Assembly (NCBI GenBank): GCA_017526745.1
Contig: JAFXQX010000029.1
Coordinates: 248,001-312,000, forward strand
Direction: 5' to 3'
DNA length: 64,000 nt
From: Lachnospiraceae bacterium
GTDB lineage: Bacteria > Bacillota > Clostridia > Lachnospirales > Lachnospiraceae
This document shows, piece after piece, positions 1-64,000 of this stretch (the first letter of the stretch is position 1; each line of letters opens with the position of its first letter). The notes beneath the pieces are model-generated. The model ran no database searches, was not told the origin of the DNA, and saw only the letters and a program-made list of their open reading frames with translations. A program made the translations under genes and the position numbers.

Positions 1-587
1 AACAGGAGATTCTCGAATATCTGAAGGAGGTCATCCTTAAGAAGGGTTATCCGCCTTCGGTAAGAGAGATATGTACTGCAGTAGGTCTATCTTCTACTTC
101 AAGTGTTTTCAACCACCTGGAGAAGCTTGAGAAGAACGGATATATCAGAAGGGATCCTGCCAAGCCCAGATGCATAGAGATCGTAGACGACAGTTTTCAG
201 CTGACCCGCCGTGAGATGGCACAGATACCTGTTGTAGGTACGGTTGCAGCCGGGCAGCCCATTCTTGCCCAGCAGAATATCACCGATTATTTCCCTATCC
301 CTGTTGAATATGCTCCCAATGCCGAGTCATTCATTCTGACCGTCAAGGGCGAGAGCATGATCAATGCCGGAATACTCAGCGGTGACAGGATCTTTGTGGA
401 GAGATGCAATACCGCCAGGAACGGCGATATAGTTGTGGCCCTTATCGACGATTCGGCCACGGTCAAGACTTATTACAAAGAAAACGGTCATTACAGGCTT
501 CAGCCGGAAAACGATACAATGGAGCCCATAATAACCGATCATGTTGATATACTTGGAAGAGTCTACGGAGTTTTCCGCTTTATGTGA
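1..587 (+). CDS. lexA: LexA repressor (5' end cut by window edge)
   Basis: SOS-response transcriptional repressor. The frame opens at base 3 and the first part of the DNA-binding domain lies before the window. PPSVREICTAVGLSSTSSV at the left edge is the helix-turn-helix recognition region. The Ala-Gly autocleavage bond sits in VAAGQP, the catalytic serine in GESM (codon 354-356) and the general-base lysine in TVKTYY (codon 465-467), so self-cleavage looks intact. Known of the family: RecA-stimulated cleavage lifts repression of DNA-repair genes. The last 8 bases overlap the 3' end of rsfS on the other strand, leaving no room for a conventional terminator. An internal ATG at 216 is only a mid-protein methionine. 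Confidence 0.97.
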   Translation, partial: QEILEYLKEVILKKGYPPSVREICTAVGLSSTSSVFNHLEKLEKNGYIRRDPAKPRCIEIVDDSFQLTRREMAQIPVVGTVAAGQPILAQQNITDYFPIPVEYAPNAESFILTVKGESMINAGILSGDRIFVERCNTARNGDIVVALIDDSATVKTYYKENGHYRLQPENDTMEPIITDHVDILGRVYGVFRFM

Positions 588-927
588 TCACATTACCGTC
601 CCTGTAGAGTCTTTCAAGATCATAGAATCTTCTGCTCTCATCATCGAACAGATGGAATATTACATCTTCATAGCCGATCAGCACCCACGCTGCGCCGTCA
701 TAACCTTCGATGCAGTAGTGGGTGTATCCTTTTTCTGACAGTTTTTCGTCAGTCTCATCGCTCATAGCCTGTATCTGTTTTTTATTGTTTCCCGTTGCGA
801 TAACAAGGGCATCTGCTATGACGCTTATCTCGGATATGTCTATTACCCTTATATCTTCGGCCTTTTTATCCGACAGTGCCTTCACTCCGGTCTCTATGAT
901 CATTTTTGCATTCTCAGATATTGCCAT
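580..927 (-). CDS. rsfS: Ribosomal silencing factor RsfS
   Basis: 115-residue member of the RsfS/Iojap family. Known role: binds ribosomal protein uL14 on the free large subunit and blocks subunit joining when nutrients are short. Family signature is clear: CIEGYDGAAWVLIGYEDVIF followed by HLF, then RRFYDLERLY near the C-terminus. The ATG has a GGAG Shine-Dalgarno 7 bases upstream. It is the last gene of the rplU-to-rsfS run, directly behind yqeK (4-base gap), the usual Firmicutes order nadD-yqeK-rsfS. Its stop overlaps the convergent lexA stop by 8 bases. Confidence 0.95.
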   Translation of the reverse strand: MAISENAKMIIETGVKALSDKKAEDIRVIDISEISVIADALVIATGNNKKQIQAMSDETDEKLSEKGYTHYCIEGYDGAAWVLIGYEDVIFHLFDDESRRFYDLERLYRDGNVIT

Positions 928-931
928 ATCT

Positions 932-1531
932 TCACTCCGTATAGTTGCTGTTTTCCCTGTAATATTCGTATGTATCGATCGTAATACGGTCTATGAGCCT
1001 TGATGCTCTGTTCAGAAAATCAATGCAGTTGCGGCAGATAAGCGCAGTTGCAACATCGATATCATCGAACGCCATGGCTCTTATCCGGTCAAGTGACGGG
1101 ATACCTTCCCTGTTCGGTTCTATATAATCCGCAACAAATACTATCTTCTCAAGAAGGGACATCTGCGGCCTGCCGGTCGTATGAAAGCATATTGCAGAAA
1201 GAATATCCTCATCTTCCATCCCGTATTTCTTTCGGGCCACGACCATTCCGGCCTTTGAATGAAGCAGCTCGGGATTTTCACGTTCGATATCCGATATCTC
1301 CATATTATCGGAAGCTACAGTCTCAAATAGTTCATCTGCGGACAATCCCTTTGCACAGTCATGAAGAAGTCCCGCAAGATGGGCCTTTCTGATGTCATAA
1401 CCGTATTTCATCGCAAGACATGCAGCCGTATTGCTCACTCCGAGAGAATGCATGTAACGCTTGCGGCTGATCGAGCCCTTCAGCATTTTCCGGCATTTTT
1501 CATACTCTTCATCTATTACGATAGTTCCCAT
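932..1531 (-). CDS. yqeK: YqeK-type HD-domain Ap4A hydrolase
   Basis: 199-residue HD-superfamily phosphohydrolase. Metal-binding residues are visible: His28 in MHSLGV, His57-Asp58 in HDCAK and a later histidine in HSKAG. Family members in Firmicutes hydrolyse diadenosine tetraphosphate symmetrically to two ADP. It lies between nadD (8-base gap) and rsfS (4-base gap), the conserved placement for this family and the main reason to prefer YqeK over other HD proteins. The start is an ATG with GGTGAT just upstream, a modest ribosome site that suggests coupling to nadD translation. Confidence 0.93.
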   Translation of the reverse strand: MGTIVIDEEYEKCRKMLKGSISRKRYMHSLGVSNTAACLAMKYGYDIRKAHLAGLLHDCAKGLSADELFETVASDNMEISDIERENPELLHSKAGMVVARKKYGMEDEDILSAICFHTTGRPQMSLLEKIVFVADYIEPNREGIPSLDRIRAMAFDDIDVATALICRNCIDFLNRASRLIDRITIDTYEYYRENSNYTE

Positions 1532-1539
1532 ATCACCAT

Positions 1540-2148
1540 TTAACGGTACAATCCGTTCTTTCTGATATATTCTATGACATTTTCATTAAGATAATACCTG
1601 CAGCTCATCCCTCTGTTGATCAGATCCCTGATATCGGACGATGATATCACGACTTCCGGAACATCCATGAACACGACTTTTGCGTCAAAATCACGGATCA
1701 GCTGCATCTCCATGTCCTTAAGGTCCGCTTCGGGGATGTTATCCCTCCTGGCACACGCGATCGTGCATCTTTTGAATATCTCTTCGGGCTTTTGCCATGT
1801 ACGCATGGACATGAATACGTCGGCACCGATTATGTAATAATAATCAATATCCGGGTTTTGGCTGCACAGTATCTCAAAAGTCTCGTAAGTATAACTGTTC
1901 CCTTCGCGCTCTGCCTCCATTACGGACAGTTCAAACCCGTCATTATCTTCGATGGCAAGTCTGGTCATCTCGATCCTGTGCTCCTTCTTGGATACCTTTT
2001 CCGTATCTTTCAGATATGAGCACCCACTCGGCATGATCAGAACCTTATCAAGACCCAGTATCTCAAGGGCATTTTGTGCAAGTATCAGATGCCCCATATG
2101 GATCGGATCAAAAGTGCCTCCGAATACACCGACTTTTTTCTTATTCAT
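1540..2148 (-). CDS. nadD: Nicotinate-nucleotide adenylyltransferase
   Basis: 202-residue enzyme joining nicotinate mononucleotide to AMP from ATP in NAD synthesis. The N-terminal nucleotidyltransferase motif GGTFDPIHMGH (residues 10-20) contains the HxGH active-site pair, and ISSSDIR near the C-terminus matches the second conserved ATP-binding motif. Start choice: the ATG at 2148 is preceded by AAAGGA with a 9-base spacer. A TTG three codons upstream (2157) would sit directly against that site, so the longer reading is unlikely. Part of the rplU-to-rsfS gene run. Confidence 0.96.
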   Translation of the reverse strand: MNKKKVGVFGGTFDPIHMGHLILAQNALEILGLDKVLIMPSGCSYLKDTEKVSKKEHRIEMTRLAIEDNDGFELSVMEAEREGNSYTYETFEILCSQNPDIDYYYIIGADVFMSMRTWQKPEEIFKRCTIACARRDNIPEADLKDMEMQLIRDFDAKVVFMDVPEVVISSSDIRDLINRGMSCRYYLNENVIEYIRKNGLYR

Positions 2149-2173
2149 CCGAAACAATCCTTTCGATCGAATA

Positions 2174-2473
2174 TCACAGGGGAGGAAGGACTATCTTCCG
2201 GTCTTCCTTCCTGGGGTTTTGCCGGAACAGGACGATCTTTTTTCCGATCACGTGAACGACCTCGGATCTTGTCCGCTCTGACAGGATCGTTGCAAGATCA
2301 TGCGGATCATCCGCACAGTTCTTTAATACCGATATTTTGATCAGTTCTCTTGCGGCAAGTGCTTCGCTCACGGCATCACACAGTTCGGGTGTGATACTGC
2401 CCTTTCCGATCTGGAATATAGGATCATATGTGCTTGAAATGCTTTTTAAATAGGCGCGCTGTTTACTCGTCAT
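2174..2473 (-). CDS. yhbY: YhbY-family ribosome assembly RNA-binding protein
   Basis: 99-residue CRM-domain protein. MTSKQRAYLKSI at the start, IGKGSITPEL and the C-terminal VIGKKIVLFRQ are the family landmarks. Such proteins bind pre-50S particles and RNA. The ATG at 2473 has GGGAG about 6-7 bases upstream; a GTG at 2494 would overlap the obgE stop and lacks a ribosome site, so I prefer the ATG. Sits between obgE and nadD, the common Firmicutes arrangement. Confidence 0.93.
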   Translation of the reverse strand: MTSKQRAYLKSISSTYDPIFQIGKGSITPELCDAVSEALAARELIKISVLKNCADDPHDLATILSERTRSEVVHVIGKKIVLFRQNPRKEDRKIVLPPL

Positions 2474-2490
2474 ATTATTCTCCCGTATGG

Positions 2491-3815
<1,325 letters not shown>

Positions 3816-3823
3816 TGTGTAAA

Positions 3824-4108
3824 TTACTGCTCAACGGGATAAACGGAAGCCTGCTTCCTGTCTCTTCCCTTCTTCTCGAAACGGAGAACTCCGTCGATAG
3901 TTGCAAATAATGTATCATCACCGCCGCGTCCGACGTTCACGCCGGGATGTATCTTCGTTCCGCGCTGTCTGTAAAGAATGTTGCCGGCCTTTACAAACTG
4001 CCCGTCAGCTCTCTTTGCGCCAAGTCTTTTGGATTCCGAATCTCTGCCGTTCTTGGTGGAACCCATTCCCTTCTTATGAGCGAATAACTGAAGGTTCAAC
4101 TTAATCAT
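3824..4108 (-). CDS. rpmA: 50S ribosomal protein L27 with cleavable N-terminus
   Basis: 94-residue L27. The mature core [15 protein letters not shown] is preceded by MIKLNLQLF, the Firmicutes-specific extension removed by the protease Prp; by analogy with Staphylococcus aureus the cut is after Phe9. The mature N-terminus reaches the peptidyl-transferase centre, so uncut L27 is inactive or toxic in species where this was tested. Start supported by AAAGGAGG 6 bases before the ATG. The start overlaps the end of prp by 8 bases, so substrate and protease are translated from the same messenger. Confidence 0.97.
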
Positions 4109-4427
4109 GGCTTACCTCCTTTATTTCTACTTTAAGATAATTACCGTATTCTTCTTCAAGGGACCCAAGTCCTATTAGAAGTGAATCCATCAGAAGATCC
4201 GAGCGATCATCGGACCCTTCATCAAATTTCCATGAAAGGAATCCGTCATTTTCAGAAACGCTGATCTTCGTATCGGTCAGGGTCATGATCGAATTGGCCG
4301 TATTGATAGTCAGTGCCGATATGGCAGAACAGACGATATCTTTTCCGCTTTTGGCAAAGCCCGCATGGCCCTTACATGAAAATGACTCATATCCCGAAGA
4401 ATTCTTTACTACTGTTGCAGTAACCAT
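4101..4427 (-). CDS. prp: Ribosomal-processing cysteine protease Prp
   Basis: 108-residue Prp. The catalytic dyad is visible as His21 in KGHAGFA and Cys33 in DIVCSAIS. Known role: cleaves the N-terminal extension of L27 in Firmicutes and related bacteria. It lies between rplU (9-base gap) and rpmA (8-base overlap), the standard rplU-prp-rpmA order. There is no clear Shine-Dalgarno before the ATG, so it is probably translated by coupling to rplU and made at lower level than the two ribosomal proteins; that last point is inference. Confidence 0.95.
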
Positions 4428-4436
4428 AAAACATAC

Positions 4437-4742
4437 TTATGCGTTGATCTTGTCGATCTTAACCTGTGTGTATGCTTGTCTGTGACCGTTCTTCTTGTGG
4501 TAACCGCTTTTTCTCTTGTAACGGTAAACAATGACCTTTTTGCCCTTGCCGTTCTCTACTACGGTAGCAGAAACGGATGCAGACTTCACATCGTCACCTA
4601 CAAGAAGCTTGTCACCGCCGATTGCAAGAACTTCATCAAACTTAACAGTATCTCCGGCCTCTGCTGAAAGCTTTTCAACCTTGATGGTATCGCCTTCGGA
4701 AACCTTATACTGCTTTCCGCCTGTTGCAATGATAGCGTACAT
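4437..4742 (-). CDS. rplU: 50S ribosomal protein L21
   Basis: 101-residue L21 starting MYAIIATGGKQYKV, with the conserved KVIVYRYKRKSGYHKKNGHR RNA-binding stretch near the C-terminus. The ATG at 4742 has AGGAGG 7 bases upstream and gives the family's normal length; the frame can be read upstream to 4793, but that adds 17 non-conserved residues with no ribosome site. First gene of the rplU-prp-rpmA-obgE-yhbY-nadD-yqeK-rsfS run, with a near-consensus promoter about 80 bases upstream. Confidence 0.97.
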   Translation of the reverse strand: MYAIIATGGKQYKVSEGDTIKVEKLSAEAGDTVKFDEVLAIGGDKLLVGDDVKSASVSATVVENGKGKKVIVYRYKRKSGYHKKNGHRQAYTQVKIDKINA

Positions 4743-4820
4743 GCTTGCACCTCCTATATCATTTACTCGCCAGCTTCGGTGGATGAATGTCATCGCTTAT
4801 AACCCCACTGTGCGGCATAC
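4743..4820 (-). promoter_or_regulatory. 5' leader of rplU, possible L21 autoregulatory leader
   Basis: About 78 bases separate the predicted transcription start (near 4820) from the rplU ATG. Firmicutes rplU messengers often carry a structured L21 leader that feeds back on ribosomal-protein synthesis, so the position is right. I can see only short self-complementary pieces and cannot confirm the consensus fold. Only the ribosome site AGGAGG at the end is certain. Confidence 0.3.
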
Positions 4821-4826
4821 CCGCAT

Positions 4827-4855
4827 ATATTAGCAAAATCTTTGCAAGTTGTCAA
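4827..4855 (-). promoter_or_regulatory. Sigma-A-type promoter of the rplU operon
   Basis: Minus strand: -35 TTGACA (4850-4855), 17-base spacer, -10 TAATAT (4827-4832). The -35 is perfect and the spacing optimal. It lies in the gap between alr and rplU and should drive L21, Prp and L27 strongly, with partial read-through to obgE and beyond. Confidence 0.85.
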
Positions 4856-4877
4856 ACATAATCACATAGGGACAAAA

Positions 4878-6047
4878 TCACATGCGAAGCATAACTTCGG
4901 AATGAATGACTTCACCGTCTTTCAAATATACGCGGTGAACCCTTTTGCTGACGGCACATACGATCTCATAAGGTATGGTGCCTGCAATATCAGCCATTTT
5001 CTCTATCGGATTGTTCTTCCCGAAGATCTCTATCTCATCTCCGACCCCGACCCCGGGCTTATCCGTAAGGTCGATCATGCACATATCCATGCATATCCTG
5101 CCACATACCCTTGCCGCACCGTCCGATGTATATACCTCGTATTTGTCGGAAAGGCACCTTAAGAACCCGTCGGCATAACCGTATGGAATGACGCCGATCC
5201 TTGTCTGCTTATCAGTAACATATATACCTCCGTAACTGATCCTGGTCTTGGGAGGATATATCTTGATCGTACTGACCGTAGTCTTCATCGTCATAACAGG
5301 CCGAAGTCCGAGCTTTCGGGCAAACTCTCCGTATCCGTAAAGCAGCAGTCCCGGACGGACCATGTCAAGATACGTTTGGGGAAGAGAATATGTCGCACCG
5401 GTGTTGGCACAGTGCTTTATCTTAAAATCGATCCCTCTTTTCTGCTCGACAGATGAGACCACATCGCAAAACAGTTTGAACTGATGATCCGTATACTCTC
5501 TGTAACCATCTCCGTCTTCATCCGCAACGGCAAAATGTGTAAATATCCCTTCAGCATCAAGTCCGGGAAGAGCGCACGCATCGCAGATCCCTTCAACCCC
5601 GTGCTCGAAGTAATCACCCTCGCATATATAGCCGAGTCTGCTCATTCCGGTATCGACCTTGATATGAACCTTAAGCGTTCCGCCGTAACGGACCGCTTCT
5701 TCGCTGTATTCTATTGCCTTTGCTTCACACGTTACTGCCTGTGTGATGTTAAAACAGATGAGCCTTCCGACCTGTTCACGCGGTGTATGGCCGAGGATCA
5801 GAATGGGCATCGTTATACCGTTGAAACGAAGTTCCATCGCTTCATCGATCGAGGATACCGCAAGATAATCAGCTCCGAGATCCTGAAGGCATTCGGATAT
5901 CATTACGGCCCCGTGCCCGTATGCATCGGCCTTGACGACGCCGCAGAACATCACATCATCTCCGATGTGCTCCCTTATCTTTTTATAATTGTAAGAAAGG
6001 GCGGAAAGATCAATTTCCGCCCATGTCCTTTTGAGTGTTGATTTCAT
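4878..6047 (-). CDS. alr: Alanine racemase
   Basis: 389-residue PLP enzyme interconverting L- and D-alanine for peptidoglycan. The PLP lysine is Lys39 in VVKADAYGHG and the second catalytic base is Tyr272 in RISYGGIYV; both are present, and length matches the family. The ATG follows the stop of the GGGtGRT gene after 5 bases and has no evident Shine-Dalgarno, so translation is probably coupled to that gene. This puts a cell-wall enzyme downstream of two putative iron-sulfur-related proteins, which may be simple co-transcription rather than shared function. Confidence 0.96.
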   Translation of the reverse strand: MKSTLKRTWAEIDLSALSYNYKKIREHIGDDVMFCGVVKADAYGHGAVMISECLQDLGADYLAVSSIDEAMELRFNGITMPILILGHTPREQVGRLICFNITQAVTCEAKAIEYSEEAVRYGGTLKVHIKVDTGMSRLGYICEGDYFEHGVEGICDACALPGLDAEGIFTHFAVADEDGDGYREYTDHQFKLFCDVVSSVEQKRGIDFKIKHCANTGATYSLPQTYLDMVRPGLLLYGYGEFARKLGLRPVMTMKTTVSTIKIYPPKTRISYGGIYVTDKQTRIGVIPYGYADGFLRCLSDKYEVYTSDGAARVCGRICMDMCMIDLTDKPGVGVGDEIEIFGKNNPIEKMADIAGTIPYEIVCAVSKRVHRVYLKDGEVIHSEVMLRM

Positions 6048-6052
6048 ATCGT

Positions 6053-7072
6053 TCAGAACTTGCCTGCTGTTGCTGCCTCTTCTATTGAAACCGCTGTTGA
6101 AACAGTCATTCCGACCATCGGGTTGTTACCTGCTCCGATCAGTCCCATCATCTCAACGTGAGCGGGAACCGATGAAGAACCGGCAAACTGAGCATCCGAA
6201 TGCATACGGCCGAGTGTATCTGTCATACCGTATGAAGCGGGACCTGCAGCCATGTTATCGGGATGGAGTGTTCTTCCCGTACCGCCGCCCGATGCAACAG
6301 AGAAGTACTTCTTGCCTGCTTCAACTCTTTCCTTCTTGTATGTACCTGCAACGGGATGCTGGAAACGGGTGGGGTTGGTTGAATTACCTGTGATCGATAC
6401 GTCAACGTTTTCCTTCCACATGATGGCAACACCTTCGCAGACATCGTTTGCGCCGTAGCAGTTAACCTTTGCACGCGGGGATGCGGGGTCCTTGCTGTAG
6501 CACTTTCTGGAAACTTCCTTGACCGTATTTGTATAGGGATCATACTCAGTCTCTACAAATGTGAAACCGTTGATCCTTGAGATGACCTGTGCGGCATCCT
6601 TTCCGAGTCCGTTAAGGATGACACGAAGGGGAGTCTTGCGGACCTTGTTTGCCTTCTCGGCAATACCGATCGCACCTTCAGCTGCTGCAAATGACTCATG
6701 GCCTGCAAGGAATGCGAAGCACTCTGTCTCCTCTTCAAGGAGCATCTTACCGAGGTTTCCGTGTCCGAGACCAACCTTTCGGGTGTCGGCAACCGATCCG
6801 GGGATACAGAAAGCCTGAAGGCCTTCACCTATAGCAGCTGCAGCATCTGCAGCCTTGCGGCAGTTCTTCTTGATCGCGATAGCTGCGCCAACAGTGTATG
6901 CCCACTTTGCATTTTCAAAACAGATGGGCTGGATACCTTCGATAAGGTGATATACATCAAGTCCTGCCTTTTCGCAGATCTCTTTACATTCTTCTATTGA
7001 TGAGATACCGTACTCCTTCAGCTTAGCAAGGATCTGCGGCTCACGTCTTTCATATGATTCAAATAATGCCAT
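6053..7072 (-). CDS. GGGtGRT-family protein (function unknown)
   Basis: 339-residue protein named for its glycine-rich motif, here GGGTGRT at residues 262-268 within ASGGGTGRTLHPDNM. A second glycine-rich stretch (KVGLGHGNLGK) lies near residue 100. Several cysteines are scattered (EICEKAG, QPICFEN, KNCRKA, NCYGANDVCEG) but do not form a recognisable ferredoxin pattern. No signal peptide or membrane segment is visible. The ATG at 7072 has AGGAGG 8 bases upstream; the frame stays open for 20 more codons but without a ribosome site. It follows the NifU-like gene by 13 bases, and the two appear to be partners. The biochemical role is unknown to me; I infer cofactor or iron-sulfur handling only from the neighbour. 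Confidence 0.85.
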   Translation of the reverse strand: MALFESYERREPQILAKLKEYGISSIEECKEICEKAGLDVYHLIEGIQPICFENAKWAYTVGAAIAIKKNCRKAADAAAAIGEGLQAFCIPGSVADTRKVGLGHGNLGKMLLEEETECFAFLAGHESFAAAEGAIGIAEKANKVRKTPLRVILNGLGKDAAQVISRINGFTFVETEYDPYTNTVKEVSRKCYSKDPASPRAKVNCYGANDVCEGVAIMWKENVDVSITGNSTNPTRFQHPVAGTYKKERVEAGKKYFSVASGGGTGRTLHPDNMAAGPASYGMTDTLGRMHSDAQFAGSSSVPAHVEMMGLIGAGNNPMVGMTVSTAVSIEEAATAGKF

Positions 7073-7085
7073 TTCTATTTCCTCC

Positions 7086-7790
7086 TTACTTAACTTCTTT
7101 GTCGGTTCTCGGATCAATGAGACGAACAGCATCAGCTACACGGCCATACTGTCCACTTGCCTTCTCAAGAGCTTCCTTGGGATCGTCACCCTTCTTGATG
7201 AAGTCCATCATCCTTCCGAAGTTAACATACTTGTAACCGATTATCATATCTTCCTCATCAAGAGCGATGGCGGTAATGTAACCTTCGGTAAGTTCAAGGT
7301 AGCGGGGACCTTTCTTGAGTGTTCCGTATGTCGTACCTGTCATTGTACGAAGTCCCTTACCGAGATCCTCAAGTCCGGCACCTATAGCAAGACCGTCCTC
7401 GGAGAAAGCCGACTGTGAACGTCCGTATACTATCTGGAGGAACAGTTCACGCATAGCTGTATTTATCGCATCACATACAAGGTCGGTGTTGAGTGCTTCC
7501 ATTACGGTAAGACCCGGAAGAATCTCGGCTGCCATTGCTGCCGAATGTGTCATTCCGGAACATCCAACAGTCTCAACAAGAGCCTCCTGTATGATCCCGT
7601 CCTTAACATTAAGGGAAAGCTTGCAGGCACCCTGCTGAGGTGCGCACCAGCCGATTCCGTGAGTATAGCCGGAAATATCTTTAACTTCCTTAGCCTTTAC
7701 CCATTTAGCTTCTTCGGGTATCGGAGCACAGCCGTGATGAACGCCCTGCGCTACCGGGCACATTTCTTCAACTTCTTTTGAATAGATCAT
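7086..7790 (-). CDS. NifU/IscU-like iron-sulfur scaffold homologue
   Basis: 234-residue protein with six cysteines in its first half (Cys11, 21, 49, 56, 77, 106). VGCSGMTHSAAM around Cys77 resembles the GCG/S-A cysteine segment of IscU/NifU scaffolds, and LVCDAINTAM around Cys106 may match the C-terminal ligand region. It is longer than IscU (about 125 residues), with an extra cysteine-bearing N-terminus and a roughly 100-residue C-terminal extension. The start is supported by AAAGGAG 9 bases before the ATG. First gene of a run with the GGGtGRT gene and alr. Scaffold function is inferred from the motif; no cysteine desulfurase is encoded in this window. Confidence 0.75.
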   Translation of the reverse strand: MIYSKEVEEMCPVAQGVHHGCAPIPEEAKWVKAKEVKDISGYTHGIGWCAPQQGACKLSLNVKDGIIQEALVETVGCSGMTHSAAMAAEILPGLTVMEALNTDLVCDAINTAMRELFLQIVYGRSQSAFSEDGLAIGAGLEDLGKGLRTMTGTTYGTLKKGPRYLELTEGYITAIALDEEDMIIGYKYVNFGRMMDFIKKGDDPKEALEKASGQYGRVADAVRLIDPRTDKEVK

Positions 7791-7833
7791 GTGAAATAAC
7801 TCCTTTCAGATTGATTTCAAAACACCTTTTCTA

Positions 7834-7857
7834 TTTTCTCACAAAGCAGTGAAAAAA
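7834..7857. repeat. Inverted repeat between topB and the NifU-like gene
   Basis: TTTTCTCAC (7834-7842), 6-base loop, GTGAAAAAA (7849-7857): nine pairs with one wobble. It sits in the 73-base gap between topB and the NifU-like gene. It is not followed by a run of T on the minus strand, so it is a poor terminator; an operator or RNA-end structure is possible. I found no convincing promoter in this gap. Confidence 0.4.
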
Positions 7858-7863
7858 TCCATA

Positions 7864-9885
7864 TTAACTTTTATAGTATCCGGATGATCTTACGAACATA
7901 TCGCGAAGTACTGTCTGGTTTCGAAGATCCTTAACATAGTTTGTTCGTCTTGCCACGTAATCGTTCAGCTTGGTCATATATTCATCGGCGGCCAGCTCCC
8001 TGTTTGCCACCATCGTAAGACCCTTTTCCCAACTGGCCGTAAGCTTGGGATCCAGAAGCGCTTTTATAGATACATCAACGACATCATATACCATCTCGCC
8101 GAGAAGTTCCGGGGTTATCACCTGGGTCTTTTTGTTAAACTTCAGGTATTTTATCTTGCCGAGCTTTTCAAGAATGCCGGCACGCGTGGCACTTGTACCG
8201 ATGCCGCTGCCCTTTATCTGTGCCCGCAGTTCTTCATCCTCGATGAGCTGTCCCGCATTCTCCATGGCAAGCATCATCGTTCCGGAAGTATAGCGCTTTG
8301 GAGGGCTTGTCTGGCCTTCTTTAATGACAAAATCATTTGCCTCGAACGTGCTTCCGGACTTCAGTTTCTTGATCTTTTCAAGAAATGATGCATCAACTGC
8401 CGTATCTTCCTCTTCGGATGCCTCATCCTTTTCATCTTCATCCTTAGAGGCTGTCTTATCCTTCCAATATGACGGGCGGGATACCGCAAGAAATCCTTCC
8501 TGATCGAGCACCTTGAATCCCGCGAAAAAGCTCTCGCCGCCAATATCTGCGGTAAGCTTTACATTCTGATAAACGGCAGCCGGATAGAATACAGATACAA
8601 ATCTTCTTACGATCAGTTCATAGATCTTTGCGGATCTGTCGGATAATGACCTTAAGGAATCAAGTCCCTGTCCCGTAGGTATTATCGCATAATGGTCCTC
8701 GATGAGCTTGTCGTTGACATACCTTGTCTTTTCGATACCCTCATAAGCTTTGGTTTCAATGATGTTCTTTGCTATATCACTTACCGGAGCATATCCCGTA
8801 AGGCCTTTTATGTTTTTGACGATCTCTTTTGCAACGGCCGTCGATAATACCCTCGCGTTCGTCCTAGGGTATGTTGTTAGCTTTTTTTCATACAGCTCCT
8901 GTGCAACATTGAGCGTATCTGCGGGGCTTATCTTGAAAAACTTTGAGCAGTCGGCTGAAAGCTCGGTAAGATTATATAAGAAGGGGGGATTTTTCTTCTC
9001 TTTCTTCTTCTCGATCTTCTGTATGGTCCCTTTGCCGGATGACCTTTCCTTGAGATCTTCCATAAGGCTTACAGCATCTTCTTTATCCAGAAAGCCGTTA
9101 TCCTTGTAAAGCTTGGGAGACATATAATACCGGCTGTTCTCAACAGCTTTCCAATTGGCATCAAATGGTACCTGATCGGCCGTACACGAAGCGATAAGGC
9201 GGTAGAAGGGAGTCTTTACAAAAGCCCTGATCTCGCGCTCGCGGCGCACCACCATATCGAGAACGCATGTCATGACGCGTCCGACAGCCACGGTACAATG
9301 CTTTTCTCCGAGAAACTGTGCCATCGAATCACCGTATTTAAGAGTCAGCGCCCTGGAAAAATTGATGCCCATCAGGTAATCTTCCTTGGCACGCAGATAT
9401 GCGGAATCGGCTATCGCATCATATTCCGAGATAGGTTTGGCATCTTTTATCCCGTTTTTTATCGCCTCTTCCGTCTGTGAGTCGATCCACACACGTCGTT
9501 CGTTCTTGCCGGATACCCCGGCCTCGAAAGCAACCAGCCTGTATATGTATTCTCCCTCGCGTCCCGAGTCGGTACATACATAAATGGTCTCAACATCATC
9601 CCTCGTTAGTATCTTTTTTACAGTCGCAAACTGTTTTGCCGATGCTTTAATGACCTCATATTTATACTCGGAAGGCAAAAAAGGAAGTGTAGCAAAGCTC
9701 CACTTCTTGTATTTGATATCATATGCATCGGGATAGCTCATCGTTACCAGATGTCCGACGCACCAGGTTATGATGCAGTTCTGGGATTCAAGATACCCGT
9801 CATATGATCTTGTATTTAGTTTTAAAGCCTCGGCGAACTGTTTGGCCACACTGGGCTTTTCGGTGATAAATACACTCTTGTTCAT
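7864..9885 (-). CDS. topB: DNA topoisomerase III
   Basis: 673-residue type IA topoisomerase. The N-terminal Toprim domain opens MNKSVFITEKPSVAK and carries the acidic signature CTDSGREGEYI; the active-site tyrosine is in TTYPRTNARVLS; the GTSATRAGILEKL region is typical of the C-terminal part of the catalytic core. There is no C-terminal zinc-finger extension, as expected for TopB rather than TopA. It starts 22 bases after the amino-acid ABC ATPase and could be read from that operon. Family role: decatenation of DNA intermediates. The ribosome site is weak. Confidence 0.94.
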   Translation of the reverse strand: MNKSVFITEKPSVAKQFAEALKLNTRSYDGYLESQNCIITWCVGHLVTMSYPDAYDIKYKKWSFATLPFLPSEYKYEVIKASAKQFATVKKILTRDDVETIYVCTDSGREGEYIYRLVAFEAGVSGKNERRVWIDSQTEEAIKNGIKDAKPISEYDAIADSAYLRAKEDYLMGINFSRALTLKYGDSMAQFLGEKHCTVAVGRVMTCVLDMVVRREREIRAFVKTPFYRLIASCTADQVPFDANWKAVENSRYYMSPKLYKDNGFLDKEDAVSLMEDLKERSSGKGTIQKIEKKKEKKNPPFLYNLTELSADCSKFFKISPADTLNVAQELYEKKLTTYPRTNARVLSTAVAKEIVKNIKGLTGYAPVSDIAKNIIETKAYEGIEKTRYVNDKLIEDHYAIIPTGQGLDSLRSLSDRSAKIYELIVRRFVSVFYPAAVYQNVKLTADIGGESFFAGFKVLDQEGFLAVSRPSYWKDKTASKDEDEKDEASEEEDTAVDASFLEKIKKLKSGSTFEANDFVIKEGQTSPPKRYTSGTMMLAMENAGQLIEDEELRAQIKGSGIGTSATRAGILEKLGKIKYLKFNKKTQVITPELLGEMVYDVVDVSIKALLDPKLTASWEKGLTMVANRELAADEYMTKLNDYVARRTNYVKDLRNQTVLRDMFVRSSGYYKS

Positions 9886-9907
9886 CTTACTGTAGGACGC
9901 GCGGATA

Positions 9908-10669
9908 TTATATCATCTTGTCAAGAAATGCTTTAAGACGTTCGTTCTTAGGATTCTCGAAGAAGTTTACGGGATCGTTCTCTTCGAGTATCTGCCTGTC
10001 GGCCATGAACAGTATGCGATTTGCAACTTCTCTTGCAAATGCCATCTCATGAGTCACGACGATCATGGTCATCTTATCATTTGCAAGTTCACGCATTACT
10101 TCCAGGACTTCCCCGACCATCTCCGGATCGAGAGCGCTTGTGGGCTCATCGAAGAGCATGACATCGGGCTCCATGCAAAGTGACCTTGCTATGGCGATCC
10201 TTTGCTTCTGCCCGCCTGAAAGCTGGTTGGGATAGGAACGGGCACGGTCGGCAAGCTTTACTCTTTCGAGAAGCTTCATCGCACGCTCCTCAGCCTGGTC
10301 TTTCGTAAGACCCTGGAGCTTTACGGGACCGATGGTCAGATTGTCCATAACGCACAGATGCGGGAACAGATTGAATTGCTGAAATACCATTCCCATCTTC
10401 TGTCTGTGCCTGTCGATATCAACCTTATTATCAAGTATGTTCACGCCTTCAAAGAAGATCTGGCCGCCTGTTGCATCCTCAAGCCGGTTCAGGCAGCGAA
10501 GGAAGGTGCTTTTACCTGCGCCCGAAGGGCCGACGATAAATGCAACATCGCCTTCATAGAAGTCGACGCTGATATCTTCAAGTACTTCTTCCATATTGCC
10601 CTGGGCATCCTTGAAAGACTTGCACAGGTGCTTAACTTCAATGAGAGGTTTCCTTTGTTCAGTGGTCAC
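9908..10669 (-). CDS. Polar amino-acid ABC transporter ATPase
   Basis: 253-residue nucleotide-binding subunit: Walker [11 protein letters not shown]-loop [10 protein letters not shown], signature LSGGQKQR, Walker [14 protein letters not shown], switch histidine in VVTHEM. This is the GlnQ/HisP pattern for polar amino-acid uptake. Start choice: GTG at 10669 ([15 protein letters not shown]) overlaps the permease stop by 11 bases with AAAGGA 12 bases upstream. A TTG at 10711 would add 14 residues inside the permease gene and is less likely. Operon order is binding protein, permease, ATPase. Confidence 0.93.
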
Positions 10670-11345
10670 TGTTCTTGAGATTCCTTTCGAGTTTCTTGAC
10701 AAGACTGTCAAAGATCATAACGAAAAACAGATAAATGGCCGCCGCCATCAGAAGCGGCATGAATGCTGAATATGTCTGGCTCCTTATGATATCGGCTCCG
10801 CGGGTCAGGTCGTTCATCGCGATATACCCGGCTACGGATGTTTCCTTCAGAAGCACTATCATCTCATTTCCGAGTGCGGGAAGAACATTCTTGATGGCCT
10901 GCGGGAGTATGAAATACAGCATGGTCTGGGTATATGAAAATCCCAGGCTCGCACCTGCTTCCGACTGTCCCTTGTCTATAGACATGATACCGGCACGGAT
11001 TATCTCCGCCACATATGCTGCGGAATTAAGTCCGAATGCGATAAAGGCAACGATGATCTTGGGTACATTGACCGATGCGAATATGACAAAATACACGATC
11101 AAAAGCTGCAGGACCATGGGAGTTCCACGGATGACCGTGATATACAGCTGGCAAAATGCATTTGCGATCTTCCATTTCCCTGTTTTGTCATGGGTAGTCC
11201 TGACATAGGCGAGCAAAAAACCAAGTAAAATACCCACCACGACCGCAACGATCGTGATGAGTAATGTATTTACCAGTCCGGACAGGAGATACATATACCT
11301 GTCGTCTTTTATGAAATTAAGATAAAAGTCTTCCCTGATCCTCAT
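10659..11345 (-). CDS. Polar amino-acid ABC transporter permease
   Basis: 228-residue HisM/GlnP-type permease with about five hydrophobic segments, starting near [19 protein letters not shown]. The cytoplasmic coupling loop [20 protein letters not shown] is the EAA motif that contacts the ATPase. It follows the binding-protein gene by 6 bases without a clear ribosome site, which fits translational coupling. Substrate cannot be read from sequence; the family imports glutamine, histidine, arginine, cystine and similar amino acids. Confidence 0.93.
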
Positions 11346-11351
11346 TTATGT

Positions 11352-12083
11352 TTATTCGGCTTTGATATATTTGTTGATGATCTCGTCGATCTTTCCGGAA
11401 TCCTGAAGTTTCTTAAGAGAAGCATTGATGTCGTTAAGAAGCTGCTCGTTGTCCTTTGCGACCCCGATCGCATACTCTTCGACCGTGAATTCCTCATCGA
11501 TCATCTTAAGATCCGCATTTTCGCCAACAAATACCTTACCGGGCTCACGGTCCACGATAACGGCATCGATCTTGCCCTGTGTAAGAGCATTGATAGCTTC
11601 GAAATACTTGGAATAACGTTCGATCGTTGCTTCCTCGATATCCTCTGCGTATATATCTCCTGTCGTACCGATCTGAACACCTATCGTCTTGCCCTTAAGA
11701 TCGTCGGGAGAAGCAACTGTTGAATCGTTCTTTACAACGATGACCTGCGCTGCTTCCGTATAAGGATCCGAGAAGTTGATGTTCTGTTTACGGTCTTCGG
11801 TAACAGTCATGCCGGCCATTGCTATATCAGCCTTTCCGGACTGAACTGCTGCGATTATCGAATCAAATGCCATATCCTCTATAACGAGTTCTTTACCGAG
11901 ATCATCAGCGATAAGCTTTGCGATCTCGGGATCGATCCCTGTTATCTCGCTGCCTTCAACATATTCGTAAGGCGGAAAAGCGGCATTGGTAGCCATGACA
12001 AGCTTATTCGAAGAGCCCGATCCGCAGGCGCTAAGTACAAAAGCCGCACATACAGCCAAAACTGTTATCATTGATCTTTTCAT
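11352..12083 (-). CDS. Amino-acid ABC transporter substrate-binding lipoprotein
   Basis: 243-residue SBP_bac_3-family protein. N-terminal lipoprotein signal with lipobox LSAC, so it is predicted to be lipid-anchored outside the membrane. AFPPYEYVEG, ITGIDPEIAKLIADDLGK and MTVTEDRKQNINFSDPY are family landmarks. Two ATGs lie close together; the second (12083) has GGAGGA at proper distance while the first is pressed against it, so I chose the second. A promoter lies about 40 bases upstream. First gene of an operon with permease and ATPase, possibly extending into topB. Confidence 0.95.
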   Translation of the reverse strand: MKRSMITVLAVCAAFVLSACGSGSSNKLVMATNAAFPPYEYVEGSEITGIDPEIAKLIADDLGKELVIEDMAFDSIIAAVQSGKADIAMAGMTVTEDRKQNINFSDPYTEAAQVIVVKNDSTVASPDDLKGKTIGVQIGTTGDIYAEDIEEATIERYSKYFEAINALTQGKIDAVIVDREPGKVFVGENADLKMIDEEFTVEEYAIGVAKDNEQLLNDINASLKKLQDSGKIDEIINKYIKAE

Positions 12084-12121
12084 AATCATTCCTCCACATC
12101 TGAATCAAAAAATACCAATTA

Positions 12122-12150
12122 AATCTATCATTTTTGTCTTAAAGTGTCAA
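12122..12150 (-). promoter_or_regulatory. Promoter of the amino-acid ABC transporter operon
   Basis: Minus strand: -35 TTGACA (12145-12150), 17-base spacer, -10 TAGATT (12122-12127, four of six consensus bases). The -35 overlaps the stop codon of the upstream ATPase-like gene. This gives the transporter its own transcription start. Confidence 0.7.
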
Positions 12151-13517
12151 CGAAGCTTTTGTCCGTGCCCGTCGATCAGTTTTAAACCCGGCGTGACCGT
12201 TTCCGTTATCGTAAGTTTCTGGTCAAAACCTCCCGCCGCAAACAGCCATATATTGTCACAGTTGATCTTGTTCTTCCTGACGGCCTCGGCAGCCTTTTCA
12301 TACTCCCGATAGCTCATATGCAAAGAGGAGTACGAACATTTGCATGCGATTGCGCTTCCCCCGGCCGCGATGATCACAAAATCTATCGCATCCGTTTTAT
12401 CATGATACTCTTCTATCGATGAAACCGTAAAATTCAGCTTTCTGTTATCGGCCAGCCAGCGTATATGTTCCATGCACAGGAGCGGATAAGTCTCATCGAT
12501 AAATGATGCTAGTTCGTTTTCTATAAACCTTCTGTAAAACCTGTCAGGGCCAAGAAGCAGAAGCGATGACATATGAGGCAGTACAAACCTGTAGTAAAAC
12601 TTCGTAAGGGGCTCTTTGATACGATACATGCCCTTCTGTGTGTTTTCGCTCTTTCCGACCCCGGCACTAGTCACCTTTTCAACAATTCCGCTTTTTATCA
12701 GCACCTTAAGATATACCGACAGTTTTGCTGAATCGGTGAGCGTCATTTTATGCAGATCGGCAAGTTTAACGGGACCTTTCGCCATATTGAGAAGAATCGT
12801 GTTATATAACATGGGCTCTCTTATATCGCGAGGCAGCATCCCGAAAGGACATCTGTTATCATCCGCCCATGCCGAAAGCTGTCTCATTATGACATCACGT
12901 GTTCTCGACTCCGGGGTGATATCGTTATAATATGCACTCTTTCCGCCGAGAAACGAGTATATTCCGATGACTTCCGATAAGGGCAGACCTTCAAATGCCT
13001 GATAAAACTGTGTTGCACTATAATCTTTTAATTTAATAACGCCTGATATTTCAGATGATCTGTTGCCGATGATCTTTATCATGTCATTCTCTACCCACTC
13101 GATATCATCGGAAACGAGGAGCAGCATAGCCTTGCCGGTATTGCCGTGCCTGGACAGAAGGCTTGAGAGGAAGTTGATGAATGTCCTCTCCTCCTTCATC
13201 AGATACTGAAAATCATCGAAGATAACTACCTTCTTCTTTCCCGAGTCTTCATTGATGTAAGAAGACAGCAGCTTATCATAATCATCATTTGTAAATATCG
13301 GTAATTTTGTCTGATCATGGAATTCCTGTATGAAGATCCTGCGCTGCATCTCTATCGAAAATGCACCGGCAGTATAATACAGGCAGTCCTTGTCTTTGGA
13401 AAAAACTGATACGATCTCACCAAGCCCCTGGGCTCTTTGACCGTAAAGAATCGCTATATCACTCGAATTCCTGGCAAACATATCCTGCAGGAAAAAAAGA
13501 ACGCTTTTCTGATACAT
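12147..13517 (-). CDS. DUF234-type AAA ATPase homologue with degenerate P-loop
   Basis: 456-residue protein laid out like the archaeal-type ATPase/DUF234 family: N-terminal ATPase domain, central winged helix (LADLHKMTLTDSAKLSVYLK) and C-terminal DUF234/PD-(D/E)XK-like domain. The Walker A position reads YGQRAQGLGEI (residues 25-35) where active relatives have YGRRRxGKT, so the lysine and threonine are missing. Walker B reads VVIFDDFQYL (Asp101-Asp102), with D for the catalytic E. The C-terminal domain keeps an Asp in AIDFV but has ACK where nuclease-like relatives have ECK. ATP hydrolysis therefore looks lost. It starts one base after the GGDEF/EAL gene, suggesting a joint role. Confidence 0.75.
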   Translation of the reverse strand: MYQKSVLFFLQDMFARNSSDIAILYGQRAQGLGEIVSVFSKDKDCLYYTAGAFSIEMQRRIFIQEFHDQTKLPIFTNDDYDKLLSSYINEDSGKKKVVIFDDFQYLMKEERTFINFLSSLLSRHGNTGKAMLLLVSDDIEWVENDMIKIIGNRSSEISGVIKLKDYSATQFYQAFEGLPLSEVIGIYSFLGGKSAYYNDITPESRTRDVIMRQLSAWADDNRCPFGMLPRDIREPMLYNTILLNMAKGPVKLADLHKMTLTDSAKLSVYLKVLIKSGIVEKVTSAGVGKSENTQKGMYRIKEPLTKFYYRFVLPHMSSLLLLGPDRFYRRFIENELASFIDETYPLLCMEHIRWLADNRKLNFTVSSIEEYHDKTDAIDFVIIAAGGSAIACKCSYSSLHMSYREYEKAAEAVRKNKINCDNIWLFAAGGFDQKLTITETVTPGLKLIDGHGQKLR

Positions 13518-13518
13518 A

Positions 13519-15261
13519 TCACGGAATCTGTCTGATCAGTATCTTCTCAAACTCAACCTTGGAGACAGGCTTTCCGAGAAGGAATCCCTGGACGATGTCA
13601 ATATTTCGCTCACGAAGATAATTGAACTGTTCTTTCGTCTCAACACCTTCGGCAACTGTTTCAAACCCGAGCTTTTGCGCCATTTTGATAACGCTCTCAT
13701 AAATGATGCTTGAGCTGTCATCCTTAAGTGCGGTCTCAATGAATGTCCTGTCGATCTTGAGCGTATCGATAGGCAACTGCTTAAGATATGAAAGCGATGA
13801 ATATCCCGTGCCAAAATCATCAAGACTGACCCTCATGCCAAGTCCGCGAAGAGTCTTGATTTTATCTATAACATCCTCAAAATTATTGATGAATACAGAC
13901 TCGGTTATCTCTATCTCGACAGATTCGGGGTTGACTCCGTACAGTCCGGCAGTATGAGACAGCGTCTCAACAAAACTGTCCTTTTCCAGCTGAAGTGCGG
14001 AAATATTGATCGACAGTATGATAGGGATATGATATTTACTGCGCCAGTCAGCATATGTTTTTAAAGCTTCTTTTAAAACGAAATTGCCGATAGGGACGAT
14101 CGCTCCGTTCTTTTCGGCTATAGGAATAAACTCGCTCGGAGAAGTGATGAAGCCTTCACCTTCGGGATCCGGCCAGCGAAGAAGTGCCTCGGCGCCGCGC
14201 AGTTTTCCGTCCGAGGCAAAATACTGCGGCTGGTAATACAGCTGGAAGCCCTCTGTCTCAATAGCCTCTTTGAGCTGTTTTTCGACCGAAACATTTCTGA
14301 TGAATTTGTTCAGTATTTCTATCTCAAAATACTGGATACCGTTTTTGCCGCGCTCTTTTGCCTTGTACAGAACTATCTCGGCATTCTTGATGACTTCGAG
14401 AGCGGTCCTTCCCGCATCGGGATATTCTGCAACTCCGCAGGATACCGTGAACATGAGCTCCGACTTGTTGGTAAGCACAAACGGATGACGCAGCCTTTCA
14501 AGGATCTTCCTGTAGATAACATCGCAGCTTCTGGTCCCGCACGGATTGTAGACCGCGACAACGAACACGTCGCTTCCGAACCTTCCGACATTTACATCTT
14601 CGGAATCAAAACCTTTCAGATACTGTCCGAACTCCTGAACAAGTTCGTCTCCGAAGAGCAGTCCTATGGAGTCATTGATCTTCTTGAAATCGTCGATATC
14701 TACGAACATTATCTCGACGCTGACTTCCTCGCTCTCGGCTCTCTCACACATATCACGGAACTTCCTGACAAAATAGTTCCTGTTGTATACGCCGGTAAGG
14801 GAGTCATAGAATGCGAGATATTCAAGCTCTTCGGAGTTCATCTTGATCTTCGTGATATCTTTGATCGAGATGATCTTCTCGACAGGCTTATGGTCTTCGT
14901 CGTATGTTACGTTTGCAAAGCAGGACAGCCAGTATCTCTTGCTGCGGCTTCTGACCTCTATGCTGTCAGTCTCAAGTCCTTCACGCTCGATCTCAAGCAT
15001 ATGGATCCTGAACTTATCCTGATCCTCATCAAGCAGAAGATTTAACATATATGACTCATCGTAAGGATGATTGGCGATCTTCTCTCCCACCATGTCGTCC
15101 CACGGGCCGACAAGTTCAACCTTTGCGGGCTGTGATTTATAATCAAAATACATGAAAAGCGTACCGGAGCATTCAGCAATGTGCCGGTACATCTTTTCAC
15201 TTCCAAGCAGTCTTTCGTTTAATGCAGTGAGCAGATCGATCTGATACTTTAAATCTTCCAA
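13519..15261 (-). CDS. PAS-GGDEF-EAL protein, degenerate GGDEF with intact EAL
   Basis: 580-residue cyclic-di-GMP protein. An N-terminal PAS-like sensor (about residues 20-140) is followed by a GGDEF domain whose active-site loop is GSDVF (229-233), so cyclase activity should be absent. The EAL domain (about 325-575) has the residues expected of an active phosphodiesterase: EALLRW (Glu358), Asn419, EITES, DDFGTGYSSL (481-490), Lys502 and Glu538 in AEGVET. No membrane segment is seen, so it is probably cytosolic. Start is TTG at 15261 with a weak AAAGAG upstream; the true start is uncertain by a few codons. It sits between asd (19-base gap) and the ATPase homologue (1-base gap). Confidence 0.9.
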   Translation of the reverse strand: MEDLKYQIDLLTALNERLLGSEKMYRHIAECSGTLFMYFDYKSQPAKVELVGPWDDMVGEKIANHPYDESYMLNLLLDEDQDKFRIHMLEIEREGLETDSIEVRSRSKRYWLSCFANVTYDEDHKPVEKIISIKDITKIKMNSEELEYLAFYDSLTGVYNRNYFVRKFRDMCERAESEEVSVEIMFVDIDDFKKINDSIGLLFGDELVQEFGQYLKGFDSEDVNVGRFGSDVFVVAVYNPCGTRSCDVIYRKILERLRHPFVLTNKSELMFTVSCGVAEYPDAGRTALEVIKNAEIVLYKAKERGKNGIQYFEIEILNKFIRNVSVEKQLKEAIETEGFQLYYQPQYFASDGKLRGAEALLRWPDPEGEGFITSPSEFIPIAEKNGAIVPIGNFVLKEALKTYADWRSKYHIPIILSINISALQLEKDSFVETLSHTAGLYGVNPESVEIEITESVFINNFEDVIDKIKTLRGLGMRVSLDDFGTGYSSLSYLKQLPIDTLKIDRTFIETALKDDSSSIIYESVIKMAQKLGFETVAEGVETKEQFNYLRERNIDIVQGFLLGKPVSKVEFEKILIRQIP

Positions 15262-15280
15262 AACAAAAATCTCTTTATCT

Positions 15281-16366
15281 TTACTTCTTTGTTATATAGC
15301 CTTTTTTATACAGGTATTCCGCGCAAAGTACCGCACCGCCTGCGGCTCCTCTTAACGTATTGTGGGACAGGCCGACGAACTTGTAGTCATATACGGTATC
15401 TTCGCGAAGACGGCCGATCGAGATACCCATACCCTTTTCAAAATCGACATCAAGCTTGACCTGGGGCCTGTTATCTTCCTCCATATACTGTATGAACTGC
15501 TTCGGTGCCGACGGAAGATCAAGTTCCTGCGGTTCACCCTTAAAGTTTACAAGCTTTTCGATAAGCTGCTCTTTGGTGGGTTTTTTCCTAAACTTTACAA
15601 ATACGGATGCCGTATGTCCGTCAAGGACGGGGATCCTTATGCACTGGCAGGTGATGACAGGCTCTGCTGCCTTAACGATCTGACCGTTTTCGATCTTACC
15701 GAATATGCGAAGCGGCTCCTGCTCTGATTTTTCCTCTTCTCCTCCTATATAGGGGATAACATTTTCCACCATCTCGGGCCAGTCCTTGAATGTCTTGCCG
15801 GCTCCCGAGATAGCCTGATATGTTGATGCCACGACCTCATAAGGCTCAAACTCGCGCCATGCATAAAGTGCAGGCGTATAGCTTTGGATCGAGCAGTTGG
15901 GCTTGACCGCGATAAATCCGCGCTTTGTACCGAGCCTCTTTCTCTGATCATCGATAACAGCAGCATGGGCTCCGTTAAGTTCCGGGATCATCATCGGAAC
16001 ATCAGGTGTCCAGCGATGTGCGCTGTTATTGGAAACAACCGGGGTTTCCGCCTTTGCGTAAGCCTCCTCAATGGCACGGATCTCATCCTTTGTCATGTCA
16101 ACGGCCGAGAATACGAAATCAACCTTTGAGGCTATAGCATCCACCTCATTTACGTTCATGACAGTGATATCCTTGACACACTCCGGCATGGGTGTCTTCA
16201 TCTTCCACCTGTCGCCGACAGCGTCCTTGTATGATTTTCCGGCACTTCTGGGACTTGCCGCTATAACCTTCACTTCAAACCACGGATGGTCTGCAAGAAG
16301 CGATATGAAACGCTGTCCTACCATCCCGGTACCGCCTAAGATACCTACCTGTAATCTCTCATCCAT
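15281..16366 (-). CDS. asd: Aspartate-semialdehyde dehydrogenase
   Basis: 361-residue enzyme reducing aspartyl phosphate to the semialdehyde for lysine, threonine, methionine and diaminopimelate. NADP-binding motif GILGGTGMVGQRF is at residues 8-20, the catalytic cysteine is Cys158 in KPNCSIQSY, and the histidine is in VLDGHTASVF. Length and the PNCSIQ sequence resemble the archaeal/fungal-type subfamily; that assignment is from memory and is tentative. Start ATG has GGAGG 7 bases upstream and lies 22 bases inside the end of argH, so the two are tightly coupled. Confidence 0.94.
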   Translation of the reverse strand: MDERLQVGILGGTGMVGQRFISLLADHPWFEVKVIAASPRSAGKSYKDAVGDRWKMKTPMPECVKDITVMNVNEVDAIASKVDFVFSAVDMTKDEIRAIEEAYAKAETPVVSNNSAHRWTPDVPMMIPELNGAHAAVIDDQRKRLGTKRGFIAVKPNCSIQSYTPALYAWREFEPYEVVASTYQAISGAGKTFKDWPEMVENVIPYIGGEEEKSEQEPLRIFGKIENGQIVKAAEPVITCQCIRIPVLDGHTASVFVKFRKKPTKEQLIEKLVNFKGEPQELDLPSAPKQFIQYMEEDNRPQVKLDVDFEKGMGISIGRLREDTVYDYKFVGLSHNTLRGAAGGAVLCAEYLYKKGYITKK

Positions 16367-17727
16367 TGTTCTGCCTCCTTGATATACTCCTCCATTGCCT
16401 TACTCGACGGAGCGCCCTTTGTGATACGGTTGTCGACACATGCCTTAAGGCTGATCGCATCATACACATCCTCATCAAAATATCCGCTTACAGCCTTAAG
16501 TTCGGCCAATGTGCACTCCTCGATCGATTTATGGTTTGTGTCACAGTATATCACAACCTGACCGATTATACCATGCGCATCTCTGAACGGAACACCCTTG
16601 CCGACAAGGTAATCTGCCGCATCCGTTGCATTCGTGAAGCCTTTTGCCGCAGAGTCCTTCATGACATCCTTGTTAAACGTCATTGTAGAGATCATTCCGG
16701 CAAAGAGTTCAAGGCATGATGCTGCGGTATCCATGGCATCAAACGCAGCCTCCTTGTCCTCCTGCATGTCCTTGTTATATGCAAGCGGAAGTGCCTTCAT
16801 GGTCGTAAGAAGGGCCATAAGATCTCCGTATACCCTTCCGGTCTTGCCGCGGGTAAGCTCTGCTATGTCGGGATTTTTCTTCTGGGGCATGATCGACGAT
16901 CCCGTCGCAAATGAATCATCTATATTGACAAACCTGTATTCATTACTGTTCCAGATGATAAGCTCCTCCGAAAACCTGGAAAGATGCATCATAACTATAG
17001 AAAGTGCGCCAAGATATTCGAGCAGATAGTCCCTGTCCGATACGGCATCCATCGAATTCGCACAAGGGGCCTTAAATCCGAGTTCTTCTGCAACCATGTC
17101 ACGGTCAAGGGGAAAAGTCGTTCCGGCAAGTGCACCGGCCCCGAGCGGACAGTAATTCATCCTCTCATAAATATCCGAAAGCCTTCCGAAATCGCGGCGA
17201 AACATTTCAAAATACGCCGCAAGATGATGGGAAAGGGTGACCGGCTGTGCCTTCTGAAGATGAGTGAATCCGGGCATGACGGTATCGGTATTGTCTTTTA
17301 TCAGTTGAAGCAGTTCAGCAAGAAGTGCGATGATGTTTTCCTTTACAGCCGTGATATTGTCTCTTGTATAAAGGCGCATATCAAGAGCCACCTGGTCGTT
17401 CCGGCTCCTTCCGGTATGCAATTTCTTGCCCGCATCTCCTATCCTGTCGATAAGGTTTGCCTCAACAAAACTGTGCACGTCCTCATATTCGGAAGAGACT
17501 GTAAGCTTTCCGGCCTTAACGTCATTTAATATATCGTCAAGTCCGGCGATTATGCTGCTGCATTCGTCTTCCGTTATTATCCCGCATTTTGCAAGCATCG
17601 TAACATGAGCCTTTGAACCTTTAATGTCGACATCAAGAAGCCTTTTGTCGAAGCTTATGGATGCATTAAAATCATACACCTTCCGGTCGGTTTCTTTTGT
17701 AAATCTTCCGCCCCACAACTGAGCCAT
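16345..17727 (-). CDS. argH: Argininosuccinate lyase
   Basis: 460-residue last enzyme of arginine synthesis, splitting argininosuccinate into arginine and fumarate. Landmarks: MAQLWGGRF at the start, HTGRSRNDQVALDMRLY, TVMPGFTHLQKAQPVTLSHH, and the fumarase-superfamily signature GSSIMPQKKNPD with the catalytic serine. Ribosome site TGAGGT lies before the ATG. No argG is visible nearby. It lies downstream of tRNA-Thr, separated by a hairpin; I see no convincing separate promoter in that gap. Its end overlaps asd by 22 bases. Confidence 0.96.
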   Translation of the reverse strand: MAQLWGGRFTKETDRKVYDFNASISFDKRLLDVDIKGSKAHVTMLAKCGIITEDECSSIIAGLDDILNDVKAGKLTVSSEYEDVHSFVEANLIDRIGDAGKKLHTGRSRNDQVALDMRLYTRDNITAVKENIIALLAELLQLIKDNTDTVMPGFTHLQKAQPVTLSHHLAAYFEMFRRDFGRLSDIYERMNYCPLGAGALAGTTFPLDRDMVAEELGFKAPCANSMDAVSDRDYLLEYLGALSIVMMHLSRFSEELIIWNSNEYRFVNIDDSFATGSSIMPQKKNPDIAELTRGKTGRVYGDLMALLTTMKALPLAYNKDMQEDKEAAFDAMDTAASCLELFAGMISTMTFNKDVMKDSAAKGFTNATDAADYLVGKGVPFRDAHGIIGQVVIYCDTNHKSIEECTLAELKAVSGYFDEDVYDAISLKACVDNRITKGAPSSKAMEEYIKEAEQWMRDYR

Positions 17728-17773
17728 ATCATTACCTCAAAATTAAACGATCAACATATTTTTTGATATTAAT

Positions 17774-17804
17774 AACAGCACAGAAAACCGTCTTCTGTGC
17801 TGTT
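17774..17804 (-). terminator. Hairpin after tRNA-Thr, probable terminator
   Basis: Perfect 12-base inverted repeat AACAGCACAGAA (17774-17785) and TTCTGTGCTGTT (17793-17804) around a 7-base loop, 12 bases past the 3' end of the tRNA. The sequence after it on the minus strand (ATTAATAT) is only moderately T-rich, so termination may be incomplete and some transcription may continue into argH. Confidence 0.6.
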
Positions 17805-17815
17805 TTATAAAAGTG

Positions 17816-17888
<73 letters not shown>

Positions 17889-17905
17889 TGATGTTGTAAG
17901 GAGGG

Positions 17906-17930
17906 TCCCGATTTGCAAAGCGAATTGGGA
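17906..17930 (-). other. Hairpin in the 5' leader of tRNA-Thr
   Basis: TCCCGATTTGC and GCGAATTGGGA pair over 11 positions, including G-T wobbles, around loop AAA. It lies between the predicted transcription start and the mature tRNA 5' end. It could guide RNase processing or be a remnant of another small RNA; nothing identifies it further. Confidence 0.45.
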
Positions 17931-17950
17931 AGATCCCTTCAACCTTGGTA

Positions 17951-17979
17951 ATTATATTAGAAAACCCATTCTATTGCAA
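17951..17979 (-). promoter_or_regulatory. Promoter of tRNA-Thr
   Basis: Minus strand: -35 TTGCAA (17974-17979), 17-base spacer, -10 TATAAT (17951-17956, perfect). The predicted start is about 55-60 bases before the tRNA 5' end. Confidence 0.85.
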
Positions 17980-17986
17980 GAGCGAC

Positions 17987-20449
17987 TTATACATCCCAGT
18001 CATCATTATCATCCACATCGAAGTCAAAATCCCAGTCATCATCAGATGAAGATGAGATGTTCTTGTCATAATCAAGCGGCTTGTGATCCTTTCTGGCGGG
18101 AATAGGCAAAGGATTGTGCAAAGGTTCTCCGGGCCTGACGGCGCTTGCCGGTTTTGATGCACTAACTGTCTTTACGCTGCCTGCGGGGGATCCGACAGTC
18201 TTGATCCTACGGACAGCTTTTCCTGCGGATACGGCATCCTCGGATGCTTTCTGCATTTCCTTTTGAGCGGCTTTTTTAGCTTCCTTCTCAACCTTGGCAA
18301 GTTTTGCGGCCTGTTCTGCCTTTGCTTTCTTCTCGGCCCTGGCAAGCTTTGCAGCCCTCTTCTTCTCACCGGCCTCGAGTACTTCATCCGCCTTATCAAG
18401 TGCATCGGTAATCTCAGCCTTCCTGGCCTTCGAAGAACTTGAAACCTTTTTCTTGAGGCTCTTCTTGTCTCTTGATATCTTCTCAACCTCCGGAGCCGGA
18501 GCTGCTGTAGTAACTCCCTTCGATGCCAGAAGCTCTTCTCTTCCGTCAAATGAAGACCGTTCCATATCGGAACCTGCCTCGTCCTCATCGAACATAATCT
18601 CATCGCCGAGCTGTTCGGGTCTCTTCCACGCAGGTATTGCAGTATTGGAAAGAGCCGCATTGGAGCTTTGATGCATCTCTGCGTTGGGTTCATATGCATC
18701 GGATCCCGCTACCGTCTGCCTGATCCCGGAAGGCGCCACTGCGGTTACCGTTACCGAATCAGCCGAATCATCTTCACTATCAAGGAAGAAATCCTCATCA
18801 TAATCATCAAATGACTCAAGATGCTCTTCTTCCTCACGTCCGGGCCTCTGGTACTGCATGGCCCTCTCATGTTCCTCATTCTTGATCTGATAGTACAGAT
18901 CCTCATCATTTCCGACGAATATAAGAGCCTTTGCGCGTCTGACAAAGTCCTCCTCGTTCATCTTCGCAGCATTTTTAAGATTGGATCTTGTGGCAGCTGC
19001 GATCTCTTTGCGTCCAGTCTTTTCAAGGGCATCAAGCGCATTTGTGCTGACCTTGAGCTCCGGATGATGATCAAGGTATAGATAATGGATACCGGTTGCG
19101 GTAGCGATTATAAATACAGTGATGAGCAGGAACTTCTGGTTGTCGCGGTTAGTCTGGAACAAAAGCATGAGCACAGCCCCTAAGATCAGCGTACTTATCG
19201 TGACAACATAATCTTTCTGCTCTTTGACCGCAAGGATCATGCAGCTGATCGACATCATGAGCACGAACATGTACATGATCTGGTTTAACACAACGACCCA
19301 GGATGCGCTCATCTCGGTATAGGCACCAGCACCGTTCGCGTCGGATATGAACATATAGTTATCGGTTATGTTCCTGTCCGTTGATGACAGTTCGGTATTA
19401 AACTCATGATAAACATCCGAAAACTCCATCACTTCACCAGAATTGCGGTTGGTAGTCGGATCAAATGCCGACATCTCGGATGTCATTACTGTGGAAAAAT
19501 CAACGCCCATCTGCGATGATTTTACAAAACACATCAAAACCATGATAATAAGCCCGGCAGCAAAAGCAACGAGCATGCTCATCGATTTGATGCGTCGGGA
19601 TATCACGGCAACGATGACGAGTATTGCCATGGGTATGATCATGAATGGCTCAACGAACAGAAGAAGGCCGATAAGCACCGATCCGATAACAGTAAATACG
19701 ATACCGGCTATATCATGCTCGGTCTCTTCGCCATAGTCTTCCATTTCCTTTAATCGTTTATTGTAGGAAAAAAGTGATACGAGAGACAGCACCGCACCCA
19801 GATAGATCGCAGCAACCATCGGCTCGGAAGAATATGAATATACGGCAAATGTCTGGGACGGGATGCAGGCACACAATATGACAGCAAACAGTCCGCACAA
19901 AGAATTGGTAAATGTCCGTACGATCTTATATGTAAGATATCCGCAGATTATGATAAATACAGCGTTAGTCCATAAAAAGGGGCCGGGACCGGGCTCGGCA
20001 AAACGGTATACGAACGACAGGATAAGGGAATACAGATAGTGGGCCGGATTGGTGTTTGCGCTCTCGATCAGATCATGGCTCTGCGAATAGGTGCCGTCGA
20101 TCATCGCCAGTGCGCCCCTGTATATCGGATATTCGCCCGGCGACAGGATCGTGGAATAACGCATCCTTGTAGCAAGAAACATCACGCACGTAAGGGTCAG
20201 GCCTATGACAATGATCAGCCTTCTGTACGGGCTTCGCTGTTCCCCTAAGGATATCGCTATTAGTTTTGTGAACAGATTGCACAACAAAAACAATACCAGC
20301 AGTATAAAGCCGAATATAACGGCATAAAAATACCCCTGGTTCTGGCTGATGATCTGCTCGAAAACGGTGATGTAAAATACATACACGGTTGCGATGAGCG
20401 AGATCGCGGCCGCAGCCATTAAGATTGGATCGGATTTCGGTTTTCCCAT
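17987..20449 (-). CDS. Polytopic membrane protein, GT-C-like, with long charged cytoplasmic tail
   Basis: 820 residues in two parts. Residues 1-460 contain about 11-12 hydrophobic segments with a loop after the third (RYSTILSPGEYPIYRGALAM) and NPAHYLYSL, reminiscent of GT-C/PMT-type glycosyltransferases; the catalytic acidic pair of that fold is not obvious, so this is a tentative fold call. Residues 460-820 are predicted soluble: acidic stretches (EEEEHLESFDDYDEDFF), a Lys/Ala/Glu-rich probable coiled coil around 660-745, and an extremely acidic Trp-containing end (DDDWDFDFDVDDNDDWDV). The ATG directly follows the yebC stop, with GAGG 5 bases upstream. Specific function unknown; envelope glycan work is a guess. 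Confidence 0.7.
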   Translation of the reverse strand: MGKPKSDPILMAAAAISLIATVYVFYITVFEQIISQNQGYFYAVIFGFILLVLFLLCNLFTKLIAISLGEQRSPYRRLIIVIGLTLTCVMFLATRMRYSTILSPGEYPIYRGALAMIDGTYSQSHDLIESANTNPAHYLYSLILSFVYRFAEPGPGPFLWTNAVFIIICGYLTYKIVRTFTNSLCGLFAVILCACIPSQTFAVYSYSSEPMVAAIYLGAVLSLVSLFSYNKRLKEMEDYGEETEHDIAGIVFTVIGSVLIGLLLFVEPFMIIPMAILVIVAVISRRIKSMSMLVAFAAGLIIMVLMCFVKSSQMGVDFSTVMTSEMSAFDPTTNRNSGEVMEFSDVYHEFNTELSSTDRNITDNYMFISDANGAGAYTEMSASWVVVLNQIMYMFVLMMSISCMILAVKEQKDYVVTISTLILGAVLMLLFQTNRDNQKFLLITVFIIATATGIHYLYLDHHPELKVSTNALDALEKTGRKEIAAATRSNLKNAAKMNEEDFVRRAKALIFVGNDEDLYYQIKNEEHERAMQYQRPGREEEEHLESFDDYDEDFFLDSEDDSADSVTVTAVAPSGIRQTVAGSDAYEPNAEMHQSSNAALSNTAIPAWKRPEQLGDEIMFDEDEAGSDMERSSFDGREELLASKGVTTAAPAPEVEKISRDKKSLKKKVSSSSKARKAEITDALDKADEVLEAGEKKRAAKLARAEKKAKAEQAAKLAKVEKEAKKAAQKEMQKASEDAVSAGKAVRRIKTVGSPAGSVKTVSASKPASAVRPGEPLHNPLPIPARKDHKPLDYDKNISSSSDDDWDFDFDVDDNDDWDV

Positions 20450-21181
20450 TTAATCCTCGTCGAGATTAGTATATACGGCCTGTACGTCGTCATCTTCGTC
20501 GAGAAGATCGAGCGTACGGTTAAGATTCTTGAGGGCTTCCTCGTCGGTAAGCTTTACATAGTTCTGCGGTATCATCGTAACTTCGGCAGATACCATTGCA
20601 ATACCCGCATCTTCAAGCGCTTTGCGGACATTCTCACACTCCTCGGGAGCAGTCAGTATCTCAAAACTGTCGTCTTCCTCGTTAAAATCATCCGCACCGG
20701 CATCAAGAGCCATCATCATGAGTTCATCCGCATCGGTATCACATTCTTCCTTATCGATGATGATCTGCCCCTTTTTGTCGAACATGAATGACACGCATCC
20801 CTGGGCACCGATCGAACCGTTTCCCTTTGTAAATGCGCTTCTTACGTTTGCGGCCGTCCGGTTGGCGTTATCGGTAAGGGTTTCAACGATAATCGCGATC
20901 CCGTTGGGTCCGTAGCCTTCATAGGTATACTGCTTGTAATTGACGCTGTTGGTATCGCCGGCCGCCTTTTTGATACCGTTGTTGATCGTATCGTTGGGCA
21001 TGTTGTTGGCCTTGGCCTTTGCGATAACGGCGGCAAGTTTGAAATTATTGTTAGGGTCGGGACCGCCTTCTTTGACCGCAACGGCTATCTCACGTCCGAT
21101 GATCGTGAATATCTTGCCCTTTGCGGCATCGTTCTTTTCCTTCTTGTGTTTGATGTTGGCAAATTTCGAATGTCCTGACAT
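20450..21181 (-). CDS. yebC: YebC/PmpR-family protein
   Basis: 243-residue YebC-family protein, recognisable from MSGHSKFANIKHKKEKNDAA and the central YEGYGPNGIAIIVETLTDN. Family members are described as transcriptional regulators and, for some, as factors that ease ribosome stalling at proline runs; which applies here cannot be told. The ATG has AAGGAG 8 bases upstream. It abuts the 820-residue membrane protein gene with no gap. Some 80 bases upstream lie a weak terminator for the previous operon and a candidate promoter. Confidence 0.95.
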   Translation of the reverse strand: MSGHSKFANIKHKKEKNDAAKGKIFTIIGREIAVAVKEGGPDPNNNFKLAAVIAKAKANNMPNDTINNGIKKAAGDTNSVNYKQYTYEGYGPNGIAIIVETLTDNANRTAANVRSAFTKGNGSIGAQGCVSFMFDKKGQIIIDKEECDTDADELMMMALDAGADDFNEEDDSFEILTAPEECENVRKALEDAGIAMVSAEVTMIPQNYVKLTDEEALKNLNRTLDLLDEDDDVQAVYTNLDED

Positions 21182-21232
21182 GATAAAACTCCTTAATACA
21201 ATGTGATTATTCTATTCGTTCCACAAATATTT

Positions 21233-21262
21233 ATACTAACATAAAATATGACCTTCGGTCAA
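21233..21262 (-). promoter_or_regulatory. Candidate promoter of yebC
   Basis: Minus strand: -35 TTGACC (21257-21262), 18-base spacer, -10 TAGTAT (21233-21238). The -35 overlaps the small hairpin that may end the rex operon. Match is moderate. Confidence 0.4.
21249..21261 (-). terminator. Weak terminator after the rex operon
   Basis: TGACC-GAA-GGTCA (5-pair stem, tight GAA loop) just past the stop of the coiled-coil gene, followed on the minus strand by TATTTTATG. The stem is short, so termination is likely partial. Confidence 0.4.
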
Positions 21263-21264
21263 AA

Positions 21265-21960
21265 TCATTCCACCATCTTCTCTTCAGGCTTCTGAGGTTT
21301 ATCTCCATTTCCTTCGGAAGAAGGCGCGGGGCTTTTTAGTTCAGCCGCTTTATGGATCGTGGGAACATATTTCATATCAAACAGTTCCATGACGACAGGC
21401 CCGAATATATCATGCATATACGAATACAGTTCGGCGTTATAAAGCTCCATATCCTGCTTTTTTACAAGGTTTTTCTTGAGCTGGACCCGGATGTCCTTGA
21501 CCCACTCCGCGATCTCTTCTATCTGGACAGTGTTCTCGTGAAGCCGTTCATAGCACATATCCATCGTTGCGAGCATAAGCTTTTTGTTGACGGAATCGAT
21601 CTGCCTGGGCAGTTCCATAAGCTCTTCTTCGTTATTGTCGAGCTTTTCATTGACATCGTTTATCAGACGTTTGTTATCGTTAAGCTTCTTGTCAACGGAC
21701 TCATCGGATTCACGATTATCAACGCCGTCTATATTGACGACGATCTCATTCATCAGATCGCTCTTGATCTTTTTAAGATCTTTGTTTTCGTTGACGAGCT
21801 TGCCCTGACGCTTTATAAGCGTTGACAGTTCCTTCTCAAGATCCTTTATCTCCTGGGTCGGATTCATCTTTCCGAAGATCCGGTGCCACTTGTTATCCAG
21901 TATGAGTATCGGGACCTTGACGGTCCCTATGGCATTGTTGAACTTTTCCTGGTTACTCAT
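21265..21960 (-). CDS. Coiled-coil protein of unknown function
   Basis: 231-residue protein that I do not recognise. MSNQEKFNNAIGTVKVPILI and ILDNKWHRIFG form a short non-coiled head; residues about 35-130 are charged heptad-like helix (KDLEKELSTLIKRQGKLVNE and onward); a more mixed section contains LYNAELYSYMHDIFGP; the last 25 residues are Pro/Ser/Glu-rich. No signal peptide, membrane segment or metal motif. A strong GGAGG precedes the ATG. Third gene behind icd and rex with 22-base spacing, so it is likely co-expressed with them. A structural or scaffolding role is only a guess. Confidence 0.75.
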   Translation of the reverse strand: MSNQEKFNNAIGTVKVPILILDNKWHRIFGKMNPTQEIKDLEKELSTLIKRQGKLVNENKDLKKIKSDLMNEIVVNIDGVDNRESDESVDKKLNDNKRLINDVNEKLDNNEEELMELPRQIDSVNKKLMLATMDMCYERLHENTVQIEEIAEWVKDIRVQLKKNLVKKQDMELYNAELYSYMHDIFGPVVMELFDMKYVPTIHKAAELKSPAPSSEGNGDKPQKPEEKMVE

Positions 21961-21982
21961 CTGATATCCTCCGCAATGCTTT

Positions 21983-22609
21983 CTACATCCTTGAAAGGTT
22001 ATAGGAAAGCGTCATAAGGCTCTCGGACAGATGCACGTTTTCGACGATCACGTCATCGGGGACAGCCAGATCGACATGCGCAAAGTTCCAGATGGCCCGT
22101 ATGTTACAGTCTACAAGCGTCTTGGCAACCTCAACGGCGCTCGTCTTCGGTATGGTCAGAACCGCTATATCGATATCATTACATCTGATAAAGTCTTCAA
22201 GTTCTTCCATCGGAGCAACATATACATCTCTTATCTTCTTCCCGACAAGCTTGGGATCCCGGTCAAATATCCCAAGGATGTGAAATCCACGTCTTTCAAA
22301 ATTCACGTAATTGGAAAGTGCCTGACCGAGATGACCGGCACCGATGACTACAAGCTTATGAGATTTATCAAGTCCCAGGATCTTTGCGATCTCATCATAC
22401 AGATTCCTGACTTTATATCCGTATCCCTGCTGTCCGAATCCGCCGAAGTGGTTAAGATCGGCCCTGATCTGGGATGCGGTAACGTGCATGAGTTCGCTCA
22501 GTTCCCTCGAACTGATGCGTTCGATCCCCTCATCCTTAAGTTCTCCGAGATATCGGTAATAACGCGGCAGTCTTTTGATGACGGCCTGTGAGATGTTTAT
22601 GCTGTCCAT
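21983..22609 (-). CDS. rex: Redox-sensing transcriptional repressor Rex
   Basis: 208-residue Rex. N-terminal winged helix (INISQAVIKRLPRYYRYL, ELMHVTASQIRADLNHFGGF) and a Rossmann domain with VVIGAGHLGQAL. Family knowledge: senses the NADH/NAD ratio; NADH binding releases it from operators and derepresses fermentative and respiratory genes. Its ATG overlaps the icd stop (TAATG), so it is translationally coupled to an NADP-producing enzyme. I found no convincing Rex operator in the non-coding stretches here. Confidence 0.96.
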   Translation of the reverse strand: MDSINISQAVIKRLPRYYRYLGELKDEGIERISSRELSELMHVTASQIRADLNHFGGFGQQGYGYKVRNLYDEIAKILGLDKSHKLVVIGAGHLGQALSNYVNFERRGFHILGIFDRDPKLVGKKIRDVYVAPMEELEDFIRCNDIDIAVLTIPKTSAVEVAKTLVDCNIRAIWNFAHVDLAVPDDVIVENVHLSESLMTLSYNLSRM

Positions 22610-23820
22610 TACAGAAGGCTTTCTAGCATCTTTCTGATCGCTTTGATAAAATCATGGGAATTAAGAGTTACCGTCTCCGTCATGGATGTTATAAGGGCCA
22701 GATCCTTTGTCATCTTTCCCTCTTCTATCGTCTGACGGGTCGCAAATTCAAGCTTATTGGCAAACTTTACAAGTTCGGGTATATCATCAAGTTCTGCCCG
22801 TTTTCTGAGAGCCCCGGTCCATGCAAATATGGTCGCAACTGAGTTGGTGCTCGTCTCCTCCCCCTTGAGATGCTTGTAATAGTGTCTCTGAACGGTTCCG
22901 TGAGCAGCTTCATACTCATATACACCGGAAGGTGAAACGAGAACGGATGTCATCATCGCAAGTGAGCCGAATGCCGAGCTTATCATGTCGGACATGACAT
23001 CCCCGTCGTAATTCTTGCAGGCCCATATCATTCCGCCCTTGGATTTCATGATACGTGCCACTATGTCATCTATGAGTGAATAGAAATATACTATCCCTTC
23101 GCTGTCAAACTTTTCCTTGTATTCTTTTTCGAATATCTCGGCAAATATGTCCTTGAATGTATGATCATACTGCTTGGATATCGTATCCTTGGCTCCGAAC
23201 CACAGATCCTTCTTCTGATCAAGCGCATAGTTGAAGCAGCTTCTGGCAAAGCTTTCTATGGAATCCTTCCTGTTATGCATGGTCTGTACTATCCCGGCAT
23301 AAGAGTCAAAATCATGGATCAGCTCTTTTTCCACATCCCCGTTGGCTCTGGTTATCAGAAGCTCAGCCTTATCTCCTTTATGAAGCTTGCACTCAACGTT
23401 CTGATAAACATCACCGTACGCATGTCTTGCTATAGTTATAGGCTCTTTCCAGTTTGATACGCAGGGTGTTATGCCCTTTACAACGATCGGGGTACGAAAT
23501 ACCGTACCGTTAAGTATGGCTCTTATAGTTCCGTTGGGGCTCTTATACATCTTCTTCAGCTTGTACTCATCCATCCTCGCACCGTTCGGAGTGATGGTCG
23601 CACACTTTACGGCAACCCCGTGCTTTAATGTGGCATTGGCTGAATCTATCGTAACCTGATCATCCGTATCATTTCGCATCTTAAGTCCCAGATCGTAATA
23701 CTCGCATTTCAGGTCGATAAAAGGACTTAAGAGCTCATCCTTTATCATCTGCCATAATACCCTTGTCATCTCATCCCCGTCCATCTCAACGAGCGGGGTC
23801 TTCATCTGAATCTTTTCCAT
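22609..23820 (-). CDS. icd: NADP-dependent isocitrate dehydrogenase, eukaryote-like subfamily
   Basis: 403-residue enzyme oxidising isocitrate to 2-oxoglutarate with NADPH formation. PLVEMDGDEMTRVLWQMIKD, CATITPNGARMDEYKL, NGTVFRTPIV, GGMIWACKNYDGDVMSD and EAAHGTVQRHYYKHLKG mark the eukaryote-like subfamily rather than the E. coli-type enzyme. Start supported by AAAGGA 8 bases before the ATG. It follows the 1134-residue surface protein by 19 bases and leads into rex. In an anaerobe it likely supplies 2-oxoglutarate and NADPH for glutamate synthesis; that is inference. Confidence 0.95.
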   Translation of the reverse strand: MEKIQMKTPLVEMDGDEMTRVLWQMIKDELLSPFIDLKCEYYDLGLKMRNDTDDQVTIDSANATLKHGVAVKCATITPNGARMDEYKLKKMYKSPNGTIRAILNGTVFRTPIVVKGITPCVSNWKEPITIARHAYGDVYQNVECKLHKGDKAELLITRANGDVEKELIHDFDSYAGIVQTMHNRKDSIESFARSCFNYALDQKKDLWFGAKDTISKQYDHTFKDIFAEIFEKEYKEKFDSEGIVYFYSLIDDIVARIMKSKGGMIWACKNYDGDVMSDMISSAFGSLAMMTSVLVSPSGVYEYEAAHGTVQRHYYKHLKGEETSTNSVATIFAWTGALRKRAELDDIPELVKFANKLEFATRQTIEEGKMTKDLALITSMTETVTLNSHDFIKAIRKMLESLL

Positions 23821-23839
23821 TACCTATGTCCTTTCGGGA

Positions 23840-26800
23840 TCATTTATTTTTCTTTGCCGAAGGCTTGTACAGTACAAGTATTGCGGCAAGTGCCATCAGA
23901 ATAAATATTATAAACCATTTGGGTGATATTCCATAGGCATTTTTTTGGTTAAGGCTCTGCCACGTTCCGCTCATGAGAAATACGGAAGAAGCAGCCTCTT
24001 TATCCTCGACCGTCTCAACCGGATTCCCGTCCTCATCATAAGTGACAGTCTTATGGCCTCGCGAATATATGACATAAGGACTTAAGTGTCCCGCAACAAA
24101 TTTAAGGTTCTTTACGCCATCCACGTCCTCGACATCGGCAGCCAGCGGTTCAAGCAGTCCGTTATCGGACAGGGCGGCAACAGCCAGCCCGTCATCATTT
24201 TCCATTCCCTCGGGAACCGGGACGGATACTTCCATCTTGGAATTTCCGAGCTTATGGATGGGAACGGTCCCCGTCTTGTCATACATATCCATTGACAAGG
24301 GTACATAGCCGCCCGACGGAGACGAACCCATACTGTGAAGAAAAGCGGTATTTATCGCTGCAGACTGTGAATCATCTTCCGTTATATCAAGCTTGTACTT
24401 ATCATCGTCTCCGGGGATGTTCGCATATGCCTTTCCTCTTGTGGGGAAACGTTTTCCGTTTGCGGAAACGGTGATGTTTGACTTGCGGCCATCTGATGAG
24501 GCGTCATCTGAGGTAGCATTATTTTCGGTATTTACGGTATCATGCTCCTCGGTAACGGCCGTATCCGATGAATCAGCAGCAATATCCGCATTCACGCTAT
24601 CAAGGAGCTTGACAAGATCCGATGACTGTTCACCGTTTACGGCAACTTTTGACAGGGCGTTGTCATAGTTATCGCTCCGGTTCCTGTATGAATCAAAAGC
24701 ATCATTTTTGACCTGATTCAGGATGTATCGCTGTCCCGCAACATCGACATTCTGATTGACGAGGACGACTCCCGATGAGTCGGGTCTTGCGAGAGATCTT
24801 TCAAGAAGCAGGGTCTTATCATCGTTTGATGAGATCGAATATACCTCACCCTTGAAACCATAGTACTGGCTGTCAAACATTGTCCCGGAATCAAGATCGC
24901 AGTTCCTGCTGACTATGGCATTCATGGCTCCCTCAAAAGCCGAGGTCCTTAGGTTCTTGGCGGAAAGCCTCGTGGCACTTTGATCATATGTGACATCGGG
25001 AGCATCATTGCCGTTAAAGATAACGGTCTGCAGTTTTCCACCGTTATCAAATGCGGACAGTCCGATGCCTTCAACAGAATCAGGAATGCTGACAACCTTA
25101 AGATCGCTGTTCTTAAACGCCCGGTCTTCGATATTCTTAATTCCCTCATCCATAACAAGTTCTCTGAGCTTGGGACAGTCACAGAATGCTTCCTCACCGA
25201 TATCTTCGACAGTGCCCGGTATCACAACGCTTTCGAGATTCTTGTTCCCGGAAAAGGCGGCCGGCCCGATATGCCTTACATTTTCGGGTATCAGGATCTT
25301 GGGATCCCTGCCTTTATATGCCAGAAGGACTCCGTCACCTACAACAAGATAATCCCCATCTCCCGATTCTTTCCAGTTGTCAACAAAAGGTGTCTTGTCA
25401 AATGCACCCAGTCCGATCCGTGAAACACTGTCGGGAATACTTATCCCGGAAAGATTGGGACAGTTGTAAAATGCAGCATAATCGATATCTGTAACACCGT
25501 CGGGAATATTCACTGATGATACGGCACTTCTTGCAAAAGCAAATTCACCGATCGAATCAACGCTTCCCGGAAGCTTTACCGAATCAAGAGCTCCGTTTTT
25601 GTAGAAGGCCCTGTTGCCGATCCTTTTTACACCCGCAGGAACACTGACGGAAGATCCGTCCCCGTTATATGCGGCATATGTATCGCCTATCACATCATTG
25701 TCCAAAACCGGACGTCTGTTCGTGGCAAGTTCTCCGTATCCGTCCTCATATTCGGCATTATCAAAATCAAATCCCTTGACAGGGATCGCACTCGACATAC
25801 GAAGAACGGTCTTCCCTCCGAGAACTATTCCGCCCCCGAGATCATAAGGGGTCATATTGCTCTCAAAATCATGATATTCGATCTTGGTGTCCCAAGGCTG
25901 GCTTCCCGAATCGCTCGCTTTGTAATATCCGTCGTTATAAAGACCTGTCTCGTCAATGATATTTGACGGTGCGCTTGTCTGATCCTGTGAAGGCTGAGAG
26001 CCATTCTGCGCATTACCGGAAGAGTCTGCAGGCTCTGTCGTATCTGTAGTATCAGACTGTACGCCGGGGTTTGATGCAGTGTCAGTGACTATGTCGGGAA
26101 CATCTCCCTCATCAAGAGGAGTGACATTTTCAGGATCAAATCCCGAATCTGTTTCCGAATTCGAACCGGTATCTGATTGTGAGGCGGTATCAGGCTGTGT
26201 TCCGGTATCTGACTGTGAGGCACTGTCTGACTGTGTTCCGGTATCGCCTGTACCGGAAGGTGAAGATGACTGAGTCTGCCCTGCCTCTTCGTTGGCAAGT
26301 TCTTCGGCCCTCTTGGAATAGTCGGGTTGATCTATAACCGGCGCTCCTCCCGTACCGCTTCCGTAATGATCGACATCTTCGGAATTAAATGTCTTTACCA
26401 CGTTTCCGCTTGGATCGACAAATCTAAGGATGGCACCTCTTGTATTGGCAAATGCACGGTCATCGATATAGCCTACCGAATCGGGAATATTTATGTAAGA
26501 CAGGCTGTCACAGTTCTCAAATGCATATGCAAATATAGACTGGACGCTGCGAGGGAGCGTTACATGCTGCAGCCCCCTGCAGTTGGAAAAAGCATATTCG
26601 GGGATCTTGTCGACACCGTATGTTATGGATAGTTTCGAAAGGTTATTGGCGCCCCAGAAGGCATACTCTTCTATCTCGCGCACTGATACGGGCATCTGAT
26701 ATGTTGTCGCAGGACGTCCCGCAAGATACTGTACGAGCTTTTTGCCATCGTTTGAATAGATCACACCGTCATAACTCGTATAGTTCTCATTAAGCGGAGA

Positions 26801-27244
26801 TACGGGAACGCTTGAAAGCGACGAACATCCTGCAAATGTTCCCGAACCTATCTCGCGGACCGTTCGCGGTATGCTGACAGAATAAAGGCTTGAACAACCT
26901 GAAAAAGCGGCAGAACCGAGTGTTCTGACGCTTTCAGACATTTTAACAGAGCCCAGGTTTGTGCAGTTGGAGAAAGCACCGAAGTCAACTGTAGTGACGG
27001 AATCGGGCAAAACAAGCTTTGTCATCTTGTCATACCCTTCAAAAGCCTCCTTGCCGACACGGTTTATCCATGCGGGAAGGGTCACCTCCGAATCGCTTCC
27101 GATGTATTTGGCAGCGGTCGCTCCGTCATATTCATAATCACCATGGGCAGAGACAGCCTCAGCCGTACCTGCGGGAAGTACCGCAAGCATTACGGCTGTC
27201 GCACACAGCAATATGGCAATGACTCTTCTTATGATCTTACCCAT
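23840..27244 (-). CDS. BspA-like leucine-rich-repeat surface protein (1134 aa)
   Basis: Secreted, membrane-anchored protein. Signal peptide IIRRVIAILLCATAVMLAVL, then about seven BspA-type LRR units (pattern LPxSVxxIxxxAFxxCxxL, residues about 50-290), a Ser/Thr/Asp/Gln-rich linker (about 310-430) containing a 12-residue tandem repeat, a second block of about seven LRR units (about 500-770), then a mixed region with another low-complexity stretch, an HLSPYVIYSRG element and a C-terminal anchor SPKWFIIFILMALAAILVLY with tail KPSAKKNK. No clear LPxTG. The C-terminus matches in layout that of the 1897-residue neighbour. There is no visible Shine-Dalgarno before the ATG. BspA relatives act in adhesion; the ligand is unknown. 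Confidence 0.88.
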   Translation of the reverse strand: MGKIIRRVIAILLCATAVMLAVLPAGTAEAVSAHGDYEYDGATAAKYIGSDSEVTLPAWINRVGKEAFEGYDKMTKLVLPDSVTTVDFGAFSNCTNLGSVKMSESVRTLGSAAFSGCSSLYSVSIPRTVREIGSGTFAGCSSLSSVPVSPLNENYTSYDGVIYSNDGKKLVQYLAGRPATTYQMPVSVREIEEYAFWGANNLSKLSITYGVDKIPEYAFSNCRGLQHVTLPRSVQSIFAYAFENCDSLSYINIPDSVGYIDDRAFANTRGAILRFVDPSGNVVKTFNSEDVDHYGSGTGGAPVIDQPDYSKRAEELANEEAGQTQSSSPSGTGDTGTQSDSASQSDTGTQPDTASQSDTGSNSETDSGFDPENVTPLDEGDVPDIVTDTASNPGVQSDTTDTTEPADSSGNAQNGSQPSQDQTSAPSNIIDETGLYNDGYYKASDSGSQPWDTKIEYHDFESNMTPYDLGGGIVLGGKTVLRMSSAIPVKGFDFDNAEYEDGYGELATNRRPVLDNDVIGDTYAAYNGDGSSVSVPAGVKRIGNRAFYKNGALDSVKLPGSVDSIGEFAFARSAVSSVNIPDGVTDIDYAAFYNCPNLSGISIPDSVSRIGLGAFDKTPFVDNWKESGDGDYLVVGDGVLLAYKGRDPKILIPENVRHIGPAAFSGNKNLESVVIPGTVEDIGEEAFCDCPKLRELVMDEGIKNIEDRAFKNSDLKVVSIPDSVEGIGLSAFDNGGKLQTVIFNGNDAPDVTYDQSATRLSAKNLRTSAFEGAMNAIVSRNCDLDSGTMFDSQYYGFKGEVYSISSNDDKTLLLERSLARPDSSGVVLVNQNVDVAGQRYILNQVKNDAFDSYRNRSDNYDNALSKVAVNGEQSSDLVKLLDSVNADIAADSSDTAVTEEHDTVNTENNATSDDASSDGRKSNITVSANGKRFPTRGKAYANIPGDDDKYKLDITEDDSQSAAINTAFLHSMGSSPSGGYVPLSMDMYDKTGTVPIHKLGNSKMEVSVPVPEGMENDDGLAVAALSDNGLLEPLAADVEDVDGVKNLKFVAGHLSPYVIYSRGHKTVTYDEDGNPVETVEDKEAASSVFLMSGTWQSLNQKNAYGISPKWFIIFILMALAAILVLYKPSAKKNK
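26166..26249 (-). repeat. 36-base tandem repeat in the linker of the 1134-aa LRR protein
   Basis: Two near-identical 36-base units start at 26166 and 26202 (plus-strand CCGGTATCTG...), and a partial third begins at 26238. They encode a 12-residue Ser/Asp/Thr/Gln unit. Exact periodicity in frame suggests length variation between strains by slippage or recombination. Confidence 0.8.
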
Positions 27245-27268
27245 ATATCAGGCTGCTTTCTTCTTCAG

Positions 27269-30200
27269 TTACTCTTCCGGATCCTTCTTCAGGAACATCA
27301 CGATCGCGATCGCCGCAAGACCGAAGCACAGGAACCATTTGGGGTGTATTCCGTCGGCTGTCTTGGGAGTGGCATCCGCAATACCGGCTGCAGTCAGGTT
27401 GTTCGTATCAACATAGACCATATACGGTGAGAAGTGTGTGCATGTAAATGTCATGCACGGAACACCGTCAATGACCGTAAATCTGGGCTGCATCTTTTCC
27501 ATCACTCCGCCTGCGGTACTGCATATCTTTGCGTTTCCGCCGTAGATCGCAAGATCATCAGGTATCGGCATCGTAAGCGTCACGCTGATACCTTCCGGTA
27601 CGGGACTGATCTTGTTCGTACCCGTTGAATCATAGAGTGATATATCAAAGCACAGGTAACGAAGAGGACTGATATCATCACCATACTCATTATGAAGAGC
27701 CTGAAGGCCCATCTCGTCGGCCTCCTGGGTCTGAGTGATCTTTATTACATAATTATCGGTTGATCCGTTTACGGTAGCGCTCATCTTGCCGGTATCCGTG
27801 ATACCGCCGGTCGTCGATACAACGGTAGCATTACCGCTACCCTTCTTGCCGCCGGATCCTCCGGAACCCGAACCGTTATCATATCCGCTGGAGCCCGCCT
27901 CATCAACATAGACAGTTGAGCCGATACCCGCGCCAGCCCCTGCCGAAGGGAGTGAATCCTGGCTGCTGACATATACGGGATATGCCGACGAGGACGACGA
28001 TGAGCTCGATGACTTACTGCTCGATGAACTCTTCGACGAACTTGATGACTTACTGCTGCTCGATGATGAGCTTGACGACCCTGTGGGTGTGGGTGTCGGG
28101 GTAGGGGTAACAGTCGTTGTCGGAGTAGGATCGCCCTCATATAAGGCATTAAGTGTGTAATCCTTTTTGATCACGGTAACATCTTTTATATCAGGAGCCC
28201 ACTGGGAAAACTTCTTACCTTCCTTATTGGGACCGGGATCTTTGGGATAAACGGTCAGTTTATCACCATCATTAACCTCGATCTCACTGTAAAGTGTTCC
28301 TTCAGTAAGGAAAGTAATAAGATGAGTGGTTGTCTTGGGGTCTTTTTTGTACTGGGCAGTAAGATCAAGACCAGGTTCTATTATCGGCTGATCTGTTACC
28401 TTATCCCAACCCGAAAAGAGTTTTCCGTTTACGGGTTCTTCCTCTTTTGCCTTGGAATTGGCAGAAGCCAGAACGCTGTCCGGGATCTTGGACCCTTCAG
28501 TCACATTCGTTTTAAGTATCTCACGTCCGTCATAATGATAAAATGCGACAGGCCACTGCTTTAATTCCTCGGCATAAAAGTTTGTATCATGTTTCAGGTT
28601 TTCTGAGATATCGATAGGATAATCCCCTGTCTTCTGATCAGTGCCTACCCACTTGTACTTTCCATCGGGATTCCATTTGGGATCGACTGTCTGTCTGACA
28701 TAGGTGGCCACATTTGTATTATTCTTGATCTGGATCTTATCAACCTCTTTGTTGTCGATAATAAACTTAACCCAGGGCATATTAAGATCAGGATCGATAT
28801 CAAAATGAACATTAAAGTTCAATCCCGACAGATCATTAATATACTCAGTGTATTTCTTTATTGCTTTTTCATCATCAGGACCCCACAGATATGCCTCGGG
28901 GAAATTATGCTCGTTATTTGTAGGAGTAAACGCTCCGTTGGCAAATGTAGTATCCCTTGAAGGAAGATAGACGTTCAGAGTCTTATTGTTAATATGTCCG
29001 AATGCATCTTTTTCAACAGTATTGACCTGGTCGGGAAAATCGATCTGTGCCAGATCGTCACAATCGTAAAATGCCTTCTCCCTGATGAGTAGTCCTTTGT
29101 TCGAGTCATTTAACTGAACCTTTACAAGCTTATCGCAGTCTCTTGCCGCCTCCTGCTTGATCTCGTCCAGACCTTTTTCAACCACATTATTGATCTCGGA
29201 AACAGAGAATATCTTGTCGCCTTCATTATAGTGTTCATTGTATTCCTTATCTGTTCCTCGAAGAGGAAGGATCTGTTCGAGAAATACCTTATTCGAATAA
29301 TCGCTGACAACCATCTGATTCAGTCCGGATTCGGTCCCGTAATACTTGGGATTATCAGTGGCAGCTGCGGATTCGCCGTTAAATTTGACTTCATAGACTT
29401 TTGAAGGAGAACGTTTCGAATGACTGGTTGTATTATCTCCTTCCGTATCAGGAAGATAAAAGGGCAGATTCCCGAGATTTATCACGTCTTTATCAAAAGT
29501 CACACCAGTAAGATCCGTTGAAGCTTCAAACATTTTATCCGGGAATTCCTGCGGTCCTTTAAATGTAACAGAGTTAAGATCCTTAACATATCTGAACTGC
29601 TTATATACACAATACGGCGATGACGGATCACCGGACGGTTGCGGAGCGTCTCCCTTATACTCTCCGTCTTCATAAACATAATACGTTTTTTCTCCGTCTT
29701 TATACATGGGATGGATAGTATAATAATCCGGATCTGTCTCTGTACAGATAACGTCGTATATCACACTTTCGGCCTTTTCTATACTGTCGATACCGTCGGG
29801 GATGACAATATCCTTTGTGCAGTCATAGCACCTGTCCTCAAGGCCGGTAGTACTGTCGGGATCTGCATCACTGTAAGCCTTCAGTTTTCTGGGGCTGAGC
29901 TTTACAGGTTCAGGCGGATCTCCCTCGGTAAAGTTGGGATCGGTACCTACAATAGTAGTCATATTGGGATACGACAACAGATGGATCTTTCCGTCATTCT
30001 TATCATACTGACATTCAAGATTGGTCGGATTACCCGATCTGTAGTTTATATAACTGTTCCCGCTTCCTATCTGAGCCGGCGCCTGACCTTTTGAGGGATC
30101 TCCTATGGCATGATTATAATACTCCTGCTTTCTGTCCATAGGACCGATAAATATGATACTCTTCTCTCTTGAACTGTTCCTGAACGCATCGGTTCCTATC

Positions 30201-32962
30201 TCATTTATCCAGGCATAACCATCCTCCGCTCCGCCTCGAAGGTCATCATTTATGAACCTGACGGTCAATACCTTATCAGGATCTGTGGAAGGAGCTGCAC
30301 ACTCACTAAAGGCTTCCGCGCCGATCTTGGACGGAGTTGTTCCGGCCTTGCCGAATTCAACATCATATAATCCCGCGTTATTGGCAAAACAATTTGCGCC
30401 TACGGATGTCTCATTTACGTTGATAAAGACCTTACTAAGATTTGTGCAGTTTGCAAATGCGCTCTCGCCAAGGTAGCGGATGGCGTATGTATTTGCCAGA
30501 TCTCTGTCACCGATCCTTACACTGCCAAGCTTTGCATCCCCATCAAAAACATGTGCATTTATACCGGTTATCTGATAAGTATTCTCGGGTTCAACGCCGC
30601 CAACACCTCCGTTAATGGCAAGTTCGTATGTGGCAGGCCCACCGCTTCTCTCATAGATCCTGCTGACATAATCACCGTCAAGCTGCATCACAGTCTGGGG
30701 ATAAACATTACCGTCCTTCAGGTAATGGTTACAGTATGTGTGGGCTACTATCCAGTTGGGTAAAGTATTGGTACCCGTCCACTCGATCGAACTGCACCCG
30801 TGGTAAGGGTAATCATATGCCAGATTTGTTCCGCCAACTTCTACCCAGGCAAGGCTTGTCGAATATGCCTTATACTTCGGATTGGCAGCGTCCGGATTCA
30901 TATCGGCATTTCCCGTATATGGATATACCTGGGCAGGAAGAGTATCTTCCGGATCGGGACCGTAAATATCAAATCCCTCTCTCTTGAATTCACCTCCAGT
31001 AAAATAGGAATCCTTATCTCTTACCACTAACGTGGAAAGATTTGTGCAGTTTCTGAATATCCCGGGTGTCAGTTTACCGGCAAAATGTGTCGGCAAGGCA
31101 ACACCGGTAAGACCTGTACAGCCGGCAAACAAATACTGAACCGTTCCCAGATTACTGATCGGCGTCTGTGTATGAAGCCCGTCAACGCTGTAATCAAGAT
31201 CAACAGTAGACAACACTTCATTATTTGCAAATGCAAAATCACCAAGCCCGACGCCTACGCACTGACTCACATCGAGATTGGATATACTGCAATGATAAAA
31301 TGCTGCGCTTCCGATCTTTTGTGCCTTTGCAGGCAGATGAACTTCTTTGATAAGACCATCATTTGCAAACGCTCCATCTCCTATATCCCTTATCGAGCCG
31401 CCCAAAGTCGGAGTATTAAGCTGAGTACAATCCGCAAAACACTTGTAGCCAACGGAAGCCAGCTTTCTTCCCGACAGATCGATATTTATAAGTCCCGTTC
31501 CTTCAAAAGCGCTGTTACCGATCTTGTCGATAAGCGAAGTACTTGGAATAGTTATCTGCATAGCAGCCGGAATAGTCTTAAACGACTTATCGCACAACCT
31601 GGTATATGTTCCTGCGTTTGTACAAAGAACCACGGTACTGTTTGCTACATCGTCCCACCGATCGGGTTCCGGTGTTGGTGTCGGATCATCAGCCACCATA
31701 ACAACACCGCCAAGTCCAAATCCACGTGCTCCTGCAGGTTCCAATTCAACCGTCCTGGTCTCATCCGGTTCTGACTGATTGTCCGGTTTGGAAGACTCAT
31801 CCGTATTACCCGTATTACCCGTATTATCCGTACTTTCGTTATTATTGTCATCAGTCGAAGTATCCGGCGTCACGGTCGGCTCCGTTGTGGGAACAGGTGT
31901 TAATGAAGGGGTTGAATCCGTCCCCGGATCAGCCTCGGACCCCTCCGGTGTTACGGAGGGTGACACGGATGGTGATGGCGTTGGTGATGGTGTTGTTGAA
32001 GGAGTTTGATCCGGCTCGGTCGTAGGGGTCGGAGAAACGGTAGGACTGACTTCCGGAGTGGGTGTGACTGTCTCGCCATCAAAGTCCGGACTGTTCATGG
32101 TTCTCAGAGGCGCCATATGGAGAGGTGCAGACATTGTAGTAAGAGCCGGGGTAGGTGTCGGAGTGATCTTTATCTGAAGATGTGCCTTATAATACAGATC
32201 ACTTCCGGTGCCGATCTTATCTACCCAGTATCTGTACGTTTCACCGTCATCGGGATTTACGAACTCCTTTAATTTGTTGTAATTTTTCTCTTCTCCCAGA
32301 TCCCTATTATAGCCGTAGAAACTGTCAAGAGTCAGATCCTTGCCAAACTGGGGAGGATTTAAGTATTTTACAATACTTGAAACGCCGTCCTGATCAGTTC
32401 CCATTTCAAATATCGGAGCAACATCGTCAGGGCTGATATAACCTCCCGTTATCTTGGCAAATGACATACCATTGATCGATATATAGTCAACTTCTTTGGC
32501 TGGCTGCCCTTCCGGATCCACGGTATCCCTGAGTTGAACGGGAAAGCCGTATTGGCCGTTTGCGGTTCCATCAACTGTTGTATCATCAGATTCTACATAA
32601 GGGTTGGTGGAAAGAATAGACGTATAATCAGGTACTTCATAGGGTGTATCGTTAATATAAGGGACATCACCGTTATCTTCGGTCACCGCACTGACATCAC
32701 CGACCGGTACAGCGGCTACGATCACGGACGTTGCAAGAAGAAGGCTTCCGACAGTACGTCGCACGCTCTTCTTAAGATAGATCTTTCTCTTTTTGCCTTT
32801 ACCTCTTACTGTATTAGCTTCCTTAGGGCCTGGATTTGCCGAGATCGCCTGCGTATTTTTCTGCGGTGTGATCTTCGGGCGAGTAATATCCTCGCGCCTT
32901 ACTTCCCAAGACGCCCTCTCTTGAATGATTTTCTCCTTCGGATCGTTCATCTTCCTGTCCAT
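27269..32962 (-). CDS. Giant BspA-like LRR surface protein (1897 aa) with candidate sorting signal
   Basis: Order of parts: 70-residue basic N-terminus and hydrophobic core VGSLLLATSVIVAAVPVG (71-88), an extended signal peptide; Thr/Pro-rich linker (about 270-400); large BspA-type LRR block with degenerate units and insertions (about 430-1450); two InlB-B-repeat-like modules (about 1555-1690); Thr/Pro run; Ser/Lys tract; a folded domain ending HFSPYMVYVD; and a C-terminus TPKTADGIHPKWF, hydrophobic segment LCFGLAAIAIVMFL and tail KKDPEE. TPKTAD (1865-1870) resembles the PKTGD-type sorting signals common in this group. A class B sortase gene lies about 400 bases upstream. Start ATG has AAGGGAAG upstream. 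Confidence 0.88.
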   Translation of the reverse strand: MDRKMNDPKEKIIQERASWEVRREDITRPKITPQKNTQAISANPGPKEANTVRGKGKKRKIYLKKSVRRTVGSLLLATSVIVAAVPVGDVSAVTEDNGDVPYINDTPYEVPDYTSILSTNPYVESDDTTVDGTANGQYGFPVQLRDTVDPEGQPAKEVDYISINGMSFAKITGGYISPDDVAPIFEMGTDQDGVSSIVKYLNPPQFGKDLTLDSFYGYNRDLGEEKNYNKLKEFVNPDDGETYRYWVDKIGTGSDLYYKAHLQIKITPTPTPALTTMSAPLHMAPLRTMNSPDFDGETVTPTPEVSPTVSPTPTTEPDQTPSTTPSPTPSPSVSPSVTPEGSEADPGTDSTPSLTPVPTTEPTVTPDTSTDDNNNESTDNTGNTGNTDESSKPDNQSEPDETRTVELEPAGARGFGLGGVVMVADDPTPTPEPDRWDDVANSTVVLCTNAGTYTRLCDKSFKTIPAAMQITIPSTSLIDKIGNSAFEGTGLINIDLSGRKLASVGYKCFADCTQLNTPTLGGSIRDIGDGAFANDGLIKEVHLPAKAQKIGSAAFYHCSISNLDVSQCVGVGLGDFAFANNEVLSTVDLDYSVDGLHTQTPISNLGTVQYLFAGCTGLTGVALPTHFAGKLTPGIFRNCTNLSTLVVRDKDSYFTGGEFKREGFDIYGPDPEDTLPAQVYPYTGNADMNPDAANPKYKAYSTSLAWVEVGGTNLAYDYPYHGCSSIEWTGTNTLPNWIVAHTYCNHYLKDGNVYPQTVMQLDGDYVSRIYERSGGPATYELAINGGVGGVEPENTYQITGINAHVFDGDAKLGSVRIGDRDLANTYAIRYLGESAFANCTNLSKVFINVNETSVGANCFANNAGLYDVEFGKAGTTPSKIGAEAFSECAAPSTDPDKVLTVRFINDDLRGGAEDGYAWINEIGTDAFRNSSREKSIIFIGPMDRKQEYYNHAIGDPSKGQAPAQIGSGNSYINYRSGNPTNLECQYDKNDGKIHLLSYPNMTTIVGTDPNFTEGDPPEPVKLSPRKLKAYSDADPDSTTGLEDRCYDCTKDIVIPDGIDSIEKAESVIYDVICTETDPDYYTIHPMYKDGEKTYYVYEDGEYKGDAPQPSGDPSSPYCVYKQFRYVKDLNSVTFKGPQEFPDKMFEASTDLTGVTFDKDVINLGNLPFYLPDTEGDNTTSHSKRSPSKVYEVKFNGESAAATDNPKYYGTESGLNQMVVSDYSNKVFLEQILPLRGTDKEYNEHYNEGDKIFSVSEINNVVEKGLDEIKQEAARDCDKLVKVQLNDSNKGLLIREKAFYDCDDLAQIDFPDQVNTVEKDAFGHINNKTLNVYLPSRDTTFANGAFTPTNNEHNFPEAYLWGPDDEKAIKKYTEYINDLSGLNFNVHFDIDPDLNMPWVKFIIDNKEVDKIQIKNNTNVATYVRQTVDPKWNPDGKYKWVGTDQKTGDYPIDISENLKHDTNFYAEELKQWPVAFYHYDGREILKTNVTEGSKIPDSVLASANSKAKEEEPVNGKLFSGWDKVTDQPIIEPGLDLTAQYKKDPKTTTHLITFLTEGTLYSEIEVNDGDKLTVYPKDPGPNKEGKKFSQWAPDIKDVTVIKKDYTLNALYEGDPTPTTTVTPTPTPTPTGSSSSSSSSSKSSSSSKSSSSSKSSSSSSSSSAYPVYVSSQDSLPSAGAGAGIGSTVYVDEAGSSGYDNGSGSGGSGGKKGSGNATVVSTTGGITDTGKMSATVNGSTDNYVIKITQTQEADEMGLQALHNEYGDDISPLRYLCFDISLYDSTGTNKISPVPEGISVTLTMPIPDDLAIYGGNAKICSTAGGVMEKMQPRFTVIDGVPCMTFTCTHFSPYMVYVDTNNLTAAGIADATPKTADGIHPKWFLCFGLAAIAIVMFLKKDPEE
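27986..28078 (-). repeat. Serine tract with Lys every sixth residue
   Basis: 31 consecutive codons encode 28 serines and 3 lysines, in the pattern of nine Ser, then Lys plus five Ser twice, Lys and nine Ser. TCG, TCA, AGC and AGT codons are mixed, so the tract is conserved as protein rather than being a simple DNA slippage run. It sits between a Thr/Pro stalk and the C-terminal domain of the 1897-residue surface protein. Confidence 0.85.
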
Positions 32963-33174
32963 AATTCTTCCCTTTTACCCGTAGTTACCTATCAACCCTC
33001 AAATCATAAAGTATTATGAAACTTCTATTCTCACAACAAACATACATAACCCTCTTCCTGTCCTTAGGAAGTTTTGGGGAATATGTATGGCGCGTCCTTG
33101 CATATATTCTGTTGATATAAAGCGGTATTTCTATTAAGCCTTATCAAGTAGTATATCGGTAAATAATAAGCGAA

Positions 33175-33203
33175 ATATTAGGATTTTCGCCAATTTTTGA
33201 CAC
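33175..33203 (-). promoter_or_regulatory. Candidate promoter of the LRR-icd-rex operon
   Basis: Minus strand: GTGTCA (33198-33203), 17-base spacer, TAATAT (33175-33180), four of six consensus bases in each box. Other TATACT-like hexamers nearby lack a -35 at proper distance. Confidence 0.35.
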
Positions 33204-33235
33204 AATGATCCGCTTTACATAAATACACATAGTAT

Positions 33236-33252
33236 ATTGTACAATAAATTGT
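33236..33252. promoter_or_regulatory. Overlapping palindromes, possible operator
   Basis: ATTGTACAAT (33236-33245) is a perfect 10-base palindrome and overlaps ACAATAAATTGT (33241-33252), a second inverted repeat sharing the ACAAT half-site. The array of three ATTGT/ACAAT half-sites lies between the sortase terminator and the candidate LRR promoter. Confidence 0.35.
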
Positions 33253-33296
33253 GGAAATTTCAAGCAAAATGTACATATTTTGTGGTATAAGAAAGT

Positions 33297-33319
33297 GCCC
33301 GCCACAAAATGTGACGGGC
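33297..33319 (-). terminator. Terminator after the class B sortase gene
   Basis: Minus strand: GCCCGTCACA, loop TTT, TGTGGCGGGC, ten pairs with one wobble that forms only in the minus-strand RNA, followed by ACTTTCTTATA. It sits 40 bases past the sortase stop and marks the end of the long gene run starting at uppP. Confidence 0.75.
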
Positions 33320-33359
33320 GCTGAACATTTGAAGATTATGGATCGGTTAAGAAACAAAA

Positions 33360-34181
33360 TCAGTTCACGCGGCGGGCGACAACTACGAAGCGCTCGGCGT
33401 CTTTTTCATAGTCGCAGGTGGAAAGAGTGATGATATCATCACCGTAAGATGCGGTTATACCGGTGTCATAGAGGGACTTGGATGCCATCTCGTTCATGGC
33501 ACTGTTCCATTCTTCTTCTGAATTGGCATCGATGAACTGATAATATTTGAAGGTCACCTCGACCTCGTCATATACTTTATCGCCGAATACATACATGACC
33601 TGATACTTGCCCTTATTGTAGAGAGTATCAAAGAATATGTAAGGGTGCTCCTTGGCAAACTGTTCGTTCTTGTACTTCTTCAGGTCTCCGAACATCTTGC
33701 CGGACTTCATGTTATGGCCGTACATTATGATATTCTGGCTGCGGGGCCATATCGAGCACTCGCTGTCAATAAATATCGAGCCGTTATTATCCTTCTTCTG
33801 GTCAAAGTTATGATCAAGGTAATACTCGTTACTCTTGGACTGCATCACGGGATAGTCGATGAGCGTATCATCGATCCTTACCCAGCCGACAAGGCTTTTG
33901 TTATTATTATAGAGCGTAATGTATTCTTCAAGTATATCAGGCGCATCCTCCTGTTGAGTCAAGTGGATGACATTCTTCTTGTTCTGGCGGTAATCGGTCC
34001 CCTTAAGATCAGCCAGGTGCTCATAACTGTTCTGAGTATCCGTTGCCTGTCTGACATAAAAAACAAAGTATCCGAGGCACCCTATCCCGAGAGCCGCAAA
34101 TACCCATGTCAGTATCTTTCTGATCTTTATCGGTTTGGGAAGATCACGAAAACGGATCTTAACCTTTTTCCTGCGCGACAT
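33360..34181 (-). CDS. srtB: Class B sortase
   Basis: 273-residue transpeptidase predicted to attach surface proteins to the cell wall. An N-terminal membrane anchor (ILTWVFAALGIGCLGYFVFY, about 23-42) precedes the catalytic domain. Catalytic residues are His156 in MYGHNM, Cys256 in TLSTCDY and Arg264 in ERFVVVARR; class B is indicated by the TLSTCDY context and by SIFIDSE. Start choice: ATG at 34181 with AAGGTG 7 bases upstream; the frame is open to 34310 but the extra 43 residues lie inside the upstream gene. Overlaps that gene by 23 bases. Likely substrates are the LRR proteins just downstream, especially the one with TPKTAD; this is inference. Confidence 0.92.
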   Translation of the reverse strand: MSRRKKVKIRFRDLPKPIKIRKILTWVFAALGIGCLGYFVFYVRQATDTQNSYEHLADLKGTDYRQNKKNVIHLTQQEDAPDILEEYITLYNNNKSLVGWVRIDDTLIDYPVMQSKSNEYYLDHNFDQKKDNNGSIFIDSECSIWPRSQNIIMYGHNMKSGKMFGDLKKYKNEQFAKEHPYIFFDTLYNKGKYQVMYVFGDKVYDEVEVTFKYYQFIDANSEEEWNSAMNEMASKSLYDTGITASYGDDIITLSTCDYEKDAERFVVVARRVN

Positions 34182-35238
34182 CAGTAAGCACCTTCTTTTC
34201 CTTTTCGGCGATCTTATCCTTGTCAAACACTCCCGCACCCTTTGGTGGCTTGACAAAGTACAGTCTGTATTGAAGTATTCCGTCCCTTGTCCCCCTCTCG
34301 CACTTGTCACACAATATCACGAGAAGTTCATTCATCACGGCACAGAATTCATCAAATATGTCTTTATCAAAATTACCGAGTCTCGTATCAATGAGAAAAT
34401 CAACTCTTAAGGCATTCGGACCTTCCTTGATCTCAAGTTTAGCCCTGTAACGTTCCATATTCGTAGTAAAACCGAAACTGATAAAATGGCATACAAAACC
34501 GATCAGTTCACCGAGTTCACTCTTATGCAGGCAGTCTGCCCCGATGATCTGGAAATGCTTCTGTTTTTCCGTATTATTGACATTTTCCTCTATAAACCGG
34601 AAATACTCTTCGGGTTCAAATGAACTGATTATGAACCGTTCAACAAACTCATTGAGTTCGTCGGCAAAAAATGCGGAGATCCTGTGGGCATACTCCTTCG
34701 GAAGATCTATGCACATACTTTCTATACATGTGGCATACAGTTTTATGATATGAGAATAGCAGTCGACTCTTGAGTTGAGTACCGCAGACATCTCTTCCAT
34801 CGACCCCTTGTAAAGACGCTCTTTTTCACGAAGAGCCCTGGCCTGGCGCCTCAGATTTTCCTCGGCATTGTAAAACTCGGCCTCCTTATCGAACATCTCG
34901 GATAGGATCTCCACCGAAAAGCCGTCCCTCGGGATTATCCTGGACATCTCATATTCGTTGAACAGATTGACCGCGGTCTCGGTGTTTTCCTCTTCGTAGA
35001 TGAATATAAAGCGGCACTCGGGATTGTCTTCGGCCACGATCTCGGTCAGTTCCTCACCGTTCATCACGGACATGGAAAGCGTGAGCGCACAGACGGCGAT
35101 ATCCCCTGCTTCCGAAATTTCAACAGCCTCCTGGCTTGTTGACGCAAACCGGTACTCATAGCCTTTCTTATCGGAAAAGCCCGTCCTGATCCTCTCCAAA
35201 AGGAACTTATCTTCACTTATGAACAGTCCTTTAAGCAC
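34159..35238 (-). CDS. Pseudo-receiver protein with unassigned C-terminal half
   Basis: 359-residue protein starting like a response regulator (LFISEDKFLLERI, then TLSMSVMNGEEL). Aligned with the usual LxDLNMPVMNG, the phospho-acceptor Asp is Thr53, so it is probably not phosphorylated. Residues about 115-150 look coiled-coil, followed by a helical region (NSRVDCYSHIIKLYATCIES) that may resemble a histidine-kinase dimerisation helix without a clear H-box; the rest is unassigned. No DNA-binding domain is seen. It lies between leuS (20-base gap) and the sortase (23-base overlap). A role in controlling surface display is speculative. Confidence 0.7.
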   Translation of the reverse strand: MLKGLFISEDKFLLERIRTGFSDKKGYEYRFASTSQEAVEISEAGDIAVCALTLSMSVMNGEELTEIVAEDNPECRFIFIYEEENTETAVNLFNEYEMSRIIPRDGFSVEILSEMFDKEAEFYNAEENLRRQARALREKERLYKGSMEEMSAVLNSRVDCYSHIIKLYATCIESMCIDLPKEYAHRISAFFADELNEFVERFIISSFEPEEYFRFIEENVNNTEKQKHFQIIGADCLHKSELGELIGFVCHFISFGFTTNMERYRAKLEIKEGPNALRVDFLIDTRLGNFDKDIFDEFCAVMNELLVILCDKCERGTRDGILQYRLYFVKPPKGAGVFDKDKIAEKEKKVLTDVAQEKG

Positions 35239-35258
35239 TCACGATCCCCTGTTAAATG

Positions 35259-37658
35259 TTATTTCATCACTATGTTAACGATCCTGCCCGGAACATAGAT
35301 CTCTTTGACAATGTTTCCTGTGAGTTTGTCGGAAACCGCCTCTTTGCCCTTTGCGATCGCATCCTCTTTGGATATGTCCTTATCAACCATAACGGTCGCA
35401 CGAAGCTTTCCGTTTATCTGTACAGCGATCTCGATCGTCTGATCCACAGTCTTGGCTTCATCAAATGCAGGCCACTCGGAAACCGTGACAAAACCTTCCT
35501 GTCCAAGTCCTTCCCATATCTCCTCGCATATATGCGGAGCAAAAGGTGACAGAAGCTTTAAGAACACAAGGAGCTCGTCCTTTGTGATCGAACCGTTTGC
35601 GGACACTTCGTTCATGAATGTCATCATTGCAGCAATGGCGGTATTGAACTTCATCTGCTCGATATCCTCGGTAACCTTCTTGATCATCTTGTGAAGGCTT
35701 GATTCAAGCGATGTATCACCGGGTTTTTTATCGACCATCTCGGGAAGCGTTGCAAAACGGTCGATGAACCTCTTACAGCCCTTGACACCGTTCTCACTCC
35801 ACGGAGTTGCCGCACCGTAGTCACCCATGAAGAGGACGTAGAGCCTTAATGTATCGGCACCGTACTGTTTTACGATATCCATGGGGTCAACAACATTACC
35901 GCGGCTCTTACTCATCTTCTCGCCGTCGGTCCCTAGTATCAGTCCCTGGTATGAACGCTTCTGATAAGGCTCCGGTGTGTTCACCTCGCCGATATCATAC
36001 AGGAATCTGTGCCAGAACCTGGAATAGATCAGGTGGCGGGTAACGTGCTCCATACCGCCGTTGTACCAGTCGACCGGCATCCAGTATTTAAGCTTGTCCT
36101 TATCGGCAAAGGCCTTATCGTTCCTTGGATCACAGAACCTTAAGAAATACCATGATGAGCCTGCCCACTGAGGCATGGTGTCGGTCTCACGCTTTGCATC
36201 GGCACCGCATTTCGGACACTTGCAGTTGACGAATGAATCTATCTTGGCAAGCGGCGAATTGCCATCCTCACCGGGTTCAAAATTCTCAACATCCGGAAGT
36301 GTAAGAGGGAGCTGTTCGTAAGGTACTCCGACAACACCGCACTTGGGACAGTGAATGAGCGGAATAGGCTCTCCCCAGTATCTCTGGCGGTTGAAGGCCC
36401 AGTCCTTCATCTTGTATTGGATACCTTTTTTACCTATGCCCTTTTCCTCAAGGAATCCAAGCATCTTAGCGATCGAATCCTTCTTGTTGGTACATCCGTT
36501 AAGAAAGTCCGAATTGATCATGTTGCCGTCGCCGGTATATGCTTCGGCACTTATGTCTCCGCCTTCAATTACCTCTATGATATCCACGCCGAACTTTTTC
36601 GCGAACTCCCAGTCACGCTGGTCATGCGCGGGAACCGCCATGATTGCACCGGTTCCGTATCCCATCATTACGTAGTCGGCGATAAAGATCGGGATCTCCT
36701 TCCCGTTTACGGGATTGATGGCACTGATTCCGTCAAGCTTTACGCCGGTCTTGTCCTTGACAAGCTGCGTACGCTCAAACTCAGTCTTCTTGGCGCACTC
36801 TTCCCTGTACTTTACGACCTCATCAAAGTTGGACAGTCTGTCCTTATACTTGTCGATAAGGGGATGCTCGGGAGCCATTACCATGAATGTGACGCCAAAG
36901 AGCGTATCGCATCTGGTCGTGTAGATCTCAAGCTTCTCATCAATATCCTTAAGTGAAAAATCAACGAATGCGCCTTCGCTTCTTCCTATCCAGTTAACTT
37001 CCTGCTGTTTGACATTATCCGGGAAATCAACCGTATCAAGACCTTCGAGGAGTTTGTCCGCATAATCGGTTATACGAAGATACCATACTGATTTTTCCTT
37101 CTGGACAACATCGCTGTGGCATATATCGCACTTGCCGCCCTGGCTGTCCTCGTTTGAAAGAACGACCTTGCAGTGAGGGCAATAATTGACAAGAGTGTTG
37201 GCACGAAATACGAGACCCTTCTCGAAGAGCTTTAAGAATATCCACTGGGTCCACTTGTAGTAATCGGGGTTGCTTGTCGCAAGATCCCTGTCCCAGTCAA
37301 ATGAATATCCGACGGTCTTGAGCTGGTCGGTAAAGTGTTCTATGTTCTTCTGGGTGATCACAGCAGGATGTGTTCCTGTCTTGATCGCATAGTTTTCAGC
37401 AGGAAGACCGAACGAATCAAATCCCATCGGGAACAGTACGTTATATCCCTGCATACGGCGCTTTCTGGCAATGACCTCAATACTTGAATACGCCTTAATA
37501 TGACCGACATGCATGCCGGCTCCCGACGGATACGGGAACTCTACAAGCCCGTAGAACTTAGGCTTGCTGCCTCCGTCTTCGGCCTTGAACACACCGGCCT
37601 CCTCCCATCTCTTCTGCCATTTCTTTTCGATCGCTTCATGATCGTAGTACTTACCCAT
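35259..37658 (-). CDS. leuS: Leucyl-tRNA synthetase
   Basis: 799-residue class I synthetase. HIGH motif region PYPSGAGMHVGHIKAYS, zinc-ribbon-like cysteines CPHC/CDICH and a second set CPKC, editing domain, and KMSKS as GEKMSKSRGNVV. The ATG at 37658 has GAGGAG 9-10 bases upstream; a GTG seven codons earlier would lack a site. It overlaps the miaB end by 8 bases, so there is no space for a T-box leader, and none is seen. Confidence 0.97.
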   Translation of the reverse strand: MGKYYDHEAIEKKWQKRWEEAGVFKAEDGGSKPKFYGLVEFPYPSGAGMHVGHIKAYSSIEVIARKRRMQGYNVLFPMGFDSFGLPAENYAIKTGTHPAVITQKNIEHFTDQLKTVGYSFDWDRDLATSNPDYYKWTQWIFLKLFEKGLVFRANTLVNYCPHCKVVLSNEDSQGGKCDICHSDVVQKEKSVWYLRITDYADKLLEGLDTVDFPDNVKQQEVNWIGRSEGAFVDFSLKDIDEKLEIYTTRCDTLFGVTFMVMAPEHPLIDKYKDRLSNFDEVVKYREECAKKTEFERTQLVKDKTGVKLDGISAINPVNGKEIPIFIADYVMMGYGTGAIMAVPAHDQRDWEFAKKFGVDIIEVIEGGDISAEAYTGDGNMINSDFLNGCTNKKDSIAKMLGFLEEKGIGKKGIQYKMKDWAFNRQRYWGEPIPLIHCPKCGVVGVPYEQLPLTLPDVENFEPGEDGNSPLAKIDSFVNCKCPKCGADAKRETDTMPQWAGSSWYFLRFCDPRNDKAFADKDKLKYWMPVDWYNGGMEHVTRHLIYSRFWHRFLYDIGEVNTPEPYQKRSYQGLILGTDGEKMSKSRGNVVDPMDIVKQYGADTLRLYVLFMGDYGAATPWSENGVKGCKRFIDRFATLPEMVDKKPGDTSLESSLHKMIKKVTEDIEQMKFNTAIAAMMTFMNEVSANGSITKDELLVFLKLLSPFAPHICEEIWEGLGQEGFVTVSEWPAFDEAKTVDQTIEIAVQINGKLRATVMVDKDISKEDAIAKGKEAVSDKLTGNIVKEIYVPGRIVNIVMK

Positions 37659-39075
37659 TTTTTCTGTCTCCTCTTTCACCTATATAATAAAAACCCATGC
37701 TCTTTGTAAGCTTGACCGGAACAATCTTTCCGATAAGGGAAGCGTCGCCCGGAAAATGAACGCTCATGTTGTTGGACAGGCGCCCGGTAACAAGACTGCT
37801 GTCCTGGCGGTTGATGCCTTCGACAAGGACTTCCTTGACCTGGCCTTCAATAAGGGCTGCCCTTTCCCTGCTCATGTCCTGTACTACGGACAGTACCCTG
37901 TCGAAGTTGTATTTTACCTTGTCTTCCGGGACCTGGTCAGGCATCGATGCCGCAGGAGTACCGGTCCTCTTTGAATATATGAACGTGAAAGCGCCGTCAA
38001 AGGCGACCTTTTTGATAACATCGATCGTATCATCAACATCCTCGTCAGTCTCACCGGGAAATCCGATAATAAGGTCGGTCGTTATCGCAATGTCCGGGAT
38101 CCTCTCTCTGATGGACAATGCCAGATCAATATACTGCTCCTTCGTGTAATGCCTGTTCATGGCATTAAGTATGCGGGTCGATCCCGACTGCAGCGGAAGA
38201 TGTATATGCCTGCATATCTTGTCAGTAGATGCCATCACTTCTATCAGCTCGTCCGACAGATCCTTGGGATGGCTCGTCATAAAGCGTATCCTTTTGACAC
38301 CTTCGACTTTTGCCACCTTGCGAAGCAAAGCCGCAAAGGATATCCCATCATCAAGGCCTCTTCCGTAAGAATTGACATTTTGTCCGAGAAGCATGACCTC
38401 GATAACGCCGTCATCAGACAGATGTCTGATCTCCTGCAATATATCCTGCCACGGCCTGCTCCTCTCACGCCCGCGCACATAGGGCACAATGCAGTAACTG
38501 CAGAAATTGTTGCAGCCGAACATTATATTGACACCGGATTTGAACTTATAGTTCCTCTTTACCGGGATGTCCTCAACGATCATGTCGGTATCATCCCACA
38601 CTTCCGAGATGATATGTCCCTTTCCCGTCGTCACTTCACGACTCAGTACTTTCAGGACAAGAGCCGGAAAATCAAAGATATTATGTGTCCCGAATACCAG
38701 ATCGACCTGCGGATACGATGTCATGATCTTTTCTCTTGCCTTATCCTCCTGGGCAAGACATCCGCACACGCCGATGATCATATCCGGTCTTTTTTTCTTG
38801 ACGGCACATATGGACCCCAGATGCCCGAAGAACCGCTGGTCAGCATTATCTCTTACGGTACAGGTATTAAATATGACAAAGTCCGCCGTCTGTTCGTCTT
38901 CTTCGGGCATAAAGCCGCACTCTTCAAGCACACCCGAAAGCTTCTCGGAATCCCTTGCATTCATCTGACACCCGAATGTCGTTACATGATAGGTAAGCTT
39001 TCGGCCCTTTTGGGCCGACATAAGGGATACTGCATCCCTCGCATCCGTTATGATCTTTTCGGTACTGTCCTTCAT
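37651..39075 (-). CDS. miaB: tRNA-2-methylthio-N6-dimethylallyladenosine synthase MiaB
   Basis: 474-residue radical-SAM methylthiotransferase modifying A37 of tRNAs reading UNN codons. N-terminal cluster cysteines occur in TFGCQMNARDSE, FNTCTVRD and GVCGCLAQ; the radical-SAM CxxxCxxC motif is CNNFCSYC; a TRAM domain ends the protein. The long N-terminal segment before TYHVTTFGCQ is common in clostridial MiaB. Overlaps the cyclo-ligase gene by 4 bases and leuS by 8. miaA is not in the window. Confidence 0.95.
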   Translation of the reverse strand: MKDSTEKIITDARDAVSLMSAQKGRKLTYHVTTFGCQMNARDSEKLSGVLEECGFMPEEDEQTADFVIFNTCTVRDNADQRFFGHLGSICAVKKKRPDMIIGVCGCLAQEDKAREKIMTSYPQVDLVFGTHNIFDFPALVLKVLSREVTTGKGHIISEVWDDTDMIVEDIPVKRNYKFKSGVNIMFGCNNFCSYCIVPYVRGRERSRPWQDILQEIRHLSDDGVIEVMLLGQNVNSYGRGLDDGISFAALLRKVAKVEGVKRIRFMTSHPKDLSDELIEVMASTDKICRHIHLPLQSGSTRILNAMNRHYTKEQYIDLALSIRERIPDIAITTDLIIGFPGETDEDVDDTIDVIKKVAFDGAFTFIYSKRTGTPAASMPDQVPEDKVKYNFDRVLSVVQDMSRERAALIEGQVKEVLVEGINRQDSSLVTGRLSNNMSVHFPGDASLIGKIVPVKLTKSMGFYYIGERGDRKNG

Positions 39076-39674
39076 GGCCTGATCACCGCATTTTCAGTTA
39101 TCACGGCATCAACAGCAATATCCGTTTTCTCCGATTCGAAATTGGAGGTGATCTGAAGTTCATATGCGAGAGCTATTATGCTGCCAGGCCTGTGAAGCCT
39201 TATATATCTGTCGTAGAACGCTTTCCCGTAGCCGATCCTGTGACACCTTCCGTCAAATGCTACGCCAGGCGTAATGCACACATCAGCCCTGCCTTCAAAA
39301 GGCTGCGGCGATAATGCCGTGTCCGGTTCAAGTATCCCCATGAAACCTTCGGTCAGCTCGGACAGATCATTTACGAAATAAAATGACAGATCAGGTTCTC
39401 CTTCGACGATCCTGGATAAGGGAAATGCCACCTTCTTACCGTCGGACAGTGCCTTTTCAAATATAATGTCAGTATCGACCTCATTGTTGTAAGCCTTGTA
39501 TAACAGTAAAACGTCAGCATTCCTGTACTCATCGCTTGCAAGAAACCTGTCACAGATGTCCGCTGACAGCCTCTTTACATCTTCCGGGGACATTTCGCGG
39601 CGCTTCTTTAATATATCTTTTCTGATAAGGGCCTTTTTGGTCCTTATGGTTCCGATGGAATTGTCATTTCCCAT
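39072..39674 (-). CDS. 5-formyltetrahydrofolate cyclo-ligase
   Basis: 200-residue enzyme converting 5-formyl-THF to 5,10-methenyl-THF with ATP. RKDILKKRREMSPEDV near the start, the GILEP segment and the C-terminal ITPGVAFDGRCHRIGYGKAF motif mark the family. The ATG at 39674 has AAGGT about 7 bases upstream; a TTG at 39689 would begin inside proB without a site. It fits the folate genes fhs and folD farther upstream in the same run. Confidence 0.92.
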   Translation of the reverse strand: MGNDNSIGTIRTKKALIRKDILKKRREMSPEDVKRLSADICDRFLASDEYRNADVLLLYKAYNNEVDTDIIFEKALSDGKKVAFPLSRIVEGEPDLSFYFVNDLSELTEGFMGILEPDTALSPQPFEGRADVCITPGVAFDGRCHRIGYGKAFYDRYIRLHRPGSIIALAYELQITSNFESEKTDIAVDAVITENAVIRP

Positions 39675-39675
39675 A

Positions 39676-40566
39676 TCATTTACCTTCAAGCCGCTTCCTG
39701 ATCTGCTCGCTCATAGAAAATCCCTTGTCGGGATTTGCCAGAAACAGCGAACCGTAATTCCGGCCTTCCATTATCTTGTGTATAACAGATACATCCTTGC
39801 CGTTTGCTATGACCATATCGGCACCGCTGGCAGTCGCTACCTTTGCGGCGTCTATCTTGGCGCTCATTCCTCCGGTACCGATACCGGTTCCGGTCGTAGA
39901 CTTTGCCATATCGGAATACTTTCCGTCAAGCCTGTCGATGATGGGGATAAGCCTGGCATCTTTTGCGACATGCGGATCATCAGTGTACATACCGTCAATA
40001 TCCGACAGCAGGATCAGAAGATCCGCGCCCGTAAGCGCCGTAACAACACTTGCGAGAAAATCATTATCTCCGAAAGTGTCTTCAACCTCATGGGTTGCTA
40101 CCGTATCATTCTCATTCACGACCGGTATGACTCCGAGCTCAAGAAGCTTTGAGAACGTGTTCATCGCATTCTTCCTGCTCGAAGGCTCGGTTATCGTATG
40201 AAGAGTCATAAGTATCTGGGCCGTAACATGATTATACTCCGCAAAGAGCCTTTCGTATATCATCATGAGTCTGGCCTGGCCGATAGCCGCACAGGCCTGC
40301 TTGAGAGGGATATCCGTATCTTTGGGATTGAGATTTACCGTCTTCTTGCCGACGGCGATCGCACCTGAAGATACAAGGATAACGTCTCTTCCCTGGTTTT
40401 TGAGCTCGCACAATTCTCTTACCAGACGCTCCATCTTGGTCAGATCGAGTTCCCCCGTTTTCATATGATGAAGTGAAGAACTTCCGATCTTGACAACGAT
40501 CCTCTTTCGGTCCTTTAATCTCTTTCTTATTTCTTTTTCCTTATCTGTCATATTATCTTTGCCCAT
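39676..40566 (-). CDS. proB: Glutamate 5-kinase (short form)
   Basis: First enzyme of proline synthesis, phosphorylating glutamate. Amino-acid-kinase fold: IVVKIGSSSL, VILVSSGAIAVG, NENDTVATHEV, FGDNDFLASVV, LLSDIDGMYTDDP, TGIGTGGMSAKIDAA. It ends after the kinase domain and lacks the C-terminal PUA domain of E. coli ProB. Two ATGs (40566, 40551) are possible; neither has a good ribosome site and both lie at the end of the upstream gene, so I kept the longer. proA is not adjacent. Confidence 0.93.
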   Translation of the reverse strand: MGKDNMTDKEKEIRKRLKDRKRIVVKIGSSSLHHMKTGELDLTKMERLVRELCELKNQGRDVILVSSGAIAVGKKTVNLNPKDTDIPLKQACAAIGQARLMMIYERLFAEYNHVTAQILMTLHTITEPSSRKNAMNTFSKLLELGVIPVVNENDTVATHEVEDTFGDNDFLASVVTALTGADLLILLSDIDGMYTDDPHVAKDARLIPIIDRLDGKYSDMAKSTTGTGIGTGGMSAKIDAAKVATASGADMVIANGKDVSVIHKIMEGRNYGSLFLANPDKGFSMSEQIRKRLEGK

Positions 40567-42235
40567 ATCTTTTTGCTATCATCTCCGCGATCTTCAGGCC
40601 GTCGGCTGCGGCAGAAGTAATGCCGCCTGCATATCCTGCCCCTTCTCCGCACGGATACAGGCCCAGGACCGAACTTGTAAGATCATCATTCCTTGTGATC
40701 CTGACAGGGCTTGATGTTCTGGATTCAACACCGAGAAGGTAAGCCTCTTCGTCAAAACCTTTCATAGTATAACCAAATTTGTGTATCGATTCAATTATCG
40801 CCTTATCGATATCATCGGAAAAAATGCCGCGAAGATCGGCAAGGGCTGTAGTTCCTTTTACTGCATTATCCATATCGATGCAAGGCGCATTATATGAACC
40901 CCTTTCAAAATCGGAAAAAGGCTGGAAGGGAATAGACCCGTTTCCACGTATAAACGCCTCTTTTTCGAGTCTTCGCTGATAATACATTCCGGCAAGGGGA
41001 TGCCCGGGCGCCACTTCATCCTGTATAAAATCATCGGGCGTTACAGCCGCTATTATCGCTGAGTTTGCAAAGCGGCCGTCCCTTTTGCTCTCGCTCATCC
41101 CGTTAACGCACAACATCCCGGCCTCGCTCGATGCATTGACCACATAGCCGCCGGGGCACATGCAGAAACTGTATATCCTGCGCGAGTTTGATGCAGTGTT
41201 CGTAACTTTGTAATCAGCACTTCCAAGACCGATGACCTTGGGATCGGCAAGTCCGTACTGCCAGACATTAACACTCTCCTGAGTATGTATCACGCGAAAT
41301 CCGGCCGCAAAGCTTTTACCGGTCATCGAAACACCGAGGTCATACAGCATCTCAAACGTATCCCTTGCACTGTGACCTATGGCAAGAACGCATGTATCTG
41401 TATTAATATCCCATTGTCTGCCGGATATGACATCAGTGACGGAAACGTTGTTCACACAGCCGCCGCTTACACCGATCCCGGTAAGTTTTGTATTAAAGTA
41501 AACTTCCCCGCCACATCTTTTGATCTCTTCTCTTATGTTTGTTACGACCGATGTGAGAATATCCGTTCCGATATGGGGTTTCGAATCTACCGTGACCTCT
41601 TTGGGTGCCCCGAACTCACAGAATGTCTTCAGGACAAATGTATTTCTTCCGTTAACGTCCTTTGTGAGCGTATTGAGCTTGCCGTCGGAAAATGTACCGG
41701 CTCCGCCTTCTCCGAACTGTACATTTGAATACGGTGACAGTTTGCCGGTCTTCCAGAATCCCTCAACAGTTTTCCTGCGCGATAATGCATCTTCTCCCTG
41801 TTCAATGACAACAGGCCTTATCCCGCATCGCGCAAGATACAGTGCGCAAAACAGTCCGGCAGGTCCGCTCCCGACTATGACCGGAGGCTTCCTGGCTTCC
41901 TTTTGGATCCTTACGGAAGATATCGTGTATTCTTCGGGCAGGTCAGTGATGATCTTTGTAAGATTCTTTTTGATCCTGGGGATATGCCTGCCTTCAAAAA
42001 GATGCTTAAGAATCTTCTTTTCATCAGATGAGCCGACCAGGACATTGACGGTCAATATGAGGTATATATCGGGCTTTTGTCTGGCATCAACGCTTCTTCT
42101 TACGATCTCATATGAGAATGAAGGGACCTCATCTTTGCGGTATATCCTGCCAAGATCCAGAATATCAAAGATTCTGTCGAGGACAGCGCCATCTTCACTT
42201 GGGGTCTTTATCTTAATATCCCTTATCCGGATCAT
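40553..42235 (-). CDS. FAD-dependent dehydrogenase (COG2509-like)
   Basis: 560-residue flavoprotein. An N-terminal region of about 90 residues precedes the FAD-binding motif VGSGPAGLFCALYLARCGIR. GEGGAGTFSDGKLNTLTKD and the C-terminal PCGEGAGYAGGITSAAADG are typical of the uncharacterised FAD-dependent dehydrogenase group. No membrane or secretion signal. The start ATG follows the HI0933-type gene by 3 bases. Substrate unknown. It is adjacent to a second flavoprotein of a different family. Confidence 0.85.
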   Translation of the reverse strand: MIRIRDIKIKTPSEDGAVLDRIFDILDLGRIYRKDEVPSFSYEIVRRSVDARQKPDIYLILTVNVLVGSSDEKKILKHLFEGRHIPRIKKNLTKIITDLPEEYTISSVRIQKEARKPPVIVGSGPAGLFCALYLARCGIRPVVIEQGEDALSRRKTVEGFWKTGKLSPYSNVQFGEGGAGTFSDGKLNTLTKDVNGRNTFVLKTFCEFGAPKEVTVDSKPHIGTDILTSVVTNIREEIKRCGGEVYFNTKLTGIGVSGGCVNNVSVTDVISGRQWDINTDTCVLAIGHSARDTFEMLYDLGVSMTGKSFAAGFRVIHTQESVNVWQYGLADPKVIGLGSADYKVTNTASNSRRIYSFCMCPGGYVVNASSEAGMLCVNGMSESKRDGRFANSAIIAAVTPDDFIQDEVAPGHPLAGMYYQRRLEKEAFIRGNGSIPFQPFSDFERGSYNAPCIDMDNAVKGTTALADLRGIFSDDIDKAIIESIHKFGYTMKGFDEEAYLLGVESRTSSPVRITRNDDLTSSVLGLYPCGEGAGYAGGITSAAADGLKIAEMIAKRYGQR

Positions 42236-42238
42236 ATG

Positions 42239-43507
42239 TCACCCGATCTGTGAGGCCAAAGCCGCTGCATATGCTGCTGCCATTGCGGAACTTGCGGCCC
42301 ACTGCAGATTGTATCCTCCGCAGTCACCAAATACATCAAGTATCTCTCCGGCAAAATACAGGCCCGAAACAAGCCTGCTCTCAAGGTTATCATCTACTTC
42401 CTCAAGGCTAACGCCGCCCTGGGAAACCTGGGCATTTTCAAAGCTTCCGTGCCCTTTTACGGTAACTTCAAACTGCTTTAACATCCGGCATACTTTTGCG
42501 ATATCATTTTCCGAAAGTGATGAGCAGGATCTGCGAAGGTCGAGTCCGCATCTCTTGCATACGCAGATGCCAAGCGTTTTTGCCAGAACTCCTATAAGCA
42601 TTTCCTCAACAGTTCTTGTACCGATCTTCGCAAGCCTGTCTTTCATATATGACCTGATATCTTCACTTGGTATATCGGGTACCAGATCGATCACGGCTCT
42701 TACAAAGCGGCCTTCATCGAGAGCTTTGATCGCGATATGGCTCAGATTAAACACCGGTATGCCCGATATCCCGGTCTTGGTAAGCTGCAGCTCACCAACT
42801 TCCACACCGCAAAGATCCGTGCAGGAATTAACTGATGAGCCCATAAACATAGAGATAGCCGCTCTTGTCCTGATGCCGGCTATCGACGGGAAGAAATCCT
42901 CCTCGCACGTCAGATAAGTAAGGGCGGGAAGAGGTTTTATGATCGTGTGGCCGAATCTTTTGGCCAGGTTATATCCGCTTCCGTCAGAGCCCGTGTTACG
43001 CTGTGCACAGGATCCCGTGCATATAATGACGCAGTCAAAGTGATAATGCCGGTCGTTTGAACTTATCACAAACCTTCCTTCGGCACTCCGGTCATTTCCG
43101 TTCATCACTTTGGAAACAGACAATACATCCGCCCCGGTCATCACGTCTATTCCCAGATCCCTGATCGAAAACCTGAGTGCATCAACAACGGCCGAAGCGT
43201 TCTCGGAATACGGATAAAGGTATCCACCGCGGTCCCTTATGCGAAGTCCGAGTTCTTCAAAAAATGCCAGTGTCCGGGCGGGCGGATATTTTTCCAGAAC
43301 ATTTTTAACTCTTTCGAGATCTCCCGAGTGAAAATGTCCGGGATCCATATCGGTATTGGAAATGTTGCACTTACCGTTCCCGGTAAGCAGCAGTTTCTTG
43401 CCGACCCTGGGCATATGCTCGAAAACGGTGACGTCATTTCCGGATCTTTTCGATATAACGGCGGCGATCATTCCTGATGCACCGCCTCCGATGACAGCAA
43501 TATTCAT
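42239..43507 (-). CDS. HI0933/YhiN-family flavoprotein
   Basis: 422-residue NAD(P)/FAD-dependent oxidoreductase. MNIAVIGGGASGMIAAVIS is the dinucleotide-binding start, and VGKKLLLTGNGKCNISNTD is the family hallmark. The C-terminal FAGEILDVFGDCGGYNLQWA binds FAD. Related BaiN in bile-acid-transforming clostridia reduces steroid intermediates, but most members have no assigned substrate and nothing here points to bile acids. AGAGGT precedes the ATG. Confidence 0.9.
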   Translation of the reverse strand: MNIAVIGGGASGMIAAVISKRSGNDVTVFEHMPRVGKKLLLTGNGKCNISNTDMDPGHFHSGDLERVKNVLEKYPPARTLAFFEELGLRIRDRGGYLYPYSENASAVVDALRFSIRDLGIDVMTGADVLSVSKVMNGNDRSAEGRFVISSNDRHYHFDCVIICTGSCAQRNTGSDGSGYNLAKRFGHTIIKPLPALTYLTCEEDFFPSIAGIRTRAAISMFMGSSVNSCTDLCGVEVGELQLTKTGISGIPVFNLSHIAIKALDEGRFVRAVIDLVPDIPSEDIRSYMKDRLAKIGTRTVEEMLIGVLAKTLGICVCKRCGLDLRRSCSSLSENDIAKVCRMLKQFEVTVKGHGSFENAQVSQGGVSLEEVDDNLESRLVSGLYFAGEILDVFGDCGGYNLQWAASSAMAAAYAAALASQIG

Positions 43508-43522
43508 AAGTTTACCTCTTAA

Positions 43523-45175
43523 TCACAACAACCTGAACAGGCGGGCAACAGTTGCTATGATATTGCCTCCGGGAAGGCTCCTTATCTCGCTCTCCCTTAC
43601 CCCGTGAAGAAGCATCAGCACGATAAAGTATACGATCATGCCGACAAGGGATGTAACAACAACACTTATAAGATCGGTTGATGTTTTAGACAGGATAAAA
43701 TACAAAAGCCACATCACACCGCCCATGATAACGGATGAGATCAAAGGGATGATAAAGGTCCTTCTGATCTCCTGCCTGTAGTGAAGGTGACGTGCGATGC
43801 TGATCCAGTTTAGGATACACATGATAAGACCGAATGCCATGCAGGCGGCTACTACACCGTACAGTTTCCAGTCAAATACGCTTATCGTAAGATAAAGGAT
43901 GCCAAGATGAAGGACCAATGCGATCGCGGCATTTCTTACCGGTATCTTCATCTTGTCTATGCCCTGCAGAACACCGTTTGAAAGCGTTGAAAGTGAATAG
44001 AACACAACAGATGCCGATCCCATCCGAAGCAGCATCGCAGGTATCTCAACCTCTCCGGTAAACATCAGGGAAATAAGTGGACGTCCCAGTATTGCCAGTC
44101 CGACGGCGCAGGGTATGGACAGTATCATGACAAACCTTGTACCGATCGCGACTTTATGTCTTGCAAGCCTTCTCTCTTTGTTCTCGATACATGCAGCAAG
44201 AGAAGGCATCATCGACGAACAGAGGGCATTGGCAAGGGCGATCGGAACATTTGTCAGGACCCTGTATTTGCCTGCGTAGATACCCCAGTATTCGGCCTTA
44301 ATAGATGAAAATCCCTTTACATCCATCACGTAATTGAACAAACCCTGGTCGATAGTATCGCTGATATTGTATATGGTAGTTGACAGTATTACCGGAAGTA
44401 CCGTGATAAGTATCACTGAGAAAATCTTGCCGTATGAGTCAACAAATCGTGCGGAATCTTTGATAATGTCTTTCCTGATCATCCGCTTATGAACAAGGAA
44501 CATTATCATAAGGACGAGCAGGCCCGCCAAAGCACCGGCACCTGTTCCGAGAGTACCGCCGGCGGCACCCCAGGCGCTCTGATAATCCTGATCACGTAAG
44601 ATGGCGGCAACCTTTCCGCCGTACTCAAACAGGTAAATACCGGCAACAACGGAGATAACGGCATTTACTATCTGTTCGATAAGCTGGGAAAAAGCGGTCG
44701 GGACCATTGTGCCCAATCCCTGGAAATAACCCCTGATAACACCCATCAGAGCAACGACAAGAAGCGTCGGTGCGAGCATCCTGAGTGCGATCGCAGATTT
44801 GGGCATGCTCATGATGTTGCCGGCAAGAGTATCCGCCCCGAACAGAACAACAAGGCATGTGGCACCGCCCGTTAAAGATGCAAAAAGGAGCGCCCCGTGA
44901 AAGAACCTTCTGGCGTTCCTGAACTGTCCCTTTGCTGCCCTTGCCGCCACAAGTTTGGAGACTGCGACCGGAAGGCTGTAGGACGATATGATGAGCATGA
45001 TCGAGTATATCTGAAATGCGGCAGAGTAATAGCCCATGCCGGCATCGCCGATAGTATTCTGAAGGGGTATCCTGTAAATGAATCCGATGATCCTGCTTAT
45101 GATACCCGCAGCGGCAAGAATGCCGCCCTGAACTATGAAATTGGAATTCTGCGGAGCCGGACGTTTTCCTTCCAT
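43523..45175 (-). CDS. MOP-superfamily lipid-linked sugar flippase (SpoVB/YtgP-MurJ type)
   Basis: 550-residue polytopic protein with about 14 hydrophobic segments, beginning NFIVQGGILAAAGIISRIIG. IPLQNTIGDAGMGYYSAAFQ is the typical first loop of the SpoVB/YtgP group of polysaccharide or lipid II flippases. The ATG at 45175 overlaps the ybeY stop (TGATG); a TTG one codon earlier is an alternative. Could export lipid II or another undecaprenyl-linked saccharide; uppP in the same run recycles the carrier. Confidence 0.88.
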   Translation of the reverse strand: MEGKRPAPQNSNFIVQGGILAAAGIISRIIGFIYRIPLQNTIGDAGMGYYSAAFQIYSIMLIISSYSLPVAVSKLVAARAAKGQFRNARRFFHGALLFASLTGGATCLVVLFGADTLAGNIMSMPKSAIALRMLAPTLLVVALMGVIRGYFQGLGTMVPTAFSQLIEQIVNAVISVVAGIYLFEYGGKVAAILRDQDYQSAWGAAGGTLGTGAGALAGLLVLMIMFLVHKRMIRKDIIKDSARFVDSYGKIFSVILITVLPVILSTTIYNISDTIDQGLFNYVMDVKGFSSIKAEYWGIYAGKYRVLTNVPIALANALCSSMMPSLAACIENKERRLARHKVAIGTRFVMILSIPCAVGLAILGRPLISLMFTGEVEIPAMLLRMGSASVVFYSLSTLSNGVLQGIDKMKIPVRNAAIALVLHLGILYLTISVFDWKLYGVVAACMAFGLIMCILNWISIARHLHYRQEIRRTFIIPLISSVIMGGVMWLLYFILSKTSTDLISVVVTSLVGMIVYFIVLMLLHGVRESEIRSLPGGNIIATVARLFRLL

Positions 45176-45684
45176 CAAACAGCAAGATTCGGAAGATCTT
45201 CGGCCAGTCGGGCCATGATGATCTTCTGCCTTTCTTCCATTAATTTCCTGTCTTCATCATTCATATGATCATACCCCATCAGATGGAGCATGCTGTGTAT
45301 TATGAGAAATGTATACTCTCTCTCAAGGCTGTGACCGTACTCTTTTGCCTGCGCTTCTATCCTGTCCTTTGACAGCACTATATCGCCGAGAATAAGCTCC
45401 CCCGTATCGGGATCAAAGGACATATTATCATCCTTAAGATCCGAGAAGTTCGCAGGGGATGAAAGCTCGATCATGGGAAAGCTAAGAACATCGGTCGCTT
45501 TGTCTATCCCGCGATTTTCACTGTTGATCTTCCTTATGGCATCATCGTCGGTAAGAAGCAGCGATACGGTCACTTCATAGGGACAGCCTTCTTCATCAAG
45601 ACTGACCGATGCGGCCTGCTCATACAGTTTCATATAATCAAAATCCCACAAGATCTCGGTTTCGCATTCAAACAGAGCTGTCAT
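45175..45684 (-). CDS. ybeY: Endoribonuclease YbeY
   Basis: 169-residue metal-dependent RNase for rRNA maturation and ribosome quality control. The zinc-binding motif HSMLHLMGYDH carries His130, His134 and His140, and TDVLSFP is also conserved. Start overlaps the phoH stop by 4 bases (ATGA). The phoH-ybeY order is conserved widely. Confidence 0.96.
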   Translation of the reverse strand: MTALFECETEILWDFDYMKLYEQAASVSLDEEGCPYEVTVSLLLTDDDAIRKINSENRGIDKATDVLSFPMIELSSPANFSDLKDDNMSFDPDTGELILGDIVLSKDRIEAQAKEYGHSLEREYTFLIIHSMLHLMGYDHMNDEDRKLMEERQKIIMARLAEDLPNLAV

Positions 45685-46646
45685 TTCGTTTTCTTCTTTG
45701 CTCCTTTTTCCTCGTATGTCTCGTATGCCTTTACGATCCTTTGTACAAGCGGATGCCTTACCACATCACGGCTTGTCAGATTGCAGAAAGCGATATCCTC
45801 GATGCCCGACAGGACCTTGATCGCAATATCAAGACCGGATACCATATCCTTTGCAAGGTCCTTCTGCGTCCTGTCACCTGTCACGACAACCTTTGACCCG
45901 AAGCCGATCCTTGTCAGGAACATCTTCATCTGTGCCGGTGTAGTGTTCTGGGCTTCGTCAAGGATGATATATGCATTGTCGAGCGTGCGGCCTCTCATAT
46001 AGGCAAGAGGCGCGACCTCGATCAGGCCTCTTTCCATATTACGTGCAAAACTGTCCGCACCCATGATCTGGTATAGGGCATCATAGAGCGGGCGAAGATA
46101 CGGATCGACCTTGCTCTGCAGATCACCCGGAAGGAATCCGAGCTTCTCACCTGCTTCTATCGCCGGCCTCGTCAGTATTATCCGCCCCACTTCTTCATTT
46201 CGAAATGCCGTGATAGCCATAGCCATCGCAAGATAAGTCTTGCCGGTTCCTGCAGGTCCGAGACCGAATACGATCATATTCTTCTTCATTGCATCAACAT
46301 ATGCCTTCTGGCCGAGAGTCTTGGGCTTGACGCTCTTGCCAGTCGTAGTATGGCATATGACCGTATCGTCCGCGCTAAGGAGCGAATCTTTTACATTCTC
46401 CGACTGCATCTCAACCGAATATCTTACCTGCTGTTCCGTGATGGTATTTCCCCTTTTTGATAACTCCATAAGTTCCGAAAGAACAGCCTGCGTGAGGGCG
46501 CGGCCATTCTCATCCCCGATGATCCTGATCAGTCCGTCCCTCTCGACCACACTTGTATGAAAAGCGTTCTCGATGATCTTTAAGTGTTTGTCAAAAGGAC
46601 CGAAAACATTTCTGAGATCCTGCTCGTCTATGATAATATCATCCAT
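45681..46646 (-). CDS. PhoH-family ATPase
   Basis: 321-residue PhoH-like protein with P-loop GPAGTGKT (130-137), Walker B YIILDEAQNTTPAQMKMFLT and VVVTGDRTQKDL. An N-terminal part before residue 115 matches the usual PhoH N-terminus. Linked to RNA metabolism with YbeY by gene neighbourhood in many bacteria; precise activity is not established. Its ATG overlaps the pdp stop by 1 base. Confidence 0.95.
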   Translation of the reverse strand: MDDIIIDEQDLRNVFGPFDKHLKIIENAFHTSVVERDGLIRIIGDENGRALTQAVLSELMELSKRGNTITEQQVRYSVEMQSENVKDSLLSADDTVICHTTTGKSVKPKTLGQKAYVDAMKKNMIVFGLGPAGTGKTYLAMAMAITAFRNEEVGRIILTRPAIEAGEKLGFLPGDLQSKVDPYLRPLYDALYQIMGADSFARNMERGLIEVAPLAYMRGRTLDNAYIILDEAQNTTPAQMKMFLTRIGFGSKVVVTGDRTQKDLAKDMVSGLDIAIKVLSGIEDIAFCNLTSRDVVRHPLVQRIVKAYETYEEKGAKKKTK

Positions 46647-47950
46647 TACTCAACGATACCTTTTATCAGCTTGTTTTTGGAAACCGGATCGTCGGAAAAA
46701 TCATATGCCTGCGAGATACGCTTGAAAGCCTCATCCATCTTGGTCTCATCATTGCCGTAAAGCGTAGCTACCTTATCTCCCTTTGCGCATTTTTCACCGA
46801 CCTTTTTGTGAAGATATATGCCGACCGAAAGGTCGATGACATCCTCCTTGGAGCGTCTTCCTCCGCCCAGAAGGAGCGATGCGACTCCAACGTCCTCACT
46901 CATTATAGATGAGACATAGCAGTCTTTGTCTGCTGTAAGTATCCTGCTCTTTGAAGCTTTCGGAAGGGTATCGGTATTATATACTTCTTCCCTGCTCCCT
47001 CCCTGGGCTTCGATAAAGTCTGCAAACTTTTCAAGCGCTTTGCCGTTTGAAAGCTGTTCTTCAAGAAGGCTTCTTGCCTCTTCGCATGATCCGGCCTTGC
47101 CGGCAAACCATACCATGTAACTGCCGAGAGTAAGACAGAGTTCGCGAAGATCATCCGGTCCTTCTCCCGAAAGAGTCTTTATGGCTTCTTTTACTTCCAT
47201 CGAGTTTCCTACGGCACGGCCGAGCGGCTGATCCATATCGGAGATCACCGCCATGGTCCTGACATTTGCACGTTTTCCTATATCGACCATCTTCTTTGCA
47301 AGCAAGGTGGCATCTTCATCCGTTTTCATGAAAGCCCCGCTCCCTGATTTTACATCAAGGACTATACCGTCAGCTCCGGCGGCAAGTTTCTTGCTCATGA
47401 TCGAGCTTGCGATCAATGACATATTGTCAACGGTTGCGGTAACATCCCTTAGCGCATACAGAAGTTTGTCAGCGGGTGCAAGATCCTTGGTCTGGCCCAT
47501 TATGGATATCCCGATGGTGTTCACGTTATGAATGAACTGTTCATTCGTGATCGATGTCGAAAAACCCTTAAAGCTTTCCAGCTTATCTATCGTTCCGCCG
47601 GTATGGCCGAGTCCTCTCCCGCTCATCTTGGCAACGGGAACGCCGAGACTTGCAACCATCGGAGTAAGGACGAGCGATGTCTTATCTCCCACGCCTCCCG
47701 TGGAATGCTTGTCTACCTTGAATCCTTTTATTGCGGACAGATCGAGCTTTTCTCCGGAATAGAGCATTGCCTTTGTCAGATCTGCGGTCTCCTCATCATC
47801 CATTCCCTTAAAATAGATAGCCATCATGAGCGCCGACACCTGATAATCGGGGATATTTCCCTTAACATATCCGTTAATGAAGAAATCGATCTCTTCCTTT
47901 GTCAGCCTCTGCCCGTCTCTCTTTTTTCTGATGATATCGACCATTAACAT
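46646..47950 (-). CDS. pdp: Pyrimidine-nucleoside phosphorylase
   Basis: 434-residue enzyme releasing ribose- or deoxyribose-1-phosphate from uridine, thymidine and deoxyuridine. The thymidine/pyrimidine phosphorylase signature GRGLGHTGGTIDKLE is present, with phosphate-binding KHSTGGVGDKTSLVL. The length and the ending LIKGIVE fit the Firmicutes Pdp type. AAGGAGG lies 7 bases before the ATG at 47950. Confidence 0.94.
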   Translation of the reverse strand: MLMVDIIRKKRDGQRLTKEEIDFFINGYVKGNIPDYQVSALMMAIYFKGMDDEETADLTKAMLYSGEKLDLSAIKGFKVDKHSTGGVGDKTSLVLTPMVASLGVPVAKMSGRGLGHTGGTIDKLESFKGFSTSITNEQFIHNVNTIGISIMGQTKDLAPADKLLYALRDVTATVDNMSLIASSIMSKKLAAGADGIVLDVKSGSGAFMKTDEDATLLAKKMVDIGKRANVRTMAVISDMDQPLGRAVGNSMEVKEAIKTLSGEGPDDLRELCLTLGSYMVWFAGKAGSCEEARSLLEEQLSNGKALEKFADFIEAQGGSREEVYNTDTLPKASKSRILTADKDCYVSSIMSEDVGVASLLLGGGRRSKEDVIDLSVGIYLHKKVGEKCAKGDKVATLYGNDETKMDEAFKRISQAYDFSDDPVSKNKLIKGIVE

Positions 47951-47970
47951 GGCATATCCTCCTTAAACGA

Positions 47971-49356
47971 TCATTTATTTCGTAAATATTCGTCTATGCC
48001 TTTTGCTGCGGTCTTGCCTGCACCCATCGCGAGTATAACGGTTGCGGCACCCGTTACCGCATCACCTCCCGCAAATACGCCGGGCTTGGAAGTGGCGCCT
48101 GTTTCTTCCGCTGCTACGATACACTTCCTCCTGTTGATATCAAGACCTTTCGTCGTTGAAGATATGAGAGGATTGGGACTGGTCCCGAGCGACATTATCA
48201 CCGTATCAACTTCGATCGTAAACTCCGATCCGGGGATCTCAACGGGAGATCTTCTGCCTGACTCATCGGGCTCGCCAAGTTCCATCCTTATGCATTTCAT
48301 TCCGCATACCCATCCGTTCTCATCAGTGAGGATCTCAACGGGATTGGTGAGCAGATCGAAGATGATGCCTTCTTCCTTGGCATGATGGACTTCCTCCACT
48401 CTTGCGGGAAGCTCTTCCTCACTTCTTCTGTATACGATATGAACATCCGCACCGAGTCTGAGTGCGGTCCTTGCCGCATCCATGGCAACGTTACCGCCGC
48501 CCACAACGGCAACCTTTTTACCGGGATTGATGGGGGTATCGTAATCATCCCGGAAAGCTTTCATCAGATTGCTCCTTGTCAGATATTCGTTGGCAGAATA
48601 TACGCCGCTTGCAGTCTCGCCGGGAATTCCCATGAACCTCGGAAGTCCCGCGCCGCTGCCGATAAATACGGCCTCAAAGCCTTCTTTTTCCATAAGCTCA
48701 TCTATGGTTACGGACTTGCCGATAACCACATCCGTTTCTATCTTGACGCCGAGTGATTTTACATTTTCTATCTCGGGTTTTACTACACCGTCCTTGGGAA
48801 GACGGAATTCGGGAATACCGTATACGAGCACTCCGCCGGCTTCATGAAGGGCCTCAAATATGGTAACGTCATAACCCATCTTGGCAAGATCCCCTGCACA
48901 CGTAAGACCTGCAGGGCCCGATCCGATGACTGCAACCTTTCTGCCGTTGCTGCTTTCGGGCTTCTTCGGCTTGATGCCTTTTTCGCGGGCATAGTCCGCA
49001 ACGAATCTTTCAAGTTTTCCGATCGATACGCTCTCGCCTTTGATCCCGCGGATACATTTACCCTCGCACTGACTCTCCTGGGGACATACTCTTCCGCATA
49101 CGGCGGGAAGTGCGCTGGAGCGGCCGATCACATAACCTGCCTCTTCAAAATTACCTTCCTTGATCTCTTTGATAAAGCCGGGAATATCGATCGCTACGGG
49201 GCAGGCCTTAACACACTGGGCATTCTGGCAGGTAAGGCATCTGCCCGCCTCTTCGACGGCTTCCTCGCTGTTATAACCGAGACACACCTCATCAAAATTG
49301 GTGGCTCTGACTTTTGGATCCTGTTCTCTGACAGGGACTTTTTTTAATACATCCAT
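47971..49356 (-). CDS. gltA: GltA/NfnB-type NADPH-binding iron-sulfur flavoprotein
   Basis: 461-residue subunit usually annotated as NADPH-dependent glutamate synthase small chain. N-terminal cysteines CLTCQNAQCVKACP and CGRVCPQESQCEGKC can hold two [4Fe-4S] clusters; two dinucleotide motifs follow (VIGSGPAGLTCAGDLAKMGY and VVGGGNVAMDAARTALRLG). Directly downstream of a NfnA-like gene (10-base gap), so the pair most likely forms NfnAB, the electron-bifurcating NADH-dependent ferredoxin:NADP oxidoreductase. The ATG at 49356 has AGGAG 7-8 bases upstream; the frame runs 9 codons further without a site. Confidence 0.9.
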   Translation of the reverse strand: MDVLKKVPVREQDPKVRATNFDEVCLGYNSEEAVEEAGRCLTCQNAQCVKACPVAIDIPGFIKEIKEGNFEEAGYVIGRSSALPAVCGRVCPQESQCEGKCIRGIKGESVSIGKLERFVADYAREKGIKPKKPESSNGRKVAVIGSGPAGLTCAGDLAKMGYDVTIFEALHEAGGVLVYGIPEFRLPKDGVVKPEIENVKSLGVKIETDVVIGKSVTIDELMEKEGFEAVFIGSGAGLPRFMGIPGETASGVYSANEYLTRSNLMKAFRDDYDTPINPGKKVAVVGGGNVAMDAARTALRLGADVHIVYRRSEEELPARVEEVHHAKEEGIIFDLLTNPVEILTDENGWVCGMKCIRMELGEPDESGRRSPVEIPGSEFTIEVDTVIMSLGTSPNPLISSTTKGLDINRRKCIVAAEETGATSKPGVFAGGDAVTGAATVILAMGAGKTAAKGIDEYLRNK

Positions 49357-49366
49357 TTTATATCTC

Positions 49367-50248
49367 CTATCTACATTGTCCACAGCCGCCGTGATGAGTA
49401 TCGCCCTCCTGCTCCTTGAGCATGGCTCTTCCCTCGGCGGTCTTGTAAAGGTTCTGACGTTTCATGGCCTGGTCGAAATCAACAAGATGTCCGTCAAACT
49501 CAGGGCCGTCAACACATGCGAACTTGACCTCATCCCCGACGATGAGTCTGCATGCTCCGCACATTCCGGTCCCGTCGACCATTATCGGATTCATCGAAAC
49601 GATCGTGGGGATCCCGAGTTCCTTGGTGAGAAGACATACGAACTTCATCATTATCATGGGACCTATGGCAACACAGACGTCATATTTCTTACCCTCGTTG
49701 TTAACTAGATCCTTGATGACATCCGTTCCCATTCCTTTTCTGACATATGAGCCGTCATCTGTTGTGATATAAAGGTTACCGGATACCGCCCTCATCTCAT
49801 CTTCAAGAATGACAAGTTCTTTTGTTCTGGCACCGATTATCACATCGGCATCCACTCCGTGCTCATGAAGCCATTTAACCTGAGGATATATCGGAGCCGT
49901 ACCGAGTCCTCCGCTGACGAACAGTATCTTCTTTTTCTTCAGGGATTCTATATCCTCGTTGACAAACTCGGAAGGTTTGCCCAGAGGTCCCACAAAGTCG
50001 AGAAGGCTGTCTCCCGCCTTCAGTTTCTGCATCCTGACAGTTGAAGCACCTACTGTCTGGACAACGATGGTCACTGTTCCTTTTTCCCTGTCATAGTCAC
50101 AGATGGTAAGCGGGATGCGCTCACCTCTCTCATCAATCCTGACGATGACAAACTGACCCGGTTCACAAGCAGAGGCAACGCGCTTTGCTTCAACATCCAT
50201 TAAAAAGATGTTTGAAGCCAGGTTACATGCTTTCAGAATCTTATACAT
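49367..50248 (-). CDS. NfnA-like FAD/NAD-binding [2Fe-2S] subunit
   Basis: 293-residue sulfide dehydrogenase/dihydroorotate dehydrogenase-electron-transfer-like protein. FAD-binding RIPLTICDYD, NAD-binding GGLGTAPIYPQV, and a C-terminal [2Fe-2S] region with Asp225, Cys230, Cys233 and Cys245 (MVDGTGMCGACRLIVGDE, FACVDGPEF). Two more cysteines end the protein (HHGGCGQCR). Partner of the following GltA/NfnB subunit. AAGGAGGAG precedes the ATG, which lies 16 bases inside the previous gene. Confidence 0.9.
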   Translation of the reverse strand: MYKILKACNLASNIFLMDVEAKRVASACEPGQFVIVRIDERGERIPLTICDYDREKGTVTIVVQTVGASTVRMQKLKAGDSLLDFVGPLGKPSEFVNEDIESLKKKKILFVSGGLGTAPIYPQVKWLHEHGVDADVIIGARTKELVILEDEMRAVSGNLYITTDDGSYVRKGMGTDVIKDLVNNEGKKYDVCVAIGPMIMMKFVCLLTKELGIPTIVSMNPIMVDGTGMCGACRLIVGDEVKFACVDGPEFDGHLVDFDQAMKRQNLYKTAEGRAMLKEQEGDTHHGGCGQCR

Positions 50249-51630
50249 TTCTTCTCCTCCTTACTGAATCTGAATAACTCTCCGGATTTAATATCAACGG
50301 CAAACATTCTGCCCGTCGGTGATTTCTGGTTGTATTCATTTATTATGTAATATGATCTTGCCCCGTCCGAGAATCCGTATTCGGCCTTATAGGTCTTTCC
50401 GATATTCATCTCGCCCATGGAAAGCAGCTGGTATGATATCGCGTATTCGGCCATATCCTTGGCGATGGCAACATTCATGTTCAGGTTATAATTTGCGACA
50501 ACAGGATCAGATACAAGCCCGTTCTCACTGACACATACAAATGTATATGTACTCTTGCCCAGAGGCATCAGGAAAGGAGCCGTATACTCTTTGGACTCCA
50601 CTGTCGGAGTGCTTCCGTCGCTCGTATAATATACCGTCTTGTCCTCGGGAGCGGTAACACCGATCAGTTCGGGCGTGGACAGTGATCCGCTCTCGACCAG
50701 AAGTTCCGGCGGATCGGGCACATCAAGCTCGACATCATAAGTGTTCGTTACCACATCGCTTGTTATCCCCTTCTCGTTAACAAAGATCGCGGATATAACA
50801 TTTGTACCGATCTCAAGAGGGATGGGGCCCATATATGTGAGCGAATCGGCTGTCGGAGTGCTGCCGTCAACCGTATAATATATCGTTCCTTCTCCCGGTG
50901 CGGAAAGCTTTATGGGATCGGGCTCGATATAGGAGCCGCCCTCAAGCGAAAACGAGGGCGCTATTGAGACGTAATCGGAATATCTTAGTGCCAGCGTCGT
51001 ATTACCGCTGTTGCTGATGAGCTCGCCTATTCCGTCGCTGTTGTTCTCAGCCTTGTAACAATCAACGATCCGGTCATACAGAGATACGTCCTCGGGATAA
51101 TCATCAAGCGCTTTATACAGGACGGCGATCGCCGCATCGTAATTATGGTCGGTGATATAAATGTCCGCAAGCAATATCATACCCTCTTCATCGTTGCCGA
51201 GGGTGTTCAGGTGCTTTGCCGTTTGGATCGCCTGCTTGAGATCGCCGCTCTCATATTCGGCTTTGGCTTTTTCAAACTGATGTGAATACGAAAAATAGCG
51301 GTATATCATAAGGCCGCCGCAGATCGCCGCGACAGTAAAGATTGCCGCAATTATACCAAAGAAGATAATCAGTCGTTTCCTGATCATCGGAAGAGGCTCC
51401 GAGTTTGGTATGATCAGATCCTCTTCTTTGACCACTATCTCCTTGGTCACATCCGGTTTATTCGCAATATCTTTCAGATCCGGAAGTTCGGTCGTCTCGG
51501 AGACTGCCGAAACATCGATATTGTCCTCAAGCTTGATCTCAAAATCGGAAACGATTATGACCTCTTCGCCGCAGACGGGGCAATACATATATCCTTCCGG
51601 AATAAAAGCGTTACAGACTTTGCACTGCAT
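50233..51630 (-). CDS. Zinc-ribbon, TPR and chitobiase-C-like membrane protein
   Basis: 465-residue modular protein: N-terminal zinc ribbon (CKVCNAFIPEGYMYCPVCGE), acidic linker, one membrane segment (LIIFFGIIAAIFTVAAICGG, about 86-110), TPR-like helices (FEKAKAEYESGDLKQAIQTA onward), then two CHB_HEX_C-type modules (YYTVDGSTPTADSLTYMGPI and YYTSDGSTPTVESKEYTAPF) and a C-terminal beta-rich domain. Topology suggests zinc ribbon inside, the rest outside. Ribosome site distant and weak. Function unknown; the chitobiase-C modules hint at carbohydrate or protein binding at the cell surface. It overlaps the nfnA-like gene by 16 bases. Confidence 0.8.
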   Translation of the reverse strand: MQCKVCNAFIPEGYMYCPVCGEEVIIVSDFEIKLEDNIDVSAVSETTELPDLKDIANKPDVTKEIVVKEEDLIIPNSEPLPMIRKRLIIFFGIIAAIFTVAAICGGLMIYRYFSYSHQFEKAKAEYESGDLKQAIQTAKHLNTLGNDEEGMILLADIYITDHNYDAAIAVLYKALDDYPEDVSLYDRIVDCYKAENNSDGIGELISNSGNTTLALRYSDYVSIAPSFSLEGGSYIEPDPIKLSAPGEGTIYYTVDGSTPTADSLTYMGPIPLEIGTNVISAIFVNEKGITSDVVTNTYDVELDVPDPPELLVESGSLSTPELIGVTAPEDKTVYYTSDGSTPTVESKEYTAPFLMPLGKSTYTFVCVSENGLVSDPVVANYNLNMNVAIAKDMAEYAISYQLLSMGEMNIGKTYKAEYGFSDGARSYYIINEYNQKSPTGRMFAVDIKSGELFRFSKEEKKCIRF

Positions 51631-51652
51631 CTGTCATTATATCCTGCTCTTA

Positions 51653-52492
51653 TTATTTCTGTTTTTGACGAGCCGCAAATACACAGTTTACCATCAGCAT
51701 CGCTATGGTCATGGGGCCTACACCGCCGGGTACCGGCGTGATATAACTCGTATGGTCCTTTACGTCGTCAAAATCAACGTCGCCGCAAAGTTTACCGTTA
51801 TCCATGCGATGGATACCGACATCTATCACAACGGCTCCTTCTTTGATGTATTCGGAAGTTATCATCTTCGGCCTGCCGACTGCGGCAACGAGTATGTCTG
51901 CCTCTTTGCAGATCTGTTTCAGATCCTTCGTTCTCGAATGGCACACGGTAACTGTCCCGTTAGCCGCAAGAAGGAGCAGAGCCATCGGTTTGCCGACGAT
52001 ATTACTGCGTCCGATGACAACGCATCTCTTCCCTTCGATGTCTATGCCGCTCCTTTTGAGCAGTTCCATGATTCCTGCCGGTGTACAGCTTACAAACCCG
52101 CTCTGCCCTATGCACAGGTTCCCTACGTTTTCGGGGTGAAATCCGTCGACATCCTTGGACGGGCTGATGCGGTTGATGATCTTCTTCTCATCTATATGCT
52201 TTGGAACGGGAAGCTGGGTAAGTATACCCGTTATCTCATCATCCGCGTTCAGTCTGTCGATCAGATCCAGAAGTTCGGCTTCAGTCGTGTCCTCGCCAAG
52301 TTCATACGATCTTGAACCGATCCCGATATATTCACACGCTTTCTTCTTGTTGCCTACATATACGCTGCTTGCGGGATCGTTTCCTACCTGTATGACCGCA
52401 AGTGTTGCCTTGATGCCGTCTCTTTTTATCTCTTCTTTCAGTTCATCCTTTATGGCTGTTGAGATCTGTTTTCCGTCAATGAGTTTGTACAT
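51653..52492 (-). CDS. folD: Bifunctional methylenetetrahydrofolate dehydrogenase/cyclohydrolase
   Basis: 279-residue FolD. YVGNKKKACEYIGI, ITGILTQLPVPKHI, SPSKDVDGFHPENVG, VIGRSNIVGKPMALLLL and TPVPGGVGPMTIAML are all family motifs; the catalytic lysine is in the YVGNKKK stretch. The ATG at 52492 has GGAG 8 bases upstream; the frame is open 7 codons further without a site. It follows fhs by 30 bases, giving consecutive folate one-carbon steps. Confidence 0.97.
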   Translation of the reverse strand: MYKLIDGKQISTAIKDELKEEIKRDGIKATLAVIQVGNDPASSVYVGNKKKACEYIGIGSRSYELGEDTTEAELLDLIDRLNADDEITGILTQLPVPKHIDEKKIINRISPSKDVDGFHPENVGNLCIGQSGFVSCTPAGIMELLKRSGIDIEGKRCVVIGRSNIVGKPMALLLLAANGTVTVCHSRTKDLKQICKEADILVAAVGRPKMITSEYIKEGAVVIDVGIHRMDNGKLCGDVDFDDVKDHTSYITPVPGGVGPMTIAMLMVNCVFAARQKQK

Positions 52493-52522
52493 GATGATTT
52501 CTCCGTTTCTCACATCGGCTGT

Positions 52523-54193
52523 CTAGAACAGCCCGGTTATCCTTCCGTTTTCGTCTACATCGATATCAAATGCCGCAGGCTTCTTCGGAAGTCCCGGCAT
52601 GGTCATGATGTTTCCCGTAAGAGCGACGATAAAGCCTGCTCCGGCCGAAACATACATATCCCTGACATTAAGGGTGAAGCCTTCCGGACGGCCCAGAAGT
52701 GCCGGATCATCGGAAAGTGAGTACTGGGTCTTGGCCATGCAAACAGGAAGGTTGGAAAATCCCTGTTTCTCAAGCTCGGCCATTTTCTTTTTGACGCTTT
52801 CCGCAAAGTTTACATTGGCTGCACCGTATATCTCTTTTGCTATCTTTTCTATCTTGGCGCTAATGGGAAGAGAGCTGTCGTACAGCGGCCGGTAATCGCT
52901 CTTTTTGTTCTCGAGGACATAGGCGACGGCCCGGGCAAGATCCATGCCCCCTTCTCCGCCTTTGGCCCATACTTCGGACAGGGCGAAACTGCAGTCCCTA
53001 TCCTCGCAGTATGATCTGACATAAGACAGTTCGGCATCCGTATCGGAATCGAACCTGTTAAGGGTCACGATGACAGGAAGACCGTATTTCTTGATGTTCT
53101 CAATGTGTTTTTCAAGATTGACGATGCCTTTTTTCAGGGCATCGAGATCCTCTTTTGACAGATCTTCCTTGGCGACCCCTCCGTTATATTTAAGAGCCCT
53201 GACCGTTGCAACTATAACGCAGGCATCCGGGGACAGTCCCGCGGAAGGACACTTGATGTCAAGGAACTTCTCGGCTCCCAGATCTGCACCGAATCCGGCT
53301 TCGGTGATCGCAATGTCGCCGAGCAGGAGGGCCGCTCTTGTAGCCCTAACGGAATTACATCCGTGAGCTATGTTCGCAAAGGGGCCTCCGTGAACAAATG
53401 CGGGAGTATGCTCAAGTGTCTGTATCAGATTCGGCCTTATTGCATCTTTTAAAAGCGCCATCATGGCACCGACAGCTTTTAGATCGGCGGCGGTGACGAT
53501 ATTGCCTGATGTATCATATGCAACGACCATCCTTGACAGTCTTGCGCGCAGATCTTCAAGATCTTTTGCAAGGCAGAGGATAGCCATAATCTCCGATGCG
53601 ACGGTTATGACAAAATGGTCCTCGCGGACATACCCGTCGGCTTTGGAACCAAGACCTACCACAACGTTCCGAAGTACCCTGTCATTCATATCCTCGCAGC
53701 GCTTTAAGACGATATTTCTGGTATCGATGTTAAGCTCATTCCCCTGCTGGATATGATTATCGAGAAGCGCCGCACACAGATTGTTGGCACATGTGATGGC
53801 GTGAAAATCACCCGTAAAATGAAGGTTTAACTCATCCATCGGAACGACCTGCGAATAGCCGCCGCCGGCAGCTCCTCCCTTGAGACCGAAACACGGTCCG
53901 AGAGAAGGTTCACGAAGTGCGAGCGTGGCCTTTTTGCCCAGCCGGTTAAGTCCCATCGCAAGACCTATACTGGTTGTTGTTTTGCCTTCACCCGCAGGTG
54001 TCGGATTGATCGCCGTGACCAGAACGAGTTTCCCCGGTTTGTTTCCGGAAATGCTGCGAAGATAATCTTCCGTTATCTTACACTTGTATTTTCCGTAATG
54101 CTCGATATCGTCCTCGGAAATGCCAAGGCTTTGTGCCACTTCGGATATGGGCAATAGTTTTGCTTCGGATGCTATCTCAATATCACTCTTCAT
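52523..54193 (-). CDS. fhs: Formate-tetrahydrofolate ligase
   Basis: 556-residue 10-formyl-THF synthetase. ATP-binding [56 protein letters not shown] and the C-terminal [14 protein letters not shown] motif identify it. Supplies 10-formyl-THF to FolD and biosynthesis; a full acetogenic pathway is not shown by this window. Start overlaps the ftsK stop by 4 bases. Confidence 0.97.
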
Positions 54194-57120
54194 TGATGGT
54201 TCTTCTCCTCCAGCAGCTGATTAAACTCATCCATACTCATTAATATCTTTCTCGGTTTGGTACCCTCTTCCGCACCTACAACGCCCTCATCGCACAACTG
54301 GTCCATGATGCGTGCCGCTCTGTTGAATCCGACCTTGAACTTCCTCTGAAGCATTCCTATGCTCGCCTTATCTGACTCGATGACAGCACGTCCCGCTGCG
54401 GCAAACAGATCATCATATGCACCGCTGGGATCAACAAGACCCGGAGACGAAGATGATGAGGAAGAGGCATTGACGCCCTCCTCGATCCTGGACATGGCCT
54501 CTTCATTGTAAGGATCCCCGTCCGTCTGGCTCTTCAAGTATTCAACGACTCTCATGACTTCATCATCGCTGACAAAGGCGCCCTGTACCCTGGCCGGTTT
54601 GTTATAGCCGCGCGGATAGAAGAACATATCGCCGTTTCCGAGAAGTCTTTCGGCTCCGGCCATATCAAGTATCGTTCTCGAATCGACATTTGACGATACC
54701 GAAAATGCTATACGGCTCGGCATGTTTGCTTTTATAAGGCCCGTTATGACATCAACCGAAGGCCTCTGGGTTGCAAGTATCAGATAGATACCCGCTGCCC
54801 TTGCAAGCTGTGCAAGACGGCAGATACTCTCTTCAACTTCCTTGGCAGCCACCATCATCAGATCGGCAAGCTCGTCAACAACGATAACGATCTGGGGAAG
54901 GCGCTCGGAAGGCTCTGCCTTGGCGTTGTATCCCTTCATGTCACGGACTTCGCATTCCGCAAACCTGGCATATCTTTCCGTCATTTCCGCAACAGCCCAC
55001 GCAAGCGCACTGCTCGCCTTCTTCGGGTCAGTCACGACCGGGATGAGAAGATGGGGAATACCGTTATAAACTGACAGTTCTACCATCTTCGGATCTATCA
55101 TGATGAGTTTGACCTCATCGGGAGCGGCTTTATACAGTATGCTCATGATGAGGGTATTGATACATACCGATTTTCCTGAACCCGTGGCACCGGCTATGAG
55201 CAGATGCGGCATCTTCGATATATCGGTCACGACTATATCGCCGGCAAGGTCTTTTCCGACCGCAAATGCCACTTTCGAATCAAAGCCCTTGAAAGTCCTG
55301 CTCTCTATGAGTTCACGGAAGTGGACCATCGTGCTCTCCTTGTTGGGGAGTTCTATACCGACTGCTTTCTTGCCCGGAATGGGGGCTTCGATCCTGATAT
55401 CCTTGGCACCGAGGCTCATCATTATATCATCAGCCAGTCCGGTGATCTTCTTGACCGATACACCGACAGGCATCTGCAGTTCATATCTGGTAACGGCAGG
55501 TCCGCGGCTCGATCCGGTTATCGTAACTTCGAGCCCGAAGCTCTTAAGAGTATCCTTAAGTTCCTTTGCCGTCTCGTTCAGTTCGAGCGTAGGATCCGTT
55601 TTGTTGGTGTTCTTGACTTCATTGAGCAGAACAGGCGTCGGAAGTTTGAACTTTCCGCTTCTTTTGGCCCTGACCGCTTTTCCTTTTGATGAAATGTTTG
55701 ATTCGGGTGAAGGTTTGCGGTTTTCTTCCTCGAGACTGATCCCGTGCTGCTGCCGGGCCTGCCCTGTCTCTTTCGGAAGAGATCTGGGTGTTACTTCCTT
55801 GGCACCCCTTCTGTCGAATATCTCGGCTACATCGCTGTAATCATCTTCGAACGTATCCTCATCATCGACATATATATCACGCTCATATGCTTCGGCTCTT
55901 TTGGCTTCGTCGGCAAAGCTTATCTTATGGCTGGTCCTTACATTGGGCTTGGGAAGTTCAGTGGGCTCTGCCTTGCCGAACAGTTCCTCTTCACTTGCGC
56001 CTTCGTAATATCCGGTTATCTCAGTAACATCGCCATTATAATCCCTTTTTTCAAGTTTGGTGCCTGACATGAGTCCGCCGGACCTTCCCTCTTCATTATC
56101 ATCGGGGGACTCTTTGGGTGTCACCGTTGATACTATCGAAGATGCGCTCTTGTAGAACATCGATTCGGGGCCTGAGATCGCACGAAGCTCGTCTTCCGAA
56201 ATGATGCTCTCGCCGGGATAGGTATATGTCTCGTCTGCGTCCTCGGTCACGAGTTCGATCTCATTGATATCGATCTCCTTCATATCCTCGGACTTGATCT
56301 CGCTGATATCCTTGGGTGAAGTACTTTTAAGATCGCTTGCCGAAAAGTCCATGCGGTTTGCTTTTTCAGCAATACGTTCCTTGGCAAGGCGCATTCTCTC
56401 CTCAAGGGCCGCATTACGCTTTGCCTCCTGTTTGGCGACATGCCTTTCATGACGCTCGTTCCTTTTGGCCCAGCGCTCCATGTCGCGTTCTTCTCTTTCC
56501 ATGCTGCGAACTTCGTTGACCTGCCTGCGGTACTCGTTGTTACGCTTCACATCGTCCTTGATCATCCTGGTGCCTTCCTTGATGCTTGTAAAGAACGATC
56601 TGTCGGTAAGAAGAACAACGCATATTATGAACAGAACGATCAATATCACGATCGTTCCCGCCATACCAAGATATTTACAGAAAAATCTCGCAAGGACTCC
56701 GCCGATGAAACCGCCGTTTCCCGCCTTGTCCGTATAGTAATCCGAAAGTTTCTCCGCAGGAGCATCCTTTGCGAACAGAAGCTGCGAGATTATGCAAAGC
56801 ACCAAGGTGATCACAATGCTTGCCGAAAGCTTCACCTTCGCGACTTTCTCCCATTTATTGGATATGATGAATGCGCAGACCGTAAAGAAAATGAAGGGTA
56901 TGATATACCCGACCATTCCGAACAGCCCTATCATCACCGAACGCACGACCTTGCCGAATGACCCCAGCAGTCCGCAGCAGCCCAGAAGAAGCAGGACCGC
57001 CACGCCGAGTGCGCCAAAGAGCAGTATCTCCTCGGCAATACCCGGATTCTGATTTTTCTTAAGTTTGCGTTTAGATCCCGGAGACTTTCTTCGTCCCCTC
57101 GAAGACCCCTTTGCTGCCAT
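54190..57120 (-). CDS. ftsK: DNA translocase FtsK/SpoIIIE
   Basis: 976-residue chromosome-segregation motor. A basic N-terminal stretch is followed by four or five membrane segments (about 30-180), a long charged linker (about 180-480), the motor domain with [15 protein letters not shown] Walker A and [13 protein letters not shown] Walker B, the [20 protein letters not shown] segment, and a C-terminal gamma winged helix ([20 protein letters not shown]) that reads chromosomal orientation sequences. Ribosome site AGGTGGAG lies close to the ATG. Whether it acts at the septum only or also in sporulation cannot be told. Confidence 0.96.
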
Positions 57121-57162
57121 ACTCCACCTCTTGTGCCCTATCCCCCGTCAGATACGGCATAT

Positions 57163-58038
57163 CTATCTCCTAACGAAAAATACGATTATCGAAACGATCC
57201 CTATCGCTGCGCAGTAATATGCAAAATACTTGAAATACCTGCTGACGACAATGTTCATGATGAACTTGAGTGCAAAAAATCCGACGACTGCCGCAACGAT
57301 CATGCCGACTATATAACAGCCGACATCGCCACCCGAAACGGACTCGCTGCCAAGGTCAAACAGTTCCAGAATGAGCGCTCCAAGCACGGCGGGAATGCTC
57401 ATTATGAACGAATACTTGGCTGCAAACTTCCTGTCGATCCCGCATAAGAGGGCGGCGACTATGGTGGTACCGCTTCTCGACAGTCCGGGAAGAGTTGCCA
57501 CACCCTGAGTGACTCCGATCGCAAAAGCATCGAAGTTATTCATCTCTTTAAGCTTTTTATCACCGTCGGCGAGAAAATCGGAAAGTGCGAGAATAAGGCC
57601 CGTACACAGCAGGCAGATGCCGGTTACGAGAAGGTTTGAAGTAGTATACTCGACTATGTTCTTCATGAAAATGCCGATGATCCCTGTAGGGATAGTTGAA
57701 ATGATCACAAGGAGAACGAACTTGCGGTAGGGGGATGAGAGCACGTGAATATACTCGCTGTGGCCCGGAGCCGAAAGACTTCGTCCGAAAGTAACGATGT
57801 TTTCAAATATGTCGCGGCACATAAGGCCGAACTCGGCAACCAGCTTGAACACATCCTTCCAGAATACGACACAGATGGCCACAAGAGTTGCAAGATGAAG
57901 AAGCACATCAAACAATATGCTCGCATTATCCATCCCGAACAAGCCCTTGATCAGTGCAAGATGTCCGGATGAGCTTACCGGAAGAAATTCCGTTGCTCCC
58001 TGTATGATCCCCATCAAAACGGCTTTTAAAATATCCAT
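57163..58038 (-). CDS. uppP: Undecaprenyl-diphosphatase
   Basis: 291-residue BacA/UppP. The N-terminal IIQGATEFLPVSSSGHLAL and the later GVTQGVATLPGLSRSGTTI carry the two conserved Glu/Ser/Arg active-site motifs; about eight hydrophobic segments. It recycles undecaprenyl carrier and can confer bacitracin tolerance. AAAGGA lies 6 bases before the ATG and a consensus promoter lies about 50 bases upstream. First gene of the 19-gene run ending at the sortase. Confidence 0.96.
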   Translation of the reverse strand: MDILKAVLMGIIQGATEFLPVSSSGHLALIKGLFGMDNASILFDVLLHLATLVAICVVFWKDVFKLVAEFGLMCRDIFENIVTFGRSLSAPGHSEYIHVLSSPYRKFVLLVIISTIPTGIIGIFMKNIVEYTTSNLLVTGICLLCTGLILALSDFLADGDKKLKEMNNFDAFAIGVTQGVATLPGLSRSGTTIVAALLCGIDRKFAAKYSFIMSIPAVLGALILELFDLGSESVSGGDVGCYIVGMIVAAVVGFFALKFIMNIVVSRYFKYFAYYCAAIGIVSIIVFFVRR

Positions 58039-58077
58039 TGTCAGTCCTTTTTCAATTCATTATGATCCAAGTATGAT

Positions 58078-58106
58078 ATTATACCAAAAAACGCCCTGTT
58101 TATCAA
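58078..58106 (-). promoter_or_regulatory. Strong promoter upstream of uppP
   Basis: Minus strand: -35 TTGATA (58101-58106), 17-base spacer, -10 TATAAT (58078-58083). The -35 overlaps the glgB stop codon. It is the only near-consensus promoter I noticed at the head of the following 24.7-kb gene run. Confidence 0.85.
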
Positions 58107-60355
58107 TGTTTGCGCTTTCTTCTCCTTTTTACGGGAGCGTGATAGTACTTCAGATCCGAGGGTTCGAAATAGGTACATGAGAATACCGATACGGAAAGAG
58201 CCGGAACGGTTATCCTGATCGAATTCTCACGGCCGTCGCACTCATCTTCTTTTGACCTCTTGACTCTCGGATTATTATGGCCTCTTCCGCCGAACGCTTC
58301 ATCATCGGACGAGAATATCTCCTTGTACTTGCCCGAGAAAGGAACCCCTATCTTGTAATCGTATCTGTCGATATCGGCAAAATTGCATACCACAAGAAGG
58401 TTGTTGCCCTCTTTGTCTTTTCTCAGGAAAACGATGATAGTCTCGTTTGCCGATATGTTGTTGATCCATTCAAAACCCGAAACCGTATTGTCAAGAGCGT
58501 ACAGCGCGGGATTTTCCCTGTAAAATGAGATGAGTGAGCGCACAAAATCATTGACATGTATATGATCGTCATACTGCAGAAGATCCCAGGATACGCTGCG
58601 TGCCTCACTCCATTCGTCCCATTCGCCTATGTCGCATCCCATGAACAGAAGCTTTTTGCCGGGGTGCATGAACATATATGCCAGCGACAGCCTGAGGTTT
58701 GCGAACTTCCTGTCGCGTTCCCCGGGCATCTTGGACAAAAGCGATGCCTTGCCGTGAACGACTTCATCATGCGAGAAGACGAGTATGAACTTCTCACTGT
58801 AAGCATATATCATCGAAAACGTAAGTTCACCGTAGTGCCCCGCGCGGTACAGGGGATCGAGCCTGATGAATCCGAGATAATCGTTCATCCAGCCCATGTT
58901 CCACTTATAGTCAAATCCGAGTCCTTCGCCGGAAAGATCTCCGGTAACACCGGGCCAGGCGGTAGACTCTTCTGCGATAAGCAGTGCTCCCGTTTCCATC
59001 TTTTTGTTGATCGACGTAAGGTGCCTGAGCATTTCCGCAGCTTCGAGATTTTCCTTGCCGCCGTATATGTTCGGTACCCACTCTACCCTTCCGTAATCGT
59101 TGTAGAGCATCGATGCGACGGCATCAAGCCTTATGCCGTCGGCGTGATATTTTTTGATCCAGAACAGGGCATTTGCGATAAGATAATTGCTGACCTCGGG
59201 GCGTCCGTAATTAAAGCACAGCGTTCCCCAGTCGGGATGATCGGCACGTCTTCTGTCCTGATGCTCGTAAAGGCATGTTCCGTCAAAATTGGACAGTCCC
59301 TGAACGTCTCTGGGAAAATGTGCGCAGGTCCAGTCAAGAATGACTCCAATGCCGTTCTCGTGCATCCTGTCCACAAAGCTCATAAAGTCTTCGGGCGTTC
59401 CGTACCTTGATGTCGGTGCATACAGGCCGATGACCTGATATCCCCAGGACTCGTCAAACGGGTGCTCCATCACCGGCATGAGCTCCACATGGGTATAGCC
59501 CATCTTTTTGACATAAGGTATTATCTCGTCCGCAAGTTCCCTGTAATTATAAAACTGCCTGCCGTCATCGGGTTTTTTGAAGCTGCCCAGATGCAGCTCA
59601 TATATCGCGAGCGGCTTGTCGTTGGCATTAAGTTCGCTCCTTGATGCGATAAAATCATCATCATGCCACCTGTATCTATCGATATCAAACACAACGGAAG
59701 CGGTCTCGGGACGAAGCTGGGCGAAGTATCCGTAAGGATCTGCCTTTAAGATGACCATTCCGCCTTTTAACTTGAGCTCATATTTGTAGTTGGCGCCCGT
59801 TGTGACTCTGGGTATGAATATCTCGAATATGCCGGAGTCCCCGAGTCTTCTCATCTGGTGGCATCTTCCGTCCCAGTCGTTAAAATCACCGACAACGGAA
59901 ACGCGGACAGCATTGGGGGCCCATACGGCAAAGTTTACGCCGGATATGCCTTCTGTCTTTCTGACATGCGCACCGAGATGCTCATAAATGTCATAGCAGA
60001 TCCCGGCATTGAAAGCCCTGAGGGTCTTCTGATCAAAGGCAGATCTGAATCTGTAAGGATCCTGTACGATATATGTATCCTTATTCTTCGTGACCTTGAA
60101 ATGATAGCTGATCTTCGTCTTGGTAAGTGACCTGATAAGGACGCTAAAGAACCCTTCCTCGTCCATCATGTCCATCCTGTATTCCTTTTCATTACAGATG
60201 ACGCTCACTTTATCGGCATTCGGGATAAAGCACGAGATCATCCATCCGCCTTTGACAAAATGTGCCCCGAGATAACCGTGGGGATCGTCCTCCTCGGAAT
60301 AGACGATCTGCTCCACTCTTGCCCAGTCCATCATTTTGTACAGTTTTTTATCCAA
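58103..60355 (-). CDS. glgB: 1,4-alpha-glucan branching enzyme
   Basis: 750-residue glycogen branching enzyme. Two N-terminal beta modules (GYLGAHFVKGG; GVNFAVWAPNAVRVSVVGDF) precede the GH13 barrel. Catalytic residues are the Asp in GIRLDAVASMLY, the Glu in LIAEESTAWPG and the Asp in FSHDEVVHGK. The start is TTG at 60355 with GAGGAG 7 bases upstream; an ATG seven codons later lacks a site. The C-terminus ends in a basic tail (KRRRKRKH). No other glycogen genes are in the window. Five-base gap to the DUF1015 gene. Confidence 0.96.
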   Translation of the reverse strand: MDKKLYKMMDWARVEQIVYSEEDDPHGYLGAHFVKGGWMISCFIPNADKVSVICNEKEYRMDMMDEEGFFSVLIRSLTKTKISYHFKVTKNKDTYIVQDPYRFRSAFDQKTLRAFNAGICYDIYEHLGAHVRKTEGISGVNFAVWAPNAVRVSVVGDFNDWDGRCHQMRRLGDSGIFEIFIPRVTTGANYKYELKLKGGMVILKADPYGYFAQLRPETASVVFDIDRYRWHDDDFIASRSELNANDKPLAIYELHLGSFKKPDDGRQFYNYRELADEIIPYVKKMGYTHVELMPVMEHPFDESWGYQVIGLYAPTSRYGTPEDFMSFVDRMHENGIGVILDWTCAHFPRDVQGLSNFDGTCLYEHQDRRRADHPDWGTLCFNYGRPEVSNYLIANALFWIKKYHADGIRLDAVASMLYNDYGRVEWVPNIYGGKENLEAAEMLRHLTSINKKMETGALLIAEESTAWPGVTGDLSGEGLGFDYKWNMGWMNDYLGFIRLDPLYRAGHYGELTFSMIYAYSEKFILVFSHDEVVHGKASLLSKMPGERDRKFANLRLSLAYMFMHPGKKLLFMGCDIGEWDEWSEARSVSWDLLQYDDHIHVNDFVRSLISFYRENPALYALDNTVSGFEWINNISANETIIVFLRKDKEGNNLLVVCNFADIDRYDYKIGVPFSGKYKEIFSSDDEAFGGRGHNNPRVKRSKEDECDGRENSIRITVPALSVSVFSCTYFEPSDLKYYHAPVKRRRKRKH

Positions 60356-60359
60356 CTTG

Positions 60360-61598
60360 CTACTCCTCTATCTCATGTATGAACAGTCCGCTCCTGAGCT
60401 TTGGCTCGAACCATGTGGACTTGGGCGGCATCAGAAGGCCCGCATCGGCCACGTCAAACAGTTCGCCAATACTCGTCGGATGCATCGCAAACGCGATGGC
60501 GCAGTCATTTTCACATCTTCTCTCGAGTTCCGAAAGGCCGCGTATACCGCCTACAAAATCTATCCTCTTATCTGTCCGTGGATCGTCTATCGAAAAGAGA
60601 GGCGAGATGACATTCTTCTGAAGGACCGATACATCAAGTCCTTCTACCGGATCATCCGTTATAAGGCTGTCATTAAATTTCAGGCTGTACCATTTTTTAC
60701 CAAGATATACCCCGACCTCACCTTTTTGTCCGGGAGAATATGCCTTGTCCTTTGGGGTAAGCGTCCCAAGCCCCGAGAGCATATCAAGCATCTCTTCTTC
60801 CGTATGCCCGTTCAGGTCCCGGATCACACGGTTGTAATCCATGATATAGAGCTCATCATCGGAAAACAGGACCGAAAGAAAATAGTTGAACTCCTCTTCG
60901 CCCGTATAATCCTTATGAGCCTGCCTTCTCTTAAGACCCACCTTGACGGCTGATGCACACCTGTGATGTCCGTCGGCGATATAGACGCTGCCGGCCTGCT
61001 CAAATGCCTTACAGATCGCATCGATATCCGCATCTTCCCTTATCGCCCACACTCTGTGTACGACGCCGTCGGGTGCCGTAAAATCATACAGAGGCTGTGA
61101 TTTTTTGATACGGTCAAGAATGGACCTGATATCATCCCTTTTGCGGTAGGCCAGAAAGATGGGACCCGTCTGCGCGCTTAATGCATCCACATGATTGATC
61201 CTGTCTATCTCTTTGTCTTCGCGGGTGTTCTCGTGTTTTTTGATGACTCCCGAAATATAATCATCTATTGACGCGCATCCGACGATACCCGTCTGACTCC
61301 TGCCGTCCATGACAAGCTCATAGATGTAAAAACATCTGTTACTGTCCTGGACAAATGTATTGTCTTCTATCCGCTTCTTCATAAGGGAGCGTGCCTTTTC
61401 GTAAACACGCGGATCATATGTATCGACATCGTCGCCAAGCTGGGTCTCCGCTCTGTCAATGCACAGGAAAGAAAGCGGCTGACGCAGGGTTTCCGCCTTT
61501 GCTTCTGCACGGTTATATACGTCATAAGGGAGCGCGGCTACCGATGAAGCAATATCCTGTCTCGGTCTTATCGCACAAAAAGGTCTGACTCTTGCCAT
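60360..61598 (-). CDS. DUF1015-family protein
   Basis: 412-residue protein. MARVRPFCAIRPRQD, VAALPYDVYNRAEA, then HVDALSAQTGPIFLAYR and the hallmark YIADGHHRCASAV in the middle. The DGHHR motif recalls ParB/sulfiredoxin-like folds, so a nucleotide-using activity is possible, but I cannot name a substrate. GGAGG lies 5 bases before the ATG. It heads a two-gene unit with glgB, with its own promoter divergent from the small plus-strand gene. Confidence 0.88.
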   Translation of the reverse strand: MARVRPFCAIRPRQDIASSVAALPYDVYNRAEAKAETLRQPLSFLCIDRAETQLGDDVDTYDPRVYEKARSLMKKRIEDNTFVQDSNRCFYIYELVMDGRSQTGIVGCASIDDYISGVIKKHENTREDKEIDRINHVDALSAQTGPIFLAYRKRDDIRSILDRIKKSQPLYDFTAPDGVVHRVWAIREDADIDAICKAFEQAGSVYIADGHHRCASAVKVGLKRRQAHKDYTGEEEFNYFLSVLFSDDELYIMDYNRVIRDLNGHTEEEMLDMLSGLGTLTPKDKAYSPGQKGEVGVYLGKKWYSLKFNDSLITDDPVEGLDVSVLQKNVISPLFSIDDPRTDKRIDFVGGIRGLSELERRCENDCAIAFAMHPTSIGELFDVADAGLLMPPKSTWFEPKLRSGLFIHEIEE

Positions 61599-61656
61599 AA
61601 CATCCTCCGGAAGGGAAAATCTACCATATATTGTATATCGTGATCATCACCCACAC

Positions 61657-61684
61657 ACTATACACGACTTTACTATTGTATCAA
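61657..61684 (-). promoter_or_regulatory. Promoter of the DUF1015-glgB unit
   Basis: Minus strand: -35 TTGATA (61679-61684), 16-base spacer, -10 TATAGT (61657-61662). Good match in both boxes. It lies back to back with the plus-strand promoter; the two -35 boxes are 12 bases apart. Confidence 0.75.
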
Positions 61685-61696
61685 AACGCCCATGCT

Positions 61697-61725
61697 TTGA
61701 CAACAATTTCCCATAATGTTAACAT
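61697..61725 (+). promoter_or_regulatory. Promoter of the small plus-strand gene
   Basis: -35 TTGACA (61697-61702), 17-base spacer, -10 TAACAT (61720-61725). Perfect -35, moderate -10. Confidence 0.7.
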
Positions 61726-61760
61726 GAAACAAAAGGTGGAACATCGGGGAGGAAATGTAT

Positions 61761-62030
61761 ATGACTGATGAAGATAAGGTGTTTCTTGGTAAGATCAATG
61801 AATATGCGGAAAAAGAACTGGGAGATATAGATCCTCAGAAGACTCATGTATCCGAACAGCTTGAGAAGCTGCGTCCGATAATGCAGAATCTGGCTATGGA
61901 ATACAAAATGAGCGTTGAAGACGTGTTCATCAAATATATGGATCTTGCGAGCGAGGCAAACGCAAGCGCAGATGCCGAATTTCGTTCAAAATACGGCGAG
62001 GACGATGTCCTGGACCTGCCGATCAATTAA
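61761..62030 (+). CDS. Small acidic protein of unknown function (89 aa)
   Basis: Short cytosolic-looking protein, MTDEDKVFLGKINEYAEKEL to the end DVLDLPIN, rich in Glu/Asp and predicted mostly helical; no cysteine, no membrane segment. LRPIMQNLAMEYKMSVEDVF may be an amphipathic helix pair. Two ATGs are present; the second (61761) has GGGGAGG 8 bases upstream while the first is only 2 bases from it, so I chose the second. It has its own promoter and is the only complete plus-strand gene in the window. It ends 22 bases from the end of convergent livF. I do not recognise the family. Confidence 0.8.
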   Translation: MTDEDKVFLGKINEYAEKELGDIDPQKTHVSEQLEKLRPIMQNLAMEYKMSVEDVFIKYMDLASEANASADAEFRSKYGEDDVLDLPIN

Positions 62031-62052
62031 GCGTAAGAGAAGGGACTCACTT

Positions 62053-62772
62053 TTAATTTGCCGTGGTGCCAAGATAAGCGGCTCTTACTTTCTCATCGGA
62101 AAGGAGCTCGGAACCGGTTCCTTCCATCGCGATCTTTCCGTTTTCAATGACATATGCTCTGTCCGCGACATGAAGGGCCATGTTCGCATTCTGTTCGATA
62201 AGAAGCACCGTTGTACCGGCTGCATGTATCTGTCTGATTATCTCAAATATGTCCTGAACCACGATAGGTGCAAGGCCCAATGAGGGCTCGTCCATCATAA
62301 GCAGTTTGGGGCGTCCCATAAGGGCACGTCCTACCGCGAGCATCTGCTGCTCGCCGCCCGAAAGAGTACCGCCTTCCTGCCACGACCTTTCGCGAAGCCG
62401 GGGAAAATATCCGTACACTCTTTCTATATCAGACTCGAGATCGTCCTTGCGCAGATATGCTCCGATCTTGAGATTCTCAAGCACAGTAAGGTTGGGAAAT
62501 ATACGGCGTCCCTCGGGGACCATCATAAGGCCCTTTGACACGATCGCCGTCGGATCCTTGCCCGTGATATCTTCTCCATCGAAGATGACCTTACCCGACG
62601 CGGGTTTTACCAGTCCGCTTATCGTACGGAGTGTCGAACTTTTTCCCGCACCGTTGGCACCGATAAGAGTAACTATCTCACCGGCCTTAACGTCAAAACT
62701 GATACCGCGGACCGCCTCGATACCGCCGTAGCTTACCTGCAGATCTGCTATTTTAAGAACTTCTTCGCTCAT
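62053..62772 (-). CDS. livF: Branched-chain amino-acid ABC transporter ATPase LivF
   Basis: 239-residue ATPase: Walker A GANGAGKSSTLR, signature LSGGEQQMLAVGRALMGRP, Walker B LLMMDEPSLGLAP, switch LLIEQNANMAL. The short length and VVQDIFEIIRQI region fit LivF. It is the last gene of the liv operon in this direction and overlaps livG by 4 bases. No clear terminator follows. Confidence 0.95.
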   Translation of the reverse strand: MSEEVLKIADLQVSYGGIEAVRGISFDVKAGEIVTLIGANGAGKSSTLRTISGLVKPASGKVIFDGEDITGKDPTAIVSKGLMMVPEGRRIFPNLTVLENLKIGAYLRKDDLESDIERVYGYFPRLRERSWQEGGTLSGGEQQMLAVGRALMGRPKLLMMDEPSLGLAPIVVQDIFEIIRQIHAAGTTVLLIEQNANMALHVADRAYVIENGKIAMEGTGSELLSDEKVRAAYLGTTAN

Positions 62773-63617
62773 TCTTCATCCTCTACAGTACCCAGATATG
62801 CATCGATAACCTTGCGGTTATTCTGAATATCCTTCGGTATTCCGCGTGCTATCTCACTTCCGAAATCTATTACATAGATATAATCCGATATGTTCATGAC
62901 AAGATCCATATGATGCTCGATCAGGAAAACTGTCAGATTATATTTGTCGCGTATCTGTCTGACAAAATCAGCAAGTTCCGCAGTCTCCTGAGGGTTCATG
63001 CCGGCTGCGGGCTCATCAAGCAGCAGGAGGCTCGGCTTAGTCGCAAGTGCCCTTGCGATCTCAAGACGTCTCTGCAGGCCGTAAGGAAGAGATACCGCCA
63101 GATCATCCTTGTAAGCATCAAGTCCCTGCTCAACAAGAAGATCCATTGTCTCATTTCTCATCCTCTCCTCTTCGGAAAGATTCCCCCGAAATGTTGCGGA
63201 AAATACATTCTGATCGGCATGCTGGTGTTTTGCGATAAGGACATTTTCAAATACCGTCATGCTCTTCCACAGACGGATGTTCTGGAAAGTCCTTGCTATG
63301 CCCAGTCCGGTGATCTGGTCCGGCGTGGGACAAAGTACCGCATCTTTTGCGTACATATCGGCATTCTCACCTTTATATGACTTGGCTGATTTTCCTGAAG
63401 GATGATTACGAACGATCGGCTTGCCGTTAAACTCGATCATTCCGTTCGTAGGCTGATATACGCCTGTTATGCAGTTAAATGCCGTTGTCTTGCCCGCACC
63501 GTTCGGGCCGATAAGTGCTATAATCTGATGCTCCGGAACTTCAAGCGAAAGGTTGTTGACTGAGACAACACCGCCGAACTGCATCGTAACATTTTCAAGT
63601 CTTAATGCGTTTGCCAT
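62769..63617 (-). CDS. livG: Branched-chain amino-acid ABC transporter ATPase LivG
   Basis: 282-residue ATPase: Walker A GPNGAGKTTAFNCITG, LGIARTFQNIRLW, DEPAAGMNPQETAEL and VFLIEHHMDLVMNISD, the LivG pattern. It contains an insert of about 20 residues (KSAKSYKGENADMYAKDAVL) after the Walker A region, as in several clostridial LivG proteins. AAAGGA lies 10 bases before the ATG, 2 bases after the livM stop. Confidence 0.95.
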   Translation of the reverse strand: MANALRLENVTMQFGGVVSVNNLSLEVPEHQIIALIGPNGAGKTTAFNCITGVYQPTNGMIEFNGKPIVRNHPSGKSAKSYKGENADMYAKDAVLCPTPDQITGLGIARTFQNIRLWKSMTVFENVLIAKHQHADQNVFSATFRGNLSEEERMRNETMDLLVEQGLDAYKDDLAVSLPYGLQRRLEIARALATKPSLLLLDEPAAGMNPQETAELADFVRQIRDKYNLTVFLIEHHMDLVMNISDYIYVIDFGSEIARGIPKDIQNNRKVIDAYLGTVEDEE

Positions 63618-63619
63618 CT

Positions 63620-64000
63620 CTACTGTTTCCTTTCCGCCCGGGGTGTCCTCTTCTTAAAGAGAGCACCTATGCTTATCTCACGATTGCCCATGATACCCTG
63701 CGAGAAGAAGAGCACGATCACCATGATAACGACCGAGAACACAACCATTCTGAACCCGTTTCGAAGAAGGGGGATCTTGATGGCGCCCACATACTGTTCA
63801 CTGTCAAGGAACCTGAGCCACCACTCTGAACAGGCAACATAAAGGAATGTTGCTATCACGCTTCCGCTGACGGAGCCTATGCCACCGATAACGACTATGA
63901 GCAGTATCTCGTACGTCATGACCGAAGTGAAGGCTTTTGCCTGCGCATTGGCAACATACATCGCAAAGAGCGCACCGCCCACTCCGGCAAAAAAGCTTGA
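63620..64000 (-). CDS. livM: Branched-chain amino-acid ABC transporter permease LivM (partial)
   Basis: C-terminal 126 residues of the permease; the frame is open to the window edge, so the start lies beyond base 64000. ILLIVVIGGIGSVSGSVIAT is the conserved coupling and membrane segment, followed by a final hydrophobic helix and a basic tail (FKKRTPRAERKQ). It precedes livG by 2 bases. The upstream livH and binding-protein genes are expected outside the window. Confidence 0.92.
   Translation of the reverse strand, partial: SSFFAGVGGALFAMYVANAQAKAFTSVMTYEILLIVVIGGIGSVSGSVIATFLYVACSEWWLRFLDSEQYVGAIKIPLLRNGFRMVVFSVVIMVIVLFFSQGIMGNREISIGALFKKRTPRAERKQ

Follow-up and report, generated by a model that had tools for sequence, protein, structure and literature searches.

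A predicted c-di-GMP phosphodiesterase gene paired with a DUF234-type pseudo-ATPase gene between asd and topB in Lachnospiraceae

In a Lachnospiraceae bacterium, the gene for a predicted c-di-GMP phosphodiesterase adjoins a downstream gene for a DUF234-type ATPase-like protein that lacks its P-loop; this loss is old in the clade concerned, and the ATPase-like gene is under purifying selection. The pair is found again in many related gut bacteria, pointing to a regulatory arrangement of long standing. We tentatively favor a reading in which the pair is an input-output module, where a GTP-gated phosphodiesterase would feed a winged-helix regulator of pseudo-ATPase type. Within the window, the whole 64,000-nucleotide stretch of DNA that was analysed, the genes are arranged as follows:

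16345 to 17727, minus strand: argH, argininosuccinate lyase, which opens the gene run
15281 to 16366, minus strand: asd, aspartate-semialdehyde dehydrogenase, upstream neighbor of the EAL gene
13519 to 15261, minus strand: GGDEF-EAL protein, 580 aa, TTG start, predicted c-di-GMP phosphodiesterase
12147 to 13517, minus strand: DUF234-type pseudo-ATPase, 456 aa
9908 to 12089, minus strand: three ABC transporter genes (family-3 solute-binding protein, permease, ATPase), separating topB from the ATPase-like gene
7864 to 9885, minus strand: topB-like topoisomerase gene (Topoisom_bac, 9.3e-93), conserved downstream neighbor

The first-pass annotation had placed both genes correctly, including their strand and one-base spacing; the junction reads TGA-T-ATG, and the two proteins are encoded by separate genes with no fusion. 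The TTG start of the EAL gene is supported by the conservation of the N-terminus among relatives. Across loci the conserved order is argH-asd-(EAL)-(ATPase)-topB, topB presumably encoding topoisomerase III, and the binding-protein gene of the transporter occupies the same place in 19 of 35 loci of the genus as well as in L112.

To assess linkage, 121 loci were picked by similarity to the window ATPase-like protein, and a full EAL gene was found next upstream in 57 of them (median gap, 12 bases), so that the pair is indeed linked elsewhere. In the 12 other species of the window clade, the P-loop is lost and an EAL gene lies next upstream (within 15 bases in 11 and at 318 bases in L072), indicating that the pairing exceeds chance. 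A search of 397 family genomes starting from the EAL protein found the ATPase-like gene adjoining in 42 of the 48 matches above 700 bits, spread over many genera; this line was chosen after the list was seen, and the wider count is 42/51. Below it, three matches at 667-681 bits (G339, G125, and G014) showed neither asd nor the ATPase-like gene within the sequence that was fetched, and a fourth (G006, 629 bits) lies behind asd in a stretch that ends at a contig edge. Strict dependence of the EAL gene on the ATPase-like gene was rejected, given that 6/48 EAL genes occur without it. Conversely, the ATPase-like gene occurs without EAL in 38 asd-linked loci, and this asymmetry, with EAL rarely alone and the ATPase often alone, is what is expected if EAL is an accessory input. 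Of 20 control loci devoid of both genes, 13 had topB no farther than about 5 kb from asd, with other genes between them in 11 and topB directly behind asd in 2. Since asd and topB stay close without the pair, synteny alone proves little.

The window EAL protein matches the Pfam EAL (1.3e-69) and GGDEF (3.2e-33) models and contains the following features:

14842 to 15261, minus strand: N-terminal conserved helix-like stretch and weak PAS-like region, aa 1-140 (PAS_9, 0.049)
14341 to 14814, minus strand: GGDEF domain, aa 150-307, predicted to be non-catalytic (Pfam, residue alignment)
14563 to 14577, minus strand: GSDVF replacing GGDEF, aa 229-233 (sequence)
13567 to 14280, minus strand: EAL domain, aa 328-565, with all eight catalytic residues (Pfam, residue alignment)

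Both the GSDVF loop and the complete EAL site had been read correctly at first pass. The eight EAL residues (E358, N419, E451, D481, D482, K502, E538, and Q558; ENEDDKEQ) are intact in 54 of the 57 ATPase-linked EAL proteins, and ENEDDKEQ is present in 15/15 further EAL proteins. The site is altered in L092, L094, and L100 (ENEDNKEQ twice and DSLNGKDE), where the P-loop is lost too and both frames persist. The GGDEF glutamate, V232 in the window, is lost in 54 of the 57 linked proteins and kept in 3; among the further proteins it is kept in 3 of 15 (L215-L217). The putative GTP-contact residues D188, N196, D205, D231, and K302, positions which we take to be equivalent to those of PleD, are all kept in the window, and in 50, 52, 53, 54, and 54 of the 57 linked proteins, respectively. 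This pattern fits the earlier suggestion that the protein is a phosphodiesterase whose GGDEF domain may sense GTP. GGDEF degeneracy as a special feature of this protein was rejected: the source genome has 11 EAL matches, 8 of them with loci, and in 7 of these 8, the window's counted, the GGDEF motif is not intact, one of the seven motifs (EGAEY) retaining the glutamate. The description of the pair as two degenerate enzymes side by side was accordingly overstated, as the EAL enzyme looks complete and a degenerate GGDEF is the rule in this genome.

The PAS assignment of the N-terminal region is weak. The window match to PAS_9 (0.049) falls short of the cut-off, a match with E no higher than 0.1 was obtained for 10 of 40 members, and a profile search of the PDB with this region gave a best E of 0.16. 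In three sister species (L086, L095, and L101), the EAL protein is reduced to the N-terminal region, ending where the PAS-like part ends; these remnants lie directly before the ATPase-like gene and have dN/dS of 0.24-0.52. By sequence, the nearest solved relative of the EAL protein is 4rnh, a 'Motility regulator' that we take to be MorA.

The ATPase-like protein was resolved into the following parts:

13419 to 13442, minus strand: P-loop remnant GQRAQGLG, aa 26-33, with Lys and Thr replaced (L32, G33; alignment)
13209 to 13229, minus strand: Walker B remnant VVIFDDF, aa 97-103, Glu to Asp (alignment)
12612 to 12812, minus strand: winged-helix region, aa 236-302 (HTH_5 in 47 of 68 members)
12318 to 12596, minus strand: DUF234 region, aa 308-400, nuclease-like (Pfam)
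12333 to 12341, minus strand: K-C-S, aa 393-395, where the nuclease has E-C-K (alignment with ECK-bearing relatives)

The window protein scores above the Pfam cut-off for DUF234 (6e-9; 36.7 bits versus 22.5) and below that for ATPase_2 (0.0026; 18.1 bits versus 33.2), and the 68 members scanned matched DUF234 in 68 cases and ATPase_2 in 67 (E up to 0.01). DUF234 presumably has the PD-(D/E)XK fold. The absence of GKT from Walker A was borne out (G26-QRAQ-G31-L32-G33). Judged by GxxxxGK[TS], 56 of the 121 loci have a P-loop and 65 have lost it, all 65 with open frames of 445-484 aa. Regarding the nuclease, a reading of ACK for ECK had been proposed; both catalytic residues are lost, but the register was wrong, as alignment with the ECK-keeping relatives L247-L251 places K393-C394-S395 at the triplet. 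This loss is no peculiarity of the pair, the glutamate of E-x-K being absent throughout the subfamily (0/121; Lys in 8/121). The winged helix is the best-conserved region in 38 P-loop-intact relatives (0.64 vs 0.41), and in the window clade its conservation is only average (0.56 vs 0.54). Compared with solved structures, the window protein alone gave no convincing match (best E 0.26) and the family profile a weak one to the Cdc6 homologue 2qby (1.6e-4); an AlphaFold2 model of the window protein and L039 was too poor to use (pLDDT 45.5).

The domain order is the same in ATPase_2/DUF234 proteins (PF01637, PF03008) and in the PADLOC candidate defence family PDC-S27, whose model matches the window protein at 1.1e-18 over aa 10-399 and 68/68 members scanned, judged by E-value rather than by PADLOC's own cut-off. 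In contrast with these proteins, the window protein lacks the P-loop and nuclease residues and has a fixed chromosomal place, while the five relatives L247-L251, from outside the family, keep GKT and ECK, and the stretches fetched for them show neither asd nor EAL nor topB. PDC families are reported to be defence candidates, most without experimental test (PMC12988326).

Close relatives provide no sign of recent decay. The P-loop Lys and Thr are missing in 13/13 species of the window clade, and recent decay was rejected because the loss is common to the clade and the gene is under purifying selection, with dN/dS of 0.06-0.12 (about 0.08) in the three pairs within the clade for which it was computable, dS being near saturation. 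It is highly improbable that the ATPase-like gene is instead a slowly decaying, functionless remnant in this clade. Such a remnant would account for the branch of 1.41 changes per column leading to the window clade, the below-average conservation of the P-loop region (0.49 vs 0.54), and an evolutionary rate about five times that of its neighbor (mean distance 0.713 vs 0.136, 12 members); however, the low dN/dS, the lack of any broken frame among the 13 members, and 80 positions invariant across them argue against it. The two genes relax in opposite directions, with dN of 0.016 for EAL and 0.183 for the ATPase between the window and L068, and of 0.143 and 0.021, respectively, between L103 and L104.

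Co-evolution of the two proteins was not significant with asd held constant, either in 52 pairs (partial r 0.07; 63/500 shuffles as high) or in 30 pairs outside the genus (partial r 0.16; 76/500 shuffles). Within the window clade and with asd as sole control, the EAL-ATPase partial r was 0.45 (1/500 shuffles). There, partial r with the ATPase was 0.49 for EAL, 0.46 for the transporter gene hisJ, and 0.19 for hisM, and specific EAL-ATPase co-evolution was rejected because the hisJ control was equally strong. In a sign test of low power, covering 9 pairs taken from well-supported branches, P-loop loss was not associated with the presence of EAL (median p 1).

These data bear on how the two proteins relate. 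It is just as likely as the module that they are independent neighbors, co-transcribed and acting separately within an asd-topB interval that is inherited vertically and whose cargo differs by genus. The uncoupled losses of EAL and ATPase, the unspecific co-evolution, the opposite rate changes, and the proximity of asd and topB in control loci all favor independence and count against the module. Counting against independence are the adjoining of the two genes in 42/48 cases over many genera, the rarity of EAL alone, and the N-terminal remnants that immediately precede the ATPase-like gene. That two degenerate enzymes form an obligate sensory complex appears very unlikely: tight linkage is conserved, and L092, L094, and L100 look catalytically compromised in both proteins with frames that persist, yet each gene is found without the other, the window EAL domain is intact, and specific co-evolution is lacking. 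The dedicated sensory or regulatory complex of the first-pass annotation is thus unsupported, given the ATPase-only and EAL-only loci and the equal co-evolution with hisJ. The input-output module draws on the 57/121 and 42/48 linkage, the retained GTP-contact residues, the mostly intact EAL sites, the low dN/dS and open frames, the winged helix conserved in P-loop-intact relatives, and the N-terminal-only remnants. Weighing against it, in addition to the points above, are the lack of P-loop/EAL association, the average winged helix of the window clade, the weak PAS assignment, the low pLDDT, and the near-saturated dS.

In the input-output module, both genes would make up a small unit inside an amino-acid-gene operon. 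The input would be a c-di-GMP phosphodiesterase whose GGDEF domain no longer cyclises, probably still binds GTP, and presumably gates the EAL domain, with the PAS-like N-terminus as a possible additional sensor. The output would be a pseudo-ATPase derived from the ATPase_2/DUF234 family that retained its winged helix, lost the nuclease first and the P-loop later in the window clade, and now probably acts independently of ATP by binding either DNA or another protein. Tuning of this regulator by the phosphodiesterase might involve direct contact, perhaps via the N-terminal region of the enzyme and in the manner of PdeR and MlrA in E. coli, or else local c-di-GMP. There are precedents. Judged by its residues, the window protein resembles the GTP-gated GGDEF-EAL phosphodiesterases (Caulobacter CC3396, P. 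aeruginosa RbdA and RmcA, and Shewanella PdeB) in its apparently non-cyclising GGDEF, its mostly kept GTP-contact residues, and its intact EAL; it differs in lying behind argH-asd and beside a pseudo-ATPase, and its GTP binding and activation are predicted. The GGDEF of Shewanella PdeB is reported to bind a partner protein as well (PMC9061725). E. coli PdeR and PdeL are described as trigger phosphodiesterases, active EAL enzymes that act through contact with a DNA-binding partner under their control, or on DNA itself (PMC5052742). The same role is proposed for the window EAL protein from gene linkage, with contact presumed and with an ATPase-derived winged-helix protein, rather than a MerR-like factor, as partner. 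Among the open-licence papers listed, we found none on this pair of an EAL protein and a DUF234 ATPase.

The locus offers a natural series of species, with an intact EAL site and P-loop, the P-loop lost, the EAL site damaged, only the EAL N-terminus left, or either gene alone, and thus allows one to test directly what the parts of a c-di-GMP enzyme contribute besides catalysis. The question also arises whether surveys of gut and rumen may be counting as PDC-S27 a regulator that is vertically inherited and often catalytically dead. It is rather unlikely, as a more specific proposal, that a defence-type ATPase-nuclease related to PDC-S27 was domesticated in Lachnospiraceae, where it became fixed in place between asd and topB, shed its nuclease, repeatedly lost its ATP switch, and came to have its output set by a c-di-GMP phosphodiesterase via the N-terminal region of the latter. 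If true, the outcome would be a pseudo-ATPase regulator under c-di-GMP control, a kind so far undescribed.

Two adjoining genes of the window encode a predicted cyclic-di-GMP phosphodiesterase (EAL protein) and an ATPase-like protein:

13519-15261, minus strand, GGDEF-EAL protein, 580 aa
12147-13517, minus strand, DUF234-type ATPase-like protein, 456 aa

They lie in a minus-strand run of argH, asd, EAL, ATPase-like, a three-gene ABC transporter, and topB. Our analysis bore out the first-pass annotation in that the genes are one base apart (junction TGA-T-ATG), the GGDEF domain carries a GSDVF loop, the EAL catalytic residues are complete, and the ATPase-like protein lacks a P-loop. Its nuclease-like motif, read as ACK for ECK, was placed in the wrong register; the triplet aligned to E-C-K of relatives is K393-C394-S395. 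A promoter-like site (12122-12150, minus strand; TTGACA, 17 nt, TAGATT, with TG before) at the end of the ATPase-like gene could serve as a promoter of the downstream transporter; such sites were not enriched in the region (19 vs a mean of 17.0 in shuffles).

An ATPase-like homologue was found in 35/37 genomes of the genus, and 12 genus members (47-74% identity) grouped with the window as a clade in a quick tree (SH-aLRT 100), with the EAL gene next upstream in all 12, at a gap of at most 15 bases in 11 and 318 in one (L072). The P-loop comparison with close relatives proposed by the first-pass annotation revealed that the loss is common to all 13 clade members: the Lys at position 32 is replaced by Leu (11 members) or Val (2), and Thr is absent from position 33 throughout. 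Many relatives outside the clade keep GKT and a DE Walker B. We compared 121 loci selected for their resemblance to the window's protein: the window itself, 34 further members of the genus, and 86 of the family. Of these, 56 carry an intact P-loop and 65 have lost it, and its state changes at least 12 times on a tree made without P-loop columns, in a parsimony count for which loss is indistinguishable from gain. The nuclease Glu is missing in 121/121, with the nuclease Lys kept in 8. Five relatives belonging to other families in the order retain GKT and E-C-K, and a paralogue in the window genome retains GKT and E-M-K. The simplest reading would be that the nuclease was lost first and the P-loop later, more than once. 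In an order-wide search of 295 genomes, the top match from beyond the family reached 411 bits vs up to 665 inside, and therefore the subfamily looks restricted to the family in that sample.

Reading frames of 445-484 aa were present in 65/65 P-loop-less members. For the window paired with L068, a clade relative, dN/dS was 0.081 in the ATPase-like gene, 0.014 in EAL, and 0.026 in asd. In the ATPase-like gene it was 0.062 and 0.117 for two further clade pairs, and another two yielded no value owing to dS saturation. The computed values are rough. Mean distance among 12 clade members was 0.713 for the ATPase-like protein vs 0.136 for EAL. Judged from these comparisons, the ATPase-like protein is maintained yet fast-evolving. 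The winged helix tops conservation in 38 P-loop-intact, asd-linked members (0.64 vs 0.41), a hint that DNA binding has been kept as a function; in the window clade it is no more than average (0.56 vs 0.54).

The GGDEF Glu is kept in only 3/57 full-length linked EAL proteins, while all eight EAL residues are kept in 54/57; for 15 further EAL proteins, linked and unlinked mixed, the counts were 3/15 and 15/15. Positions that we take to be equivalent to PleD's GTP contacts are retained in 50-54 of the 57. Degenerate GGDEF with intact EAL was found in 7/8 EAL proteins examined in the window genome, the window's included, and among solved structures the closest relative in sequence is 4rnh, 'Motility regulator'. 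Assignment of the N-terminal region to PAS is weak, because PAS_9 was found in 10/40 members and PAS_3 in 9/40 with E-values of 0.1 or lower, and the top hit among solved structures had E 0.16. In the subclade of L092, L094, and L100, damage extends to the active site of the adjacent EAL protein (ENEDNKEQ in two, DSLNGKDE in one), with frames still open. In their sister group (L086, L095, L101), the EAL protein is cut to 136-160 residues, and these remnants stop at the end of the PAS-like region, are still open, and have dN/dS of 0.24-0.52 at 40-47% identity.

The first-pass annotation had also asked whether the genes adjoin elsewhere, and a full EAL gene was next upstream in 57/121 loci. The ATPase-like gene has asd no more than 3 kb upstream in 96/121 and topB directly downstream in 85/121; in 20 other loci (19/35 genus loci and L112), the transporter's binding-protein gene takes topB's place, and topB beyond the transporter was seen in the window only. 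Of 20 asd loci picked as lacking both genes, 13 had topB within 5 kb (intervening genes in 11, none in 2). The asd-topB neighbourhood is, by gene order, conserved in itself, and the EAL-ATPase linkage must therefore be weighed against that baseline. The interval (7864-17727 in the window) holds different cargo in different genera. L017 and L031, which coincide in place with L108 and L122, have a different DUF234-type ATPase, its P-loop intact, directly behind a gene that by eye is argS-like.

Starting from the EAL protein, a search of 397 family genomes returned 48 matches above 700 bits, a line drawn after viewing the list, below which three weaker asd-less matches also lacked the ATPase. The ATPase-like gene was directly downstream in 42 and absent in six (L210-L215), as judged by coordinates and, for 13 of the 48, also by DNA; topB follows EAL in five of the six. 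Because EAL is seldom found without the ATPase-like gene, and the latter commonly without EAL, the pair may form an input-output module, a reading we hold tentatively, in which the EAL protein would feed in and the ATPase-like protein would be the output. An arrangement of independent neighbours is equally likely. On the ATPase tree, at least 15 changes in EAL presence are required, with no association with P-loop state detected (at low power), and the rates of the two proteins shift in opposite directions in different clades. With asd held constant, co-evolution was not significant over 52 pairs (63/500 shuffles as high) or 30 pairs outside the genus (76/500). It appears strong in the window clade (1/500); EAL specificity there is countered by the transporter gene hisJ, which scored about equally against the ATPase-like protein (0.46 vs 0.49 for EAL; hisM, 0.19). 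For the input-output module, we infer direct EAL-ATPase contact, GTP gating, and DNA binding.

Both GTP-gated GGDEF-EAL enzymes (PMC9061725) and trigger phosphodiesterases (PMC5052742) are already established; our literature search found no description of an EAL/DUF234-type ATPase pair. The ATPase-like protein matches PADLOC's candidate defence model PDC-S27, as seen in 68/68 scanned members of our alignment A3 before any PADLOC thresholding; two recent surveys count this family among defence systems (PMC12988326, PMC13356809). Since the subfamily is syntenic and in many members catalytically dead, surveys of samples rich in Lachnospiraceae may overcount defence systems.
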